Assembly: GCA_015660865.1 (NCBI GenBank)
Contig: JACTUA010000002.1
Span: 1 to 60,547 of the forward strand
Source of the DNA: Methanomicrobiales archaeon
GTDB taxonomy: Archaea > Halobacteriota > Methanomicrobia > Methanomicrobiales > JACTUA01
Direction: 5' to 3'
Length of the DNA stretch: 60,547 nucleotides
Shown: piece after piece, positions 1-60,547 of the stretch
Position numbering within the stretch: the first letter of the stretch is position 1
Layout: each line of letters begins with the position of its first letter
Made by a program: the position numbers and the translations under genes
The notes under the pieces: generated by a model
Databases searched by the model: none
The model's input: the letters and a program-made list of their open reading frames with translations, nothing else
Told to the model about the DNA's origin: nothing

Positions 1-1334
1 TAGGTCCCGGCAGCGGTGTACGTGTGGACCGGGTTCTGCAGGTTGCTGGTCGCGCCGTCTCCGAAGTCCCAGGACCAGGAGGTGGGGGTGTTGGTGGACT
101 GGTCGGTGAAGGTCACGGTGAGCGGGGCTTTCCCGGATATTGGACTGGCCGAGAAGGCTGCAACCGGCGGGGTCGGGATTCTGCACGTCGAATGGTCTCC
201 GACCTTCTCTACGGCCTGCAGGGAGGAGAAGGTGGAGGGGCTGTTCTGGTTGTTGAACTCGGTCTGGATCCACTTGGCGCTCCGGATGGCGGTGTCAACG
301 TGGACTTCGTCCATCGTTCCATTCATGTACGTGATGGAAGACTGCCCCGAATCATATTCATAGCCGACAAACACATGGCTGTCTGCTGTGGTGTAATCGT
401 GCTCAAACCCGCTGCCGATCTGAGTCCCGTTCAGATACCACCGGGCCGTTGTCCCATCATAGGTGATCGCATAGTAATTCCAGCTGCCCGTCAGCGGAGT
501 AGCGATGTAAGCCCAGTCATTTCCTCCCCCATAACCCCAGAGGAAATAGCTGTTCGCCCGGACTGCCGCCTCAAACTCACTCTCCATCGCATTTGCACCC
601 CACCCGACCATGCCGTTCCTGTTCGTATTGGCCAGCTTGGCCCAGAAGGTGATGGTACGGGCAGCACTCCCCGTGATGCCGACATTACTGGCTGATTCGA
701 GGTACTTGCTGGTCCCGTCCAGGGAATCCGCGCCGCCAATCTGCCCCGTGGTCCCCTCGTTTCCTTTATAATTCCTTGTATTCAGATTGCTACCGCTGCC
801 CGTGGAATCCGACCTGGGTCCGGTTCCACCTTCATCGAGGTGCCAGACATCCTTGTAACCGTTTGACCAGACGTTCGCCGCGTTCTGCTGGTTCGCAGCG
901 CCCGGGTTGCCGTAATACATATAGAGGACGGTGTTCGAACTGGAGGAGAGGCTCGGCACCTTCACCCATGCGACGAGGGCTCCGGTGCTGCTCTTGAAGG
1001 ACTCGACCTGATGGGAGAGCTTGGTGGTCCCGTCCGATAAGGTGAAGAGGATGTCGTTGCCGCTTGCCTGGGCCTTCGCCGAGAGATCAGAGTCCGAAGC
1101 AAGGCTGATGAGGACAGGGAAGTTGGACTGGGTTCCGACGACTTTTGTACTGTCGATGGTGATGCTCTGGCGGTTGCTCCAGCCACAGTCGTACCAGCCC
1201 GGAGCCGGGGCTGGCGTGGGGGTCGGGGTGGGTGTCGGTGTAGTACATGCCGCCCCGGGTACGGTAATGACGAATATGGTCAGGATCATCGCGAGGATTA
1301 ATCCGCCTGCAAAACTTTTTCTATGGAGTCCCAT
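1..1334 (-). CDS. Secreted DUF2341/LamG/PKD surface protein (5' part, runs off window)
   Basis: The reverse strand is open from ATG 1334 to the left edge (444 codons seen, no stop). The start has a Shine-Dalgarno-like GAGGCGA a few bases upstream. Residues 1-30 form a signal peptide (basic start, hydrophobic core, then a Cys). A Thr/Pro repeat linker follows, then a DUF2341-type segment with the Trp-rich motif WYDCGWSNRQ, then a LamG/concanavalin-like domain (motifs YLNGTQIG and GTMDEVHV). A PKD domain (SWSWDFGDG) begins at the left edge. Such proteins are cell-surface, possibly adhesive or glycan-binding, in Methanomicrobia; that role is inference. The C-terminus, including any membrane anchor, lies outside the window. 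Confidence 0.85.
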   Translation of the reverse strand, partial: MGLHRKSFAGGLILAMILTIFVITVPGAACTTPTPTPTPTPAPAPGWYDCGWSNRQSITIDSTKVVGTQSNFPVLISLASDSDLSAKAQASGNDILFTLSDGTTKLSHQVESFKSSTGALVAWVKVPSLSSSSNTVLYMYYGNPGAANQQNAANVWSNGYKDVWHLDEGGTGPRSDSTGSGSNLNTRNYKGNEGTTGQIGGADSLDGTSKYLESASNVGITGSAARTITFWAKLANTNRNGMVGWGANAMESEFEAAVRANSYFLWGYGGGNDWAYIATPLTGSWNYYAITYDGTTARWYLNGTQIGSGFEHDYTTADSHVFVGYEYDSGQSSITYMNGTMDEVHVDTAIRSAKWIQTEFNNQNSPSTFSSLQAVEKVGDHSTCRIPTPPVAAFSASPISGKAPLTVTFTDQSTNTPTSWSWDFGDGATSNLQNPVHTYTAAGT

Positions 1335-2250
1335 AAGTATTCGCCTCAGATCAGATTTCTCTTTTAATATAAATAGTTTGACCATTGATCCTATTAAAGG
1401 TTTTGATAATTATATTTGATTTATTATCTTTAATCTCTTTAAATAATGAATGAATTTTGTAAATTTAAGATTTATCGATTTAATAATCTTTATATATAGA
1501 TTTTGGTTTTTAAAAGGAATTCCCCGCCCTCTCCATGGAAAAATTCCGGGTTTCTGATCTAAAGGCAGACCACGATCCCGCAGCACAGAAAACCTGGGCC
1601 AGGTGGGCGAATCCTGTTCTCGGGAGAGGTAAGAGAGGCAGGCCTCTTTACCTGGAAAATCGGGGAGATCCCCGATGCATGGAATCGGCGCTGTGTACCG
1701 TACCGGTTCTATCCCCTGGAATCGGGGAGTGGGGGAACTGGAGCCCTGAAAAGATAAGTGCCTACGGGTTCCATCACCGAAGAATGCAGCCGTGCAAATC
1801 CCGGGGGTTGGGGACTTTCCACTGAGAGCCTTCTATATTGGAACAGGCCACCATGCATCGCGACCACGGTATCTACCCCGAAAGGTCAGGGCCGGATCCA
1901 ATTCCGCCGAGGGACCACTGCTGATCCGGACCCTGTAGAGTATCTCATACGGTTAACTATTTTAACTTATTGGAACCGAAAAACTTTATAACAATATAGT
2001 AAAAAAGGTTAACTGAAGAGAAGAGAAATCTTGATATATCGGAGAAAAATAGGCTGTCATCTCGATGGGAATTTCAGGAGACACCTGAAAATCATTTTTC
2101 CCGTATGCAAAAGATTTATTTTATGAAAATTTATCAGAATAGGACCCGTTAACAGGCAGGTCATGCCGGGCTTCCAGCCGTTTCATCTGCTGACGAAAGG
2201 TGGCCCTTCATGGTGAGGTTTAATTTCAATTGTTGTGGTACCCTACCGGG
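1335..2250. other. Long AT-rich intergenic region with promoter-like elements
   Basis: No convincing gene was found. A very AT-rich block covers 1360-1520. A strong TATA-like TTTATATATAG lies at 1489-1499, and a start about 25 bp on would precede a 96-codon ORF (ATG 1535) that resembles nothing I know and has poor coding character. A second AT-rich block at 1950-2140 holds two copies of GGTTAACT (near 1953 and 2008) and TATA-like elements that may serve the downstream methyltransferase gene. A non-coding transcript starting near 1520 is possible. Confidence 0.4.
1366..1373 (-). promoter_or_regulatory. TATA box for the surface-protein gene
   Basis: On the reverse strand the sequence TTTATATT lies about 36 bp upstream of ATG 1334. 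That predicts a leader of about 10 nt carrying the GAGGCGA ribosome-binding site. Position and AT-rich setting fit an archaeal TATA element; the start site is inferred. Confidence 0.45.
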
Positions 2251-3819
2251 ATGAGCCGCGGTGAGATTTTCAGCCTGCTGAGTTCGATGGCACGGGAGAA
2301 GCCCGGCTTCCTCGCCTCGGAGGTGAAGATCCGGCTCGGTAAGAGCCTGAAGACCGGAGATCTCCGCCGCACCCTGGAACCGTACCTGGACACCCTCGGT
2401 CTTCGTATGGAGGAGAGAGGGGATGACCTCCTCATCTCCCGCCTTCCACCTGCCCGGCCCTTTATCCTCTCCCGCGATGCAGGGAGAGCGGAGGAGGAGT
2501 TCCTCAGGCATCCATCCATCCCGGAGCGGCTTCAGGAGCTCATCGAGTCCTACATCACAAGAAAGACCGGAAAATCCTGGGACGACCCGGTGGTTCTCGA
2601 CCGGATCCGGGCTGCCATCAGGGCCCAGAAAGAGGAGTACTGGGATCAGAGCGGGAGAAGGCCAATATCCTATGGGGCAGGTTACCGGGTCCTCGCTTAC
2701 CTCGCCTACCAGGCCCCTGCCTCCCTCATCCAGTTCGAGCATATTCTCCACGAGATGGCAGCAGACGGCCTTCTGAAGGACAGGATGCGGATCCTCGACA
2801 TCGGGTCGGGCCCGGGTACCGTGCCCCTTGCCATCACCGATTCCTGGAGCCGCCTCTCCCCGGGAGAAGTGAGGATCTCCGCCCTGGAGCAGGAGACAGA
2901 GAACCTGGAGGCCTACCGTTTCATCGTGCCCGCCCTCGCATCCGGGACGCCATCAGTACGCATCGACGAGCCTCTCCAGGTGGACCTCAGGTCCATCGAT
3001 CCCGAAAGCCTCCCCGGGGAGATGGATCTGATCGTCTTCGGGAGCGTCCTCAACGAACTCAGGGATCTCCCTACCCAAAGGAAGGCCGCCCTCGTGGAGA
3101 AGATCTCCGAAACTCTTGCAGGAGACGGCACCGTTGTGATCATGGAACCTGCCGATCTGGAGAACTCCCTTGCCCTCCGGAAGCTTGCTGCAGATCTCAC
3201 GGGGAGAGGGCTGACCCTCTATGCCCCCTGCACTCATCTCTGGTCCACGGCCTGCAGGCCGGATCGGTGCTGGACCTTCCGGGAAGGTCCATCTATCTCC
3301 CCGACCCGGCTCATGAGCCGGCTCGCCGCATCAACCGATGGGTACCGGTACCGGAATACAGACCTCAAGTTCTCGTACGCCATCTTCAGGAAGGATCACC
3401 GTACCCGCGAGACGTACCGGATCCCCAGGGGCATGAAGGCCCTGCGGCTCTCGAAGCTCCAGGGGCACCTGAAGCGGCGGGTGAACGTCGTGGTGGCGAA
3501 GATGTCGGGGGACCTCGGGGGGCGCGGGAACCATGTCTACAGGGTCTGCGACGGGACTCCCCAGAAACCCGTCTTTGCGGTGATCCCCTCGTACCATGCA
3601 TCGGGGGCGAGAGCTCTCCTGGATGGGCGCTACGGCGGAATATTCCTGATGGAGAACATCCTCGTCCGTTCCAACCCGGCCCACGATGCCTTCAACCTCT
3701 TCGTGGACCGGTCAGCCAATGTCGAAGCAATCGGAGCCGGAAGGCACCAATCAAGGTCAATGCCGGGGGAGACCTCCCGGTCCAGAAGGAGAACACCTGA
3801 CGCCCAGAGAAAACATTGA
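2251..3819 (+). CDS. Rsm22-family SAM-dependent methyltransferase
   Basis: 522 aa. Residues about 180-260 form a Rossmann methyltransferase core with the SAM motif DIGSGPGT at D183. A cysteine group follows (C327, C335, C340 in PCTHLW..AC....C, plus C433), typical of the Rsm22/mitoribosomal assembly-factor family, whose cysteines bind an Fe-S cluster. The N-terminal ~110 residues are a helical, partly winged-helix-like extension. Rsm22 proteins act in small-subunit ribosome maturation; the exact target here is not known. The ATG at 2251 is chosen over an upstream in-frame TTG (2230). The gene is convergent with the MFS gene, 17 bp apart. Confidence 0.75.
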   Translation: MSRGEIFSLLSSMAREKPGFLASEVKIRLGKSLKTGDLRRTLEPYLDTLGLRMEERGDDLLISRLPPARPFILSRDAGRAEEEFLRHPSIPERLQELIESYITRKTGKSWDDPVVLDRIRAAIRAQKEEYWDQSGRRPISYGAGYRVLAYLAYQAPASLIQFEHILHEMAADGLLKDRMRILDIGSGPGTVPLAITDSWSRLSPGEVRISALEQETENLEAYRFIVPALASGTPSVRIDEPLQVDLRSIDPESLPGEMDLIVFGSVLNELRDLPTQRKAALVEKISETLAGDGTVVIMEPADLENSLALRKLAADLTGRGLTLYAPCTHLWSTACRPDRCWTFREGPSISPTRLMSRLAASTDGYRYRNTDLKFSYAIFRKDHRTRETYRIPRGMKALRLSKLQGHLKRRVNVVVAKMSGDLGGRGNHVYRVCDGTPQKPVFAVIPSYHASGARALLDGRYGGIFLMENILVRSNPAHDAFNLFVDRSANVEAIGAGRHQSRSMPGETSRSRRRTPDAQRKH

Positions 3820-3836
3820 GCTGCGGTGGTCTCGCA

Positions 3837-4925
3837 TCACGGGTTGCGCAATACCCGGGCCGGGACGTGGCCGTCACCGGACAAACCGATGACGGGTGCC
3901 ATGAAGGCCACTAGGCATGCGACAAGGGCGAACGCGGCGAGGAAGCCTCCCATCTCGGCGACCACGCCCGAGACGAAGGGGAGGAGGGTCATCCCCGCGT
4001 ACGAGGCCGCATTATAGGACCCCATCACCTTCCCCTGGGAGAGATTCGTTCCGGCGAGATAAGCCAGCTGGGCGATCATGATGAAACCCAGGAGGGCTCC
4101 GACGAGGGTGAAGCCGGCAGGCGTGAAGGGTACGATAAGAACGGCTGCCGCAAGAAGGAGGGAGGCGGTGCGGATGGTCAGTATCGGGGGAAGATGGAGC
4201 CGCGAGGCTGCTATCACCGCGATTATGGTCGCGAGGTTCATGGAAGCAATGATGATACCGAGGGATTCAGGGTTCCGGCCGGTGTAAGCCGGGTAGAGGG
4301 CGGTGACCGCACCCGTCGCCCCGACAAGAATGACCGCAGAGAGGTACACCCAGAATGCCCCTCCAGCAAGGCCCGGCCGGACCATCGTTGGACCCTTCCC
4401 CTGCGCAGCCTCTCTAACAAAGAGTGCAAGGGCGGCCGGAACGATCGAGATCAGGGTGAAGGCCAGGATCCCTGCCCGCCCGTCCCCGAGCGCCTGCACA
4501 ATGATCCCGGATCCAAGGAGCCCGAGCAGAAGGCCAAGATTCAGGGTTGCCATGAACTCGCCGGAGATATATTCATGGTCCGGCCGGGAGTTCATCCATG
4601 ACATGGCCGAGGCCACGAAGAGCCCCGCGCCCAGCCCCTCCAGGCCGCGTGCCGCGAGGACGAGGAAGGGATCCCTCTCTGCAAGGATCAGGATGCCGCT
4701 TGCGACGGTAATGAGAAGACCCGCGCGGATAACGGGGATCCTCCCCCAGCGATCCGAGAGGAGGCCGCCCGGGATCACCGTAAGGAAAGCGCCGAGAAAA
4801 TATGCCGAGTAGATGGCGCTCTGGAGCGCGGGGCCTCCCGCGAAGGCCGGAAGGACCGGGACGATGGCGTTCGAGAGTGCCATCACCCCGAAGATCCCGA
4901 GGTAGATGGGGAGGCGCTCCCTCAT
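3837..4925 (-). CDS. MFS transporter, 12-TM drug/sugar-efflux-like
   Basis: 362 aa, almost entirely hydrophobic, with about 11-12 predicted membrane segments. The major-facilitator signature between helices 2 and 3 is present (GGLLSDRWGRIPV). It is shorter than the usual 390-420 aa because of tight loops. The substrate cannot be told from sequence. Its start lies 1 bp from the end of fttA, upstream on the same strand, so it may be read from the fttA transcript. Confidence 0.8.
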   Translation of the reverse strand: MRERLPIYLGIFGVMALSNAIVPVLPAFAGGPALQSAIYSAYFLGAFLTVIPGGLLSDRWGRIPVIRAGLLITVASGILILAERDPFLVLAARGLEGLGAGLFVASAMSWMNSRPDHEYISGEFMATLNLGLLLGLLGSGIIVQALGDGRAGILAFTLISIVPAALALFVREAAQGKGPTMVRPGLAGGAFWVYLSAVILVGATGAVTALYPAYTGRNPESLGIIIASMNLATIIAVIAASRLHLPPILTIRTASLLLAAAVLIVPFTPAGFTLVGALLGFIMIAQLAYLAGTNLSQGKVMGSYNAASYAGMTLLPFVSGVVAEMGGFLAAFALVACLVAFMAPVIGLSGDGHVPARVLRNP

Positions 4926-4926
4926 T

Positions 4927-6816
4927 TCAGATCATGCGGTACGTCTCGAGGTTCAGCGGTGAGTGGGTCTCGATATGGAACCTCTTGTGCAGGGAGACAG
5001 CGAGGTCGATGGTCTTGTTCTCGTCCCCGTGGATCGTGAAGATCTTCTCGGGCCTTGGCTGGAGGTGCGCGATGTAGTTCATGAGTTCCCGCCTGTCCGA
5101 ATGACCCGAGAACCCGTCCACCGTGTCGATCTCCATGTTGATGGCGATCGTCTCCCTCCCGCCGAGCGGTACCTCCCTCCACCCCTTCTGGATCCTCCGC
5201 CCGATGGTCCCCTCTGCCTGATAGCCTACGAAGACGAGTGCGTTCCGTGCATCGGGGGCGAGACCCTTCAGGTACTCCATGACCGGCCCGCCGTTGAGCA
5301 TCCCGCTCGTCGTGATGATGACACAGGGGTCGCCACCCATGACCTGTTCTCGGCGTTCGGCCGAGTCTACCTGGACGAAGCAGGGGGCGAGGAACGGGTT
5401 CATCCCATCATGGAAGATCTGGTTCCTCAGCTCGGCGTTCAAATACTCAGGGTACGTGGTGTGGATGGCCGTCGCCTCCCGGATCATCCCGTCCAGGTAG
5501 ACGTTCACCCTCGGGATCTTCGAGAATCTCATCCCCTCCTCGAGGGCCAGCATGACCTCCTGGGACCTTCCCACGGCAAAGGCGGGGATGAGAACCTTCC
5601 CGCCCCGGGAGAGGATGGTATTCACGACCTCGTAGAGCCGGGTCTCCGCCTCCTTCCGGGGCGGCTGGATGTCGTTCGACCCGCCGTACGTGGACTCCAT
5701 GAAGATCGTCTCCAGGCGCGGGAACTGGTTCGCCGCAGGTGAGAAGAGGCGGCTCTTGCTGTAGTTGAAGTCGCCGGTGAACGCGATATTGTAGAGACCG
5801 TCCCCGACATGGAAGTGGGCGATGGCAGAACCGAGGATATGGCCGGCGTTGTGGAAGGTGAGCTTGATGTCGGGGGCGATGTCCGTCACCGCGCCGTAGT
5901 TGAGGGTGATGGAGTGCCGGACGAAGTTCTTCACGTCCGTCGAGGTATAGGGGGTACGGTTCGCCTCCTTCTGGAGGACCTCCAGGTAGTCGAGCTGGAG
6001 CATGGCCGAGAGGTCCCTCGTCGGGGGGGTGCAGTAGACCGGCCCGTCGAACCCGTACTTGAAGAGGAGGGGGACGAGGGCGCAGTGGTCCAGGTGGGCA
6101 TGGGTGAGGACCACGGCATCGAGCCCCGAGAGGGGGTGGATCTCCGGCACATAGAGGTACGGGGTGCCGTTTGCGTTACTCGGCTTCTCGCCGCAGTCAA
6201 GGAGTATCTTGCTCTCGGGGGTGGAGATGAGGAAGGCAGCCCTTCCCACCTCGCGGCAGCACCCCAGGGTGGTGACCCTCACCCACTCGTCCTTCGACGT
6301 GGTCTCGCGGTGGATCCTCCTCCCGATAGCCCGGAGGAAGGTCTTCCTGTCCTCCTTCACGGAGCGGAGGTACTGCCGGATCTGCTTGATGGTGGTGGAC
6401 TCGATGGGCGGGGTGCGCACGACCTTGGGGGTCCAGCCGATGGACTTCGTGATCTCACGGAGCGTCGCCCCGTTCTTCCCGATGACGACGCCGGGCTTCT
6501 CTGCCTCGATGAGCACCTCGCCGGTGTCGGCGTCGAAGAAGAGGTCGGTGATCCCGGCGGTCTCGGGAACCACCTCCTTGATCTTCTCGGCCGCCCGATC
6601 CGGATCCTCCAGGATCGTGGGCCGTACCACGATCCTCTTTCGCAGGTCCCGGGCAAGGATCTTGATGAGATCCGCCTGGTCCGCGAACTTCTTCGGGTCC
6701 TCGGTGTAAATGACGAGCTCCGGCCCCTCGAACTCCACCTGGGAGACCGAGATACCGGCGGGCACGATGCCATCGATCTTCGCTTTCAGGTCCTTTAACC
6801 GATCCTCAATGGTCAT
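4927..6816 (-). CDS. fttA: Transcription termination factor FttA / aCPSF1 (KH, MBL, beta-CASP ribonuclease)
   Basis: 629 aa, the normal length for archaeal aCPSF1. Residues 1-145 carry two KH-type domains, with a GxxG loop in VIGKNG (111-116). The metallo-beta-lactamase motif 2, HAHLDH, is at 239-244. Later motifs are AGHILGS, FTGDFNY, and the beta-CASP motifs ESTYGG, IPAFAVGRSQE and GHSDRRE near the C-terminus, so all zinc ligands of the two-metal site are present. The family cuts the nascent RNA 3' end after U-rich tracts and triggers termination by archaeal RNA polymerase, acting as a dimer. ATG 6816 gives the complete KH region. Confidence 0.95.
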   Translation of the reverse strand: MTIEDRLKDLKAKIDGIVPAGISVSQVEFEGPELVIYTEDPKKFADQADLIKILARDLRKRIVVRPTILEDPDRAAEKIKEVVPETAGITDLFFDADTGEVLIEAEKPGVVIGKNGATLREITKSIGWTPKVVRTPPIESTTIKQIRQYLRSVKEDRKTFLRAIGRRIHRETTSKDEWVRVTTLGCCREVGRAAFLISTPESKILLDCGEKPSNANGTPYLYVPEIHPLSGLDAVVLTHAHLDHCALVPLLFKYGFDGPVYCTPPTRDLSAMLQLDYLEVLQKEANRTPYTSTDVKNFVRHSITLNYGAVTDIAPDIKLTFHNAGHILGSAIAHFHVGDGLYNIAFTGDFNYSKSRLFSPAANQFPRLETIFMESTYGGSNDIQPPRKEAETRLYEVVNTILSRGGKVLIPAFAVGRSQEVMLALEEGMRFSKIPRVNVYLDGMIREATAIHTTYPEYLNAELRNQIFHDGMNPFLAPCFVQVDSAERREQVMGGDPCVIITTSGMLNGGPVMEYLKGLAPDARNALVFVGYQAEGTIGRRIQKGWREVPLGGRETIAINMEIDTVDGFSGHSDRRELMNYIAHLQPRPEKIFTIHGDENKTIDLAVSLHKRFHIETHSPLNLETYRMI

Positions 6817-6843
6817 GAAAAACCATCCCTCGAAAAAAAAGAG

Positions 6844-7485
6844 TTATGCAGAGGCAGAAATGGGGTGTTTCTGGCCGTTCTCCACCTTGAACTCCTCGTA
6901 CTTGTCCTTTGTGATGACCACGACGTTGATGTCCTCGCCCGAAGCGATGTCCCGGCGCATGGCGGCCCGGAGAGCCCTCACGGCGAGGTCGACCGCCTCC
7001 TGCTCCCCCATTTCAGTGCGGTAGCGATCCTCAAGCACGCCGTAGGCCATGGGCGAACCTGACCCCGTTGCCACGATCTCCTCTTCCCGGGTCGCCCCTC
7101 CCATGGCATCCACCGAGTAGATACCCGGCCCCGTTGTGTCCACTCCCCCGACGAGGAGCTGGACATAATAGGGATAGAACCGGTTCTGGTTCAGGTAATT
7201 CGAGAGGAGGGTCGAGGACGCTTCAACCGATATGGGCTTCCCCCGCCGGATCTGGTACAGGCTGCACTCCACGGTCATGATGCGGGCGAGCTGCTGGGCA
7301 TCGCCCACACCGCCAGCCGTCGTCATCCCGATCCTGTCCGCGATCTGGTAGACCTTCTTCGCCTTCTTGCTCGCGACAAGGTAGCCCATCGTCGCCCTCC
7401 GCTCGGTGGCAAGGATCACCCCTTCCTTGAAGACGAGCCCTATCGTGGTCGTCCCCTTCATGGTCTCCTGAGACAAGTCCTGCAT
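6844..7485 (-). CDS. psmB: Proteasome beta subunit precursor
   Basis: 213 aa. A short propeptide (11 residues) ends in KG and is followed by the mature N-terminal threonine T12 (TTTIGL), the catalytic nucleophile. The later motifs RRATMG and TAGGVGDAQ and the SGSPMAYGVLE segment are typical of archaeal 20S beta subunits. It forms the inner rings of the 20S core with an alpha subunit not seen here. It lies 27 bp upstream of fttA on the same strand, so the two may be co-transcribed. An AT-rich stretch upstream (7496-7520) probably holds its promoter. Confidence 0.95.
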   Translation of the reverse strand: MQDLSQETMKGTTTIGLVFKEGVILATERRATMGYLVASKKAKKVYQIADRIGMTTAGGVGDAQQLARIMTVECSLYQIRRGKPISVEASSTLLSNYLNQNRFYPYYVQLLVGGVDTTGPGIYSVDAMGGATREEEIVATGSGSPMAYGVLEDRYRTEMGEQEAVDLAVRALRAAMRRDIASGEDINVVVITKDKYEEFKVENGQKHPISASA

Positions 7486-7555
7486 AGAGATACCTCTTTT
7501 AAAAACGCCTGTATCTATAAAAGCGTGTCAATCCCATACAACGCGCTTCTCTGGC

Positions 7556-8419
7556 TTAAATATTATGTTTGCCTCCATCACAGAGCACTTTGATGATCTC
7601 GCGGTCATAGAGCATTCCCACGAGCTGCTTGTCGCTGTTCACGACAGGGAGCTGGTCGACCCGTGCCCGCTTCATCTTGAGGGCGCATTCACCGACCTCG
7701 GAGTTCAGGGGGACGGAGACCACGTTCGTCACCATGGCGGTCTTCACGGGCCGGGCAGGGAGCTTTATCTTCGAGACACCGAACGAGAGGGTGTGGAGGT
7801 CCCGGATACTCTCCCAGGTCCACTCGTCATCGTCGGTCCCGTTGGAGAAGTCGCTCGTCTCGACCGAGTCCTCGATCGAGGAGTTCTTGATGAGGTCCCT
7901 CTCGGAGATGATCCCCGAGAGGACCCCCTCGTTGTCCAGGATGGGGATGGCATCCACGCCCGAGATCTCCATCACCCTTCCCACGAGGCTGAGGGGGGTC
8001 TCCTCCCAGAGCGCAAAGGTGGTGCTCGTGAAATGGTCCTTGATCTCCCGCTTGTGCTTCAGCTGGGCGATCGCCGTGACGAGGTCTGCCACCGAAAGGA
8101 TCCCGACGAGGACCTTGTCCTCGACTACGGGGAGCCTCCGCACCTTGTGGTCGATAATAAGGGTTGCCGCATCTGCAAGGGAGGCATCAGGCCCGATCGT
8201 CTTCGGGTTCCGGGTCATGAGGAGCCCGAGCTGGGTCTCCTCTGCCTTCCTGAGCATGTCCTTCCTCGTGATGATCCCAACGAGCTTCCCCTCCTTGAGG
8301 ACCGGCACGCCACTGATCCCCGTGCGCTTCAGGATCTTCAGGACATCGTCACGGTTTCCCGGGATCTCGACAGACACCACATCGGGTGTCATGAAGTTCC
8401 GCACCTGCATCTCCGTCAT
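7556..8419 (-). CDS. Four-CBS-domain protein
   Basis: 287 aa with four CBS repeats, two Bateman pairs. They start near residues 8 (MTPDVVSVE), 68 (LLMTRNPKTI), 131 and 227 (MVTNVVSVPL), each ending in a G(I/M)(I/L)xxxD motif. An acidic linker near residue 195 separates the last domain. There is no catalytic domain, so it is probably an adenine-nucleotide-sensing regulator. Its start codon overlaps the stop of the upstream UspA gene (ATGA), implying translational coupling and a shared role. The ligand is not predictable. Confidence 0.85.
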   Translation of the reverse strand: MTEMQVRNFMTPDVVSVEIPGNRDDVLKILKRTGISGVPVLKEGKLVGIITRKDMLRKAEETQLGLLMTRNPKTIGPDASLADAATLIIDHKVRRLPVVEDKVLVGILSVADLVTAIAQLKHKREIKDHFTSTTFALWEETPLSLVGRVMEISGVDAIPILDNEGVLSGIISERDLIKNSSIEDSVETSDFSNGTDDDEWTWESIRDLHTLSFGVSKIKLPARPVKTAMVTNVVSVPLNSEVGECALKMKRARVDQLPVVNSDKQLVGMLYDREIIKVLCDGGKHNI

Positions 8420-8844
8420 GACCTCACCACCAGGGTTGAGACGGTGCTGTGGCCGACAACGAACGAGGAGACGCTCCCCAAAAGGATCCGGTCCAGGTTG
8501 CTCTTGCCATGGGAGCCGACCACGATCAGATCGACGCCCAGGTCGCGGGCGAGCTTGAGGATCTCGCTCCCCGCATGGCCCTGCTTCAGGTGGGTGGTGA
8601 TCCCGACGCCCTGGCTCCCGGCCCTCCTCGCGGCTGCAAGGTGGGCCTCCTTCCCCTGGTTCTCCAGGAGCCCGTAGATCACCTCCCAGGTGTTATCCAT
8701 GGGGATGGATGAGAAGAGCCCCGTCTCGATGACGTAGACTGCATGGAGCGCGGCCCCGTGAATCTTCGCCTCCCCGATGGCGATGTCAAGGGCAGCCTCG
8801 CTCTTTCTCGACCCATCTATGGCTGCTAGGATGGATTGGAACAT
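8416..8844 (-). CDS. Universal stress protein (UspA family)
   Basis: 142 aa from ATG 8844 (MFQSILAAIDGS); an in-frame TTG lies 12 bp upstream but adds nothing typical. The C-terminal ATP-binding motif GSHGKSNLDRILLGSVSSFV (G-2x-G-9x-G-S type) is complete, so nucleotide binding is likely. The single-domain protein probably works as a dimer in stress response. It overlaps the CBS-domain gene by 4 bp. Confidence 0.88.
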   Translation of the reverse strand: MFQSILAAIDGSRKSEAALDIAIGEAKIHGAALHAVYVIETGLFSSIPMDNTWEVIYGLLENQGKEAHLAAARRAGSQGVGITTHLKQGHAGSEILKLARDLGVDLIVVGSHGKSNLDRILLGSVSSFVVGHSTVSTLVVRS

Positions 8845-8882
8845 AGGCACTCTCAAAATGGTTGCTTTACGTATACTCGTGA

Positions 8883-9917
8883 TTAAAATAAATATTTTTC
8901 CCTGATGTCCGAGGGCCCCGCCCTTTTTACGAGCGATGCGACCGGATCCCGGCTGAAGGAGAGGTTCGACCCGGCCGGGTCAATGACGAGGAAGCGGGCA
9001 GGTGAGCCCTCCTCGATGCATGCAGGGGAGAGGAAGCACGCGGAACCCCCGATAGCCGAGGATAGGATCACCTTCGGGTTGATCCGGTAGACGGTGCTTG
9101 CAAACGCCATCTCTCCCCACAGGTCAGGCTGGACGAACATGGCATTGTCTGTCCCGAGGAGCACCTTACACCCGAGGTCGAACATCCGTGCGAGGGGTGG
9201 ATGGGCCCGCGATGAAGAGACCCCGAGGATCCAGTTGGAACGGGGACAGACGGCGACGGGGATCCCCCGGTCCGCAATCTCCCGGAGCTGGCCGTCCCCG
9301 GCATGGGTACAGTGGACCAGGAGATCCGGGTCATACCCAAGGGCTCCGTCGATGTCAAGAGGATCCCGTTCCCCTGCATGGAAGGCGACAAGCTTCCCGT
9401 TCCCCCTGGCAGCCGCAACGGCCTTCTCGGTATCGGGGCAGTCACGGATGCTGGAGATGCCGATCCCGTCGGCGATAAATTCACCTCCCTCCCTCCCGAA
9501 GATGACCGGCCGGCACGGGAGGCCTCTCGCCGCTTCGCGGAGGTCCCGGACGCCCTCCTCGCCTCCTTCACGGAAATCCGCGAACCCTGTCGTCCCTGCC
9601 CTCGCCATCACCCCGATGCTCGCGCGCATGGCCGCGAGAAGGACAGGGCGGGGGGTGGTCCGGAGGATTCGGTGCTTCAGACCCCCGGGAGAGGTGACCA
9701 GCCCCTCGAGAGGCCCCGACCATGGGGCTTCCATCCCGACGGTGTCACCGATGTGGGTGTGGGCATTGGAGAGGGCGGGGCAGATCCAGACAGGAGGGGC
9801 GGTGGCGATCTCGGCTATCTCCCGGATCTTTCCCTCCTCCACCGTTATCCTGACGGTTCGGATCTCGAGATCCCTGCCGAGGAGGGCGTGCCCGGCCACC
9901 TCGAAGTTGGTCTGCAT
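8883..9917 (-). CDS. Amidohydrolase (cytosine-deaminase/chlorohydrolase-like)
   Basis: 344 aa. The metal ligands of the superfamily are visible: HTH in the first strand motif (NAHTHIGD), a later His in AFHAGE, HCTHAG, and the Asp of LGTDNAM. This pattern matches the Atz/Trz/MtaD deaminase branch. It is about 70 residues shorter than typical MtaD/DadD proteins. The substrate is likely a purine or other N-heterocycle, which is inference. It is divergent from secG with a 40-bp shared promoter region. Confidence 0.8.
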   Translation of the reverse strand: MQTNFEVAGHALLGRDLEIRTVRITVEEGKIREIAEIATAPPVWICPALSNAHTHIGDTVGMEAPWSGPLEGLVTSPGGLKHRILRTTPRPVLLAAMRASIGVMARAGTTGFADFREGGEEGVRDLREAARGLPCRPVIFGREGGEFIADGIGISSIRDCPDTEKAVAAARGNGKLVAFHAGERDPLDIDGALGYDPDLLVHCTHAGDGQLREIADRGIPVAVCPRSNWILGVSSSRAHPPLARMFDLGCKVLLGTDNAMFVQPDLWGEMAFASTVYRINPKVILSSAIGGSACFLSPACIEEGSPARFLVIDPAGSNLSFSRDPVASLVKRAGPSDIREKYLF

Positions 9918-9926
9918 TCCTGATAC

Positions 9927-9934
9927 CTATTTAT
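9927..9934 (+). promoter_or_regulatory. TATA box of secG (leaderless start)
   Basis: CTATTTAT is centred 27 bp upstream of the secG ATG at 9958, so the transcript should start at or within a few bases of the start codon. Confidence 0.5.
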
Positions 9935-9957
9935 CCTAGTCCGGGTAATAGCTCTCT

Positions 9958-10116
9958 ATGGCAAAAAAGGCAGGTGGCAGGCTCATCTCATCGGCGGGCC
10001 TCGTGAATTACTACGAGAGCACTGACCGGCGTGCCATCCAGATAAATCCCTATGTGGTGGCCATCGTCGCGGCAGCCATCGGGGTGACCATCTTCATCCT
10101 GAATGTCGTCTACTAG
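9958..10116 (+). CDS. secG: Preprotein translocase subunit SecG / Sec61-beta
   Basis: 52 aa. A basic N-terminus (MAKKAGGRLIS) is followed by SAGLVNYYE and a single C-terminal transmembrane helix (VVAIVAAAIGVTIFILNVV). This is the exact architecture of archaeal Sec61-beta, the tail-anchored third subunit of the SecYEG translocon. The ATG is about 27 bp from a TATA box, so the mRNA is probably leaderless. It is short enough to be missed by automated calling. Confidence 0.92.
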   Translation: MAKKAGGRLISSAGLVNYYESTDRRAIQINPYVVAIVAAAIGVTIFILNVVY

Positions 10117-10198
10117 GTGGATCCACTCTCTCTTCCCGGTTTCTTTTCTGGATTTCAGTCCATTTCGGTCAATCCGGGCGAAATCCGCGCTCACAGGA

Positions 10199-10208
10199 AA
10201 GTATATAC
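10199..10208 (+). promoter_or_regulatory. TATA box of the DUF1922 gene
   Basis: AGTATATACC is centred about 28 bp upstream of GTG 10232. This spacing argues for GTG 10232, not the in-frame ATG 10217, as the true leaderless start. Confidence 0.5.
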
Positions 10209-10231
10209 CGCGATACATGGATCTTCCCTGT

Positions 10232-10498
10232 GTGTATATCGTGATCCGCTGCCCGGGCTGCAGCACCTTCACCTATGTGGACCGCTTCCAGCGGCACAAG
10301 CTCTGCCATGTCTGCGGGGAGGTGATCGAGGTCAGGAACGCCCCCGCGTACCTCGAGGTGAAGGACTACACCGATGCAGAAGAGGTGGTGAACCAGCTCC
10401 AGAGTTTCCTCGAGAGAGAGGGCAGGAAGGATCTCTCTGCGTCCGAGCTCCGTATGCTCCGGGCGAAGTACGCCCAGTGGCTCCTTAACCAGACCTGA
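10232..10498 (+). CDS. DUF1922-type zinc-ribbon protein
   Basis: 88 aa. A rubredoxin-like zinc ribbon has two Cys pairs (CPGC near residue 7 and CHVC near residue 26), followed by a helical tail rich in charged residues. Small archaeal DUF1922 proteins begin with a very similar MYIxxRC sequence, which supports GTG 10232 (VYIVIRC). The longer reading from ATG 10217 or 10103 would add residues upstream of the predicted transcription start. The function of the family is unknown. It converges on the next small zinc-finger gene with its stop 1 bp away. Confidence 0.75.
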   Translation: MYIVIRCPGCSTFTYVDRFQRHKLCHVCGEVIEVRNAPAYLEVKDYTDAEEVVNQLQSFLEREGRKDLSASELRMLRAKYAQWLLNQT

Positions 10499-10648
10499 TC
10501 ACCACGGCCTTCCGCAGCCGGGACAGATGGTGGTGATCCTCCTCCCGCACTTCGGGCAGTAGAGGCCGATCCGCTCGTCGTGGGTGAGAGGAAGCCTGCA
10601 GTTCTTGCAGTGAAAGTTGGCCTCGTAACCGCAGCTGTGCCGAAGCAT
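10499..10648 (-). CDS. Small zinc-ribbon protein (49 aa)
   Basis: A 49-residue ORF contains seven cysteines, arranged as C6, C14xxC17, C31xxC34 and C42xxC45 with flanking His, in two or three zinc knuckles (CKNC, CPKC, CPGC). No family name can be given. Such rubredoxin-like miniproteins are common in methanogens and often bind nucleic acids or proteins, which is inference. It ends directly against the stop of the convergent DUF1922 gene. Confidence 0.65.
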   Translation of the reverse strand: MLRHSCGYEANFHCKNCRLPLTHDERIGLYCPKCGRRITTICPGCGRPW

Positions 10649-10790
10649 TGTTATCAAGGGTATCCCGGCCCGTGTTTATAAAGGAATCCCAGAAAACCCA
10701 GCCCGGAGCCCAATCAGGAGAGATAAAACCCCTATTCCTGGACTTCCCAAACCTTCCGATCCCCTGTCAGAAGGCCTGGATCTCGCGGGT

Positions 10791-10800
10791 TACTTTATAC
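10791..10800 (+). promoter_or_regulatory. TATA box of the PerM-like gene
   Basis: TACTTTATAC is centred about 32 bp upstream of ATG 10828, giving a predicted leader of only a few bases. Confidence 0.45.
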
Positions 10801-10827
10801 TCGCGCGATAAACTCTCCTAGAGAGCT

Positions 10828-11850
10828 ATGGAGGGCCCGGGGCGAAAGAAGATCCTTGCTGTGCTGCTTCTCATCGCAGCTGCGGTCATCCTCGCCGGCC
10901 TCTGGCAGTGGATCGATACCATCCCCCTCGGGATCGCCGTCGCCGTAGTGCTCGCACCCCTCCAGCGCCGGATCTCCCTGGGTGTTCCCGAATGGCTCTC
11001 GGCGGGGTTCATCACCTTCATCCTCCTCTTCTTCACGGTCGTGGGTATCCTCTTCACGGTCACCGTGATGCAGGAGAACTTTGCCACGAACAAGGAGTTC
11101 CTCGGGAAAGCCGCGAACGGGATCGAGATCCTCACCCCCCAGTTCGCGAGCCTCGGCATCCCCAGGGAGGCGATCGGGGAGACAACGGCGAGGATCCAGG
11201 GGATCGTGCAGGCGGTAGAGAACTTCTGGTCAGGGCTCACCCCCACCGTCGCAATCCTGAACGTGAGGGTCCTCCTCTTCCTCTTCTCCCTCTTCCTCTC
11301 CCTCTGGGAAGGCGACCGGACCCTTCGGGGAATCCTGATCCGGACCCCAAAGGAATGGATGGGAGCCTACCACCGCCTCGCCACGGTCTCGGTGGACACC
11401 TTCCACTCGGTCCTCGTGGTCCACCTCCTCATCGTCGCACTCACCTTCGGCCTCTCCCTCCCGTTCTACTGGATCCTCGGGTACGGCCATGTCCTCTACC
11501 TCTCCCTCGCGACAGCCATCTGCGAGCTGGTGCCTGTCCTCGGGGCCTCTATCCCCATGGTGATCCTCCTCCTGTACTCCTTTGCCATTGGAGATCTGAG
11601 GGGGTTCTTCCTCGTCTTCTTCATCGGGTACCTGGTGGTTGCCCTCCTTCCCGAGCTGTCTGTGCGGCCCATCCTCATGGGGCGGAGGATGCACATCTCG
11701 CCCTACCTCATGTTCTTCGGTTTCCTCGGGGGGATCTTCGTCCTGGGAATCTCGGGCTTCCTCCTCGGCCCGCTCGCCCTTGCCCTCGCCGCATCATGGT
11801 ACAGGCTCCGGAAGGTGCGGGAGGCGGGTTCATCAGGAAACCTCCCGTAA
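10828..11850 (+). CDS. AI-2E/PerM-family membrane transporter
   Basis: 340 aa with about eight membrane segments in the PerM arrangement: two N-terminal helices, an extracytoplasmic helical domain (residues about 80-140), and a C-terminal block of helices. The block includes the family region ELVPVLGASIPM and the tail LLGPLALALAASWYRL. The family includes AI-2 exporters and Na+/H+ antiporters; the substrate in archaea is unknown. Confidence 0.8.
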   Translation: MEGPGRKKILAVLLLIAAAVILAGLWQWIDTIPLGIAVAVVLAPLQRRISLGVPEWLSAGFITFILLFFTVVGILFTVTVMQENFATNKEFLGKAANGIEILTPQFASLGIPREAIGETTARIQGIVQAVENFWSGLTPTVAILNVRVLLFLFSLFLSLWEGDRTLRGILIRTPKEWMGAYHRLATVSVDTFHSVLVVHLLIVALTFGLSLPFYWILGYGHVLYLSLATAICELVPVLGASIPMVILLLYSFAIGDLRGFFLVFFIGYLVVALLPELSVRPILMGRRMHISPYLMFFGFLGGIFVLGISGFLLGPLALALAASWYRLRKVREAGSSGNLP

Positions 11851-12021
11851 CCCGACGCGGTAGCCGCCGTCAGGAAGGGCTTTATGGAGTCCTGGGGCAT
11901 TTGCTCGTGCGGTGGAAATGGCCCCAAAGGAGGTAGATGCGGACTTTGATGAGGAACCCGGTGGCGATAGAGTGGAGTAGAGGCGGCATTTTTTACCTAC
12001 GCTTTTCGGGAGTGATGATGA

Positions 12022-12032
12022 AATTATAATAT
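12022..12032 (+). promoter_or_regulatory. TATA box of the 57-aa membrane protein gene
   Basis: AATTATAATAT is centred 26-27 bp upstream of ATG 12054, the spacing of a leaderless archaeal transcript. This is the main support for the small ORF. Confidence 0.5.
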
Positions 12033-12053
12033 AATGAGAGAGAAGAGATTTCT

Positions 12054-12227
12054 ATGAACATTCCTATCTGGATATCGGTATCAATTTGTTTTATATTGAT
12101 TATTCTTGTATTGATTGCTTTATCCACTCCTGTTGGAATATTATTGATTACAGGAATAATGGGCATCGCAATTAGCATTGCAATATATTTAATGACGATG
12201 GGGGGGACGAGTGAAGGACAAAAGTAA
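12054..12227 (+). CDS. Small two-helix membrane protein
   Basis: 57 aa, almost all hydrophobic. Helix 1 is IWISVSICFILIILVLIAL, a TPVG turn follows, helix 2 is about residues 31-48, and there is a short polar tail (GGTSEGQK). The start sits at leaderless distance from a TATA box, and AGAGAAGAG also lies just upstream. Base composition is clearly more AT-rich than the neighbours, suggesting recent acquisition or relaxed selection. Function unknown. Confidence 0.55.
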   Translation: MNIPIWISVSICFILIILVLIALSTPVGILLITGIMGIAISIAIYLMTMGGTSEGQK

Positions 12228-12235
12228 GGAGGACT

Positions 12236-12424
12236 TTCTGACCTTGTGCTTCACTTCTTGGTTACGCTTGGGCTGAACCTCCTGGGTTTTCAAATACAGG
12301 TCTCTTGGATTGATGCCCATTTTCTATAATATGTCATATTCTTTCGAGCCTATCTCTTTGAGGAAATACCTTCGTCCTTCTGGGTCTTCTCTCTTCCACG
12401 AAAGTATTTCATTGCGTGTGCCCA
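12236..12424 (-). pseudogene. Decayed ORF remnant
   Basis: On the reverse strand a protein-like reading frame starts at ATG 12424 (MGTRNEILSWKRED), runs to DIL, meets one TAG near 12323, and continues in the same frame with coding-like composition (KMGINPRDLYLKT) to about 12236. The family is not recognised. Its place next to a truncated tRNA copy suggests a remnant of an integrated element, which is inference. Confidence 0.3.
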
Positions 12425-12494
12425 TATCGTTTGTGGGCAAATCGGGTTGCGCGACCGCAGCGCAACTACCAAAATGCTCCGATCTACAAACAGA

Positions 12495-12535
12495 GCGAGG
12501 GTTGCCAAGCCTGGCCAAAGGCGATGGATTTAGGG
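12495..12535 (+). pseudogene. Truncated tRNA-Leu copy (5' half)
   Basis: These 41 bases match the first 41 bases of the intact tRNA-Leu at 12616 with only four substitutions: acceptor 5' strand, D-arm and anticodon loop with TAG. The similarity then collapses and no matching anticodon 3' stem, T-arm or acceptor 3' strand follows. It therefore cannot fold as a tRNA. It lies 121 bp upstream in the same orientation. Confidence 0.7.
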
Positions 12536-12615
12536 TTTAATTCGAGAAATCGCGTTAAACCTCTTTCCTGCCTTTTCCGGGCATGGATCTCGCGCAGTTA
12601 ATTAAGAATGAGAGA

Positions 12616-12700
12616 GCGGGGGTTGCCAAGCTTGGCCAAAGGCGACGGGTTTAGGGCCCGTTCCCGAAGGGGTTCGTGAGTTCAAATCTCACCCCCCGCA
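12616..12700 (+). tRNA. tRNA-Leu (anticodon UAG)
   Basis: 85 nt cloverleaf. The acceptor GCGGGGG (12616-12622) pairs with CCCCCGC (12693-12699), with discriminator A12700. The anticodon stem ACGGG/CCCGT encloses the loop TTTAGGG, giving anticodon UAG (reads CUA). A class II variable arm (TCCCGAAGGGG) is present. The T-arm is GTGAG-TTCAAAT-CTCAC. CCA is not encoded. Class II shape and anticodon both fit leucine. Confidence 0.95.
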
Positions 12701-12709
12701 TCAATTCTT

Positions 12710-12832
12710 TTAAGGCGATTCCGAGGGAAACACCGCATAGCAATATCGGCATTCCCAGATCTCCGGATCCTCCCGGGGCGAGGTGAGGGCCGACCCGCAG
12801 GCAGGGCAGCGGACCAGGGGATCGGCTCTCAT
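12710..12832 (-). CDS. 40-aa zinc-ribbon miniprotein
   Basis: 40 aa from ATG 12832, with two CxxC pairs (CPAC at 9-12 and CRYC at 27-30), likely one zinc site. The frame is open further upstream, but the part beyond 12832 lies close to the TATA-like element at about 12907-12920 and looks non-coding. A degraded second copy lies at 14011-14096. Function unknown. Confidence 0.5.
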   Translation of the reverse strand: MRADPLVRCPACGSALTSPREDPEIWECRYCYAVFPSESP

Positions 12833-12987
12833 GAGAAGAGGGAGGATATCAGGGCATGTCAGGGTTGAGTTAGGAGAGGGTGAAAGTCGTTGTAGCCATC
12901 TGAGGTATATTATAAGGATTGCAGCAAACACCAACTGTATGTATTAGGGGAATCCAAGTGCTTTTTCGGCGAAGGAAAATATTTCGT

Positions 12988-12997
12988 CTATAAATTA
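12988..12997 (+). promoter_or_regulatory. TATA box of the lipoprotein gene
   Basis: CTATAAATTA is centred 28 bp upstream of ATG 13021, which predicts a leaderless or nearly leaderless mRNA. Confidence 0.5.
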
Positions 12998-13020
12998 AAA
13001 GTATCCATCACTGATGGAAT

Positions 13021-13824
13021 ATGGCGAAGAAATTCAGTTTGATTCTTATCGTTCTTTTAGCACTCTCCCTTTGCTTTTTATGCGGCTGCTATACAAGAGC
13101 TCTCTCGAAAGTAACCCCGAGTCCTACAACCATACCCGCAACGGCCGCCACTCCGATAATAACACCTGAGCCAGTTATCACCCCTACACAGGAGCCGACC
13201 CCCACTATATCATCCGCGGCATATCTCCATTCAACCGGGGGGTATTACATGAATGAATGGTATAATCTCTCCCGAGTATCAAGGGATTTGAAAACGGCGA
13301 TATTGGTCCATATAACTACATACCGTTACCAGTTCCGGGATTCTTATAGATATTGGGATACCGTTGCTCAACAATGGCTATGGGTTGATCCCCCTCAGGG
13401 TTACAAGTTCCTTTTTGTCTTTGTGAATACCTGGATGGATGACTCGGCCCGGAACTCCAGCAACCCGATCGATGGTTACGATTATACCCACTTCACCCTC
13501 CAATATAATGGAGCGTTAATCCCGGGAACAGTTGATCTCCATCATATCAATGAGCTTCAGGCATACTCAAATCTCTTTAAGACTGGATATGTGGTTCCCT
13601 TTGGATATCAATGGGAAACGAACCCGTTTTCATATAAACGAGTATTAAACCCACTCCCCAGTCTAGAGCCGGGAAGAGGTAACTCATGGGATGGATACAT
13701 TATATATGTGGTTCCAAAGGATACGAAACCGGACGATTTAAAGGTCGTTGGCAATTTCGAGGGGATGGGATCCGCTTATTGGATCTTTCAAGGTGGGGAT
13801 TCCTTCTCTATTACTGGACTTTGA
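13021..13824 (+). CDS. Putative secreted lipoprotein
   Basis: 267 aa. A signal peptide with a lipobox-like LCGC (Cys22-Cys24) is followed by a Thr/Pro-rich stalk (residues 32-66) that probably lifts the domain off the membrane. The remaining ~200 residues are rich in Tyr and Trp and probably form a beta-sandwich. Similar stalked proteins are common in Methanomicrobiales, but this domain is not recognised. Base composition is more AT-rich than the core genes. The gene lies between two copies of a small zinc-ribbon gene, one broken. Confidence 0.65.
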   Translation: MAKKFSLILIVLLALSLCFLCGCYTRALSKVTPSPTTIPATAATPIITPEPVITPTQEPTPTISSAAYLHSTGGYYMNEWYNLSRVSRDLKTAILVHITTYRYQFRDSYRYWDTVAQQWLWVDPPQGYKFLFVFVNTWMDDSARNSSNPIDGYDYTHFTLQYNGALIPGTVDLHHINELQAYSNLFKTGYVVPFGYQWETNPFSYKRVLNPLPSLEPGRGNSWDGYIIYVVPKDTKPDDLKVVGNFEGMGSAYWIFQGGDSFSITGL

Positions 13825-14010
13825 ATAGGAGGATTGGATAAAACTATATAACCCCCATGAAGTTTCCCTGATAGTTGTTATTGTTAACAGGCCTGCACAA
13901 GGCAGAGAAATACAACAGAACAGAGAAGGATTAAAATAAGCTTTTTCATATTCTTCACTTACTTTGGAATTCTCTCTATAAACAATAAAACTTTATGTCA
14001 TCTATTTTGA

Positions 14011-14096
14011 GAATCCCGACCGAAAAAACTGCATAACAATATCGGCATTCCCACATCACCGAGTCCTACTAAGGTGAAGTGAGGGCTGACCCGCAG
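14011..14096 (-). pseudogene. Degraded copy of the 40-aa zinc-ribbon gene
   Basis: Reverse-strand sequence matches the gene at 12710-12832 over the second half. CGSALTSP is retained, then two consecutive TAG stops, then WECRYCYAVF is retained. The two stops and a changed tail show it is non-functional. It is a direct-orientation duplicate about 1.3 kb from the intact copy. Confidence 0.7.
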
Positions 14097-14143
14097 ATGG
14101 ACTATTTTGGAAGCGTAATACTCTTCCCCGGATCGGGATAGCC

Positions 14144-14153
14144 GTATATATTC
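14144..14153 (+). promoter_or_regulatory. TATA box of the nitrogenase-like operon
   Basis: GTATATATTC is centred about 34 bp upstream of ATG 14182, predicting a leader of about 8 nt. It is the only clear promoter before the D-K-H gene cluster, so all genes to 17878 are probably one transcript. Confidence 0.5.
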
Positions 14154-14181
14154 CCTGCACGAATGGAAGATCGGGCAGATC

Positions 14182-15603
14182 ATGGAGAAGGATATCGTCG
14201 TTTTTCACGGGAGCCTGCAGCAACTGCTGGAGAAGGTCGAGACCGGGGAGATGATCCCCAGGCTCCAGGCCTCCCACGCTCCCATGTGCAAGTTCTTCAC
14301 CGCCTACTATGTCATAAGCGGCATACGGCACGTCGTACCCCTGGTGCATGGTCCCACCGGGTGTCCCCTGTACATGTCCGATTTCGTGAGGACAAGGGAG
14401 TGCTGTGAGATCCGGGGAGTGCCCCTCGAACCCACCGCCTGCACCGCCCTCGACGAGAGCCATGTCATCTACGGGGGCGAAGGGAAGCTCCTGGAGGCGG
14501 TGAAGGAGGCGTACACAAAGTACCACCCCGACCTCATCGTCATCCTCTCCTGCTGCTGCTCGGGGATCATCGGGGACGATGTCGAGAGCATCGCACGCGA
14601 GGCAGAGAAACTGGTCGGGTGCAGGGTGCTCGCACTCAGGAGCGAGGGTTTCGGCGGCGATTTCCGCAGCGGCTACGAGGACGCCTTCAGGCTCATCATG
14701 GATCTGATGGAACCCCCGAAGGAGAAGAGGAAGGGGACCGTGAACATCCTCGGGGCACGATGGGGCCCCACCACCACCGAGTTCGATATGGACCTGGATG
14801 AGATCGAACGGCTCCTCGGCGAGGTGGGAATCAAGATAAACGCCGTGATCGCGGGGGGCTGCACGGTCGAGGAGCTGAGACGGGCCCGGGAGGTCGAGCT
14901 GAACGCATCATGGTGCTACGACTGGGGGCAGAAGCTGGGCGATATGATGGAGGAGCGGTTCGGCATCCCGTACAGCAAGACAGGGCAGCCCTACGGGCTC
15001 GAAGCAACAAAGGAATGGCTCCTGGGGGTTGCATCACCTCTCGGCATGGAGAAGGAGGCGCTGGAGGTGATCGAGCGGGAGACCCGTGAGGTACTTCCGG
15101 ACCTTGCCTACCTGAAACAGGCCCTCGAGGGGAAGACCGCGATCATCGAGATCACGGAGTTTCCCGGACCGATCCGGGCCCTCTCCCTGGCCCGGATGGC
15201 AGAGGAGTTCGGTGCCCACCCCATCGTGATCAACATTCACCCGTACACCATCAAGGAGAGGATGCCCAGCATCAAGTTCCTCCTCGAGACCGGTGTCAAC
15301 CCCGAGATCATCCTGACCAGGGGGCTCTTCCGCCTGGGGTCCTTCCGCTCATCGAAAGAAACAGAGGATGAGCTGGAGGCGATAGTGGGACAATACGATG
15401 ATGTGATCTTCTTCGGGAACTCTGCCCGGTATCCTCCCTGCCCGGTCGTGAACCTGACGCTCATGAATCCGGCGTTCCAGCCCCAGTACGGGTTCAGGGG
15501 AATCAGGAATATCGCTGCACTGGTCAGGCAGGCTCTCGAGAAGAAGGACCTCCCGCGTTCCCGGCTGCTCAGGGGGATGCTCTATGGAACCCGTACAAAG
15601 TGA
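14182..15603 (+). CDS. Nitrogenase component 1-like protein, D-type subunit
   Basis: 473 aa, NifD/E/N/K superfamily. Compared from memory with NifD, the three P-cluster-type cysteines are present: C36 (APMCKFF), C61 (HGPTGC) and C125 in SCCCSGIIGDD. A Cys at 245 (LNASWCYDWGQKL) falls where the FeMo-cofactor ligand Cys275 lies. The position of the cofactor His442 is Tyr (PQYGFRG), and the region of catalytic His195 lacks a His. It should therefore bind a bridging Fe-S cluster and possibly a complex cofactor, but is unlikely to be a standard N2 reductase. It overlaps the next gene by 20 bp. Confidence 0.85.
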   Translation: MEKDIVVFHGSLQQLLEKVETGEMIPRLQASHAPMCKFFTAYYVISGIRHVVPLVHGPTGCPLYMSDFVRTRECCEIRGVPLEPTACTALDESHVIYGGEGKLLEAVKEAYTKYHPDLIVILSCCCSGIIGDDVESIAREAEKLVGCRVLALRSEGFGGDFRSGYEDAFRLIMDLMEPPKEKRKGTVNILGARWGPTTTEFDMDLDEIERLLGEVGIKINAVIAGGCTVEELRRAREVELNASWCYDWGQKLGDMMEERFGIPYSKTGQPYGLEATKEWLLGVASPLGMEKEALEVIERETREVLPDLAYLKQALEGKTAIIEITEFPGPIRALSLARMAEEFGAHPIVINIHPYTIKERMPSIKFLLETGVNPEIILTRGLFRLGSFRSSKETEDELEAIVGQYDDVIFFGNSARYPPCPVVNLTLMNPAFQPQYGFRGIRNIAALVRQALEKKDLPRSRLLRGMLYGTRTK

Positions 15604-16942
15604 AAGGCCGGCCGGGGCGGATTACGGGAAGCTGGATAAGTGTACCGATCCCTACCTCCGGTGCGCCTTCAACGGGGCCGCCCAGACCGCCCTCGGGGTC
15701 TCCGGCTCCGCTCTGCTCGCCCATTCTCCCCAGGGATGCGAGTATCTCGTGAACAATGCCTTCGCCTGGCAGGAGTGCGACTACATGGAGACGATGACGC
15801 TCTGTACCAAGCTGTGCGTGGACGAGATCGTGCATGGCGGCGAGGATCTCCTTACCCGGACGATCCGTGAGGCAAAGGATCTCCCCATTACCGCCCTGTT
15901 CGTGCTCAGCGCGTGCGGCCCCGAGATCGTTGGCGATGACATCGTTGCGGTCTGCGAGACCCTGCAGCCCGAGGTGAAGTTCAGACTCGTCCCCATCGAA
16001 TGTGCCGGTTTCAGGGGGTCGCAGTATGACGGAATCGATATCGCCCTTGACGTGATGCTCAGGCGTCTCGTGAAAGAGGGGAACGAGAAGATCCCCGGCT
16101 CGGTATGCCTCATCGCCCCCCATGCCAATGCCAACCCGACGTGGATGGCAGACCTGGAATGGGTGAAACAGACCCTCTCCCGGATGGGGGTGCAGGTGGT
16201 TGCGACGCTCACGCATAAGACTCCCCTCGCCGAGATTGGGAACGTATCCTCTGCCGAGGGATCCCTCCTGTTGAGCCACGATGCCGGGCAGAAGGCGGCG
16301 GATTATCTCTCGGCCACCTGGGGCAGCGAGCAGATCTGCAAGGGGATACCCCTCCCGATAGGTATGACCAACACAGAACGGTGGTTGACGAGGCTGGGTG
16401 AGAGGTTTGACAAGCGGAAAGAAGCTGAGAAGATGGTCTCGGAAGGTGAGAGGATGGTGACGACGACATGCCGGCGCAAATGGCCCATGGCGCGGTTCTT
16501 CTTCCGGACCCCCGCGGCAATCGTTGCCGATGCAACGATCGGGATCCCCCTCGTCCGGTTTGTTACCGAGGAGATGGAGATGACGCCGGAGCTCGTGGCC
16601 CTGTACTCCTCCCATCGCCCGGCCCGCGAACTCCTCGAGGGGGAACTCTCCGATCTAGGGCTCAACCCGAAGGTCGTGTACGGCACCGATGTTTACAGGA
16701 CGAGGAAGAGTATCGGGGAGGTAAGGCCGAAGGTCGTCTTCGGGAGCACCATCGAACGGCATGCGAGCGAGGGTCTGGGGGTATCGTATGTTGTCGAGCT
16801 GGTGAGGATGATGCGCCAGTTCAGGTTCATCAACCGTGAATACTTCGGGTATACCGGGATCCTGAACCTCTTCGAGGCCGTCCAGAATGAGTGGATAATG
16901 CGGTGGCGGTCAAAGGAGAAAAGGTACGAGGCGAAGTGGTGA
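15584..16942 (+). CDS. Nitrogenase component 1-like protein, K-type subunit
   Basis: 452 aa. It keeps three cysteines at the NifK P-cluster positions: C27 (LRCAFNGA), C52 (SPQGC) and C111 (SACGPEIVGDD). The C-terminus FGYTGILNLFEAV matches the NifK/AnfK-type ending and is followed by a basic tail. The start has AGGGGGA upstream and lies inside the D-type gene, so the two are probably coupled and form a heterotetramer. With the D-type protein this gives all six bridging-cluster cysteines. The substrate is unknown; no NifE, NifN or NifB gene is in the window. Confidence 0.85.
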   Translation: MEPVQSERPAGADYGKLDKCTDPYLRCAFNGAAQTALGVSGSALLAHSPQGCEYLVNNAFAWQECDYMETMTLCTKLCVDEIVHGGEDLLTRTIREAKDLPITALFVLSACGPEIVGDDIVAVCETLQPEVKFRLVPIECAGFRGSQYDGIDIALDVMLRRLVKEGNEKIPGSVCLIAPHANANPTWMADLEWVKQTLSRMGVQVVATLTHKTPLAEIGNVSSAEGSLLLSHDAGQKAADYLSATWGSEQICKGIPLPIGMTNTERWLTRLGERFDKRKEAEKMVSEGERMVTTTCRRKWPMARFFFRTPAAIVADATIGIPLVRFVTEEMEMTPELVALYSSHRPARELLEGELSDLGLNPKVVYGTDVYRTRKSIGEVRPKVVFGSTIERHASEGLGVSYVVELVRMMRQFRFINREYFGYTGILNLFEAVQNEWIMRWRSKEKRYEAKW

Positions 16943-17022
16943 TGAACCTATACATGGCCGTACAGAACGAATGGATCATGCGGTGGCGATCGAAAGAGAA
17001 GAGATACGAGGCAAAGTGGTGA
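16942..17022 (+). CDS. 26-codon micro-ORF repeating the K-subunit C-terminus
   Basis: ATG 16942 overlaps the K-type stop (TGATG). The 26-residue product repeats the last 20 residues of the K-type protein exactly (VQNEWIMR...EAKW), preceded by NLYMA in place of NLFEA. Within those 20 codons ten differ in DNA, all synonymously. This pattern argues that the peptide is, or until recently was, under protein-level selection. Either it is a translated separate tail peptide, or the remnant of a deleted second K-type gene. The stop is again followed by TGATG, 7 bp before the NifH-like start. Confidence 0.6.
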   Translation: MNLYMAVQNEWIMRWRSKEKRYEAKW

Positions 17023-17029
17023 TGCGGAG

Positions 17030-17878
17030 ATGAGGCAGATAGCAATTTACGGCAAGGGAGGGATCGGGAAGAGCACGATCGCCTCAAACGTCTCGGCGGC
17101 CCTGAACGAGATGGGCCTCTCGGTCATGCAGGTCGGCTGCGACCCCAAGAGGGACTCCACCCGTATCCTGGCTGGGGGACGGCTCATCCCCGCCGTCCTC
17201 GAGACCTACCGGGAGCAGCTGAGGGTCGGGAAGGACGAGTATGCGATGAAACTCGGGAGTATCGTCTATCAGACACCGAAGGGGCTGTACTGTGTCGAGG
17301 CAGGCGGGCCCGAACCCGGCGTGGGCTGTGCCGGAAGGGGGGTGCTCACCGCGCTCCAGATCCTGAAGGATCTCAAGGCGTTCGAGACCTACAAGATCGA
17401 TGTTGCCATCTACGATGTACTCGGCGACGTGGTCTGCGGGGGATTCGCCATGCCCATCAGGGAAGGGTTCGCGCGGGAGATCTACCTCGTTTGTTCCGGC
17501 GGTTTCATGAGCATCTATGCGGCAAACAATATCGCCCGGGCAATCCAGCGCCTCGCCCGCCGGGGTGACACCGGCCTTGCAGGAATCATCTGCAACAGCA
17601 ACGGCGACGAGGCCTTCGAGCGCGCCTTCGTCCCTGAGTTTGCGAGGCGCCTCGGAACCCCCTTCGTCCGGTATGTCCCGAGGAGCCTCGTCATCCAGGC
17701 CTGTGAATTTGAGGGAAAAGCCGTGGTGGAGCATTCTCCTGAGTCAGGAGAAGCCAGAATCTTCAGGGACCTGGCAAAGGCGATCATGGAGAATGATTCG
17801 CGGGTTATCCCGACACCGATGAACGACCTGGGTGAACTTGAGGAACTCTACCGCTCGTATCGAAACCGGCGTGCGTGA
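17030..17878 (+). CDS. NifH-like ATP-dependent reductase
   Basis: 282 aa. The Walker A GKGGIGKST is at residues 8-16, a switch region at VGCDPKRDSTR, and the 4Fe-4S ligands are C100 (GVGCAGRG) and C136 (DVVCGGFAMP). All key NifH motifs are present, including the Arg equivalent to the ADP-ribosylation site, so it should be a homodimeric Fe protein passing electrons to the D/K-type proteins. A typical Asp/Glu-rich C-terminus is replaced by a short tail (ELYRSYRNRRA). Placing H last, after D and K, differs from nifHDK order. It is not clearly CfbC, which works with a single D-type protein. Confidence 0.88.
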   Translation: MRQIAIYGKGGIGKSTIASNVSAALNEMGLSVMQVGCDPKRDSTRILAGGRLIPAVLETYREQLRVGKDEYAMKLGSIVYQTPKGLYCVEAGGPEPGVGCAGRGVLTALQILKDLKAFETYKIDVAIYDVLGDVVCGGFAMPIREGFAREIYLVCSGGFMSIYAANNIARAIQRLARRGDTGLAGIICNSNGDEAFERAFVPEFARRLGTPFVRYVPRSLVIQACEFEGKAVVEHSPESGEARIFRDLAKAIMENDSRVIPTPMNDLGELEELYRSYRNRRA

Positions 17879-17902
17879 GGGGCTTTTCTCTCGGAAGGAA
17901 AC

Positions 17903-17923
17903 CCCCGGAGGGACCTCCCGGGG
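17903..17923. terminator. GC hairpin between convergent genes
   Basis: CCCCGGAGG (17903-17911) pairs with CCTCC/GGGG (17914-17923), with one bulged C and a tight loop. It lies 25 bp after the NifH-like stop and 10 bp before the stop of the convergent methyltransferase gene, so it may act for both. No T-run follows. Confidence 0.4.
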
Positions 17924-17932
17924 ATACCCTGC

Positions 17933-18565
17933 TCACCGCCGTTCCGAGAGGGCATAGATCGCTTGGTGCGGCCCGTACTTGCCGCTGACTTTTATGGTCC
18001 GCAATTCCTTGATGGAGAAGTATGGCGAGAAGAGTTCACGTATCTCGGTTTCCGACGAGAAGTAGAGCACGGTCCCGATCGTGGTCTTCCTGAACTTTCC
18101 TTTCCCGCCGAACTGAGGATCCTCTTCGCTGAAGCAGACAGAGAGATACGTTGCCCCCGGATTCAGGATCTTATGAACATTCTTCACATAGGTTTCACGA
18201 TCCTCATGGAAGATATGGTGTAAGACCTCCCAGTCGTAGGCAAAATCGAAGGTCCCGTCCACTTCATGGAGATCGCCGAGGAGATCTGCGACGACAAAAC
18301 TGCACCTGATGCCCTGCTCTTCTGCTTTCTCTCTTGCGATCGCTATCGCCGTGGGGGAACCATCGACGCCGGTGACGTCAAACCCGACACTAGCAAGGTA
18401 AATTGCATAGTTGCCGGCTCCGCACCCGAGATCTATGGTCCTGCAGGGTTTGACTTTTCCGCTCGCGACAAGGTCAACAAGGGCATCAGGAGGGGTCTCG
18501 TTATTCCAGGGGATCTTATCGAGGGGCATCCGGCGATAGATCCCGTCGATGTCACCGGTTTTCAT
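17933..18565 (-). CDS. Class I SAM-dependent methyltransferase
   Basis: 210 aa. SAM motif I is LGCGAGNYAIYLA near residue 47, followed by the motif II acidic position (GVDGSPTAI) and FAYDWEVLHHIF at motif IV. It belongs to the broad Methyltransf_11/25 group with small-molecule or thiopurine-like substrates; the exact substrate is unknown. It is convergent with the nitrogenase-like cluster, so a link to that cluster is not implied. Confidence 0.82.
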   Translation of the reverse strand: MKTGDIDGIYRRMPLDKIPWNNETPPDALVDLVASGKVKPCRTIDLGCGAGNYAIYLASVGFDVTGVDGSPTAIAIAREKAEEQGIRCSFVVADLLGDLHEVDGTFDFAYDWEVLHHIFHEDRETYVKNVHKILNPGATYLSVCFSEEDPQFGGKGKFRKTTIGTVLYFSSETEIRELFSPYFSIKELRTIKVSGKYGPHQAIYALSERR

Positions 18566-18625
18566 GCAAACGGGCCTTATGAGAAGTGTGGGCCGGCCTC
18601 CCGAACATGATGGCCAGAGGAAAAG

Positions 18626-19573
18626 TTACCGGGGTGGCTGGTATCCCCCAGCCGGCTCCTTCGCCGCCTTCCCTGCGAGCTTTGCCTTCTCCTTCTGGTT
18701 CTCGAGATTCTGGGCGAGGGCGACCACGCCGGTCGTATCACCAAGGTTCATGGTAGAGAGCACCGATGCGGGAACGATGACGAGGGTCGGGTTGCCCGAC
18801 TTCAAGCCCTCGAAGAGCATGTTCATGGCTCTCAGGTGCAGTGCCGTCGGGTTGTCCTGGTAGGTCCTTGCCGCCTCCTCGAACTTCTGGGCAATCTGCT
18901 TCTCTGAATCACCGAGGATTACCCGGGCCTGGCGCTCCCGTTCGGCCTGGGCCTGCATGGACATCGCGTTCTGGAGCTCCTGGGGGATCAGGATATCCCG
19001 GATCTCCACCGACGATATGTTCACGCCCCACTGTTCGGTGCGAAGGTCGATGATGTGCTGGAGTTCCTTGTCGAGTTTCTCCCGGTTCTCGAGCATGTCG
19101 GCGAGCATCGACTTCCCGATCACCTCCCTGAGCGCGGTCTGGGATGCCCAGCTGATGGCGGTCCTGTAGTTCTCGACCGCAAGGGAGGCCTTCTCGGAGT
19201 CCACCACCTTCCAGAAGAGGACCGCCTCGACGTCCACGGGGACCGTGTCCTTGGTCAGGGTCTTCTCTGCCATGAAGGTGGTGGTGATGATCCGCAGGTC
19301 GATCCAGTATGCTACCCGGTCGACGAGGGGGATGATCAGGAACGGCCCCGGGCCCTTCAGCCCGAAGTACCGGCCGAGCCTGAGGACCACGGCCTTCTCC
19401 CACTGGTCGGCGATCTTGAACGATCCGGCGATGATGATGGCGATGATGCCCACCCAGATGGTTCCCCAGAACGTCGACGGGATATCCCTGCCCGAGAGGG
19501 TCCAGGCGAGCCATGCTCCCGGTATCGTGATGAGGAAGAAGATGAGGGTCTGGATTGAGGATGACTTCTCCAT
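18626..19573 (-). CDS. Slipin / stomatin-like SPFH-domain protein
   Basis: 315 aa. Two N-terminal membrane segments (residues 8-26 and 36-52) are followed by the SPFH/Band 7 domain (QWEKAVVLRLGRYFGLKGPG, then DVEAVLFWKV and WGVNISSVEIRDILIP) and a helical, coiled-coil C-terminal part (AERERQARVILGDSEK). This is the slipin subgroup found in many archaea, usually paired with an NfeD protease. No NfeD gene is adjacent. It probably organises membrane microdomains. The promoter is duplicated (see 19600-19637). Confidence 0.88.
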   Translation of the reverse strand: MEKSSSIQTLIFFLITIPGAWLAWTLSGRDIPSTFWGTIWVGIIAIIIAGSFKIADQWEKAVVLRLGRYFGLKGPGPFLIIPLVDRVAYWIDLRIITTTFMAEKTLTKDTVPVDVEAVLFWKVVDSEKASLAVENYRTAISWASQTALREVIGKSMLADMLENREKLDKELQHIIDLRTEQWGVNISSVEIRDILIPQELQNAMSMQAQAERERQARVILGDSEKQIAQKFEEAARTYQDNPTALHLRAMNMLFEGLKSGNPTLVIVPASVLSTMNLGDTTGVVALAQNLENQKEKAKLAGKAAKEPAGGYQPPR

Positions 19574-19597
19574 AGGTCAACTCTTTGTGCGGTTCAT

Positions 19598-19607
19598 CCA
19601 TATAAGG
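19598..19607 (-). promoter_or_regulatory. TATA box of the slipin gene
   Basis: On the reverse strand CCTTATATGG is centred 29 bp upstream of ATG 19573, so the transcript is probably leaderless. It is part of the tandem 19-bp repeat. Confidence 0.5.
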
Positions 19608-19637
19608 AGGTAGCAACGATATAAGGAGGTAGCAACG
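19600..19637. repeat. Tandem 19-bp direct repeat in the slipin promoter
   Basis: ATATAAGGAGGTAGCAACG occurs twice head-to-tail (19600-19618 and 19619-19637) with no differences. On the reverse strand each copy carries a TATA-like element with its upstream flank, so the promoter element itself is duplicated. Confidence 0.85.
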
Positions 19638-19802
19638 GCGGTCAGCAGGTGATGAGACCTTGTACAGAATTCGGAATGCGCGGGGGAGAACTCTTAATTA
19701 TAATTCCCTGGAATGAGACTTCCACCAACGGGGAACGCCCCGATGGCAATTCGTTCTTGTCCTTGAACATGGGACCGGGCCGGAGGCACAGGTTATCAAT
19801 TA

Positions 19803-19812
19803 TGTTATATAC
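19803..19812 (+). promoter_or_regulatory. TATA box of the kdp operon
   Basis: TGTTATATACC is centred near 19807. The predicted start near 19833 leaves a leader of about 74 nt before ATG 19907, unusually long for this window. Confidence 0.45.
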
Positions 19813-19837
19813 CGGCAATCTTCACGATGATACGGTG

Positions 19838-19864
19838 AGCTCTCTCTCATGAATGAGAAGAGCT
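19838..19864 (+). promoter_or_regulatory. Hairpin in the kdp leader
   Basis: AGCTCT and CTCAT (19838-19850) pair with ATGAG and AGAGCT (19853-19864), with a small internal bulge and a minimal loop. It lies in the predicted 5' leader and folds up two out-of-use ATG codons (19849 and 19853). A regulatory role is inference. Confidence 0.4.
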
Positions 19865-19906
19865 TCGGTGTGGAGGTGGTCCGTGGTGTTTCGGGAGATC
19901 GTTTCC

Positions 19907-22309
19907 ATGGGAAAAAAGCAGCTCAGGCCTGCGATAATCATCTTCCTCCTGCTCACCGTCCTGACAGGGCTCCTCTATCCCCTCGTGGTTACCGGTCTCG
20001 CCCAGCTGATCTTTCCATCCCAGGCAAACGGGAACCTGATCGAACATGATGGAAAGGTTGTCGGATCTGCACTGATCGGGCAGCCCTTCACATCACCCGG
20101 GTATTTCTGGGGCCGTCCCTCTGCAACATCCCCCGAACCGTACAACGCCGGATCCTCTTCGGGTTCCAACCTCGGCCCATCCAATCCTGCCCTCATCGAC
20201 GCGGTGAAAGCCCGGGTCGATGCGTTCCATGCGGCTGACCCGGCAAATACCCTGCCGATCCCAGTCGATCTCGTGACCGCTTCGGGAAGCGGCCTCGACC
20301 CTGACATCAGCGTTGCAGCCGCATACTATCAGGTTCCCCGGGTAGCGCGGGCCCGCAATCTGAGTGAGCAGGATCTCAACGCCCTCGTAGCCCTGCACAT
20401 CGAGGGCCGGCAGTTCGGGATCTTTGGCGAGCCCAGGGTGAACGTACTCTCCCTGAACCTTGCCGTCGATGACCTGGCCGCACACCGGATCTCCCTCCCA
20501 GAGCAGGCTTCTCAGGTCCCCCCCGGCAAATACACAGACGTGATCATCTTTGGCATGAGAGAGGCCGACTGGATCCAGCTCATCCTCTTCTTTGCCGTGG
20601 CAGCGGCGCTTATCGTCCCGCTCGGGGGATTTATGGCAGGGGTGTATACCGGGAAACCGACGTTCATCTCACCCGTCACCGATCCCATCGAAAGATGGCT
20701 TCTCTCCGCCTCGGGGGTGAAGGCCGATGAGGAGATGGACTGGAGGATGTTCGCCGTCGCGGTGATGATCTTCTCCGTCCTCTGCATCGTGGCTGTCTTC
20801 CTCCTCCAGGAGGTCCAGCAGTTCCTCCCGCTCAATCCTGCAGGCCTGGGTCCGGTTCCCTGGGATCTCTCCCTCAACACCGCGGTCAGCTTCGCAACCA
20901 ACACGAACTGGCAGTTCTACGTCCCTGAGACCACGGTCAGCTACCTGACCCAGATGGCCGGGCTCGCCGTGCAGAACTTTGCCTCTGCAGCAAAAGGCAT
21001 GGCCGTCCTCATCGCCCTCATCTACGCCTTCTCGCGGAGGTCAGCTTCCACCATCGGGAACTTCTGGGTGCTCCTCACAAGAAGCGTCATGATCCTCCTC
21101 CCGATCAGCCTGATCATCGCCCTCGTTCTCGTCTCGCAGGGGACCGTGCAGACCTTCAGCGGGCCGGTAACTGTCCCCCTCCTCGATCCAGTCAAGGACA
21201 GCTCCGGGAACCTGATCACCACCCAGACAATCTCCGTTGGGCCCGCCGCGTCGCAGATAGCCATCAAGATGCTCGGGACGAACGGCGGCGGTTTCTTCAA
21301 TGCCAACTCCGCTCATCCGTTCGAGAATCCGACCCCGTTCTCAAACTTCATCGAGAACCTCTCCCTCCTCATCATCGCCGCCGCGCTCTGCTACACGTTC
21401 GGGAGGATGATTGGGTCGGGGAGGAAAGGAATCGCCATCCTCACAGCGATGACCATCCTCTTCCTGCCCTTCGTCGGGATCGCCATCTGGTCAGAGGCGG
21501 GGGGGAATCCGGCGTTCACTTCCCTCGGGATCGACCAGAACCCGATGCATGCCCAGCCGGGGGGAAACATGGAGGGGAAGGAGGTGCGGTTCGGCATTGT
21601 GCCGTCGGCGTTATTCTCCGTCTCGACGACGGCAACCTCCTGCGGGGCCGTCAACTCGATGCACGATTCCTACATGCCCCTCGGGGGTCTTACCCAGCTC
21701 CTCCTTCTCCAGCTGGGTGAAGTGGTGTACGGCGGGGTCGGTTCCGGCCTGTACGGCATGCTCGTATTTGTCATCATCGCGATGTTCATCGCCGGCCTCA
21801 TGGTCGGGCGGACACCCGAGCTCTATGGCAAGAAGATCGAGCCCCGCGAGATGGCACTCGCGACCATCATCATCCTCATCCCCATCTTCCTGATCCTCAC
21901 GGGCTCGGCGATCGCGGTGATGACAGCCCTCGGAAGAGCCGCGGTCCTGAACCCCGGTCCCCACGGGTTCTCGGAGATCCTGTACGCATTCTCGTCCACA
22001 ACGGCGAACAACGGCAGCGCCTTTGCAGGGCTCTCGGCGAACCTTTTCTACAATCTCGCCACCGCCGTCACGATGTTCCTCGGGCGCTATGCGGTCACCA
22101 TCGTCACCCTCGCCCTGGCAGGCTCCCTGGTCACGAAGAAGATCGTACCTGTCAGCGAAGGGACGCTCCGAGACCACCGCCCGCTCTTCATCCTCTGGGT
22201 CGTCTTCGTCGTGCTCATCATCGGTGCTCTCAGTTTCTTCCCGGCGCTCTCCCTCGGGCCCGTTATCGAATACCTGATCCAGATCGGGAGGGGCGTGATC
22301 CATGTCTGA
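19907..22309 (+). CDS. kdpA: KdpC-KdpA fusion, K+-transporting ATPase C and A subunits
   Basis: 800 aa. Residues 1-190 are a complete KdpC: an N-terminal membrane helix (10-34), [34 protein letters not shown] with [12 protein letters not shown], and [14 protein letters not shown] ~20-residue linker leads into a complete KdpA (211-800) with about ten helices and the K+-selectivity segments [30 protein letters not shown] and ANNGSAFAG. KdpABC subunits are normally separate, in order A-B-C. KdpC's C-terminal domain and KdpA's N-terminus are both on the outer face, so the fusion is topologically sound. ATG 19907 has GGGAGA at good distance; upstream ATG 19853 would add 18 atypical residues. Confidence 0.92.
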
Positions 22310-24404
22310 ACCAGTGGGCGCAAAGAATCCAGCGGTGAACCAGTCCGCCCTCTACAAGCGCGCCATCATCGACTCGGTGATCAAGCTCGACCCGAGGACC
22401 CTGTATCGGAATGTGGTGATGTTCGTCGTTGAGATCGGGAGCGTGCTCACCACTCTTCTCTGGCTGCAGGCACTGGCCGGGCATGGTGAGGCGCCTGCAG
22501 GGTTCATCGGCGCGATCGCGGCCTGGCTCTGGTTCACGGTCCTCTTCGCCAACTTCGCCGAGGCGCTCGCAGAGGGCAGGGGCAAGGCGCAGGCCGAGGC
22601 GCTTCGCAGGATGAGGCAGGATACGGCGGCCAAGAGACTGAATCCTGAGTGCAGGTTCGAAAAAGGGAAGGAGGCTGTTCCCTGGGATTACACGGTCGTC
22701 TCCTCATCACAGCTTCGAAAGGGGGACGAATTCTACGTCGTGGCAGGGGATACCATCCCGGTCGATGGCGAGGTGATCGAGGGCATCGCGTCTGTGAACG
22801 AGAGTGCCATCACCGGCGAGAGCGCACCGGTCATCAGGGAGTCTGGTGAAGAACGGAGTGCAGTAACCGGCGGCACCACTATCCTCTCGGACTGGCTCAT
22901 TGTGCGGGTGAGCGCAAACCCCGGCGAAGGGTTCCTGGACCACATGATCAGCCTCGTGGAGGGAGCAAAGAGGCAGAAGACCCCGAACGAGATTGCCCTC
23001 AACATTCTCCTTATCGGGCTGACCGCGGTCTTCATTGTGGTCTGTGGATCCCTCTGGGCGTTCTCGGTGTACAGCGTTCAGGTCGCAGGGGCAGGGGTCC
23101 CTGTAACGATCACCGTACTTGTCGCCCTCCTCGTCTGCCTTATGCCTACAACCATCGGCGGGCTGCTGAGCGCGATCGGAATTGCCGGAATGGACCGGCT
23201 TATCCAGCGGAATGTCATCACCACATCAGGAAGGGCAATCGAGGCAGCGGGGGATGTTGATGTCCTGCTCCTTGACAAGACTGGCACCATTACCCTCGGG
23301 AACCGGCAGGCCGTGGAACTGATCCCTGTCGACGGTACCGATATCATGGAGCTTGCGGAGGTGTCGCAGCTTGCCTCCCTGGCCGATGAAACACCTGAGG
23401 GGAGGAGTATCGTTGTGCTCGTGAAGGAGCGATACGGGCTCAGGGGCAGGACCGTGGGTCCTTCCGAATCTGTCCCCGGGATGCAGTTCATTCCCTTCTC
23501 CAGCCACACCAGGATGAGCGGGGTCAATCACGGGGAGATCCAGATCAGAAAAGGTGCGGCGGACGTGATGTATGCCCACATCAGGGCAAGCGGCAATACG
23601 GTCTCCGACCAGCTGAAGAAGGAAGTGGATGCCATTGCTGGTGCAGGGGGAACCCCCCTCATCGTCTCGAAGAGCGGTAGGGCCCTCGGCGTCATCAACC
23701 TGAAGGACATTGTGAAGGGCGGGATAAAGGAGCGGTTCCTCCAGATCCGCAGGATGGGCATTAAGACCGTTATGATAACCGGTGACAACCGGCTCACCGC
23801 GGCAACCATTGCCGCCGAAGCGGGTGTCGATGATTTTCTTGCTCAGGCGAACCCGGAGAACAAGCTGAAGCTGATCCGGGAATACCAGACCGGCGGGAGG
23901 ATGGTTGCCATGACCGGCGATGGCACGAATGATGCCCCGGCCCTCGCGCAGGCCGATGTGGCCGTTGCCATGAACACAGGCACGCAACCTGCCCGGGAAG
24001 CGGCGAACATGATCGACCTTGATAGCAACCCCACAAAACTCATCGATATCGTGGAGATCGGGAAACAGCTCCTCATGACCCGGGGGGCGCTCACCACCTT
24101 CTCCATCGCAAACGACATCGCCAAGTATTTTGCCATCATTCCAGCGGCATTCGTCTCCACGTACCCTGCTCTCGCCGCTCTGAATGTCATGGGACTTCAG
24201 CACGCGGTCCTCTCCGCAGTGATCTTCAATGCCCTCATCATCGTTGCCCTCATACCCCTTGCGCTGCGTGGTGTGAGCTACCGGCCCATGTCTGCGGAGG
24301 AGGCGCTTAGGAACAACATCATCATCTACGGGATCGGTGGGGTTATTGCACCGTTCATCGGAATAAAGATCATCGATATCCTGCTCGTGATGATGGGAGC
24401 GTAA
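22302..24404 (+). CDS. kdpB: K+-transporting P-type ATPase subunit KdpB
   Basis: 700 aa, normal length. The phosphorylation motif DKTGT has the catalytic Asp at D325. The actuator loop TGES is at 171-174, the region where KdpB is inhibited by serine phosphorylation in E. coli. The hinge TGDNRLTA and [12 protein letters not shown] are intact. It couples ATP hydrolysis to K+ uptake through KdpA. It overlaps the kdpCA gene by 8 bp, so the two are translationally coupled. Confidence 0.96.
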
Positions 24405-24415
24405 CGGGAATCCTT

Positions 24416-26413
24416 ATGGCACTCAACTCCGATCTCCGCCCTGACCCGGATCTCCTTCTCGCCCGGGTCCAGGAGGAGGAGCGACGGAAACACAGGGGAA
24501 AACTGAAGATCTTCCTCGGGTACGCCGCGGGCGTCGGGAAGACCTACGAGATGCTGAAGGCAGCCCACCTCAGGAAGGATGAGGGTATCGATGTCAGGAT
24601 CGGGTATGTCGAAACCCATGGCAGGCCGGAGACGGATGCACTCCTCGAAGGGCTCACCATCATCCCGAAGAAGCTGGTGGAGTACCGGGGGGTGACCCTC
24701 CAGGAACTGGACCTCGATGCCGTCCTTTCCGCCTCTCCCCGGCTCGTCCTCGTCGATGAACTCGCCCACACGAATGCACCCGGGTCACGCCACCCGAAAC
24801 GGTACCAGGACGTCGAGGAGATCCTGGACGCCGGTATCGATGTCTATACAACCCTGAATATCCAGCATCTCGAGAGCCTCAACGACGTCGTGGCCCAGAT
24901 CTCCGGAGTGCTCGTCCGCGAGACCATTCCGGACCGGGTCATCGATGAGGCCACCGAGCTCGAGATTGTCGATCTCCCGCCACCCGAACTCCTCCAGCGG
25001 CTCAGGGATGGGAAGGTGTATGTTCCCGAGCTCGTTGCAAACGCCATCGACCGGTTCTTCAAGGAGGGCAACCTGTATGCCCTCCGGGAGCTCACGCTCC
25101 GACGCACCGCGGAACGGATCGACGAACAGATGCTCGCCTATATGCAGACCCATGCGATCCCCGGGCCCTGGGCTGCGGTTGAGAGCATCCTCGTCTGCGT
25201 GGGCCCAAGCCCCCTCTCGGAACGGCTCGTGAGGATTGCCCGCCGCCAGGCAGACCGCATGAATGCCCGCTGGACTGCCATCTATATCGAAACACCGTCC
25301 CACCACCGGCTCTCGAAGCGATCAAAGGAACAGATCTGGCGTTCCCTCCAGCTCGCAGAGAAGATGGGAGCCAAGACCGCGACGGTCTTCGGGCTCAACG
25401 TGGCATATGCAGCCATCGACTATGCCAGGAAACACAATATCACGCGGATCCTCATCGGGAAGACCCTGCGGCCGCGGTGGCAGGAGTTCCTCTTCGGCTC
25501 GGTGGTGGACCAGCTCATCCACAACAGCGGGACCATCGATGTCTATGTCATCAGCAGCAGCGAGGTGGCGCCGGAGAAGCCTGCAGATATGGAACCCCTC
25601 CTCCCGGTCTCCCCGCCCCGGAGCTATATAGACAGCCTGGTTCTCGTGATCCTGATCACGGTCCTGGGATGGCTGGTCAGGCCATTCATCTCGCCCACGA
25701 ACCTTGTGATGTTCTACATGCTGGCAGTCGTGATATCGGCATTCCGGTGGGGGCTGCGCCCCGCGATCCTTACCGCGGTCCTCGGGATACTGGCATTTGA
25801 TTTCTTCTTTGTCGCTCCTAATTTCAGTTTCAGGGTGAGCGATACCGAATATGTCATCACCTTTGCCGGATTCGTCGCTGTTGGTACACTCATCAGCCTT
25901 CTTGTCGCACGGGTTCGTGACCATGCCATTGCAGTGCAGACCCGGGATAATGAGACGAGTACCCTCTATGCACTCTCGCAGGATCTCGCGATTGCGGTGG
26001 ATGTCGATTCCATCATCCTTGCAGTCTCAACCCAGATCAATGACATATTCCAGTGGAAGAGCGCGTTTCTGCTGCCAGAGGAGGACAGGCTGTTGATACA
26101 CACGGCAAGCCTCGGGCTTATCCTCGACGACGACGAGATGGCGGTCGCGACCTGGGCATACCGACACAGGGCGATAGCCGGATATGATACCGATACGCTC
26201 CCCGGATCCAGGCTCCGCTACATACCGATCCAGAGTTCCAGGGCGATACTTGGGGTCATAGGCGTGAAACCGGCGGAACCCAAGGGGGTCATCACACCGG
26301 AACAGGAACGGATCCTCCTTGCGTTCGCGAACCAGACAGCCATCGCCCTGGAGCGGGTGAACCTGGCAAGGACTGTAGCGGAGAGTCCGAAAACCGTGCC
26401 GGGGAGCACCTGA
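24416..26413 (+). CDS. kdpD: KdpD-like sensor lacking the histidine kinase domain
   Basis: 665 aa. The N-terminal KdpD domain (about 20-230) has Walker A GYAAGVGKT and Walker B-like LVLVDELAHTN. It is followed by a UspA-like domain (about 250-375), four membrane helices of the DUF4118 type (about 400-505), and a GAF-like domain to the end. E. coli KdpD is about 890 aa because a HisKA-HATPase unit follows, and none is present here. No KdpE response regulator follows either. It lies 11 bp after kdpB. The protein may regulate transporter activity by contact or by ligand (K+, or c-di-AMP as in some bacterial KdpD); this is inference. Confidence 0.88.
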   Translation: MALNSDLRPDPDLLLARVQEEERRKHRGKLKIFLGYAAGVGKTYEMLKAAHLRKDEGIDVRIGYVETHGRPETDALLEGLTIIPKKLVEYRGVTLQELDLDAVLSASPRLVLVDELAHTNAPGSRHPKRYQDVEEILDAGIDVYTTLNIQHLESLNDVVAQISGVLVRETIPDRVIDEATELEIVDLPPPELLQRLRDGKVYVPELVANAIDRFFKEGNLYALRELTLRRTAERIDEQMLAYMQTHAIPGPWAAVESILVCVGPSPLSERLVRIARRQADRMNARWTAIYIETPSHHRLSKRSKEQIWRSLQLAEKMGAKTATVFGLNVAYAAIDYARKHNITRILIGKTLRPRWQEFLFGSVVDQLIHNSGTIDVYVISSSEVAPEKPADMEPLLPVSPPRSYIDSLVLVILITVLGWLVRPFISPTNLVMFYMLAVVISAFRWGLRPAILTAVLGILAFDFFFVAPNFSFRVSDTEYVITFAGFVAVGTLISLLVARVRDHAIAVQTRDNETSTLYALSQDLAIAVDVDSIILAVSTQINDIFQWKSAFLLPEEDRLLIHTASLGLILDDDEMAVATWAYRHRAIAGYDTDTLPGSRLRYIPIQSSRAILGVIGVKPAEPKGVITPEQERILLAFANQTAIALERVNLARTVAESPKTVPGST

Positions 26414-26482
26414 CACCGGTACGTTTCAGGTCTCGTCACCCACGAATACCTCAAGTTTGCTGTCGGGCAGCGACCGAAAAAC

Positions 26483-26498
26483 CAGGATCGGGATCCTG
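26483..26498. terminator. Palindrome after the kdp operon
   Basis: CAGGATC and GATCCTG form a 7-bp inverted repeat about 70 bp after the kdpD-like stop. The loop is very short and only a short A-run follows, so terminator function is doubtful. Confidence 0.25.
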
Positions 26499-26604
26499 TT
26501 CCTGTAAAAAAGTCTGCTGTTTCATCCTTTATCTTACGAGGCCTGTGAATACGGTCACCGGACTACGGGAGGGAGAGGGAGGTCCGCCAGGGGTGTTCTT
26601 CCCC

Positions 26605-26841
26605 TCAGCGCATACTGCGCTTGATGGCTACAACGGTCTGCTTCGCGGTCCTGACCTTGCTGATATCCTCTTCGAGCTCGCCGCAGTCGCACATCTTCTT
26701 GAAGATCTTCTCAGCCCGATCGATCTCTGCCAGGATCCTTCCCGTTCTCTCCTCAGGCACCTTCACTGCAAGAAACAATCCAGATCCCTCGTAACCTGAA
26801 TAGGAGATGTAGAGTGAATAAGTATTTAATGTTAATTTCAC
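26605..26841 (-). CDS. Small hypothetical protein (about 78 aa)
   Basis: 78 aa from GTG 26841. The C-terminal half is a charged helix with MCDCGELEED and RTAKQTVVAIKRSMR. The start is uncertain: TATA-like elements at 26850-26859 and near 26825 point to transcription starting inside the 5' end, so a shorter protein from GTG 26766 is possible. The family is not recognised. Confidence 0.5.
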   Translation of the reverse strand: MKLTLNTYSLYISYSGYEGSGLFLAVKVPEERTGRILAEIDRAEKIFKKMCDCGELEEDISKVRTAKQTVVAIKRSMR

Positions 26842-27450
26842 CCAGAAATTTTATAAAATCAATTGACATACCTTTACTGATTAGAAGCGAAAGATTCATC
26901 ATTTATCATAGAAAATCGCGCTTTTCTCTTAACATTGAAAGAATCAGGGTTAAATTATGTTTCTGGATTAGAGAGTTTTTATATACTTAAAGATGAATCT
27001 CATGAATTCCCTTAATTCCTGGTATTTTTTCATGCATGCATCCTCCGGGAATGAGAGGGTCCCGGTCTCCCTGCACCGGTCTCCAGCAGTTTCGTAAGAA
27101 TAGGATCCCCTGCCGGGCCTTTCCTCATCATGTACCCCTCCGATCTCCCACTCAGGATCGCCGCATCCTGAACCCCCTCACCGCGCGCAACGTCCCCGAT
27201 ATTCACCAGCTCGTGACATCAGGGTGCCCGATCCACATCCTGGAGAGGAAGGAGAGGTATAGTACGACAAACCCGTCGGGCCATGTTCCACCCTTCTGAG
27301 GTAACTGTTTTCCCTATATCCGGGAAGACTCCCATGAACCTTCATGAAAACCGTTTATATTCGTCTGAATGCCAATTTCAAGGCCCGGATGAAAATAAAA
27401 GAGTTTAAGTATAACTCCACATTTGGTACCGTATTGGGAGCTGGTGGCCG
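26842..27450. other. Intergenic region, no gene recognised
   Basis: The first 170 bp are AT-rich and include a TATA-like TTTTTATATACT near 26978-26989. It lies roughly 10-25 bp before ATG 26993, a 34-codon ORF (MNLMNSLNSWYFF) that may be spurious. The rest (27040-27300) is GC-rich, without a frame that resembles a known family. The stretch 27400-27440 holds the likely promoter of the histidine kinase gene. Confidence 0.35.
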
Positions 27451-28599
27451 GTGAGAGAGGTGCCGGAAGACACGTTTGGGTTTCTGGCGGGCATCCCCCT
27501 GCCGATGGTTGTGCTGGATGCAGAGGGGGCAATTGTCAACGCAAACTCCAGGTTTTCGGGCCTCCTTGGGTACCTCCATGGTGAACTCGGCGGTGCGGAC
27601 GGGTTCGGCCTCGTGGATCCCGTGGACCGGGATCTGGTGAGGTCGCTCGTCCGGCAGATGAATGACGAAGGGGGGCTCGCCCTGACCGCCTGGCTCCTGA
27701 GAAAGGATGGATCAAGGGTCAGATTGCAGTCCTTCTGGTCGGTCTCGCGGATCGATGCATCGCGTCCTCCCCTCTCCATCGGACTCTTCGTGGAGATGCC
27801 GGCCGAGGACCAGCCAGTTCTTCCAGCGGCGGGATCCCCGGGGGCCTCCCTGCTGAGCGGTGGACCCCGTGATGGGGGGCCTGCCAGAGCCTGCGATCCT
27901 GCGCCCGGCCCAACCGATCCGGGCAGGCGGAGCCAGATCATCCACACCATCATTTTTCACGATACAAAGAACCGCCTTGCCGCCCTCCGTGGCTACGCCG
28001 ATCTCCTCAGGGAGAGTCTCTCCGGGTCGAGCTTCCTGTCCTACATCGACAAGCTCGAAGAGATCGCAGCCGAAATAGAACGCGATCTGGGAGTGGCCTC
28101 GATGTTCTCCCATGTCGGACTCATCGCTCCCCAGTGGCAGAATGTCAGGGACGTGGTCGTACGGTCTGCATCCCGCGAGCCCGGGGGAAGGATCTTCATG
28201 GACGATCTCCCCGGATCCATCTGGTGCCTGGCCGATCCCCTCTTTCCCAGGGTCTTCTCCAACCTCTTCGAGAACGCCCGGCGCCACGGCGAGAAGGTGA
28301 CCACGATCAGGATCGGGGCGAAGGAGGCTCCCGGGGGCCTTGTCATCTCGGTGGAAGACGACGGGGTCGGGATCCCGGCCGACCAGAAGGAGCGGATCTT
28401 TGAGCACGGGTTCGGGAGGCATACCGGGTACGGTCTCTACCTCGCACGCGAGGTCCTCTCCATCGCTGGCTTCTCGATCCAGGAGACCGGTGATCCAGGA
28501 AAGGGGGCACGATTCGATATCCATATCCCGAGAGGCAGGTACGTGCACCGTCCCTCCTGCCCGGAGGAACCGGATCCCATCCGGATCCCGGCCGCGTAA
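27451..28599 (+). CDS. PAS-domain sensor histidine kinase, soluble
   Basis: 382 aa. A PAS domain (residues 8-115: PLPMVVLDAEGAIVNANS, KDGSRVRLQ) is followed by a Pro/Gly-rich linker (120-160). The HisKA-like segment has phospho-acceptor H170 (IIFHDTKNRLAAL). The HATPase_c domain has N-box NLFENARRHG and G-box VEDDGVGIPADQKERIFEHGFG. No membrane helix is seen, so it is cytoplasmic. No receiver gene is adjacent. GTG 27451 is preceded by GGGAG. A shadow start further downstream is not needed. Confidence 0.88.
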   Translation: MREVPEDTFGFLAGIPLPMVVLDAEGAIVNANSRFSGLLGYLHGELGGADGFGLVDPVDRDLVRSLVRQMNDEGGLALTAWLLRKDGSRVRLQSFWSVSRIDASRPPLSIGLFVEMPAEDQPVLPAAGSPGASLLSGGPRDGGPARACDPAPGPTDPGRRSQIIHTIIFHDTKNRLAALRGYADLLRESLSGSSFLSYIDKLEEIAAEIERDLGVASMFSHVGLIAPQWQNVRDVVVRSASREPGGRIFMDDLPGSIWCLADPLFPRVFSNLFENARRHGEKVTTIRIGAKEAPGGLVISVEDDGVGIPADQKERIFEHGFGRHTGYGLYLAREVLSIAGFSIQETGDPGKGARFDIHIPRGRYVHRPSCPEEPDPIRIPAA

Positions 28600-28723
28600 C
28601 TCTTTCTTTCCTGGCTGATCCGATCCTCTTCGAAGGTTTGAACCCGGGCCCGGGACCGGCGTGGGGGGCAAAGGGATGCGATGTCAGAGAGGAGCAGGCA
28701 GGATCGTCCGGCGCAGGGCAGGG

Positions 28724-28734
28724 ATTATTATATC
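28724..28734 (+). promoter_or_regulatory. TATA box of the small-multidrug-export-like gene
   Basis: ATTATTATATC is centred 27 bp upstream of ATG 28757, which supports a leaderless start there. Confidence 0.5.
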
Positions 28735-28756
28735 GGAGTTCAAAGAATTCCATCGC

Positions 28757-29296
28757 ATGGAAAGGAGAACCCCGGATACCGGCCACGTCTCGAGGCCCGG
28801 AACCCCGGCAGCGACCATACTCCTCCTGATCGTTGTCCTGCCGATTCTTATAGGGCTGCTGGGAGGGTTCCCCCTCGTAACGGTCCTCGGGTTCATCATC
28901 TCCATCCTCATCCTCCAGGGGCTTGCAGCAGCCGCGGGGATCGGCCTCGGTTTTCCGCCATTCCTTCTCATTCCCCTCATGATCTCGGTTGCCGCCGGAA
29001 TCATCCTGGGCATCTACAGGATATGCGATCTCTTCTCCGAGCGATCCCGGCGGGTCGCCCGGCAGATCGGCAGGATCAAGGACCTCATGGACAGGCATCA
29101 GGCCCTGCGTACCTATGGGGAGTTCATGCTCGTCCTGATCATGTGGATCCCGGGTTTCGGGTTGTACGGAACCCCCGTGGTTGCCTGGATCCTGCACTGG
29201 AGGGGTCTGCGATCGATCCTCCTCATGCTCGCGGGGTGGCTCATAGCCTGCCTCTTCGTGCTCACGATGACTGCGGGGATCCGGGCATTGCTCTGA
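28757..29296 (+). CDS. Small multi-drug export-like membrane protein
   Basis: 179 aa with four or five membrane helices. A central basic segment (RSRRVARQIGRIKDLMDRH) and the C-terminal motif WIPGFGLYGTPVVAWIL are typical of the archaeal small multi-drug export group (Sm_multidrug_ex). The export function of that family is weakly supported in general. ATG 28757 is chosen because a TATA box lies 27 bp upstream; a longer frame from 28661 would begin upstream of the transcript. Confidence 0.7.
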   Translation: MERRTPDTGHVSRPGTPAATILLLIVVLPILIGLLGGFPLVTVLGFIISILILQGLAAAAGIGLGFPPFLLIPLMISVAAGIILGIYRICDLFSERSRRVARQIGRIKDLMDRHQALRTYGEFMLVLIMWIPGFGLYGTPVVAWILHWRGLRSILLMLAGWLIACLFVLTMTAGIRALL

Positions 29297-29524
29297 GAAG
29301 GAACAGGGAAATTCCAGCCTTCAAGACCGAGAGGTCATTCAACCGTGAGGATGAGATCTCTCGGGGGAGATAAGGATACCGGGCATACTCTGAACGCTTT
29401 CGGGGACTTTGCCCCCGCCGCCCGGGCATCCCCGGATTGCGATAGCCTGGTATGAACATCTCCCCGAGATTCCATTCGGTAATCAGTAAGGTTGATCATT
29501 TCAAATCGTACAGGCAGGGATCCC

Positions 29525-30646
29525 TCAGACGATCTCCCTCAGCTTCTCGAAGAAACCGGCGCTCGTCTCCTCCTTCTTCTCGCCGGAAAACTCTTTGAGG
29601 AGCTCCCTTTGCTTCTTCGTGATCTTCTCGGGGATGTGGATCACCACCTTGACAAACTGATCCCCCCGCCTGTCCGAATTCAGGCCCGGCATCCCCTGGC
29701 CCTTGAGCCGGAAGACCGTGTGGGTCTGGGTGCCTGCCGGGATCTTCAGGCCTCCCGTTCCTGTCATGGTGGGGACCTGGACCTCGCCACCGAGGATTGC
29801 TGTCGCGAAATCGATGGTGGTCTTGCAGTACAGGTCACGCCCGCGCCTCTCGAAGATGGCGTGGGGCGCAACATGCACGACCACGTAGAGGTCCCCGGGC
29901 GGCCCGCCCCTCTCCCCTGCCTCGCCCTCGCCGCTGACACGGAGGTACTGCCCGTCATCGATCCCCCTCGGGATTTTCACCTCGATCTTCGCCACCTTCC
30001 GCAGCTTCCCCCTTCCCTGGCATGTCTCACACGGTTCGGTGGTGATCTTCCCTGCCCCCCCGCACTGGGGGCAGGTGGAGATCTGGACCATCTGCCCGAA
30101 GGGGGATCTGCGCACACTGCGGACCTGACCCGTGCCGCCGCACTTCAGGCAGTCCTTCAGCGTGCCGGGCTTCGCCCCTGTCCCGTGACAGGTCGGGCAT
30201 TCCACCGAGTGGGGAACCTCGATGGTGCGGGTGAGGCCCAGGAACGCCTCCTCAAAGGAGATATTCAGGTCATATCTGAGATCAGCACCCGGCTGCGGTG
30301 CCCGTGCCCGCCCCCGTTCGCCACCGGCAAAGCCAGGGAAGACGCTGAAGATATCACCGAACCCGGAGTCCCTGAAGAGGTCCTCGAATGAGGTCGTGCG
30401 GAAGCCGGCAAAGTCCTCGGGCCGGAAGGCCGCGTGGCCGAACTGGTCGTACTGGGCCTTCTTCTGGGGGTCGGAGAGCACCTGGAAGGCCTCGTTGATC
30501 TCCTTGAACTGCTCCTCGGCCTGCTTGTTCCCGGGGTTCAGGTCCGGGTGGTACTTCCGGGCGAGGTGCCGGAAGGCCTTCTTGAGCTCCTCCTCCGACG
30601 CGTTCCTGGGGACTCCCAGGAGCTCGTAGTAATCCTTCTTTGCCAT
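29525..30646 (-). CDS. dnaJ: Chaperone DnaJ (Hsp40, type I)
   Basis: 373 aa. A J-domain with HPD (KYHPDLNPG) is followed by a Gly/Phe-rich region ([16 protein letters not shown]), four zinc-binding CxxCxGxG motifs ([32 protein letters not shown]), and the C-terminal substrate-binding domains. It works with DnaK. It is the last gene of the grpE-dnaK-dnaJ operon, 22 bp after dnaK. Confidence 0.96.
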
Positions 30647-30668
30647 GCTCTCTGGCCGGACCCCTCGG

Positions 30669-32555
30669 CTAGTCCTCCTTCACCTTGAAGTCGGCATCGA
30701 CCACGTTTTCGCCCCCGGAGGGTCCCGTCTTCCCTGAGGATTCCCCGGACCCCTCCCCCGAGGGTGAACCCGCCGCCCGGGCCTGCTCCTCTGCCTGCTT
30801 CTTCTGGGCCTCCTGGTAGATGGCCGATCCGGCCTCTGCGAGAACCTTCTGGAGGGCCGCGGTCTCGTCCTTTATCTTCTGGATATCCTTCCCCTCGAGG
30901 GCAGACTTTGCGGCCTTTACCGCTGATCCTATCTTCTCCTTCAGCTCGGCCGGTATCTTCTCACCGAGCTCGGCGATGGTCTTCTCGGCGGTGTAGATGA
31001 GCGAGTCGGCCTCGTTCTTCGCCGTCGCCTCCTCCTTCCTCTTCTCGTCATCGGAAGCGAACTTCTGGGCCTCTGTAACCATCCGCTCGACGTCCCTGTC
31101 GGCGAGCTTCGTCGAGGCGGTGATGGTCATCTTCTGCTCCTTTCCCGTGCCCAGGTCCTTTGCCGTGACATTCAGGATCCCGCTCGCGTCGATGTCGAAG
31201 GTCACCTCGATCTGGGGTACCCCCCGGGGCGCGGGCGCGATCCCGACCAGGTTGAATCTCCCGAGGCTGATGTTGTCCGCGGCCATGGGGCGCTCCCCCT
31301 GGAGGACGTGGATGGTGACCTCGGACTGGAGATCCGCCGCCGTGGTGAAGATCTGGCTCTTCCTCGTGGGTATCGTGGTGTTCCGCTCGATGAGCGTGGT
31401 CCTCACGCCGCCCAGGGTCTCGATCCCGAGGGTGAGGGGGGTGACATCCAGGAGGAGGAGATCGGTCACCTCGCCGGCCAGGATCGCCCCCTGGATGGCC
31501 GCACCCAGTGCCACGCACTCCATGGGATCGACCCCTCGCTCCACCTTCTTCCCGACCCGGTCCTCGATGAACTTCTGGACGATGGGCATCCTCGTCGGGC
31601 CGCCGACCAGGATCACCCGGTCGACCCCTTCCTTCGTGAGCTTCGCATCCGAGAGAGCCGTGTCGAGGGGCTGGACGCACCGGTTGATGATGGGTGCCAC
31701 GAGCAGCTCGAGCTTCGAGCGGTTCATCTTCAGGGAGAGGTGCTTCGGCCCTTCCTTGTCGGCGGTGATGTAAGGGAGGTTGATCTCGGTCTCGAGGACC
31801 GTGGAGAGCTCGATCTTCGCCTTCTCGGCCGCCTCGCGGACCCGCTGGACGGCCATCCGGTCCTTCATCAGGTCCACCCCCTCCTGCTTCCTGAACTCCT
31901 CCACGATCCAGTTCATGACGACCTGGTCCATGTCGGTCCCGCCGAGCTGGGTGTCTCCTGACGTGGAGAGGACATTGAAGGTCCCGTGGCCGAACTCCAT
32001 GATGGTGACATCGAGGGTCCCGCCCCCGAGGTCAAAGACCAGGATCTTGTGCTCACCGCCCTTGTCCAGGCCATAGGCCATGGAAGCCGCGGTCGGTTCG
32101 TTCACGAGCCTGACCACGTCGAGGCCCGCGATCTTCCCCGCATCCTTCGTGGCCGTCCGCTGGTTATCGTTGAAGTATGCCGGGACGGTGATGACCACCT
32201 TCTTCACTTCCTCGCCCAGGAAGGCCTCGGCGTCCTTCTTGATCTTCTGGAGGATGAAGGCCGAGATCTGCTGGGGGGTGTAGGTCTTGCCAAGGATCCG
32301 GTACACGTGGTCGGTCCCCATCTTCCGCTTCGCGGCCATGACAGTGGCATCGGGGTTGCTGATGGCCTGCCTCCGCGCCGGCTCCCCTACGAGGAGCTCC
32401 CCGTCTTTCGTGAACGCCACCACCGATGGGAACATCTTCCCTGCAACGGTCACCCCCTCGGCCGAGGGGATGATCGTCGGTTTCCCCCCGAGCATGACCG
32501 CTGCCTGGCTGTTCGATGTCCCCAGATCAATCCCGATTATCTTCTCCTTTCCCAT
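30669..32555 (-). CDS. dnaK: Chaperone DnaK (Hsp70)
   Basis: 628 aa from ATG 32555 ([17 protein letters not shown]), chosen over an in-frame upstream start at 32591 that adds 12 unlike residues. The ATPase domain has [22 protein letters not shown] and [11 protein letters not shown]. The substrate-binding domain and a Gly/Ser-rich C-terminal tail ending in [10 protein letters not shown] are complete. The latter resembles the bacterial DnaK VDADFEEV tail, as expected for a bacterially derived archaeal Hsp70. Its start overlaps the end of grpE. Confidence 0.97.
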
Positions 32556-33075
32556 GATTCTCCTCCTTCCATTCTCCGGTGTGTTCGGCAATCTTTACCT
32601 TTGAAGGTCTAATAACCTTGGATCGAAGCAGATACCCTCTCTGGTACTCCTCGAGGATCGTCCCGTCCTCCTTTTCGTTGCTCTCACCCTTGGCGATGGC
32701 CTCGTGAAAGTTCGGGTCAAACCGCTTCCCCTGGCTCTCGATACTGCGTAAACCATGGCTCTCAAGAATCTTATGAAGCTTCCGGGAGAGGAGCTCAAAT
32801 CCTTCCCGGTTCTTCTCCTGGGAGAGGGCCGGCAGGGCCCGTTCCAGATCGTCGAGGACCGGGAGGAGGTCGCGTACCAGGGCCTCGCCCGCGAGCTGGA
32901 TCACCTGTTCCCGCTCCCTCTCGAGGCTCTTCCGGTAGTTGTCGAAATCGGCCTGGAGGTACTGGAGCCGGGTGAGCCGTTCTTCGGCGAGCCTCCTTAC
33001 CTCGTCCAGTTCCCTCTGGAGGCGCGCGATCTCCTGCCGGAGATCGGGTTCCAGTCCGCTTTCCTCACCGGTCAT
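32527..33075 (-). CDS. grpE: Nucleotide exchange factor GrpE
   Basis: 182 aa from ATG 33075 ([12 protein letters not shown]). A long N-terminal coiled coil (residues about 12-80) leads to the motif [17 protein letters not shown] and the C-terminal beta domain ([41 protein letters not shown]). It exchanges nucleotide on DnaK. The end overlaps dnaK by 29 bp. An in-frame upstream ATG (33129) would add 18 basic residues; TATA-like sequence near 33110 argues for the inner start. Confidence 0.93.
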
Positions 33076-33240
33076 CCGGTATAATATCAGCCGTTCTCTA
33101 TTTCTATCTTTTTTACCCTGAGGGTTCATCTGCCGGGTCTCATGTCTTCAATCCGCTCGGAACCTTAATCAGGCGAATGTCCCAAGGCCTGAGCCTGGAT
33201 AGGCTGTGGCTGGAGGAAGAGAATAACCTATTCGCGGGCT

Positions 33241-34365
33241 CTAGGCTCCTCCTTCTTCAGGGAGGATCGCCCGCTTGGGATCCAGGAGCACGGAATTGTC
33301 GAGACCGATGCATGAGACAGCCGCGAGGGCGCCGATTATCCCCCTCCCGCCCCTCATGAAGATACCGTGCTTCCGGGCGATATCTTCCGCCTCCTTCCGG
33401 GAGACTTTACCGGTTCTCACCCGGTTTCCGAAGTGGCGGAGATCCCGCTGCACGGTGAACCCCTGCTTGATCGCGATCCCCCATTCGGGGGAGAATGCTT
33501 CGTCGGAGACGAATCGGAGGCTGTGCTCCCGGATCTGGCCGCAGAGGGCCGGCTCGGCAGCGAGCTCGATGAAGCTCGCCGAGTTCCCCGCCGTTCTCTC
33601 GGGCTGGGCCGGGTTGAGCATCACGACGTGGTGGCCGATGGGCATCACCCCTTCGAGGGTCGAGAGGTGCTGGTGGAGGGCGAGGGCGAGGGCGAATGTC
33701 GCCCCTCCCTCGGCGGTATCGGTATCATCGATCCCGATGGCGATGTAGCGCAACGCGCTCGTCGTGACCTCCCCTTCGACGAAGGAACCCGATCTCCCGA
33801 CCATGACGTCATGCACCCCTTCGGCGTGGGCCATCATGTCTGTCAGGGCGTAGGCAGGTCCGCCGACGCAACGGATGTTCTGGACCAGGTTCTCCTCGTC
33901 CCTCCGGAGGCCGGTGACCCCGACGGCCGGATCGGGAAACAGGCCGATGGGGGCCTCCCGTGACCCGAGGAACGCACGCTCCCGGAGCAGGGTCCCGTCC
34001 CTCGAGACACGGGAGAGGACGCCGCCGGCCCGCCGGTGGTGGTACTCGCAGAAGGCTGCGCAGCTCGCCGAGAGGCATTCATGGTAGATCTCGACCGAAT
34101 CCTTGTCGATCGTGGTGAAGATCCGCCGGCAGGCGCTCGAGGGCATGGCGCTCTTTGCCAGGTAGCGCGCAGGGGAGCGGCCCCGCCGTTCCTCCCGGAC
34201 AATCAGGCACCCCTCATCCAGGAGCCGGTTTATCCAGTCCTGGGCTGTGGAGCGGGGCAGTCCCGTGCTCTCGGCGATATCCGATACCGTGAAGAATCCG
34301 TGGTCCAGGGTATAGCCCCGCATCAGCTTGAGGAACTCGCGCCTCCGCTCAAGGACGCCCGGCAT
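33241..34365 (-). CDS. HTH domain fused to a TiaS-like domain
   Basis: 374 aa. Residues 1-70 form a winged HTH (VSDIAESTGLPRSTAQDWINRLLDEGCLIV). A central ~90-residue region has several Cys and His (CRRIF, CLSASCAAFCEYHH). From residue ~205 the motif IGIDDTDTAEGG is that of the TiaS kinase-like domain of tRNA-Ile2 agmatinylcytidine synthetase. It lacks the OB-fold/zinc C-terminus of true TiaS, so it is probably not TiaS. It overlaps homoserine dehydrogenase by 17 bp, at the end of the ACT-hom operon, which suggests a regulatory or amino-acid-linked role. Function unknown. Confidence 0.7.
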   Translation of the reverse strand: MPGVLERRREFLKLMRGYTLDHGFFTVSDIAESTGLPRSTAQDWINRLLDEGCLIVREERRGRSPARYLAKSAMPSSACRRIFTTIDKDSVEIYHECLSASCAAFCEYHHRRAGGVLSRVSRDGTLLRERAFLGSREAPIGLFPDPAVGVTGLRRDEENLVQNIRCVGGPAYALTDMMAHAEGVHDVMVGRSGSFVEGEVTTSALRYIAIGIDDTDTAEGGATFALALALHQHLSTLEGVMPIGHHVVMLNPAQPERTAGNSASFIELAAEPALCGQIREHSLRFVSDEAFSPEWGIAIKQGFTVQRDLRHFGNRVRTGKVSRKEAEDIARKHGIFMRGGRGIIGALAAVSCIGLDNSVLLDPKRAILPEEGGA

Positions 34366-35341
34366 ACCTTTCCCTGATGAAGAGGAGATCCCCGATGACC
34401 GCGCTCGCTGTCTCCACGGAGCCTGCGCCTTTCCCGATGAAGGTGAGCTCCCCGGCCAAATCGGTCACCACGGTCAGGGCATTCAGGGTCCCTTCCACGA
34501 GAAGGGGATGGTTCCTGGGGATGATCCGGGGTGAGACCCTGAGGAGATCCTTTGAGGGGATGGCCTCACCGATGAGCCGGATAGCCGTCTCCTGGTCCAT
34601 GGCAAGCTGGATGGCCTGGGGGGTGATCAGGTCGATACCGGTCACCTTGACATCCTTCAACCCCGCGTCCATTCCCCAGACGGTGTTTGCCAGGATGACG
34701 AGCTTCAGGGCCGTGTCGAGGCCCTTCACGTCGTACGTGGGGTCCTTCTCCGCGTACCCCATCTCCTGGGCCTCACCCAGCGCCTGGTCGTAGGTGAGCC
34801 CCTCGTCCTCCATCCGGGTCAGGATGTAGTTGCAGGTGCCGTTCATCACCCCGAAGAGGGCCTTGACCTCGTTCCCGAGGAGGCCGTGCTGGAGGGTGTG
34901 GATGATGGGGATGGCCCCGCAGACCGTGGCCTCGTATCTCAATGCCACCCCCTGTCTTCGGGCAAGATCGGTGAGCTCGCGGTGAGCGAGGGCGATCGGG
35001 CCCTTGTTCGAGGTGACCACGTGCCGGTGGAGCGCGAGCGCCTTCCTGATATGGGTGAGGGCAGGTTCCCCGTCGTCGATATGGGTCGGGGTGACCTCAA
35101 CGAGGATATCGTAGGCATCAGAGTTGACGATATCGAGGGCTGAAAGTTTCGGCCTCCCGCAGGTGCCGGACTTCGCCTTCCGGGAGAACGCTTCTGGGAT
35201 GGAGATGCCTCCGGGATCGATGATCCCGCCCTTCGAATCGGCGACGGCCGTGAGGGTGAGATCGAGATCCTTCTCCCCGAGTATCTTCGCCACCCCCTGG
35301 CCCACGGAGCCGAAGCCGAGGAGTGCGACCCTCATGTCCAT
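34349..35341 (-). CDS. hom: Homoserine dehydrogenase
   Basis: 330 aa, the short form without a C-terminal ACT domain. The N-terminal Rossmann motif is GFGSVGQGVAKIL, followed by VTSNKGPIALAH and the catalytic region with EDEGLTYDQALGEAQEMGYAEKDPTYDVKG. It reduces aspartate semialdehyde to homoserine for Thr/Met. It overlaps the upstream ACT-domain gene by 10 bp, which probably supplies the regulatory ACT domains missing from this enzyme. Confidence 0.95.
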   Translation of the reverse strand: MDMRVALLGFGSVGQGVAKILGEKDLDLTLTAVADSKGGIIDPGGISIPEAFSRKAKSGTCGRPKLSALDIVNSDAYDILVEVTPTHIDDGEPALTHIRKALALHRHVVTSNKGPIALAHRELTDLARRQGVALRYEATVCGAIPIIHTLQHGLLGNEVKALFGVMNGTCNYILTRMEDEGLTYDQALGEAQEMGYAEKDPTYDVKGLDTALKLVILANTVWGMDAGLKDVKVTGIDLITPQAIQLAMDQETAIRLIGEAIPSKDLLRVSPRIIPRNHPLLVEGTLNALTVVTDLAGELTFIGKGAGSVETASAVIGDLLFIRERYAGRP

Positions 35342-35835
35342 TCCTCCAGGGGCTCCACGACGAGGAGCTCCTTCCTCCCTGCGACCTCCCGCAGGATGGA
35401 AACGGCGCTCTCCATGTCGATCCGGTTCGCGGTCTTGATGGTGATCCGTGCAGACGAGCGTTCGTTGATGGCGGGCATCATGAGGGAGAGCTCGGAGACC
35501 TCCGCGAAGCCCGTGCGGTCGATCTGGTCCACCGTATCGCTGATATCGGTGTGCATGATGTGGCCGATCATGATGAGGGATCGCTTGTGGAGGAGGCGCT
35601 CCTCGCCGATCCTCAGGATATCCACCCCCAGCGCCTTGATCTGGCCGATGAGCGCCGGGAGCCTCCCTGCGGGGAGATCGAGTACGATCTGCACGTCGAG
35701 GGTGTCGGACTCAGACTCGGGATCCCGCTGGTGGATCACCGCGATGATGTTGCCACCGCACTTCGATATGGGCCCGAGTACCGAGACGAGCTGCCCCGGG
35801 GTGTCCTTCATCTCCAGTTTCATGGATACCTGCAC
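35332..35835 (-). CDS. Double ACT-domain regulatory protein
   Basis: 167 aa. Two ACT-like domains are visible: residues 2-78 (DTPGQLVSVLGPISKCGGNI) and about 85-160 (GFAEVSELSLMMPAINERS). It likely binds an amino acid such as threonine and regulates the overlapping homoserine dehydrogenase. GTG 35835 has a good AGGTGA 6 bp upstream. ATG 35823 is an alternative that removes four residues. Confidence 0.8.
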   Translation of the reverse strand: MQVSMKLEMKDTPGQLVSVLGPISKCGGNIIAVIHQRDPESESDTLDVQIVLDLPAGRLPALIGQIKALGVDILRIGEERLLHKRSLIMIGHIMHTDISDTVDQIDRTGFAEVSELSLMMPAINERSSARITIKTANRIDMESAVSILREVAGRKELLVVEPLEEWT

Positions 35836-35987
35836 TTGCGATCACCTGGTGATCGATATTTGAACTCCCTCCATGATAAGAGTATAAGAACTGTCCGGGG
35901 TCGGAACGGTGATGGGAAAGCCTCTTGGGGGAGCATCATCCAGTTCTCAGGATTGAAGGCAGGGATCTGCATAATGGGGGATAGAGA

Positions 35988-36425
35988 ATGAAGGGCCGGG
36001 TCATCGCGTGCGGGAACCCGCTTATGGGGAACGATGCGGCAGGGCTCGCCGTCATGTCGCTCCTCCAGGAGAAGTACCCTGAGATCGATGTGGTCGACGG
36101 GGGGAACGGCGGTCTCGGGCTCATCCCCCTGATGGAGGGATATGACCGGATCATGATCGTCGATGCGACTTCGGGGATGGGTGAGGTCGGGAGGATCCGG
36201 GTCTTTCACGATGTCCTGAATAGCGGGATCCCCTCCCTGTCCCTCCATGAGCTGGGAATACCCGAGGTGCTCGCCCTGGCCCGCGCCCTTGGAATTGCCC
36301 CCGAGGTTATCATCGTGGGGATCGAGGGCGGGCAGATGCCGGGCTTCTCGGGGGAGATGGATCCGGCCGTGAGGGCTGCTATCCTTGAAGCCTGCCGGAT
36401 CGTGGCAGAAGAGGTGAGGAGATAA
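35988..36425 (+). CDS. Hydrogenase maturation protease (HycI/HupD family)
   Basis: 145 aa. The Ni-sensing motif GNPLMGNDAAG (with D16), a second Asp in MIVDATSGMG, and the HELGIPEVLA His mark a complete endopeptidase of the HycI/FrhD type. It removes the C-terminal peptide of the NiFe-hydrogenase large subunit after Ni insertion. GGGGGAT lies just upstream of ATG 35988. No hydrogenase gene lies in the window. Confidence 0.88.
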   Translation: MKGRVIACGNPLMGNDAAGLAVMSLLQEKYPEIDVVDGGNGGLGLIPLMEGYDRIMIVDATSGMGEVGRIRVFHDVLNSGIPSLSLHELGIPEVLALARALGIAPEVIIVGIEGGQMPGFSGEMDPAVRAAILEACRIVAEEVRR

Positions 36426-36439
36426 GATCCCGCAGAGGG

Positions 36440-37150
36440 TTACTTGGATCCCGGGGCGGTGGTCACGACCTTTATCGCTTCGCCGAGTTCCACGAGCATC
36501 TCGATGGGGAACCCCATGACCATCTCCTCGTCCACGATCCCCGAGAACTTCCGGGAACCGTCGCAGCCGAGGGAGAAGTTGGCCTTCCCCGTGAGATAGG
36601 GCTGGGCGGTGGCATCCGAGCAGACCGACTGGATCCCCGCCATGGACGAGGTGATACGCCCCCCGAGCCGGAAGAGGGTTGCCTGGGCGAGCTTCAGCAT
36701 GTTCCTCGGGGTTGTCACGATGATGACGATGTCGGGATCAAAGGGGGTCTTCTCCAGGGGGGCATACACGGTCGCATAGGTCTCTCCTGACCGGAGGTGG
36801 GCGATCCGGTCCATGGTCCTCCTGCAGGCGGGCATGCTCTCGAACTTCCCCAGCCTGAAGTAGTGCTCGCCGCTCTGGAGGGAGGGTGTGATCTCCTTGA
36901 GGCCGAGGGCCCAGGCGCCCCCGTTGCACTGGTGCTTGTCCGCGGGGGCGTAGAAGATGGCGCCATCCCTCCTTGCCATGTTCACCATCTGGCAGTGGCG
37001 CACCACCTCTTTTGCCTCGGGGATCCCTGCGGGGACCTCCTCCCTGTTCCTCGCGAGCTTCACGGCGACCGGGGACCCCGAGAGGGAGAGGACCTTCTTC
37101 AGCGTCTCCGAGACCTCGGTATAGGGGATCTTCATCTTCATCTCTGTCAT
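36440..37150 (-). CDS. DUF169 family protein
   Basis: 236 aa from ATG 37150. Family features include GSPVAVKLARN, RHCQMVNMARRDG, the CNGGAWALGL segment and SMPACRRTM, with several conserved Cys. DUF169 proteins are common in methanogens and have no settled function. It converges on the hydrogenase protease gene 14 bp away and is downstream of the NAD kinase gene by about 80 bp on the same strand. Confidence 0.8.
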   Translation of the reverse strand: MTEMKMKIPYTEVSETLKKVLSLSGSPVAVKLARNREEVPAGIPEAKEVVRHCQMVNMARRDGAIFYAPADKHQCNGGAWALGLKEITPSLQSGEHYFRLGKFESMPACRRTMDRIAHLRSGETYATVYAPLEKTPFDPDIVIIVTTPRNMLKLAQATLFRLGGRITSSMAGIQSVCSDATAQPYLTGKANFSLGCDGSRKFSGIVDEEMVMGFPIEMLVELGEAIKVVTTAPGSK

Positions 37151-37232
37151 CGCTCTCGCTTCCGAACAGGGAACACTGTAACCCCATCGCAGATAAGGAT
37201 TGAGATGAGAGGGCCGGGGGCTGCTGGGGGTT

Positions 37233-38045
37233 CTACAGCCTTCGGAGCTTCTGATCCACCTTGTCGAAGAAGTTCTTCCCCACATCCACGAAGAGGGCCG
37301 GGTTCTCTGACCTCCGGACCGTGAGGACCGCCCCGATCTCCAGCTCCCGGGTCTGCTGCCCGTCGAGGACGAGCTTCGCCGGTTTCTCGCTCTCCAGGGT
37401 CACCCTGAGGACACGGTCGCTCGCGATCACCACCGGCCTCGAGGAGAGCATGTACGGGGCGAGGGGGACGAGGAGGAACCCCTCGACCATGGGATCGACG
37501 ATCGGCCCGCCGGCGCTCATGGCGTACGCGGTCGAACCCGTGGGGGTGGAGATGAGCATCCCGTCCGCCCTGAACCGCTCGGCGAGGATCCCGTCAATCT
37601 CCACCGTGAAGCGGAGCATCTTCGCGGGCCGGCTCGTCACGATGACCGCCTCGTTGAGGGCTTCGCCGAGCCTCTCCCCGGAGAGGGAGATCTCGATCCG
37701 CATCCGCCGCTCGACCCGGAACCCTTCCCGCAGCCCTTCCAGGAACCGGGTGGCCTCGCCGGGTTCGAGCTCTGCGAGGAACCCCACCTCCCCCCAGTTG
37801 ATCCCGAGGATCGGGATCTGCACCTTCAGCCCCTGGACGGTGTAGAGGACAGAGCCGTCTCCCCCGATGACCACGGCAAGGTCTGCGTCGGCCTCCCCGA
37901 GGCTCTGCCCTGGAAGGCCGAGCCGGGCGGCGAGGGCTTTCTCGAATATGACGGTATGGGATGCAGCCTCGATGGCCCTTCCCAGGCCCGAGGCATAGCT
38001 CACCGCCTTCTCATCATCCACACGCGATACAAGCAGGATCCTCAT
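37233..38045 (-). CDS. nadK: NAD kinase
   Basis: 270 aa from ATG 38045, which has GAGGTGA just upstream. The family motif GGDGS is at 61-65 and the NAD-binding [16 protein letters not shown] at about 166-182. It makes NADP+ from NAD+ and ATP. The upstream phosphatase stop lies 2 bp before its start, so the two are translationally linked. Confidence 0.95.
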
Positions 38046-38047
38046 CT

Positions 38048-38824
38048 TCACCTCAGATACTCGATGACCTTCCCGTGGAGGGTCCCGTTGCTCGCGACAA
38101 GGCACTTCCCCACGGTCACTTCGTCAGGGAACCGGATCCTCCTCCCGTCAAGGTCCGATACCTTCCCTCCCGCTTCCTCGCAGACCAGCATGCCGGCCGC
38201 CGCATCGGTCACCCGCAGGGTCGCCCGGAGGTCGATGAACCCGTCCAGCCTCCCCGAAGCCACGTAGCAGAGTTCCAGGGCCGACGCCCCGAGGAGGCGC
38301 CAGCGCCTGATCTTCTGGCCGAGGAAGAGGACGGGAGCAGGGTTGAACTTCCTCCCATAGACAGACATGGCGCTCTCCTCGAGGAGAGTTGTGCGGGAGA
38401 CCCGGATGGGCCCGCCGTCCAGGTACGCCCCCATCCCCCTCACCGCCGTGAAGGTCTCGAGGTGCGCAAGATCCCGCACGAAGCCCTGCTGGACCACTCC
38501 CTCCTCGGCATACGCAATGGAGAGGGCATAGAAAGGAATTCCCGCCAGGGCATTGTGGGTACCATCCACGGGGTCGAGGAAGATGGTCCCCTTCTCTCCC
38601 CCCATATCCTTCTTCCCGCACTCCTCCGAGACAAGGGTCCTGCAGAGGGAGTGGGAGCTGATGTAGTCCACGATGCAGTCCTCGGCCGCCTGGTCGATCC
38701 ACCTGGTGGGAGTTCCGCCGGCTCCCGTGCGAACGACCTCGCTTCCCTCGGGCTTCGATACCAGATCCTCTACTATATCCTCCACCGCACGGGCGATCTC
38801 CTCACAGCAGGCCAGAAACTCCAT
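38048..38824 (-). CDS. Inositol monophosphatase-family phosphatase (IMPase/FBPase)
   Basis: 258 aa from ATG 38824 ([14 protein letters not shown]), chosen because family members begin near there. An upstream ATG 38854 adds ten residues and cannot be excluded. The metal motif is [10 protein letters not shown] (DPxDGT) with SEECG before it and RVTDAAAG at the second site. Archaeal enzymes of this type cut both inositol 1-phosphate and fructose 1,6-bisphosphate. It forms a pair with nadK, as in several archaea where the two are even fused. Confidence 0.9.
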
Positions 38825-38857
38825 GTTCTGTGCGTGGTATTTATGGTATGCCATCAA

Positions 38858-38866
38858 GATAAATTA
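38858..38866 (+). promoter_or_regulatory. TATA box of the aIF5A gene
   Basis: GATAAATTA is centred 28 bp upstream of ATG 38890, so the aIF5A mRNA is probably leaderless. Confidence 0.45.
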
Positions 38867-38889
38867 CACCACAGAGAGAGGATATCTAA

Positions 38890-39267
38890 ATGAAGGAACA
38901 GACCGAGGTCGGCAAGCTGAAAGAAGGCAGGTACGTGGTCATTGACGAGGAGCCTTCCAAGATCCTGGGAATCGCTACATCAAAACCGGGGAAACACGGG
39001 GCTGCCAAAGCGAGGGTCGATGCCGTGGGTATCTTTGATGGCGTGAAGCGTTCCATCGTCCAGCCCGTATCTGCGAAGATCTATGTGCCGATGGTGGAGC
39101 GCAAGAGCGCTCAGGTCATCTCGAAAGCAGGCAGGGTCGTCCAGCTCATGGACGTGAAGGACTTTACCATGTTTGAGCTGACGGTCTCTGAGGAGGACGC
39201 TGCCCGGATCGAGACCGGAAAGGATATCACGTATATAGAATCCATGGGCAAAAGAAAACTCGACTGA
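38890..39267 (+). CDS. Translation factor aIF5A
   Basis: 125 aa, normal length for archaea. The hypusination loop SKPGKHGAAKAR places the modified lysine at K35. It relieves ribosome stalling at proline-rich stretches. The divergent phosphatase and this gene share a 65-bp promoter region. Confidence 0.96.
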   Translation: MKEQTEVGKLKEGRYVVIDEEPSKILGIATSKPGKHGAAKARVDAVGIFDGVKRSIVQPVSAKIYVPMVERKSAQVISKAGRVVQLMDVKDFTMFELTVSEEDAARIETGKDITYIESMGKRKLD

Positions 39268-39325
39268 AGGGGGCGGATTGGGGAGGGTCCCCCCCGATTT
39301 TCCTGAGACACCATCTCTTTCCGGT

Positions 39326-39997
39326 TCAGCTGTACTCCAGAGGCACCTTGATGGTGATGGTATAGGACTTGATGAACGAGGTATCAACCTTGAAATAATA
39401 TGTCCTTTTTCCCTCGAATAACTTCACGCTCCAGGGTGTGTCTGGAGGTTCTTCGTATATGGTCTGCTTGATGGGGGCAATGATGAAACGGTTGGGATCA
39501 TGTGCATCAAAGACCTGGATGATGAGGTTTGGAAAGGCGTTTGGTGGAAGGGCCATGGGTTCTGCGGTGTATTCGAGGACCCAGTAGGGGGTTGGGATAA
39601 AGAGGTTCTCGGTGGTTCCCGGCCATTCACCCGATATAACGGCATACGTGACCAGGGAGCGGTTTTGAACCGCGGGCTGGGGAATCGTCGGATTTGGTGA
39701 GGGTGTCACCTGACCTACCGGCTGGTCTATGAACCCAATATTTTTCACCGATCCGTCCCAGGGTGTCTCGGTAGGGGTCGGGGTTGCTGGCTGGCCTTTC
39801 CCGGGAGTCACCGTGGTTGAGGCAGCCGGGGTCATGGGGATCGATGGAGTCACCCTGGAGCCTGTCCCTCCCTCCGGAATCGCTCCTCCCGTCGGCAGGC
39901 CGAAAGATTGGCCGGCGATGATCGGCCTCACCAGCAGAACCACGACCGCGAAAGCAATGATGGCAATGGCGACAATGAGGATATCCTGTTTCTCCAT
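39326..39997 (-). CDS. Membrane-anchored Pro/Thr-rich protein
   Basis: 223 aa from ATG 39997. One N-terminal membrane helix (residues 7-26) is followed by a Pro/Thr/Gly-rich stalk (residues 34-110) and a ~110-residue extracytoplasmic domain that looks beta-rich (YWVLEYTAEP, YYFKVDTSFIKSYTITIKVPLE). The family is not known. Its stop lies between the aIF5A gene and the region upstream of the archaellum operon. Confidence 0.6.
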   Translation of the reverse strand: MEKQDILIVAIAIIAFAVVVLLVRPIIAGQSFGLPTGGAIPEGGTGSRVTPSIPMTPAASTTVTPGKGQPATPTPTETPWDGSVKNIGFIDQPVGQVTPSPNPTIPQPAVQNRSLVTYAVISGEWPGTTENLFIPTPYWVLEYTAEPMALPPNAFPNLIIQVFDAHDPNRFIIAPIKQTIYEEPPDTPWSVKLFEGKRTYYFKVDTSFIKSYTITIKVPLEYS

Positions 39998-40140
39998 ACG
40001 GGTTCCGGTAGGTTCTCTCACCAAACATATGGGGAAAGGGGGGTAATAAGGATTCTTTCCGGGCATGTTCCCGGTGAACACCCCCCATCCCTCATAATTC
40101 TTTTTTCTGGAAGTATTGAAAGGCTCTTGAAAATAGGATG

Positions 40141-40149
40141 TTATAAATA
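40141..40149 (+). promoter_or_regulatory. TATA box of the HEAT-repeat membrane protein gene
   Basis: TTATAAATA is centred about 31 bp upstream of ATG 40176 in an AT-rich setting, giving a leader of a few bases. Confidence 0.5.
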
Positions 40150-40175
40150 GAAAAAATTAGAATTATTCTTTCCAC

Positions 40176-41231
40176 ATGCTGGAGGCACAGCCAGTCCCGA
40201 CCTCAGGATCCGAGGTGCAGGAGAGCGGGATCCTGAGACCTTTTCTTGTCGTCGTATTTACCCTGGTCGCTCTCCTCCTCAACGGGTATGCCCTGAGCAA
40301 TGCGGGGGACGCCTTCTTTCACCAGATCGCCCCCCTCTTCCCGCACCTCTACTACATACCCATTATCCTTGCCTCCATCTGGTACCCGAGGCGGGGTCTC
40401 CTCCTCATCGGCCTTGTGGTCGGGGTCTCCCTGGGGACCGTCCTCTTCGGCCTCTTCAACGGGACCTTTAACCCCATTATCCTTGTCTATACTGCGATCT
40501 ATGTATGGGTGGTGGCAACCACCTCGGTTTTTACCATGGGGCAGTGGAAGAACCTTTCCCGCTTTCTCCTCTCGAAGAGGAGAGATCAACCGAGACAGGC
40601 GGGAGAGAAGAGACAGGGTGCGGAGCCAGTGGCAGACCAGGGAAGTTCAGTACCCGGAGAGGATATCGATTCACTCCTTACGACACTCGAGATCCAGGAC
40701 ATCAGGGTGAAGGAGGCAGCCATCGCCTCTCTCGGAAGGAGCAGGGACAGGAGAGCGTTGAAGCCCCTCATCTACCTCCTGGGCGACGGGAACAGGAGCA
40801 TCCGCGAGGCATCCGTCCGGGCTCTCGGTGCCTTCGGAGGTGAGGCGGTGGAACCCCTCATCGAAGCTCTCGGGAACCAGGACTGGCATATCCGCATGGG
40901 GAGCGCAATTGCCCTGAGAATCATCGGGGACTCCCGGGGGGTTGAGCCCCTGATCCGGGGGCTCTCCGATGAAAACAGGTTCGTGAGAAGGGAGGCGGCA
41001 AAATCCCTTGGCAGGATTGGCGACCAGAGGGCAACCGAACCCCTCATATCGGTGCTGGAAGACCTTGATACCGGCGTCAGGATCCGGGCCGTCGCCGCCC
41101 TCGGGAAGATCGCAGACCCAAAAGCCGTCGACCCCCTCACCCACGCCCTTTCAGATCGGAATTCGGAATTACAGGAAGCGGCGGTCGAAGCGCTATCCAA
41201 AATAAGAAATTCTTTAACTTCAGCTGATTAA
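40176..41231 (+). CDS. Membrane protein with C-terminal HEAT repeats
   Basis: 351 aa. The N-terminal ~130 residues hold four membrane helices with Pro/Tyr between them. After a basic segment come about six HEAT/PBS-lyase-like repeats (residues about 160-345), each about 31 residues, with motifs such as LGRSRDRRALKPL, LGNQDWHIR and ALSDRNSELQEAAVEAL. HEAT repeats make protein-binding superhelices. It is 102 bp upstream of the first archaellin gene, but a role in motility is only suggested by place. Confidence 0.75.
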   Translation: MLEAQPVPTSGSEVQESGILRPFLVVVFTLVALLLNGYALSNAGDAFFHQIAPLFPHLYYIPIILASIWYPRRGLLLIGLVVGVSLGTVLFGLFNGTFNPIILVYTAIYVWVVATTSVFTMGQWKNLSRFLLSKRRDQPRQAGEKRQGAEPVADQGSSVPGEDIDSLLTTLEIQDIRVKEAAIASLGRSRDRRALKPLIYLLGDGNRSIREASVRALGAFGGEAVEPLIEALGNQDWHIRMGSAIALRIIGDSRGVEPLIRGLSDENRFVRREAAKSLGRIGDQRATEPLISVLEDLDTGVRIRAVAALGKIADPKAVDPLTHALSDRNSELQEAAVEALSKIRNSLTSAD

Positions 41232-41246
41232 AATGGATTCCACCCG

Positions 41247-41270
41247 GTTTATATAGAAAGGTATTTATAC
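41247..41270 (+). promoter_or_regulatory. Double TATA-like promoter of the archaellin genes
   Basis: GTTTATATAG (41247-41256) and GTATTTATAC (41261-41270) both suit archaeal TATA boxes. They predict a 40-55 nt leader before ATG 41333. A leader with GGAGAG and AGGTG elements is unusual here and suits a highly expressed archaellin. Confidence 0.45.
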
Positions 41271-41332
41271 GGATAAGAAGATTTAACAGTAAGTATACCT
41301 GGAGAGATTCGGGATACTGACAGGTGTAGTCT

Positions 41333-41926
41333 ATGAAATGTCTACTGAGTCGTGAAGAAGCATTCACGGGCCTCGAAGCGGCGATCGTGCTGATCGCCTT
41401 CGTGGTCGTGGCTGCGGTCTTCTCTTACGTGGTGCTCGGCGCCGGGTTCTTCACAACCCAGAAGAGCCAGGAGGTCGTGCACCAGGGCGTCCAGCAGGCC
41501 TCCTCGAGCATAGAGATCCTCGGGAACGTGTATGGCCTTGACTTGGTTGGGGGTGGTACACAGATCAACTACGTGAACTTCACGATTGGTCTCGCACCCG
41601 GCGGTATGGCCATCGATATGACCAAGGTCAGCATGGTCTATTCAAACCAGAGCGTCCGCCAAGAACTGCTTGAGGCAACGCCTTTCAACACGAACACCAA
41701 CCCCGGTGTTGGAACCTGGAGCATCGCGAAGGTAACAAACGGGAATTCCAACAGCTACTTGGAGACCGGTGAGCAGTTTGACATCGTCGTTCACCTCACC
41801 GAGAGCACCGGCTCCATTGCCCCCCGTGACCAGTTCACCCTTGAGGTCAAGCCTATCATCGGCCCGTCCCTCTCGATCGCCCGGACAGCGCCGGGTGGGA
41901 TCAATACGGTGAACGCACTCTACTAG
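41333..41926 (+). CDS. arlB: Archaellin 1 (FlaB/ArlB)
   Basis: 197 aa. A short leader peptide (MKCLLSREEA) precedes the conserved class III signal and hydrophobic core FTGLEAAIVLIAFVVVAAVF. The likely archaeal prepilin peptidase (FlaK) cut is before FTGLEAAIV. The exported globular domain follows. NFT and NQS/NST-type sequons may be N-glycosylated. It forms the archaellum filament with the next gene, 12 bp away. Confidence 0.95.
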   Translation: MKCLLSREEAFTGLEAAIVLIAFVVVAAVFSYVVLGAGFFTTQKSQEVVHQGVQQASSSIEILGNVYGLDLVGGGTQINYVNFTIGLAPGGMAIDMTKVSMVYSNQSVRQELLEATPFNTNTNPGVGTWSIAKVTNGNSNSYLETGEQFDIVVHLTESTGSIAPRDQFTLEVKPIIGPSLSIARTAPGGINTVNALY

Positions 41927-41938
41927 GAGGTACAAGAG

Positions 41939-42562
41939 ATGAAGAAATTCAACAAATTCGAGGCCTTCACAGGGCTTGAGGCGGCCATCGTCCTCATCGC
42001 CTTCGTAGTGGTTGCGGCGGTCTTCTCGTACGTGGTGCTCGGCGCCGGGTTCTTCACGACCCAGCAGGCTCAGAAAGTCGTCTATTCAGGTATCGGGCAG
42101 GCCACCTCCAATCTGGTGGTTATTGGGGAGACGTACGGGGATGCTTCGGGCACTGCCCAGAGTGGTGCTAATCCTGGCAGTATCCATACCATCGTCTTCA
42201 CCATCGGACTTGCCGCAGGGGGAACACCCATCGATCTGAACCAGACAGTCTTTGCCTACCAGAACGCGACAACGCTCCGCACCCTGGACTTCCCGGCAAA
42301 CATCAACATGACATCGGGCGGAGTGCCCGGTGGCTGGCAGTGGGGGATCATATCCAAGATGAACGCCAATTCCAACAATCTGCTCGAGGCGAACGAGCAG
42401 TTCACCATCATGGCGAACGTGAGCGATAGCCCCCCGACATCGTCGATGGGTATTCCACCTTCTGGCCAGTTCATCCTCCAGATCAGGCCCCCTGTCGGTG
42501 CTGCTGTCCCGATCTCCAAGTCTGCTCCGGGCGGTATTACCAATTGGAACCTGCTCTACTAA
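41939..42562 (+). CDS. arlB: Archaellin 2 (FlaB/ArlB)
   Basis: 207 aa. The leader MKKFNKFEA is followed by FTGLEAAIVLIAFVVVAAVFSYVVLGAGFF, identical in protein to archaellin 1 over the N-terminal helix; the two DNA copies are also very close there. The outer domain differs. GGAGG lies just upstream of ATG 41939. It is followed by a T-rich element that probably ends most archaellin transcripts. Confidence 0.95.
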   Translation: MKKFNKFEAFTGLEAAIVLIAFVVVAAVFSYVVLGAGFFTTQQAQKVVYSGIGQATSNLVVIGETYGDASGTAQSGANPGSIHTIVFTIGLAAGGTPIDLNQTVFAYQNATTLRTLDFPANINMTSGGVPGGWQWGIISKMNANSNNLLEANEQFTIMANVSDSPPTSSMGIPPSGQFILQIRPPVGAAVPISKSAPGGITNWNLLY

Positions 42563-42565
42563 ATT

Positions 42566-42580
42566 CACCTTTTTTTGGTG
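42566..42580 (+). terminator. T-rich terminator after the archaellin genes
   Basis: CACC (42566-42569) and GGTG (42577-42580) flank a run of seven T. This lies directly after the second archaellin stop and before an AT-rich promoter region (42660-42780). It fits partial termination between filament and motor genes. Confidence 0.4.
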
Positions 42581-42733
42581 GGGGTAACCTGCGTTCCTCC
42601 TGGGACAGGACATCGCATTAGGAGCCGGAACCTCCGATTCATTGACCTATGGATGGTTTCGTTTTCGCTTTTTAATGAGTAATTTCTGATTGTTTTGTAA
42701 ACATCATATCTTTTATCACAAATATCGGATCAC

Positions 42734-42744
42734 AAAATATATTT
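42734..42744 (+). promoter_or_regulatory. TATA-like element before the archaellum motor genes
   Basis: AAAATATATTT is centred about 43 bp upstream of ATG 42782, which predicts a start near 42765 and a ~17 nt leader. It would allow the motor genes to be transcribed apart from the archaellins. Confidence 0.4.
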
Positions 42745-42781
42745 AGTATGAGTGATTAATTTTTTTCCACGTGAGTGTGCT

Positions 42782-43606
42782 ATGGCCAGGCTTAATATAA
42801 GTATGGATCCACCCCGGGAGGAGGAGACTACCATCACAGCCCCTCCTGCTGGCGACATCGACGTGAAGCTCCTCAAGCTTCAGGATGAGATGGATCTCCT
42901 CAAGACCTCCATCAAGAAGCTCCTCATCGATATCCGCGACCGCATGAACGAGAAGGATAACCCCTTCCTCCATCCTGGAATAAGCTACAATACCTCCAAT
43001 CTCTTCCAGGATGGCCAGGAAGCGGAGGCCAAGGATGCCAAAGAGGAGGGGAAGAAGGCTGAAACGGAAGAAACTCCTGCTGAGGGAGCCAAAGAACCCG
43101 AAGGAGAGGTCTTCCCTTCATCCAAGAAGTCCGTCCAGGAGGAGCTTGCAAACCTGATGCGCGGGAACGGAAAGATCCCGCCCGTCTCTTCCCTTACATC
43201 CCAGAAGATGGGGGAGAAGCTCCGCCTGCGGAAGGTTCACCGTCTCTTCGGCTGGACCTCGAAGATCATCAACCGGTACGGCCATGATCGCCTCGAGATC
43301 CTCCTCCAGGCCTATACGAGCATGGGTTACCTCACCGATGACCTGAGCGGCCAGATCCGCGAGATAGGCCGCCTCCTCCCGGCATCCCTCGGTGAACTCC
43401 ATGTGATCGGCCCCGATGAATTCGTCTCCGAGCTCTACATCCTCAACAGGATCCTGGACCCCAAGGACAATACTCTGGACGAGGACATGATTGAGGTTCT
43501 CATGACCCACCGGATCCAGACCCCTGTAGCTTCCGTACCCAAGAAGGCCGCCAAACCCGAGAACGATCAGGTCTTTGAATGGATCGATAGCATGGACAGG
43601 ACCTGA
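42782..43606 (+). CDS. Archaellum accessory protein, FlaC/D/E type
   Basis: 274 aa from ATG 42782; ten residues from the longer frame are dropped because the start suits the promoter better. The N-terminal ~50 residues are a coiled coil like FlaC (KLLKLQDEMDLLKTSIKKLL). A charged Glu/Lys-rich linker follows, then a C-terminal FlaD/E domain (WTSKIINRYGHDRLEILLQAY to VSELYILNRIL). It is a fusion of the small cytoplasmic C and D/E components that link the motor to chemotaxis through CheF. Lettering varies between archaeal groups. Confidence 0.85.
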   Translation: MARLNISMDPPREEETTITAPPAGDIDVKLLKLQDEMDLLKTSIKKLLIDIRDRMNEKDNPFLHPGISYNTSNLFQDGQEAEAKDAKEEGKKAETEETPAEGAKEPEGEVFPSSKKSVQEELANLMRGNGKIPPVSSLTSQKMGEKLRLRKVHRLFGWTSKIINRYGHDRLEILLQAYTSMGYLTDDLSGQIREIGRLLPASLGELHVIGPDEFVSELYILNRILDPKDNTLDEDMIEVLMTHRIQTPVASVPKKAAKPENDQVFEWIDSMDRT

Positions 43607-43609
43607 TGG

Positions 43610-44110
43610 ATGTCGAGTGAGACCATTGTCACGGCCATATTTCTCATCACCGCTGTAGTGGCAGCAGGGATCCTCACCTCCCAGATATTTCCGGCTATCT
43701 ACACAGTTTCGGGGACAGTCTCCTCATCCACGCAGAAGGCAGATCAAAGGATGAGGACCGATATCGCCATAGTCAACACGTTTGCCAATGAATCGCATTA
43801 TGCACAGGTATGGCTGAAGAACGTCGGCAGTAACCGGATCTCCGAGAGCGATCTGGATATGTCCACGGTCTGGGTAAATTATCAGGCGCTCACCCATAAT
43901 GACCCTTCCCTCCCTTCCGACGGGTGGACCTATGAGATCCTCGAGAATCCAAACACGTACTGGGATCCAGGGGAGACCCTCCATATCACCATGTTGAGCC
44001 AGAAGATCCCGGGAGGTCCAGGAGGCTTCGGTCAGGATGTCATTTTCCAGATCGCGCTTTCTGATGGGACGACTCGTTCAGAGACATTCACCGTGAGCAA
44101 CGTGGGTTGA
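43610..44110 (+). CDS. arlG: Archaellum stator-type protein, FlaG-like
   Basis: 166 aa. One N-terminal membrane helix (SETIVTAIFLITAVVAAGIL) is followed by an extracytoplasmic beta-sandwich domain. The N-terminus resembles FlaG more than FlaF; the F/G assignment is uncertain. The pair is thought to form the stator in the pseudoperiplasm. It starts 3 bp after the C/D/E gene. Confidence 0.75.
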   Translation: MSSETIVTAIFLITAVVAAGILTSQIFPAIYTVSGTVSSSTQKADQRMRTDIAIVNTFANESHYAQVWLKNVGSNRISESDLDMSTVWVNYQALTHNDPSLPSDGWTYEILENPNTYWDPGETLHITMLSQKIPGGPGGFGQDVIFQIALSDGTTRSETFTVSNVG

Positions 44111-44114
44111 CCAT

Positions 44115-44597
44115 ATGGGTGCTGGAACCATCATCGCTACCGCCATCGCAATCACCCTCCTCATCATCACAGGGTATGTCCTTATCGCCGGTACTCTCTC
44201 CACTGCCCAGGTAGTCGCCACAGCTCAGCAGGCTGCCGCCGAACGAGAGGCCCAGAAGATCCATACCCGGATCGAGATCATCAATGCCTCTACAAACACC
44301 ACCACCTATCAGACCTTCGTCGAGGTGAAGAACACGGGGAGCGAGGTGGTCGGGGACTTTGATCACATGGAGGTGTACCTCCTCCAGGGAGGAGTTCCTT
44401 ACATGTACACGAACTCCTCGGTACCGTGGAGCTGGACATACACCATAAACCCGGACGTGGTTCATCCCAATCTCCTCGATCCGGACGAGGTTGCGAATAT
44501 CACGGTCCGCTATGATCCCGATGTCCTGAAGGGGCCGCCGACATGGGTGAAAGTGACCACCGCAAACGGAGTGTACGACTCTGCGTATATATTCTAG
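44115..44597 (+). CDS. arlF: Archaellum stator-type protein, FlaF-like
   Basis: 160 aa. The N-terminal helix is GTIIATAIAITLLIITGYVLIAG, followed by an Ala/Gln-rich helix and an outer beta domain with NASTNTTTYQ and several potential N-glycosylation sites. It is 4 bp after the FlaG-like gene. It binds the S-layer in other archaea. Confidence 0.75.
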   Translation: MGAGTIIATAIAITLLIITGYVLIAGTLSTAQVVATAQQAAAEREAQKIHTRIEIINASTNTTTYQTFVEVKNTGSEVVGDFDHMEVYLLQGGVPYMYTNSSVPWSWTYTINPDVVHPNLLDPDEVANITVRYDPDVLKGPPTWVKVTTANGVYDSAYIF

Positions 44598-44606
44598 GAG
44601 ATTTCT

Positions 44607-45353
44607 ATGCCACCGGATGATAAGCAGGGATATTCAGATAAGACCGGCGGGAAGGAGAAGGCCGTTCTTACCACAGGGAAATCGGAGATCGACAAGAAGA
44701 TCGATGCCGGCATCCCCCTCCGGTCCCTCACCCTCATCGAGGGGGAGCATGACAGCGGGAAATCGGTCCTCACCCAGCAGATCGTCTGGGGAGCCATGAA
44801 GCAGGGGCTCTGCATCGACCTCTTCTCAAGCGAGACGACGCCAACGACATTCCTCCCCCAGATGGAGACCATGAGCCTGGACATCTCTGATTATTATGCC
44901 TGGGGGTACATCCGGCTCTTTCCCATCCTCGGACCTAGCCTGGATATGGAGAAGGAGAAAATGGAGGAACTCCTCCAGCGTCTCCTCGCCCATATGACCG
45001 AGAGCCCGGCCCAGATCATCATCATCGATTCCCTCACCCTCTTCACCGAGTACACCACCAACGAGGTCATCATCGACTTCTTCACCGGCTGCAAGGCCCT
45101 CTGCGACAAGGGGAAGACCATCTTCATCACCCTCCATCCCTATGCCTTCGATGAGGATACCCTGGTCAGGATCCGCTCCGTCTGCGATGCCCTCCTCACG
45201 CTCAAACGGGCCCTCATCGGGGATAAGTACCTCATGGTCCTCGAAGTGGTAAAGATCCGGGGCGCCCATAAGACCCGGGAGAACGTGGTCTCCTTTGAAG
45301 TTGTTCCAGGGTATGGCATGAAGATCATCCCCATCTCCGTGGCCAAGGTGTAA
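44607..45353 (+). CDS. arlH: Archaellum ATP-binding protein FlaH
   Basis: 248 aa, KaiC/RecA-like. The Walker A is GEHDSGKS and the Walker B region IIIIDSLTLF. FlaH binds ATP and docks on FlaI at the motor base; it usually has little or no hydrolysis. GGAGA lies before ATG 44607. Confidence 0.93.
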   Translation: MPPDDKQGYSDKTGGKEKAVLTTGKSEIDKKIDAGIPLRSLTLIEGEHDSGKSVLTQQIVWGAMKQGLCIDLFSSETTPTTFLPQMETMSLDISDYYAWGYIRLFPILGPSLDMEKEKMEELLQRLLAHMTESPAQIIIIDSLTLFTEYTTNEVIIDFFTGCKALCDKGKTIFITLHPYAFDEDTLVRIRSVCDALLTLKRALIGDKYLMVLEVVKIRGAHKTRENVVSFEVVPGYGMKIIPISVAKV

Positions 45354-45357
45354 TCCC

Positions 45358-47232
45358 ATGGGCACCCTCACCGTTTCCACCAACCTCCCCTTCAAACCGG
45401 CAAAGGCCGACGAGGGAAATGACTGCGCCGCCAACATCGAGGGGTGCTCCATCTACAGGATGCTCCCTTCCCATGCAAAGGAATACGTACAGAAGAACCC
45501 CCACCTCCTGGAATACCTGCACACGTACCCGGTGAATACCCATGGTATGCCTCTCTTCTTCTCTGAGCTGAAACGGGATCTCAAGGGCTTGAAGGATCCC
45601 AACCTGATCTATCCGGCCAGTGAAGAGACCTTCATCCATATCTTCCCCGACCCGGTGGACGCCCGCAACTACTACATCCCCATCGAGCCCTCATTCCTTC
45701 ACTCGGTGAACGACCTCATTCCTGCCGTGGAGAAGCAGCTCGTCAACCTCCTCGATGCTCTCGAGCATGACCCCAAGACGGATGCCGAACGGGCCACGGT
45801 CTTAAAAGAGCTCATCTCCCGGGTGGTCTATGTGACAAAGCCCGGGGAGACCGTCGATGGTGTGGTGGGTCTTGCCGCATCCCAGCAGGGGATGAAGGGG
45901 AAGATCGTTGCTTTCCTCAACAAGGACCTGACCGCCGGACCGGATAACGGGGACAAGGAGGCTCCCCTTGTGAAGGTCCCGAGACTTCCGGATGGACGGA
46001 TCGTGATGAACCCCCAGGAGTTCAAGGCGGTCGAGTACCTCATGATCCGTGACAAGATCGACCTGGGGGTCCTCAAGCCCTACATCCAAGACCGGTGGAT
46101 CGAGGATATCACCTGCGATGGGCTGGGCCCCATCTTCATCGAGCACAAGATCTTCAAGGGATTAAAATCCGTTATCGAGTTCAGGAAGTCGGACGAGCTC
46201 GACCAGTTCGTAGTAAAGCTTGGGGAACGGCTCAAGAAGCCCCTCACCTACCGCACACCCATCGTCGATGCAACCCTTCCTGACGGCTCCCGTATCAACA
46301 TCGTCTACGGGACCGAGATCAGCAAGCGGGGCAGCAACTTCACCATCCGCAAGGCCATGGATGATATCATCAGTATCCTCAAGCTCGTGGAGTTCGGGAC
46401 CTGCAACTACCTGATGGCAGCATACTTCTGGATCTGCATCGAGCACGGGATGTCCCTCTTCATGAGCGGTGAGACCGCGAGCGGGAAGACCACGAGCCTG
46501 AACGCCGTAACCGCCTTTATCCCTCCCGAGGCCAAGATTGTCAGCATCGAGGACACCCCCGAGCTCCAGGTCCCTCACAAGAACTGGACACGGGAGGTCT
46601 CCAAGGCCAAGGGCAAGGGCGAGGGGGAAGGGTCAGACGTAACCATGTTCGACCTCCTCAAATCAGCCCTGCGTCAGCGGCCGACCATGATCGTCGTGGG
46701 TGAGATCAGGGGGGTGGAAGGTTCGGTAGCCTTCGGCGCAATGCAGACCGGCCACCCGGTCCTCTCCACCTTCCACGCGGCCTCGGTCGAGAAGCTCATC
46801 CAGCGCCTCTGCGGGGATCCCATCAACATCCCCAAGACCTACCTCGATAACCTCAACATCGTGGTCATCCAGAGCGCGGTCAAGCGCCCCTCAGGGGAGA
46901 CCGTCCGTCGCATGCTCTCTGTGAACGAGCTCGTGGGGTACAATCCCGATACCGGGGGGATCTCCTTTGTCGAGGTCTTCAAGTGGAACCCGGTGAACGA
47001 TACCTTTGACTTCAGCGGGAAGGGTGCGAGTTACCTCCTTGAGAACAAGATCGCGACCCTCCTCGGGTTCCCCGACCACCGGAAGGCGGAGATCTACGAC
47101 GAGGTGGACAAGCGGGCACGGATTCTGGAGCGGCTCCATAAGGCAGGCTATACCGATTTCCAGGACATCTTCCATATGCTCATCAAGGTGAAGAAGGAAG
47201 GTCTGATCACGATCGGGAACCTGGGGGGCTGA
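45358..47232 (+). CDS. arlI: Archaellum motor ATPase FlaI
   Basis: 624 aa, GspE/type II secretion ATPase family. The Walker A is SGETASGKTTS, the Asp box SIEDTPELQV, and the Walker B/His box VGEIRGVEGSVAFGAMQTGHP. It drives filament assembly and rotation with FlaJ. The N-terminal domain is longer than in Methanococcus (about 550 aa), as seen in Methanomicrobiales. It lies 4 bp after flaH and 1 bp before flaJ. Confidence 0.96.
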   Translation: MGTLTVSTNLPFKPAKADEGNDCAANIEGCSIYRMLPSHAKEYVQKNPHLLEYLHTYPVNTHGMPLFFSELKRDLKGLKDPNLIYPASEETFIHIFPDPVDARNYYIPIEPSFLHSVNDLIPAVEKQLVNLLDALEHDPKTDAERATVLKELISRVVYVTKPGETVDGVVGLAASQQGMKGKIVAFLNKDLTAGPDNGDKEAPLVKVPRLPDGRIVMNPQEFKAVEYLMIRDKIDLGVLKPYIQDRWIEDITCDGLGPIFIEHKIFKGLKSVIEFRKSDELDQFVVKLGERLKKPLTYRTPIVDATLPDGSRINIVYGTEISKRGSNFTIRKAMDDIISILKLVEFGTCNYLMAAYFWICIEHGMSLFMSGETASGKTTSLNAVTAFIPPEAKIVSIEDTPELQVPHKNWTREVSKAKGKGEGEGSDVTMFDLLKSALRQRPTMIVVGEIRGVEGSVAFGAMQTGHPVLSTFHAASVEKLIQRLCGDPINIPKTYLDNLNIVVIQSAVKRPSGETVRRMLSVNELVGYNPDTGGISFVEVFKWNPVNDTFDFSGKGASYLLENKIATLLGFPDHRKAEIYDEVDKRARILERLHKAGYTDFQDIFHMLIKVKKEGLITIGNLGG

Positions 47233-47233
47233 G

Positions 47234-48835
47234 ATGGCCGATGTCTTCGGTGGATTTGCGGAAGCGATCAAGGCGAAGTCCCACGGAAAGGTCCCTTTCG
47301 AGAATAAGCTGAAGAGGATCCGGGGATTCATCGATCGGGTCGACGAGGAGAAGAGGATGGCCGCAGATCTTCTCTTCATGGCCACGTACATGGCCTCCAT
47401 TACCACCGCGGGCATCTCCCGTCCTGATATCTTCTCCTTCACCGGCAAACGCTACGAGTACGTCTCTTCCAAGTACGTCGAAAAGGCCGATTATTATGTC
47501 AAGCGCTGGAACTACAGCTACTCTGAAGCCCTGAAGATCGTGGCAAAGAACGTGAGGAACGAGGTGCTGAAATCGGTCTTCAACCGGTATGCCAACTCCA
47601 TCGAATCCGGGGTTCCTGACGAGGAATTCCTCGAACGTGAGCTCGCCACCATCCGGAGCGTGTACAGGAACACCGTGGAACAGGGGATCGAGATGGTCAA
47701 GAAGTGGGGCGATGCCTACGTTGCCATGCTCTTCTCAGGGGTTCTCGTCGCCCTCATCATCATGCTCTCGGTCGCCATCTTCGCCCCGGGAGGGATCGAT
47801 GCGACCCTGAACCTCTCATACTTCGTCGTTATCCTCATCTCTGTCTTTGGGCTCGTCACCATGTTCCGTGCGGTGCCCGAAGACCGGAGAACCCATGGTC
47901 TCAGGGAACGCTGCTCGCGGGAGCAGGCCACCATCCGCCGCATGGAACGCCCCCTCATCCTCGTTACCGCAGCCGGCTGCATCATACTCTGGGTGCTGGG
48001 GGTGAGTGCAGGGTTCATCTACCTCCTTGCAGGGATCCTGCTCGCCCCCCTCGGCATCATCGGCTTTATCGATGACAGCCATATCATCGGGCGCGACACC
48101 GACTTCCCCACCTTCATCCGGACCCTCGGCTCGGTGATGGGGGGGAAGGGGATTCCCCTGGTCCAGGGATTCCTGGAGGTCGACCGCGCCTCGCTCCCGA
48201 AGATCCGGGACCTCGTGGACTCCATCTACTCAAAGCTGAACCTGGGCCTTGACGAGAACCAGAGCTGGAACCGGTTCATCGGGGAATCAGGGAGTAACAA
48301 CATCTACAAGTACACGAATATCTTCCGTGACTCCGTTACCCTCGGAGGCTCTCCTGATAAGGTCGGCCTTATCGTAGGCACATCCAGCCTCGAGCAGGTG
48401 CTCCTCCGGGACAAGCGCCACATGGTCTCCATGGGCTTCGTCTCCCTCCTTATCCCCATGCACGCGGCCATGGTCGGCATCCTCCTCTTCCTCTTCAACA
48501 TCATGGCCAACATATCTACAGCCATCGGTACAATGATGACCAACCTCGGGGAGTCCCAGACTGCAATCCAAGGCGGCAGTTCAGCCATGCCCTCAGGGAT
48601 GAACGTGGCCTTCCTCATGCACTTCCCGGTTGACAAGATGACCGTCTACGTCATGATCATCATCTTCCTCATCACCATCTCCAACATCATCGCAGGTCGG
48701 ATCGTGTATGGTGGCGACCGGTACATCTTCTACCTCTTTGCCAGCGTCTTATTCATCATAAGCGGAGCGATGGCCATCGCCGCGCCCATCCTCGTCGGCA
48801 TCTTCTTCAATATACCTCTCCCGGGAGTGGTGTAG
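47234..48835 (+). CDS. arlJ: Archaellum membrane platform protein FlaJ
   Basis: 533 aa, GspF/TadC-type. There are several membrane helices in two blocks (about 165-250 and 395-530) separated by a cytoplasmic domain. It is the only polytopic membrane protein of the motor and the partner of FlaI. It is directly followed by the next gene (1 bp). Confidence 0.95.
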   Translation: MADVFGGFAEAIKAKSHGKVPFENKLKRIRGFIDRVDEEKRMAADLLFMATYMASITTAGISRPDIFSFTGKRYEYVSSKYVEKADYYVKRWNYSYSEALKIVAKNVRNEVLKSVFNRYANSIESGVPDEEFLERELATIRSVYRNTVEQGIEMVKKWGDAYVAMLFSGVLVALIIMLSVAIFAPGGIDATLNLSYFVVILISVFGLVTMFRAVPEDRRTHGLRERCSREQATIRRMERPLILVTAAGCIILWVLGVSAGFIYLLAGILLAPLGIIGFIDDSHIIGRDTDFPTFIRTLGSVMGGKGIPLVQGFLEVDRASLPKIRDLVDSIYSKLNLGLDENQSWNRFIGESGSNNIYKYTNIFRDSVTLGGSPDKVGLIVGTSSLEQVLLRDKRHMVSMGFVSLLIPMHAAMVGILLFLFNIMANISTAIGTMMTNLGESQTAIQGGSSAMPSGMNVAFLMHFPVDKMTVYVMIIIFLITISNIIAGRIVYGGDRYIFYLFASVLFIISGAMAIAAPILVGIFFNIPLPGVV

Positions 48836-48836
48836 T

Positions 48837-49676
48837 ATGCACAAGATACTTCGTCAGATGATCCTTGGCTTTGGAACGTTCGGAACAGGGACAGCCCTCC
48901 TCTACCTCGATGTCAATCCCTACCTGCTCATCCTCACGGACACCGTGGTAGGGGTCGGCATGCTCTTTGCAGCGGGCTCCCTCACCGTGAATGACCTCCA
49001 CCTCAAACGGAGAGGGCTGCCGGGAGAAGGCCCTGTCACCGAGGCAGGAAGTTTACCCGCCGATGGCACGGAGAGATCCCATGGACTCCGTGCCTCTCTC
49101 GGGAAGCTTGGGGGATCCCTCACGCCGGCATTCGGGATGATCGGGAAGGGAAAAGAAGAGAAGGAGGCCGAGAACAAGAAGATCGACCTGATGCTCGATT
49201 CGGCCCTCGTCGGGCAGTCGAAACGCCTCATCTCCATCGCCGAAGGTCGGGGGGGGGCCGCTCCCGGGCCTGCTGCACCGGCCCTCGGGGCCCCGCAGCA
49301 CGAAGAGAATCTCCTGCAGGAGTTCTCGGGAGCAGGGATCCCGACGCCGTTCCTCGATGATGAAGGGACGGAGGAGGAGGGAAGCACCCCGCAGCAGGGG
49401 GGTCTGGAACCAGGAGAGCCCGTCAGGAAGGAAGTGAGTCCTGCCACTCTGCTCGGGCCTGAAGAGGGAAAGGAAGAGGCTCAGGTGAATGTGCTCTCCC
49501 TTGCCGATGGAGGGCTTGGAGCAGATGACCTCCTTTCGGCTCTCCGTCTCGAAGCGATGAAGGAGAAGAATCAGGATGACACGAGCCTTCTCCGGAACCT
49601 GAAAGGGGTGAAGGTGACCGGGAAACAGCTCGTCGAGGAACTCGATTCACTGGTCAAGCAAATGCGAGGCAGGTAG
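48837..49676 (+). CDS. Hypothetical protein at the end of the archaellum operon
   Basis: 279 aa. Two N-terminal membrane helices (GFGTFGTGTALLYL; PYLLILTDTVVGVGMLFAAG) are followed by a long, charged, low-complexity tail rich in Glu, Gly and Pro. It ends in a helical segment (DLLSALRLEAMKEKNQDD..VTGKQLVEELDSLVKQM). No family recognised. It begins 1 bp after flaJ, so it is likely co-translated and may be an archaellum-associated factor special to this group. Confidence 0.7.
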   Translation: MHKILRQMILGFGTFGTGTALLYLDVNPYLLILTDTVVGVGMLFAAGSLTVNDLHLKRRGLPGEGPVTEAGSLPADGTERSHGLRASLGKLGGSLTPAFGMIGKGKEEKEAENKKIDLMLDSALVGQSKRLISIAEGRGGAAPGPAAPALGAPQHEENLLQEFSGAGIPTPFLDDEGTEEEGSTPQQGGLEPGEPVRKEVSPATLLGPEEGKEEAQVNVLSLADGGLGADDLLSALRLEAMKEKNQDDTSLLRNLKGVKVTGKQLVEELDSLVKQMRGR

Positions 49677-49712
49677 GAGTGGAGGATCTCCAACAGGTCT
49701 CTCGAGGTTGCA

Positions 49713-50903
49713 ATGGGCCTGCGGATACGTGAAAGAAGCCTCTGTATCGTCCTATGCTGGATACTCGTGGTATCCGCTCCGGCAATGGCTGAGATGGTAC
49801 TGTTTGCCGCGGGACCAGAGCAGATATCCTCGGTGGGCGTTCTCGATATTACGGAGAACTTCCATGGCGGTCTCTACTTCGGAACCGATAACGGCCTCTC
49901 CTTCTACGATGGCATATGGCACATCACCCACATGACCTATGGGGATACCAGCAAGGGGCTTCTCTCCGACCATATTCTGGCTCTTGCATTCGACCAGCAT
50001 GGGAACCTCTGGATCGGGTACCCGAACGGCCTCCAGCGGCTGGAAGGAGATACCTTCGTCACGATACGGGACCAGCAGCTGCTGAAAGCCCTCGACATCC
50101 ATGACCTTCTGAGGCGGGACGGGGAGATGTGGGTTGCAGCGGGAAATGCAGGAATCCACCGGTATCTCGATGGGGCCTGGAGATGGTTCCAGCCCGGCGG
50201 CCACGAAGGGCTGGGTTGCAACTACGTGACCTCCATGGCAACAGATCCGGCCAGGGATACCCTCTACGTTGCCTGCAGGGAGGGGATCTGGTTCACGGAC
50301 GGAACCGGGGAGTCCGTGGCCTTCTCCCCACTCGTGAAGCCGGAGCTCATCCCTGACCCCGTGCGGGGGATCCGTGGCGATCCCTTCGGTGGCATCTATA
50401 TCTATAATGCATCAGCCATTCTCCACTTCACCCCGCCTGACCGGTGGGAGATACCCGTTACCTCTCAGGACCTCCTCCCCGGAATTACGATCAACGACCT
50501 CGGTGTGGGCTCAGACAGGACCCTGTGGATCGCTACAAATAATGGCATCTATGCATGGAAGGACGGGCAGGTGGGAGGATACCTCGATACCACCACCGGC
50601 ATCCGGAATAATGCGGTAAAAAAGATCTATATCGATAGTTCGCAGCGTCTCTGGTTCGTAACCCCTGAGAACGTTGGTTTCTCGAGAATCCAGGAGAACA
50701 CGGAAGAGAACGGCTCCGTCATTCCTATCACAACCTTTGATCTCCCGATGAATGCCCCTGCACCGATCCTCACACCCGGGCCACTGATCACCCCCAGCAT
50801 CTCCATACAGGGCTATCCTGAGAAGCCTGCCGGCCTGTCCGATCCCCTGGCAGGGCTCCTTGAGGCTATCAGGAGTTTCTTCAAGAGGTTCTTTCCCGCC
50901 TGA
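49713..50903 (+). CDS. Secreted beta-propeller protein (Reg_prop-like)
   Basis: 396 aa with a signal peptide (residues 10-26, ending ASA-type at PAMAEM). At least six repeats resemble the two-component-regulator propeller: GGLYFGTDNGLSFYDG, GNLWIGYPNGLQRLEGD, GEMWVAAGNAGIHRYLDG, DTLYVACREGIWFTDG and TLWIATNNGIYAWKDG. A C-terminal Pro-rich stretch leads to an amphipathic helix (LLEAIRSFFKRFFPA) that may bind the membrane. No kinase is fused. It lies 37 bp after the archaellum operon on the same strand. Confidence 0.75.
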   Translation: MGLRIRERSLCIVLCWILVVSAPAMAEMVLFAAGPEQISSVGVLDITENFHGGLYFGTDNGLSFYDGIWHITHMTYGDTSKGLLSDHILALAFDQHGNLWIGYPNGLQRLEGDTFVTIRDQQLLKALDIHDLLRRDGEMWVAAGNAGIHRYLDGAWRWFQPGGHEGLGCNYVTSMATDPARDTLYVACREGIWFTDGTGESVAFSPLVKPELIPDPVRGIRGDPFGGIYIYNASAILHFTPPDRWEIPVTSQDLLPGITINDLGVGSDRTLWIATNNGIYAWKDGQVGGYLDTTTGIRNNAVKKIYIDSSQRLWFVTPENVGFSRIQENTEENGSVIPITTFDLPMNAPAPILTPGPLITPSISIQGYPEKPAGLSDPLAGLLEAIRSFFKRFFPA

Positions 50904-50924
50904 ACCTTCTTCCTCACAGGCCCG

Positions 50925-52139
50925 TCATCGCTCGATGCCGAGCTCGTTCAGGCAGAACCGGTCGATAGAGTCGATGAGCACCTTTCGTGCCCGTTTGTTT
51001 CGCTTCTGGTCCTGGAGAGAGGTATCTGCGAGGAGGTACTCCAGGGAGACGAAGTAAAAGTCGAACCTGGGGAACTTCCCCTTCAGCTCCCTGAGGATCG
51101 CGAGGGCCTGGCGGGGATCGTTGTTCATCACCTGGTAGGCGACGTCCATGATCGCCGGGATGTGCTCGGGGATCCCCTTCATGAGCAGGAGCTTCCGGAA
51201 GCCGTCGTACGTGGTCTTCTTCATCGAGAGAAGGGAGATCATGAGGCCGAAGTAGAGGGGCTCCAGCCCGTCGGGGAACTGCTGGATCATCTGCCTTACG
51301 ACACCCGTCGCCCCGTCGCCGTCCCCTGTCTCGAGCCTGAAGTGGTACATCTCCTTTAAGAAGAACATGTCGTCAAAGAACCGCTCGGTGGCGATCTTCA
51401 GGAGCTCGCTCTTCATCTCCCGGTTCTTGTCCTTCTTTGCCTTCTCCAGGCCGACAAAGAGGAAGCCCTTCTCATTCGGGAACCACTCGAGTGCGTTGGA
51501 GATCATGAGCCAGAACGCCCTCCTGATGAGGGGCTCCTCCTCCTCCCGGATCTTGAGCTCCCTGACGGCATTGATGGGGGGCCTCGAGTTCGCAAGCCGG
51601 AGCATCTCCTCCCGGGCCAGGAGCTCGTACTCGTTCGGCCTCCGCTCCTTGTCGTCGGTCCGGCTCGCCTTCTCCCGGAGCGAGGCCACCTCCCTCAAAG
51701 AGAGCATGTAGTAGCAATAGGCCACGGATGCCCCGATGGTCGCGTCCAGGTGGCTGTAGTTCCTCAGGTACTTGATCGCGTTTCCAAAGTCCTCACTCTT
51801 GAGGAGCTCCATCCCTGCGATGATATCTGTCCCCTGCTTCGCCCGCTGGCCCTTCTTCGCCCTCAGGGCGTTCGCGCAGACCTTCTCGACGAACTGGATG
51901 TTCTTCCCCTGGTGGGATGCCGAGAGGATCCGGTAGGTGATGGCGTCGATGAACTCGTCCTGGGCATCGTCCTTGAGGCCAGGGAAGGAGTCGGAGAGCA
52001 TGGTGAGAATATGTGCGAAGAAGACGGGGAGCGTTGCGGAGATCTCGTTTATGTTCTTATCGATATATTCAAGGAACTCATTCCTGACCTTCCTCAGCCG
52101 TTCATCGAGGGTGAGGCCAGCGAGCTGCTCTTCCGGCAT
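50925..52139 (-). CDS. Helical-repeat hypothetical protein (TPR-like)
   Basis: 404 aa, no membrane segment, almost wholly alpha-helical with TPR-like helix pairs (FGNAIKYLRNYSHLDATIGASVAYCYYM; DPRQALAILRELKGKFPRFDFYFVSLEYLL). Family not recognised. TATA-like GATATATC at 52163-52170 lies 24-31 bp upstream of ATG 52139, so the transcript is almost leaderless. The gene follows the two-hairpin repeat array on the same strand. Confidence 0.7.
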   Translation of the reverse strand: MPEEQLAGLTLDERLRKVRNEFLEYIDKNINEISATLPVFFAHILTMLSDSFPGLKDDAQDEFIDAITYRILSASHQGKNIQFVEKVCANALRAKKGQRAKQGTDIIAGMELLKSEDFGNAIKYLRNYSHLDATIGASVAYCYYMLSLREVASLREKASRTDDKERRPNEYELLAREEMLRLANSRPPINAVRELKIREEEEPLIRRAFWLMISNALEWFPNEKGFLFVGLEKAKKDKNREMKSELLKIATERFFDDMFFLKEMYHFRLETGDGDGATGVVRQMIQQFPDGLEPLYFGLMISLLSMKKTTYDGFRKLLLMKGIPEHIPAIMDVAYQVMNNDPRQALAILRELKGKFPRFDFYFVSLEYLLADTSLQDQKRNKRARKVLIDSIDRFCLNELGIER

Positions 52140-52162
52140 CTAACTAGTATTATTCGGGGGAA

Positions 52163-52170
52163 GATATATC
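52163..52170 (-). promoter_or_regulatory. TATA box of the helical-repeat gene
   Basis: GATATATC is centred about 27 bp upstream of ATG 52139 on the reverse strand. Confidence 0.45.
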
Positions 52171-52177
52171 AACCTTT

Positions 52178-52395
52178 AGTGATACCTACCCCCGAAGGGG
52201 GTGGGTATGAGAAAGGTACCTTTCGTGATGCCCGCCCCCGAAGGGGAGCGGGTTAATGAGAAAGGTTCTCTTAACCTTTTCGTGATGCCCGCCCCCGAAG
52301 GGGAGCGGGTTAATGAGAAAGGTTCTCTTAACCTTTTCGTGATGCCCGCTCCCGAAGGGGGGGCGGGTTAATAGAGAAAGGTTCTATCAACTTTT
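52178..52395 (-). repeat. Array of ~57-bp repeats, each with two hairpins
   Basis: Four tandem units start at 52178, 52224, 52281 and 52338 (lengths 46, 57, 57, 58), with a partial fifth towards 52160. In the reverse strand each unit has a GC hairpin closed by TTC/TTCG (outer arms CCCGC/GCGGG) and a second hairpin AAAGGTT..AACCTTT. In the 46-bp unit the GC stem uses different bases (ATACC/GGTAT) that still pair. The array begins with the last codons of the ABCE1 gene, so it lies in that transcript's 3' end. Confidence 0.9.
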
Positions 52396-54159
52396 CGTGA
52401 TTTCCGAGTAGTAGTACGTGCCGGTTGCCCTCTGTTCCCGGTCAAGGAAGGAACCGGGCTTGTTGATCCTGGGCCTCCCGCTCCTGTCCCTGCGGAAGGT
52501 GATCCCCAGGGTCTGGAGGAACCGGTTCATCCCCTCCCGCATGGTGAAGGGACCTTCCGCGACCCCGTGCCTACCGGGATCGCCGGAGAAGACCATGAGC
52601 CCCTCGCTAATGATGTCGATCAGGTAGATGTCATGGTCGATGACCATGATTCCGGCCTCGCGTTCCTGGGCGAGGTTGCGGATGATCCTCGGGAGCTTCA
52701 CCCGCTGCTCGACATCCAGGTGGGCGCTCGGTTCGTCCAGGACGTAGAGGTTCGCCTCGCGGGAGAGGCAGGTGGCGATCGCGAGGCGCTGGAGCTCCCC
52801 ACCCGAGAGGGTCTTTGCGGGCGAGGCGAGGATAGGCACGAGGGCGAGGGGCTCCAGGACCTCGTGCTGGTAGAAGGAGCTCTCGAACCGGTTCGTGCAG
52901 CCCCTGAGGATCTCCTCGACCGTCTCGTCGGAGTCTGCCTTCAGGTACTGGGGCTTGTACGAGATGGTGAGAGCCTGCGGCATTTTCCCCGAGTCCGGCT
53001 GCTCCTCCCCTGCGAGGAGCCGGGCGAAGGTGGTCTTCCCGATTCCGTTCGGGCCGACGAGGCCGAGGACCTCCCCGCAATGAATCTCCCCGCCCTGCAC
53101 CTCGAGGGTGAAGTCAGGATAGGCCTTCTTCATCGATGGAATCTCGGTCAGGACCTCGAGCTCGGGCCTCTCCCCGTGGAGCCGTCTCTCGAAGACGACC
53201 TGGTAATCGCGAAAGCGCATGTTCTCCTCGGCAAGGTAACCCTCCAGGTACTGGTTGATCCCCACCCTCACTCCCTTCGGCTGGGTCACGATCCCGAAGA
53301 CCGCCGGCTTCCCGTAAGCGATATGGACGGTGTCGGCGACCAGGTCCAGGATGGCGAGGTCGTGCTCGACGATCATGATGGGGCGCTCGGCGGCGAGCTC
53401 GCGGATGAGGGTGGCCGCCGCCATCCGCTGGTAGATATCCAGGAACGGGGTGATCTCGTCCAGGAAGTAGAAGTCGGCCTCACGGGAGAGGCAGGCGCAG
53501 ATGGCCACCCTCTGGAGCTCGCCCCCCGAGAGGGAATCGATGGACCGATCGAGGAGCGGTAAGAGGGAGAAGGCGTCCACGTAGCGTTCGAGCTGCCCGC
53601 GTTCGTCGGTGGTCTTCAGGAGCTGCCCGACGGTTCCCTGGAAGATCCTGGGTATGTAATCGATATACTGGGGCTTGGTGGCTGTCTTCACATGCCCCTC
53701 CGAGACCATGCGGAGGTACTCGAAGAGCTCGGTCCCTGTGTAGTGGGAGAGGATCTCCTTCCAGGGGACCTCCCGGTCGAGCTCCCCCATGTTCGGGCGG
53801 AGACTGCCCGAGAGGATCTGGACGGAGGTGCTCTTCCCGATGCCATTCGGGCCGAGGAGGCCGGTCACCTTCCCCGGGACCGGTATGGGCAGGCCGTAGA
53901 GGGCAAAGGCGTTCTTCCCGTAGCGGTGGGTGGGGTTGGGGAGCTCCTCGGGGAGACTCACGATATCGATGGCCGAGAACGGGCATTTCTTGATGCAGAT
54001 CCCGCAGCCCACGCAGAGCTCCTCCGAGACGACCGCGGTGCCCGCGTCCCCGATGACCACGGTCTCGTCACCGGTCCGGACCCGGGGGCAGTAGATGATG
54101 CACTCGGTACCGCACTTCTTCGAGTGGCAGCGGTCCCGGTGGACGACAGCGATCCTCAT
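52387..54159 (-). CDS. Ribosome recycling ATPase ABCE1 / Rli1
   Basis: 590 aa, the normal length. The N-terminal Fe-S domain has eight Cys in the ferredoxin-like pattern (CHSKKCGTECIIYC, CVGCGICIKKCPF). Two ABC cassettes follow: Walker A GPNGIGKST, LSGGELQRVAICA and LDEITPFLD; then GPNGIGKTT, LSGGELQRLAIAT and LDEPSAHLD. It splits 70S ribosomes after termination or rescue with Pelota. The C-terminus ends in EITKS, and those last codons repeat in the downstream array. Confidence 0.97.
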   Translation of the reverse strand: MRIAVVHRDRCHSKKCGTECIIYCPRVRTGDETVVIGDAGTAVVSEELCVGCGICIKKCPFSAIDIVSLPEELPNPTHRYGKNAFALYGLPIPVPGKVTGLLGPNGIGKSTSVQILSGSLRPNMGELDREVPWKEILSHYTGTELFEYLRMVSEGHVKTATKPQYIDYIPRIFQGTVGQLLKTTDERGQLERYVDAFSLLPLLDRSIDSLSGGELQRVAICACLSREADFYFLDEITPFLDIYQRMAAATLIRELAAERPIMIVEHDLAILDLVADTVHIAYGKPAVFGIVTQPKGVRVGINQYLEGYLAEENMRFRDYQVVFERRLHGERPELEVLTEIPSMKKAYPDFTLEVQGGEIHCGEVLGLVGPNGIGKTTFARLLAGEEQPDSGKMPQALTISYKPQYLKADSDETVEEILRGCTNRFESSFYQHEVLEPLALVPILASPAKTLSGGELQRLAIATCLSREANLYVLDEPSAHLDVEQRVKLPRIIRNLAQEREAGIMVIDHDIYLIDIISEGLMVFSGDPGRHGVAEGPFTMREGMNRFLQTLGITFRRDRSGRPRINKPGSFLDREQRATGTYYYSEITKS

Positions 54160-54165
54160 GGTCCG

Positions 54166-54513
54166 TCAACCGGTGGGGACGCTCGAGAGGAGGATGGTCC
54201 AGGTGATGAACCAGAGGGAGAAGGTCATGAAACCCTGGTACAGCCAGTCCTTTGCCGTGAGCCCGAGGTAGTCCATCCGCATGGCGAGGAAGACGTACTT
54301 CTGGAAGACGATGCCAGCGAAGAGGAAGAGGATGCCGAGCGCTGTTCCCGTCGGGACCGCATCAGCATAAAAGGAGAGCACCCCCGCGAGGATCCCCATC
54401 CCGCAGGCGATACCCGTCCGCTTCAGCCGGTCCATGTGCTGGGCCTGCTTCTCGGCCCGGGTCAGCTTCTTCTTTGGCGCCTTCTCCCCTTCCGGTTTCG
54501 CCTCGCCCGTCAT
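54166..54513 (-). CDS. EMC6-like archaeal membrane protein
   Basis: 115 aa from ATG 54513, which has AGGTGG upstream. A basic N-terminus is followed by three membrane helices and the segment KDWLYQGFMTFSLWFITWTILL near the end, the hallmark of the archaeal EMC6-like family. These are thought to be related to the insertase-associated subunit EMC6. It is 6 bp upstream of the ABCE1 gene on the same strand. Confidence 0.65.
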   Translation of the reverse strand: MTGEAKPEGEKAPKKKLTRAEKQAQHMDRLKRTGIACGMGILAGVLSFYADAVPTGTALGILFLFAGIVFQKYVFLAMRMDYLGLTAKDWLYQGFMTFSLWFITWTILLSSVPTG

Positions 54514-54573
54514 CCCGACCACCTAGATAGTCTATTTTTTTAGCGCTGAAGCCATATGTAGCTTGGGATAACC

Positions 54574-56466
54574 ATGGCCACGGCGCAGGGAATGAGCGGG
54601 GTGGATCTCTCGGCCGTGGTCGCTGAGCTCACCCCGCTCCTCCCCCTCTGGGTCGGCAAGATCTACCAGTACGACCCGAAGGTCCTTGCCATCCGGTTCC
54701 AGGGGGAGAACCGGGCCCGGCATGCCCTCGTCATCGAGTCCGGGAGGAGGGCGCATCTCGTGAAGGCCCTGCCCGAGTCTCCGGAGAGGCCGGCGGGCTT
54801 CGCTATGCTCCTGCGAAAACACCTGGAAGGGGGAAAGGTCCTCTCCATCGCCCAGCACGGCCTCCAGAGGATCTTCTCTGTCACCGTCGGGAAGAAGATG
54901 GGCAGCTACCAGCTCGTCGTGGAACTCTTTGACGAGGGGAATGTCATCCTCTGTGATGCGGAGGGGATGATCGTGAAACCCCTCTGGCACCACCGGTTCA
55001 GGGAGAGGGAGGTGATCCCCGGGGCGACCTATGCGTTTCCGGGCACGGACTGCTCCGAACTCTCCCCCGAATCCTTCGGGGATCTCCTCCGGGCCTCGGA
55101 CCGCGAGATCGTGAAGGCCCTTGCCGTTGACTGCATGCTCGGGGGCCGGTACGCGGAAGAGGTATGTGCAATGGCAGGGATCAGGAAGGACACCCCGACA
55201 GGAACCGTGGACCCGGGGACCGTACAGACGGCCTTTGTCCGCCTCCTCGACCGGGTGAAGGCCGACCGGGACCCGGTCATCACCCCCTCCGGCTGCTGGC
55301 CCTTCCCCCTCTCGAACGAGAAGGTCATCACCCGCTTCCCGAGCTACGACGAAGCCTTGGAGGCGTACTACGGGGGTCCGGCTGCCGCGCCGAGAAAGGA
55401 GGCGCGGACCCCTGCAACGCGCAATGCGACAATCAGGGCCAGGCAGGAGGAGAGTCTGCGGAAGTTCGAGGGAGAGATACAGCGGCTGGAGAGATCGGTG
55501 GAGTGCATCTATGCGAATTACCCCCTCGTGGAAGAGGTGATCCGGGTCCTCTCCGAGGCCGAGACGAAGATACCCTGGAGCCAGATAGGGCAGACCCTCG
55601 CCGCGAGCGAGCTTCCGGGGGCAAAGGCAGTGGTGCAGGTGCACCCGGACAAGGCCTCGGTCACCCTGGATATCGGGGAACGGGTGAGGATATCGGTCAG
55701 GGAATCGGTCCGGGAGAACATCGGCCGCATCTTCGAAGAGGCGAAGAAGTTCAAGCGCAAGCGGGAGGGCGCCCTCGCCGCCCTTGCCCGCCCGCTCCCT
55801 GCGCATCCAGCGAAGAGGGAGAAGCCCGCGGAGGGGAAGAAGCGGTGGTTCTACCGGTTCAGGTGGTTCGAGACGAGCGACGGGATCCTCGTGATTGGGG
55901 GGCGGGACGCGGGCCAGAACGAGGAGCTCGTCCGCCGCTACCTGGGAGGGGGCGATACCTTCATCCATGCCGATGTTCACGGGGCACCCGTGGTCCTCGT
56001 CAAGGGATCGACGGCCCATATGGACGAGGTGGCGCAGTTTGCAGGGTCCTATTCGGGCGCATGGAAGAGCGGGCACCTTACGACAGACGTGTACTCCGTC
56101 CGCCCAGACCAGGTCTCGAAGACGCCTCCCTCGGGCGAGTACCTCTCCACGGGGGGGTTCATCGTACGGGGTGAACGGACCTGGTTCCGGAACGTGCCCC
56201 TCTCCGTATCGATCGGGCTCACCACGGGTGAAAGTCCCCGGGTTATAGGAGGGCCGCCGGCCGCGATAAGCCGGAAGACCAGCATCTCTGTAACCCTGCG
56301 GCCGGGGATCTTTGAACCGAATGACACCGCGAAGAAGGTTGTCCGAGCGCTCAGGGACCTGCTGCCCGAGGCTGAACGGGGCGGGCTCCGGAGGGTCCTC
56401 TCAACGGAGTCTGTCGCGGCGTTCGTCCCGCCCGGGGGATCGGAGGTGATAGCAGATGAAGGCTGA
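54574..56466 (+). CDS. rqcH: Ribosome quality control protein RqcH (NEMF/Rqc2 family)
   Basis: 630 aa. The N-terminal NFACT-N domain (SGVDLSAVVAELTPLL) leads to a long central coiled coil (residues about 290-400) and the C-terminal NFACT-R domain (GILVIGGRDAGQNEELVRRYL, FIHADVHGAPVVLVKG). It binds the stalled large subunit and in bacteria and archaea recruits tRNA-Ala for C-terminal tailing. ATG 54574 is used; ATG 54592 would start at MSGVDL and is also possible. It overlaps pelA by 11 bp. Confidence 0.93.
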   Translation: MATAQGMSGVDLSAVVAELTPLLPLWVGKIYQYDPKVLAIRFQGENRARHALVIESGRRAHLVKALPESPERPAGFAMLLRKHLEGGKVLSIAQHGLQRIFSVTVGKKMGSYQLVVELFDEGNVILCDAEGMIVKPLWHHRFREREVIPGATYAFPGTDCSELSPESFGDLLRASDREIVKALAVDCMLGGRYAEEVCAMAGIRKDTPTGTVDPGTVQTAFVRLLDRVKADRDPVITPSGCWPFPLSNEKVITRFPSYDEALEAYYGGPAAAPRKEARTPATRNATIRARQEESLRKFEGEIQRLERSVECIYANYPLVEEVIRVLSEAETKIPWSQIGQTLAASELPGAKAVVQVHPDKASVTLDIGERVRISVRESVRENIGRIFEEAKKFKRKREGALAALARPLPAHPAKREKPAEGKKRWFYRFRWFETSDGILVIGGRDAGQNEELVRRYLGGGDTFIHADVHGAPVVLVKGSTAHMDEVAQFAGSYSGAWKSGHLTTDVYSVRPDQVSKTPPSGEYLSTGGFIVRGERTWFRNVPLSVSIGLTTGESPRVIGGPPAAISRKTSISVTLRPGIFEPNDTAKKVVRALRDLLPEAERGGLRRVLSTESVAAFVPPGGSEVIADEG

Positions 56467-57481
56467 GTTCCTGGAGATGAGGGGTTCCCACGGGGAGATA
56501 CGCCTCTTCGCCGAGAGCGTCGACGACCTCTGGCACCTCTCCCACCTCGTCCGGCCGGGGGACCTCGTCTTTGCAACGACGTTCCGGTCGGTTGAACTGG
56601 TTCAGGACAAGATCCGGCCCGAGAAACCCGAGAAGAAGCCTGTACGGCTGGGGATCCGGGTCGAGGGGGTGGCATTCCACCCGTACGCGAACCGCCTCAG
56701 GATCAGCGGCGTCATCCAGCACGGCGTGGATGAGGGCTCCCACCATACCATCAACCTGGATGCGGGGAGCGAAGTGTCGGTCATCAAGACCTGGCGGCAG
56801 GTGGACCTGGACAGGATCGAGCGGGCCGTGAAGGCATCCACATCGGGTGCGGTCCATATCCTCGCCGTAGAGGAGGGGGAGGCCGAGCTCTACCGCATCC
56901 GCCAGTTCGGCCCTGAGATCGTTACAACGGTTGTCCAGGGGAGCGGCAAGGGGTCGGACCCTGGAGGGAGGGCAGGCCTCTTCGAGCGGGTTGCTGCGCT
57001 TGTCGGCGAGATCACGGGTACCGTTGTCATCGCCGGGCCCGGCTTTGTAAAGGACGAGGTTGCAAAGTATCTCAGGGAGAAGATCCCCGACCTGAAGGAC
57101 CGGTGCATCACGGTCGAGACGAAGCGGAGCGGGAGGGGGGCGGTCACCGAGGCGCTGGGAAAGGGGGTGCTCGAGAAGATCACCGGTGATCTCCAGCTGA
57201 AGAGGGAGGCCGAGCTCCTGGATACGTTCCTCGAGCGTATGGGCAAGGGCGAACCGGTGGCCTACGGGAGAGCGGAGGTGGAGGAGGCAGTCTCGGCGGG
57301 TGCAGCCGAACAGGTCCTTGTCATCGACGATATGGTCAGGATCAGGGATGTCGCCGAGCTCCTGGAACGGGCCGAGCGGACCAGATCCAGGGTGACCGTA
57401 TTCTCCTCGCTCTTCGATCCGGGGTCCCAGCTCCTGGCCCTCGGGGGGATCGCGGCGATGCTGAGGTACCGGATGAAATAG
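56456..57481 (+). CDS. pelA: Archaeal Pelota (Dom34-like ribosome rescue factor)
   Basis: 341 aa. The N-terminal SmN-like domain is at 1-125, the central domain (about 130-260) lacks the GGQ motif of eRF1, and the C-terminal eRF1 domain 3 is at 265-341. It recognises ribosomes with an empty A site and works with aEF1A and ABCE1. Its ATG lies inside the rqcH end, so the two are coupled. Confidence 0.96.
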   Translation: MKAEFLEMRGSHGEIRLFAESVDDLWHLSHLVRPGDLVFATTFRSVELVQDKIRPEKPEKKPVRLGIRVEGVAFHPYANRLRISGVIQHGVDEGSHHTINLDAGSEVSVIKTWRQVDLDRIERAVKASTSGAVHILAVEEGEAELYRIRQFGPEIVTTVVQGSGKGSDPGGRAGLFERVAALVGEITGTVVIAGPGFVKDEVAKYLREKIPDLKDRCITVETKRSGRGAVTEALGKGVLEKITGDLQLKREAELLDTFLERMGKGEPVAYGRAEVEEAVSAGAAEQVLVIDDMVRIRDVAELLERAERTRSRVTVFSSLFDPGSQLLALGGIAAMLRYRMK

Positions 57482-57517
57482 GGGGATTCCGGGAATGAAG
57501 GAAAGGAAGTAAACGGG

Positions 57518-59311
57518 ATGCAGATATTACCGTCGCTGGCAGGGAATCGCGGTTCCGGAGACCCGGCGGGCATCCGGCAGAAGGGCATCGACTACAAGTG
57601 GATTGTGCTGTCGATCACTACCATCGAGATGTTCATGGTGTCGGTGAACGGGAGCATCACCCTCATCTCGCTGCCGGCAATTTTCAATGGAATCAATATC
57701 GATCCATTCACCTCGTTCCAGTACCTGCTCTGGGTGCTGATGGGCTACAGTCTCGTCACCGCAACCCTGCTGCTGAGTTTCGGCAGGCTCTCGGACATGT
57801 ACGGGAGAGTGAAGCTCTACAATATCGGTTTTGCCATCTTCACGGTCGGTTCCATCCTCCTGTATCTCACCCCGAACACCGGTGATGCCGGCGCCATCGA
57901 GCTGATCGTCTTCCGCCTCGTCCAGGCAGTGGGGGCGTCTTTCACCTTCTCGAACAGCGCCGCGATCCTCACCGATGCATTTCCTCCCAATGAACGGGGG
58001 AAGGCGCTGGGGCTGAACATGATCGCATTCCTTTCAGGCCAGTTCACCGGTCTCATCCTCGGTGGTATCCTCGCGTTCTTCAACTGGCGGTACGTCTTCC
58101 TCGTCAGCGTGCCGGTCGGGATCCTCGGGACCATCTGGGCATTCCTGAAACTCAAGGAGACCCCGCTGCCCAGACGGGCCCGGAAGATCGATGTCTGGGG
58201 GAACCTCACCTTTATCGGCGGACTCACCATCTTCCTGGTTGGCATCACCTACGCCCTGCTTCCGTACGGGAAGGATCCCATGGGGTGGGGGAATCCATGG
58301 GTCATCACATCGATAGCTCTCGGCGTGATTCTCCTGATCGCATTCCCGATCATCGAAAGCCGGGTCGAGGACCCGATGTTCAGGCTGCATCTCTTCAGGA
58401 ACCGGATCTTCACCCTTGCGAATATAGCCGGATTTTTAGGCGCAATTGCCCGGGGCGGCGTGATGTTCCTCCTGATCATGCTGCTCCAGGGCATCTGGCT
58501 GCCGCTCCATGGCTACAGTTACGAATCGACACCGTTCTGGGCCGGGGTGTTCATGCTGCCACTCACCGCCGGGTTTGTGATCATGGGACCGCTCTCCGGC
58601 TGGCTGTCGGACAGATATTGTTCCCGGGGGTTTGCCACGGGCGGCATGGTCCTGATCGCCGTTTCATTCCTGATGCTTGCGATGCTGCCCTATGACTTCG
58701 ATTACCCGATCTTCGCGATTGCGCTCCTGATCATGGGTCTTGGGAATGGCATGTTCGGTGCCCCGAACATCGCGGCCATCATGAACGCGGTGCCTCCGGA
58801 AGAGAGAGGTGTTGCATCGGGGATGAGGTCGATGCTGCAGAACAGTGGCATGGTCATCTCCATGGCGATGTTCTTTACCATCGTTATCTTCAGTCTTACC
58901 CAGACCTTCCCGCCAGAACTCGCCGCTTCGCTCACGAATGCCGGGGCACCAGGTCTCATCGCCCCCATGAGTGCAATCCCCCCGACGGGCTCATTGTTCG
59001 CTGCGTTCCTGGGCTATAATCCGGTCCAGACCATCCTCGCTGCCATCCCGCAGTCTGTCGTCGCCGCGATCAGCCCGGCGACGATAGCGACGCTGACCGG
59101 CATCACGTGGTTCCCGATCACGCTCGCGCATGCATTCATGCCCTCTCTCGGTGTCTCATTCTATTTCGGGGCAGCGATCTCCCTCGTCGCCGCCGTGTTA
59201 TCAGCGATGCGGGGCACGAAGTACGTGCACGAGATCGATGGACAGGCCCCCGAAGACCGGACAGATATACCCGATCCGGTAAAGGCGGCTGATGATGATG
59301 TACCTGAATGA
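57518..59311 (+). CDS. MFS transporter, DHA2/EmrB-QacA type (14 TM)
   Basis: 597 aa with 14 predicted helices. The MFS motif A is [14 protein letters not shown] (residues 87-100) and the antiporter motif C region [23 protein letters not shown]. The C-terminal tail is acidic. Typical role: proton-driven export of drugs or other lipophilic compounds; the substrate is not known. AAGGAAG lies upstream of ATG 57518. Confidence 0.88.
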
Positions 59312-59346
59312 AAAACTTTATTCCTGGTATGATGAAGGGTGAAGCG

Positions 59347-59781
59347 ATGATGAAGCTCTTTGAAAAAATTCTCATAGCAACGGACGGATCGGAGAAGAAC
59401 CAGCCCGCGGTGAGGAAAGGCCTGGAGATAGCCCGTGAATGCGGATCCACCCTCTATGCCATCTATGTGATCGACGAAACTCCGTTTACATCGGCGCAGG
59501 CCGAAGTATCGACGGCCGATGTGTATACGAGATTGAAGGATGAGGGGGAGAGAGCCATTGAACAGGTGAAAGGGATCGCAGACGGGGTGAAGGTGGAGAC
59601 CCGCATCCTTTCCGGGAGACCCGCCCACGTAATCACCGAATTCGCCCTGAAGAACAAGGTCGATCTGATCGTTGTCGGCTCCCAGGGAAAGAGTGGCCTT
59701 GAAAGACTGCTCCTGGGCAGTATCGCCGAGAGTATCATACGGATGGCGGATTGCATGGTCCTGGTGGTAAAAAGTATATGA
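59347..59781 (+). CDS. Universal stress protein (UspA family)
   Basis: 144 aa from ATG 59347 (MMKLFEKILIATDGSE), chosen because GGGTGA lies 5 bp upstream. An in-frame ATG 59308 overlaps the MFS stop but adds non-family residues. The ATP-binding motif GSQGKSGLERLLLGSIAESI is complete. It may serve with the MFS transporter in stress response. Confidence 0.88.
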   Translation: MMKLFEKILIATDGSEKNQPAVRKGLEIARECGSTLYAIYVIDETPFTSAQAEVSTADVYTRLKDEGERAIEQVKGIADGVKVETRILSGRPAHVITEFALKNKVDLIVVGSQGKSGLERLLLGSIAESIIRMADCMVLVVKSI

Positions 59782-60002
59782 TACAGGCTGACCGGGAAAT
59801 TCTCCGGTTCCGGCCACGGTTAGGTAGAAACCGAGTATATCCACCTCCTTTGCCTGAATAGCCCCATTGTCTCGTTTTTCGTGATCCGGGAGGCTGGTAC
59901 CATCCATGTCACCGCAACCCGGGAGCCCTGGATCGTGATCAGGGGTCCGGGAAGCAGAGAAAAGGAACATCTATATCAATCTGTTTCGCCGAAGAGTCCG
60001 AT
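59782..60002. other. Intergenic region with promoter of the flavin-reductase gene
   Basis: 221 bp with no gene recognised. CTATATCAAT at 59971-59980 is centred about 29 bp upstream of ATG 60003 and is the probable TATA box. Confidence 0.45.
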
Positions 60003-60547
60003 ATGGAAAAGATTGCAGTTGGTACAAATTTCTTCATTCCCATGCCCGTCGTGCTTGTAGGTACACAGGTGAACGGGAAGGACAATTTTATGACCGTAGG
60101 CTGGTGCTCACGGGCAAACGCCAACCCGCCGATGATCGTGTGCGGGATCGGGGACCACCATCATACCCCCAGGGGAATAACGAGGGCGAAAACATTCTCT
60201 GTGAATATACCTTCATCTGCAATGCTCGAGAAGACCGATTACTGCGGGCTGGTCTCTGGTGCAGATGTGGATAAATCAAAGGTCTTTGAGGTATTTTATG
60301 GGGCTCTCAGGACCGCCCCGATGATCAGGGATTGCCCGGTGGCCCTCGAGTGCCGGCTGGTCCAGGCCGTTGGTCTCCCGACCAACACCCTCTTTATCGG
60401 CGAGATTTCAGGGGCGTACGCAGACCCTGCGGTCATCAAGGGTGGAAAACCGGACTTTTCCGCAATCGACCCTCTCCTGCTCACCATGCCGGACAACACC
60501 TACTGGCAGCTGGGAAAGGTGGCGGGCAAGGCATGGAACGCCGGGCT
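60003..60547 (+). CDS. Flavin reductase-like protein (5' part, runs off window)
   Basis: 181 residues are seen, open to the right edge. It belongs to the flavin reductase-like (DIM6/NTAB) family: GKDNFMTVGWCSRANANPPM, then HHHTPRGITRAKTFSVNIP and the DYCGLVSGADVDKSKVFEV segment. These are FMN-binding oxidoreductases; in methanogens some act as flavoredoxins. The 3' end is missing. ATG 60003 is at near-leaderless distance from a TATA box. Confidence 0.85.
   Translation, partial: MEKIAVGTNFFIPMPVVLVGTQVNGKDNFMTVGWCSRANANPPMIVCGIGDHHHTPRGITRAKTFSVNIPSSAMLEKTDYCGLVSGADVDKSKVFEVFYGALRTAPMIRDCPVALECRLVQAVGLPTNTLFIGEISGAYADPAVIKGGKPDFSAIDPLLLTMPDNTYWQLGKVAGKAWNAG

Follow-up and report, generated by a model that had tools for sequence, protein, structure and literature searches.

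A nitrogenase-like D-K-H operon of a Methanomicrobiales archaeon is sister to VnfEN and probably encodes a separate ATP-driven reductase

A three-gene locus with conserved cluster ligands

The window, a 60,547-nucleotide stretch of DNA from a Methanomicrobiales archaeon, carries three full-length, intact open reading frames in the order D-K-H (Table 1), as a preliminary description of the sequence had proposed. The D and K genes share 20 nt, and 87 nt separate K from H. All three belong to the nitrogenase family, D and K by their matches to PF00148 (E=6e-75 and E=7e-75, respectively) and H by its match to PF00142 (E=6e-95). The genes are under purifying selection across 21 further methanogen genomes, and dN/dS (NG86) is ~0.06-0.17 between genera.

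Table 1. Genes of the D-K-H locus and the adjoining methyltransferase gene, with positions in the window
Feature	Positions	Strand	Length and remarks
D (alpha/E-like) subunit	14182..15603	+	473 aa
K (beta/N-like) subunit	15584..16942	+	452 aa; start overlaps D stop
H, dedicated Fe-protein reductase	17030..17878	+	282 aa
TPMT/TehB-like SAM methyltransferase	17933..18565	-	convergent with D-K-H; association only

Together, D and K have the six P-cluster-type cysteines first ascribed to them: Cys36, Cys61 and Cys125 in D, invariant in 22 D relatives, and Cys27, Cys52 and Cys111 in K, invariant in 13 K relatives. Cys245 of D occupies the column of the cofactor ligand Cys275 of NifD, a correspondence put forward earlier and now given independently by PDB alignment and MAFFT, and it is invariant in 22 of 22. 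The tyrosine that the preliminary description had placed at the cofactor histidine was misaligned. The His442 column of NifD holds Thr426 of D (21 Thr and one Ser among 22), and the tyrosine in question, Tyr436, lies ten residues beyond it, outside the column. At the positions of NifD Gln191 and His195, D has Arg162 and Tyr165, so that there is indeed no histidine in the His195 region. The Mar ligand His429 is also absent from D, which reads Gly412-Asn413 at the Arg428-His429 loop I of Mar, where the alignment gap is ambiguous. D has further invariant cysteines in Cys75 and in Cys124 and Cys126, which sit on either side of the P-cluster Cys125, while Cys87 is present in 21 of 22 relatives; the extra cysteines of K are Cys74 and Cys78.

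H, described from the outset as a complete NifH-like reductase, has a Walker A motif and both cysteines of a [4Fe-4S] cluster, Cys100 and Cys136. It forms a clade of its own (support 100/100) with a clade-specific docking loop, residues 60-72, that is longer than in NifH/VnfH. Its best match among PDB chains is MarH. AlphaFold models of D and K have pLDDT values of 79.8 and 83.6, and the loop of D bearing Cys74, Cys75 and Cys87 is not resolved. The models resemble NifD/NifK, MarD/MarK, NifE/NifN and BchB about equally, with TM-scores mostly of 0.6-0.8, and the fold therefore cannot discriminate among these systems.

Placement beside VnfEN and outside known enzymes

D and K form one well-supported clade with homologues from methanogens, Chloroflexota and Bathyarchaeota. 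The sister of this clade is VnfE/VnfN, represented by relatives from cyanobacteria, Clostridium, Paenibacillus, Desulfobulbus and an Archaeoglobus MAG, with an SH-aLRT of 100 in the full trees of both subunits and 97/97 for VnfE on a reduced D tree. D and K lie outside the VnfE (99) and VnfN (99) clades themselves and outside the NifD/VnfD clade (100/99), and none of NifEN, Mar, CfbD or Bch is their sister. Identity to VnfEN over the whole length is 39-42% for D and 34-38% for K. Both families share the six P-cluster cysteines, the cofactor cysteine, Arg162, His353 and a C-x-D-x-G motif, but VnfE has Asn where D has Thr at 426, and the Cys-Cys-Cys of D (124-126) and Cys78 of K distinguish D/K from VnfEN. 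Gene context also differs, since vnfEN lie behind vnfDGK and share the VnfH of that system, whereas the operon has its own H and is without vnfDGK. In A. vinelandii, the FeV-cofactor cannot form without the VnfEN scaffold (PMC8406325), and the position of VnfE/N is odd in published trees (PMC7203096, PMC12176620). D/K may correspond to a clade already present in earlier trees and left unnamed there. Group VI nitrogenase paralogues are reported to branch near VnfE/N, and cold seeps have yielded NifH group VIII, a nifH-like clade left unassigned (PMC12176620, PMC9391474); the lineage described here may coincide with either label. Our literature search found no published functional description of D-K-H.

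Judged by curated models, phylogenies and AU tests, the proteins belong to none of NifD/NifE, VnfD, Mar/Nfl, CfbD and BchNB and enter no characterized clade, in keeping with the initial view that D, K and H stand apart from NifDK, CfbCD, Bch and Mar. The best NCBIfam model for D, nifE, scores far under its cut-off (164 of 505 bits). NifE/NifN resemble the D/K pair in having the cysteine without His442, but D lies outside the NifD/NifE/VnfD clade, and a tree in which even VnfE is forced together with NifE is 205 log units worse (AU p=1.8e-78). NifDK, VnfDK and AnfDK were rejected as well: the Cys275 equivalent is present, but those of His442 and Gln191/His195 are missing. Against the TIGR03282 cut-off of 268.4, D scores 44 bits and K 20 bits, which excludes CfbD, a single-subunit, nitrogenase-like protein encoded by a separate gene in the same genome. 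Likewise, where the BchB model requires 490 bits, D reaches 86 and K 102.

Two systems invite comparison by layout. MarBHDK of R. rubrum (PDB 9fmg, 9d9u), a proven non-N2 reductase (PMC12552129), is built from the same NifB-like, H, D and K parts and has the cofactor cysteine. However, its Arg428-His429, Trp195 and Phe199 are missing from D, the gene order here is D-K-H(-B), and D/K form a separate clade whose joining to Mar was rejected (AU p=0.011). The isethionate reductase IsrBHDK of R. capsulatus likewise combines a radical-SAM protein with H, D and K, but IsrD has, by its published description, one P-cluster cysteine and no cofactor cysteine (PMC11423573), compared with three and Cys245 in D.

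Distribution and linkage to NifB

Of 232 Methanomicrobia genomes, 22 carry the operon, which occurs in Chloroflexota and Bathyarchaeota as well, with relatives at 63-92% identity; we found none on the viral contigs searched. Such scattered occurrence in two domains hints at a metabolic function that can be transferred. Among bacterial and Bathyarchaeal loci that retain K and downstream sequence, D-K-H is followed in seven of eight by NifB, the enzyme behind the iron-sulfur-carbide cluster of nitrogenase, and in the L096 genome NifB also lies close behind K. The only strong match to the NifB radical-SAM domain is the operon's own protein in eight of nine genomes. One carrier locus (L092, genome G236) lacks NifB, and its H is just a short fragment. 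In the archaeon studied here, no NifEN or NifB lies in the window, as noted before, and the genome-wide look-up suggested at that stage located a NifB homologue at C9:110336-111148, a separate cfbD on contig C2 (488 bits to TIGR03282) and a CfbC-like H on C6 (402 bits, right at the cut-off). The same genome yielded no nitrogenase (NifD/VnfD) and no separate nifEN/vnfEN.

This lack of a resident nitrogenase is common among carriers. NifD/VnfD was not found in 21 of the 22 Methanomicrobia carriers, and counting matches at about 150 bits or more, nitrogenase is present in 1/22 carriers versus 41/210 non-carriers, a difference that is not significant (one-sided p=0.06). Such absences are soft, as the genomes are largely MAGs. 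D and K are the sole PF00148 proteins of eight Chloroflexota genomes, which consequently offer no homologous catalytic partner for a scaffold to serve. A search for NifV was not informative because LeuA/AksA homologues match everywhere.

Only NifB (in bacteria and Bathyarchaeota) and the TPMT/TehB-like methyltransferase (in some methanogens) recur as neighbors. In three other methanogen loci a homologue of the latter directly follows H on its strand, and in two more one lies within ~6 kb, yet the methyltransferase may not belong to the D-K-H system. ABC transporter, DUF169-like and CoA-ligase genes are scattered, and no substrate-linked gene is consistently conserved in the neighborhoods scanned.

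Proposed function and its alternatives

With VnfEN as nearest relatives and related bacteria pairing the operon with NifB, we lean toward D-K-H being a stand-alone, two-component ATP-driven reductase, probably [Fe8S9C]-dependent. General traits of [Fe8S9C] reductases are present by sequence: six P-cluster cysteines, a cofactor cysteine, a dedicated Fe protein and NifB. H would act as a homodimeric [4Fe-4S] Fe protein that binds a D2K2 heterotetramer and, coupled to hydrolysis of MgATP, delivers electrons one at a time, first to a P-cluster-type cluster between D and K and from there to a large cluster that Cys245 holds on D. The large cluster would most likely be [Fe8S9C] NifB-co or something derived from it, an assignment based on NifB as fourth operon gene in Chloroflexota and Bathyarchaeota, and its second apical ligand would be neither the NifD His442 nor the Mar His429. 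N2 is an unlikely substrate. In weighing this reductase model, we counted for it the separate H clade with its longer loop, the invariant ligands, the NifB linkage and the lack of nitrogenase; we counted against it the scaffold sister VnfEN, the loss of both known second ligands, with Thr426 at a site that is Asn in scaffolds, the lack of a substrate-linked neighbor, the L092 locus and the softness of absences in MAGs.

The preliminary description had suggested reduction of a substrate other than N2, a tetrapyrrole or chlorophyllide. Its view of a two-subunit protein with its own reductase outside known clades holds up, but the nearest characterized relative of D/K is a scaffold, and so a non-catalytic role has to be weighed. 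DK might, like VnfEN, modify NifB-co with H and ATP and deliver the product to a non-nitrogenase acceptor, as would agree with the sister relation in both subunit trees and with the missing His442, shared with NifE and VnfE. The MCR activation complex of methanogens, which uses [8Fe-9S-C] clusters (PMC12176620), makes such an acceptor conceivable. We nevertheless regard this role, the main alternative, as unlikely, given that 21 of 22 methanogen carriers have no NifDK/VnfDK acceptor, that the eight Chloroflexota have no other PF00148 protein and that D-K-H has a dedicated H where VnfEN uses that of V-nitrogenase. Scaffolding for a resident nitrogenase is rejected on these same absences. To our knowledge MCR activation is universal in methanogens; a role in it is rejected, as so few Methanomicrobia carry the operon and Chloroflexota have it too.

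It is less probable still that the system is an FeS-only reductase, with an organic substrate (a tetrapyrrole or other) in the cavity, as in BchNB, BchYZ, CfbD and Isr, and with Cys245 and NifB otherwise employed. Methanogens are rich in tetrapyrrole chemistry, a carbide cluster would find no known second ligand in D, and the extra cysteines could hold another FeS cluster. However, Cys245 is invariant, whereas IsrD, BchN and BchY lack that cysteine (PMC11423573), NifB lies inside the operon as the sole NifB of those genomes, and the trees set D and K far apart from CfbD and BchN/B. That D-K-H is a true nitrogenase (of V or Fe type) or a methylthio-alkane reductase is very improbable: the P-cluster and cofactor cysteines and the MarH match of H fit, but the other nitrogenase and Mar active-site residues, any separate nifEN/vnfEN and placement in either clade are all missing.

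The reductase reading may extend to a NifB-co-dependent class that shares an ancestor with VnfEN, ligates its cofactor in a third way and has a P-cluster site rich in cysteines. Tentatively, VnfEN would then have been recruited from a free-standing enzyme (or have been the source of one) and would not stem from a nifEN duplication. Only a handful of nitrogenase-like reactions are known to us, and every addition (F430, Mar, Isr) has given access to a pathway. The lineage bears on the origin of VnfEN and on whether scaffolds derive from enzymes. As a NifB-equipped, nitrogenase-free sister group of VnfEN, it is a concrete system for testing scaffold origin, and the four-gene unit of Chloroflexota is small enough for expression.

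The operon and its kinship

The three genes described preliminarily as a D-K-H cluster are real open reading frames on a single strand, with K starting 20 nt within D and an 87-nt gap separating K from H. No curated NCBIfam equivalog scored above its cut-off for D, K or H: the top equivalog was nifE for D (164 bits vs 505) and BchB for K (102 vs 490), while H reached 345 bits against nifH (cut-off 394) and 341 against CfbC (cut-off 402). The trio is present in 22 of 232 Methanomicrobia genomes, from at least 10 genera and 3 families, with D identity of 86-92% and between-genus dN/dS of ~0.06-0.17. Nearby, an 818-aa ORF (19853-22309) appears by eye to be a fusion of KdpC (in front) with KdpA, and KdpB-like and KdpD-like ORFs come next.

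Nitrogenase-like and NifB genes in the window, the rest of its genome (contigs C2, C6, C9) and a Dehalococcoidales relative
Feature	Location	Strand	Remarks
D	14182-15603	+	473 aa; PF00148 strong match
K	15584-16942	+	452 aa; PF00148 strong match
H	17030-17878	+	282 aa; PF00142 strong match
CfbC-like H, then two short D/K-like genes	C6:85932-88840 (L004)		346 + 407 aa; CfbC 401.6 bits vs cut-off 402
Lone D-like protein	C2:51848-53041 (L001 1450-2730)	-	426 aa; not CfbD, not in a D/K pair
NifB homologue	C9:110336-111148		330 bits vs cut-off 344
H short fragment, L092	12758-13141		Dehalococcoidales bin896 chromosome; D + K intact

When 84,980 species were scanned, each represented by a single genome, methanogen carriers were Methanoregulaceae, Methanolinea and MAGs labelled Methanosarcina and Methanothrix. 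Homologues at 63-68% identity occurred in MAGs of Dehalococcoidia and Anaerolineae and in a single Bathyarchaeon. Identity then drops sharply to a group at 38-42%, which we assign to VnfE/VnfN because its members sit in complete or partial H-D-K-E-N clusters and the Nostoc member lies directly behind annotated vnfD and vnfK. Such clusters matching vanadium nitrogenase genes were seen in an Archaeoglobus MAG (L103 4629-12816) and a Ruminococcaceae MAG (L104 4658-12852). Other arrangements include a 737-aa NifH-like/NifD-like fusion followed by a K-like gene (L161 5549-7762, genome G031), and two Mar-like D-K pairs on each of a Chlorohelix (L142) and a Treponema (L143) plasmid, adjoining O-acetylhomoserine sulfhydrylase and ABC transporters; one D per plasmid has 48-50% identity to R. 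rubrum MarD.

Maximum-likelihood trees, built without Azotobacter VnfEN, joined the D clade to VnfE (100 SH-aLRT; 97/97 in a reduced careful tree) and K to VnfN (100). Mar/Nfl and NifD-NifE-VnfD fell in other clades, and H formed its own (100/100), separate from NifH/VnfH, MarH and the CfbC-like H, in keeping with the preliminary view of a system apart from CfbC/CfbD. Forcing VnfE with NifE was 205 log-likelihood units worse (p 1.8e-78), and forcing the window clade with Mar 37 units worse (p 0.011). It follows that D/K and the VnfEN scaffold are of common ancestry and that H is not derived from VnfH. VnfE/N also stands apart from NifE/N in published trees (PMC7203096), one of which does not settle how it branches with respect to ‘group VI’ (PMC12176620).

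A class with Cys275 and six P-cluster cysteines, lacking His442, has been recognised since 2012 (PMC3464626), and published NifH or NifD trees contain named groups VI to VIII (PMC9391474, PMC12176620). Our lineage may already carry a label. We found no literature description of nitrogenase-free bacteria and archaea that carry a sister group of VnfEN together with a dedicated H and NifB.

Metal-cluster ligands

MAFFT alignments with NifD, NifE, VnfD, VnfE and Mar sequences agreed on the ligands with a PDB alignment to C. pasteurianum NifD. The six P-cluster-type cysteines reported at first reading (D C36, C61, C125; K C27, C52, C111) show no variation across 22 D and 13 K relatives, and C245, invariant across the 22 D relatives, does align with the NifD cofactor cysteine in both. 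The lack of a histidine in the His195 region also stood, with Y165 at that position and R162 at NifD Gln191, but the tyrosine placed at the cofactor-histidine site did not: T426 occupies the His442 column, where 15 of 15 VnfE have Asn. By manual reading, the Mar Arg428-His429 column corresponds to about G412-N413, in a stretch of uncertain gap placement; both known forms of the second cofactor ligand are absent from D. D has H353, R360 and a C-x-D-x-G motif in common with VnfE only. Clade-specific cysteines (D C124 and C126 beside a P-cluster ligand, D C75, D C87 in 21 of 22, and K C78) could indicate an altered P-cluster or a site for another cluster.

H has a Walker A motif, C100 and C136. 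Its loop 60-72 is longer than in every NifH, VnfH and MarH compared and may confer docking specificity, as NifH touches component 1 with the corresponding region.

NifB and the host genomes

Among eight Chloroflexota and Bathyarchaeota loci retaining K and downstream sequence, NifB is next downstream in seven (L088, L089, L090, L091, L093, L094, L097), with one additional gene intervening in L094; four scored 238-348 bits against TIGR01290. In the genome of a ninth locus, L096, NifB is likewise found a short way behind K. The sole exception is L092, in whose genome no NifB was found and whose H is a short fragment, either because the operon is decaying or through an error in sequencing. The remaining eight genomes each have a single convincing match to the NifB radical-SAM domain, namely the operon’s NifB, and D and K are the sole PF00148 proteins in 8/8 Chloroflexota genomes.

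Methanogen loci have variable neighbours. A TPMT/TehB-like methyltransferase adjoins H in the window and at three further loci, and lies within ~6 kb in two more. Nitrogenase occurs in 1 of 22 methanogen carriers vs 41 of 210 other genomes (one-sided p 0.06). In the window’s genome, a 1.94 Mb, 99% complete methanogen, we found no NifDK, VnfDK, AnfDK or separate NifEN/VnfEN. The NifB missing from the window proved to have a homologue on C9, as expected in nitrogenase-free methanogens, because MCR activation uses [8Fe-9S-C] clusters (PMC12176620). Separate from the operon are cfbD, adjoining a Mur-ligase-like gene on C2, and the CfbC-like H on C6. Other Methanomicrobiales also have the latter’s trio with short D/K-like genes, which suggests that CfbC may work with two enzymes. 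The lone D-like protein is widespread in Methanomicrobiales and lies ~2.4 kb from cfbD in another genome (G013, L053).

Catalyst or scaffold

The chief rival to a catalytic role is that DK is a scaffold, since its sister family, VnfEN, is itself one. Catalysis and cofactor assembly are indistinguishable from sequence alone in nitrogenase-like proteins without His442 (Dos Santos et al. 2012, PMC3464626), and structure predictions did not tell the two apart. DK lacks any homologous protein that could accept a cofactor from it, and for this reason the simplest and most likely reading is that DK itself is catalytic. Mar has the same parts list: an Fe protein, a P-cluster pair, the cofactor cysteine and NifB. 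It contains a P-cluster and [Fe8S9C] and is proven to be a reductase of substrates other than N2 (PMC12552129). If DK is indeed the enzyme, H would deliver electrons with ATP to a putative DK oligomer, where they would pass from the D/K cluster to a second one, derived from NifB-co and bound by C245.
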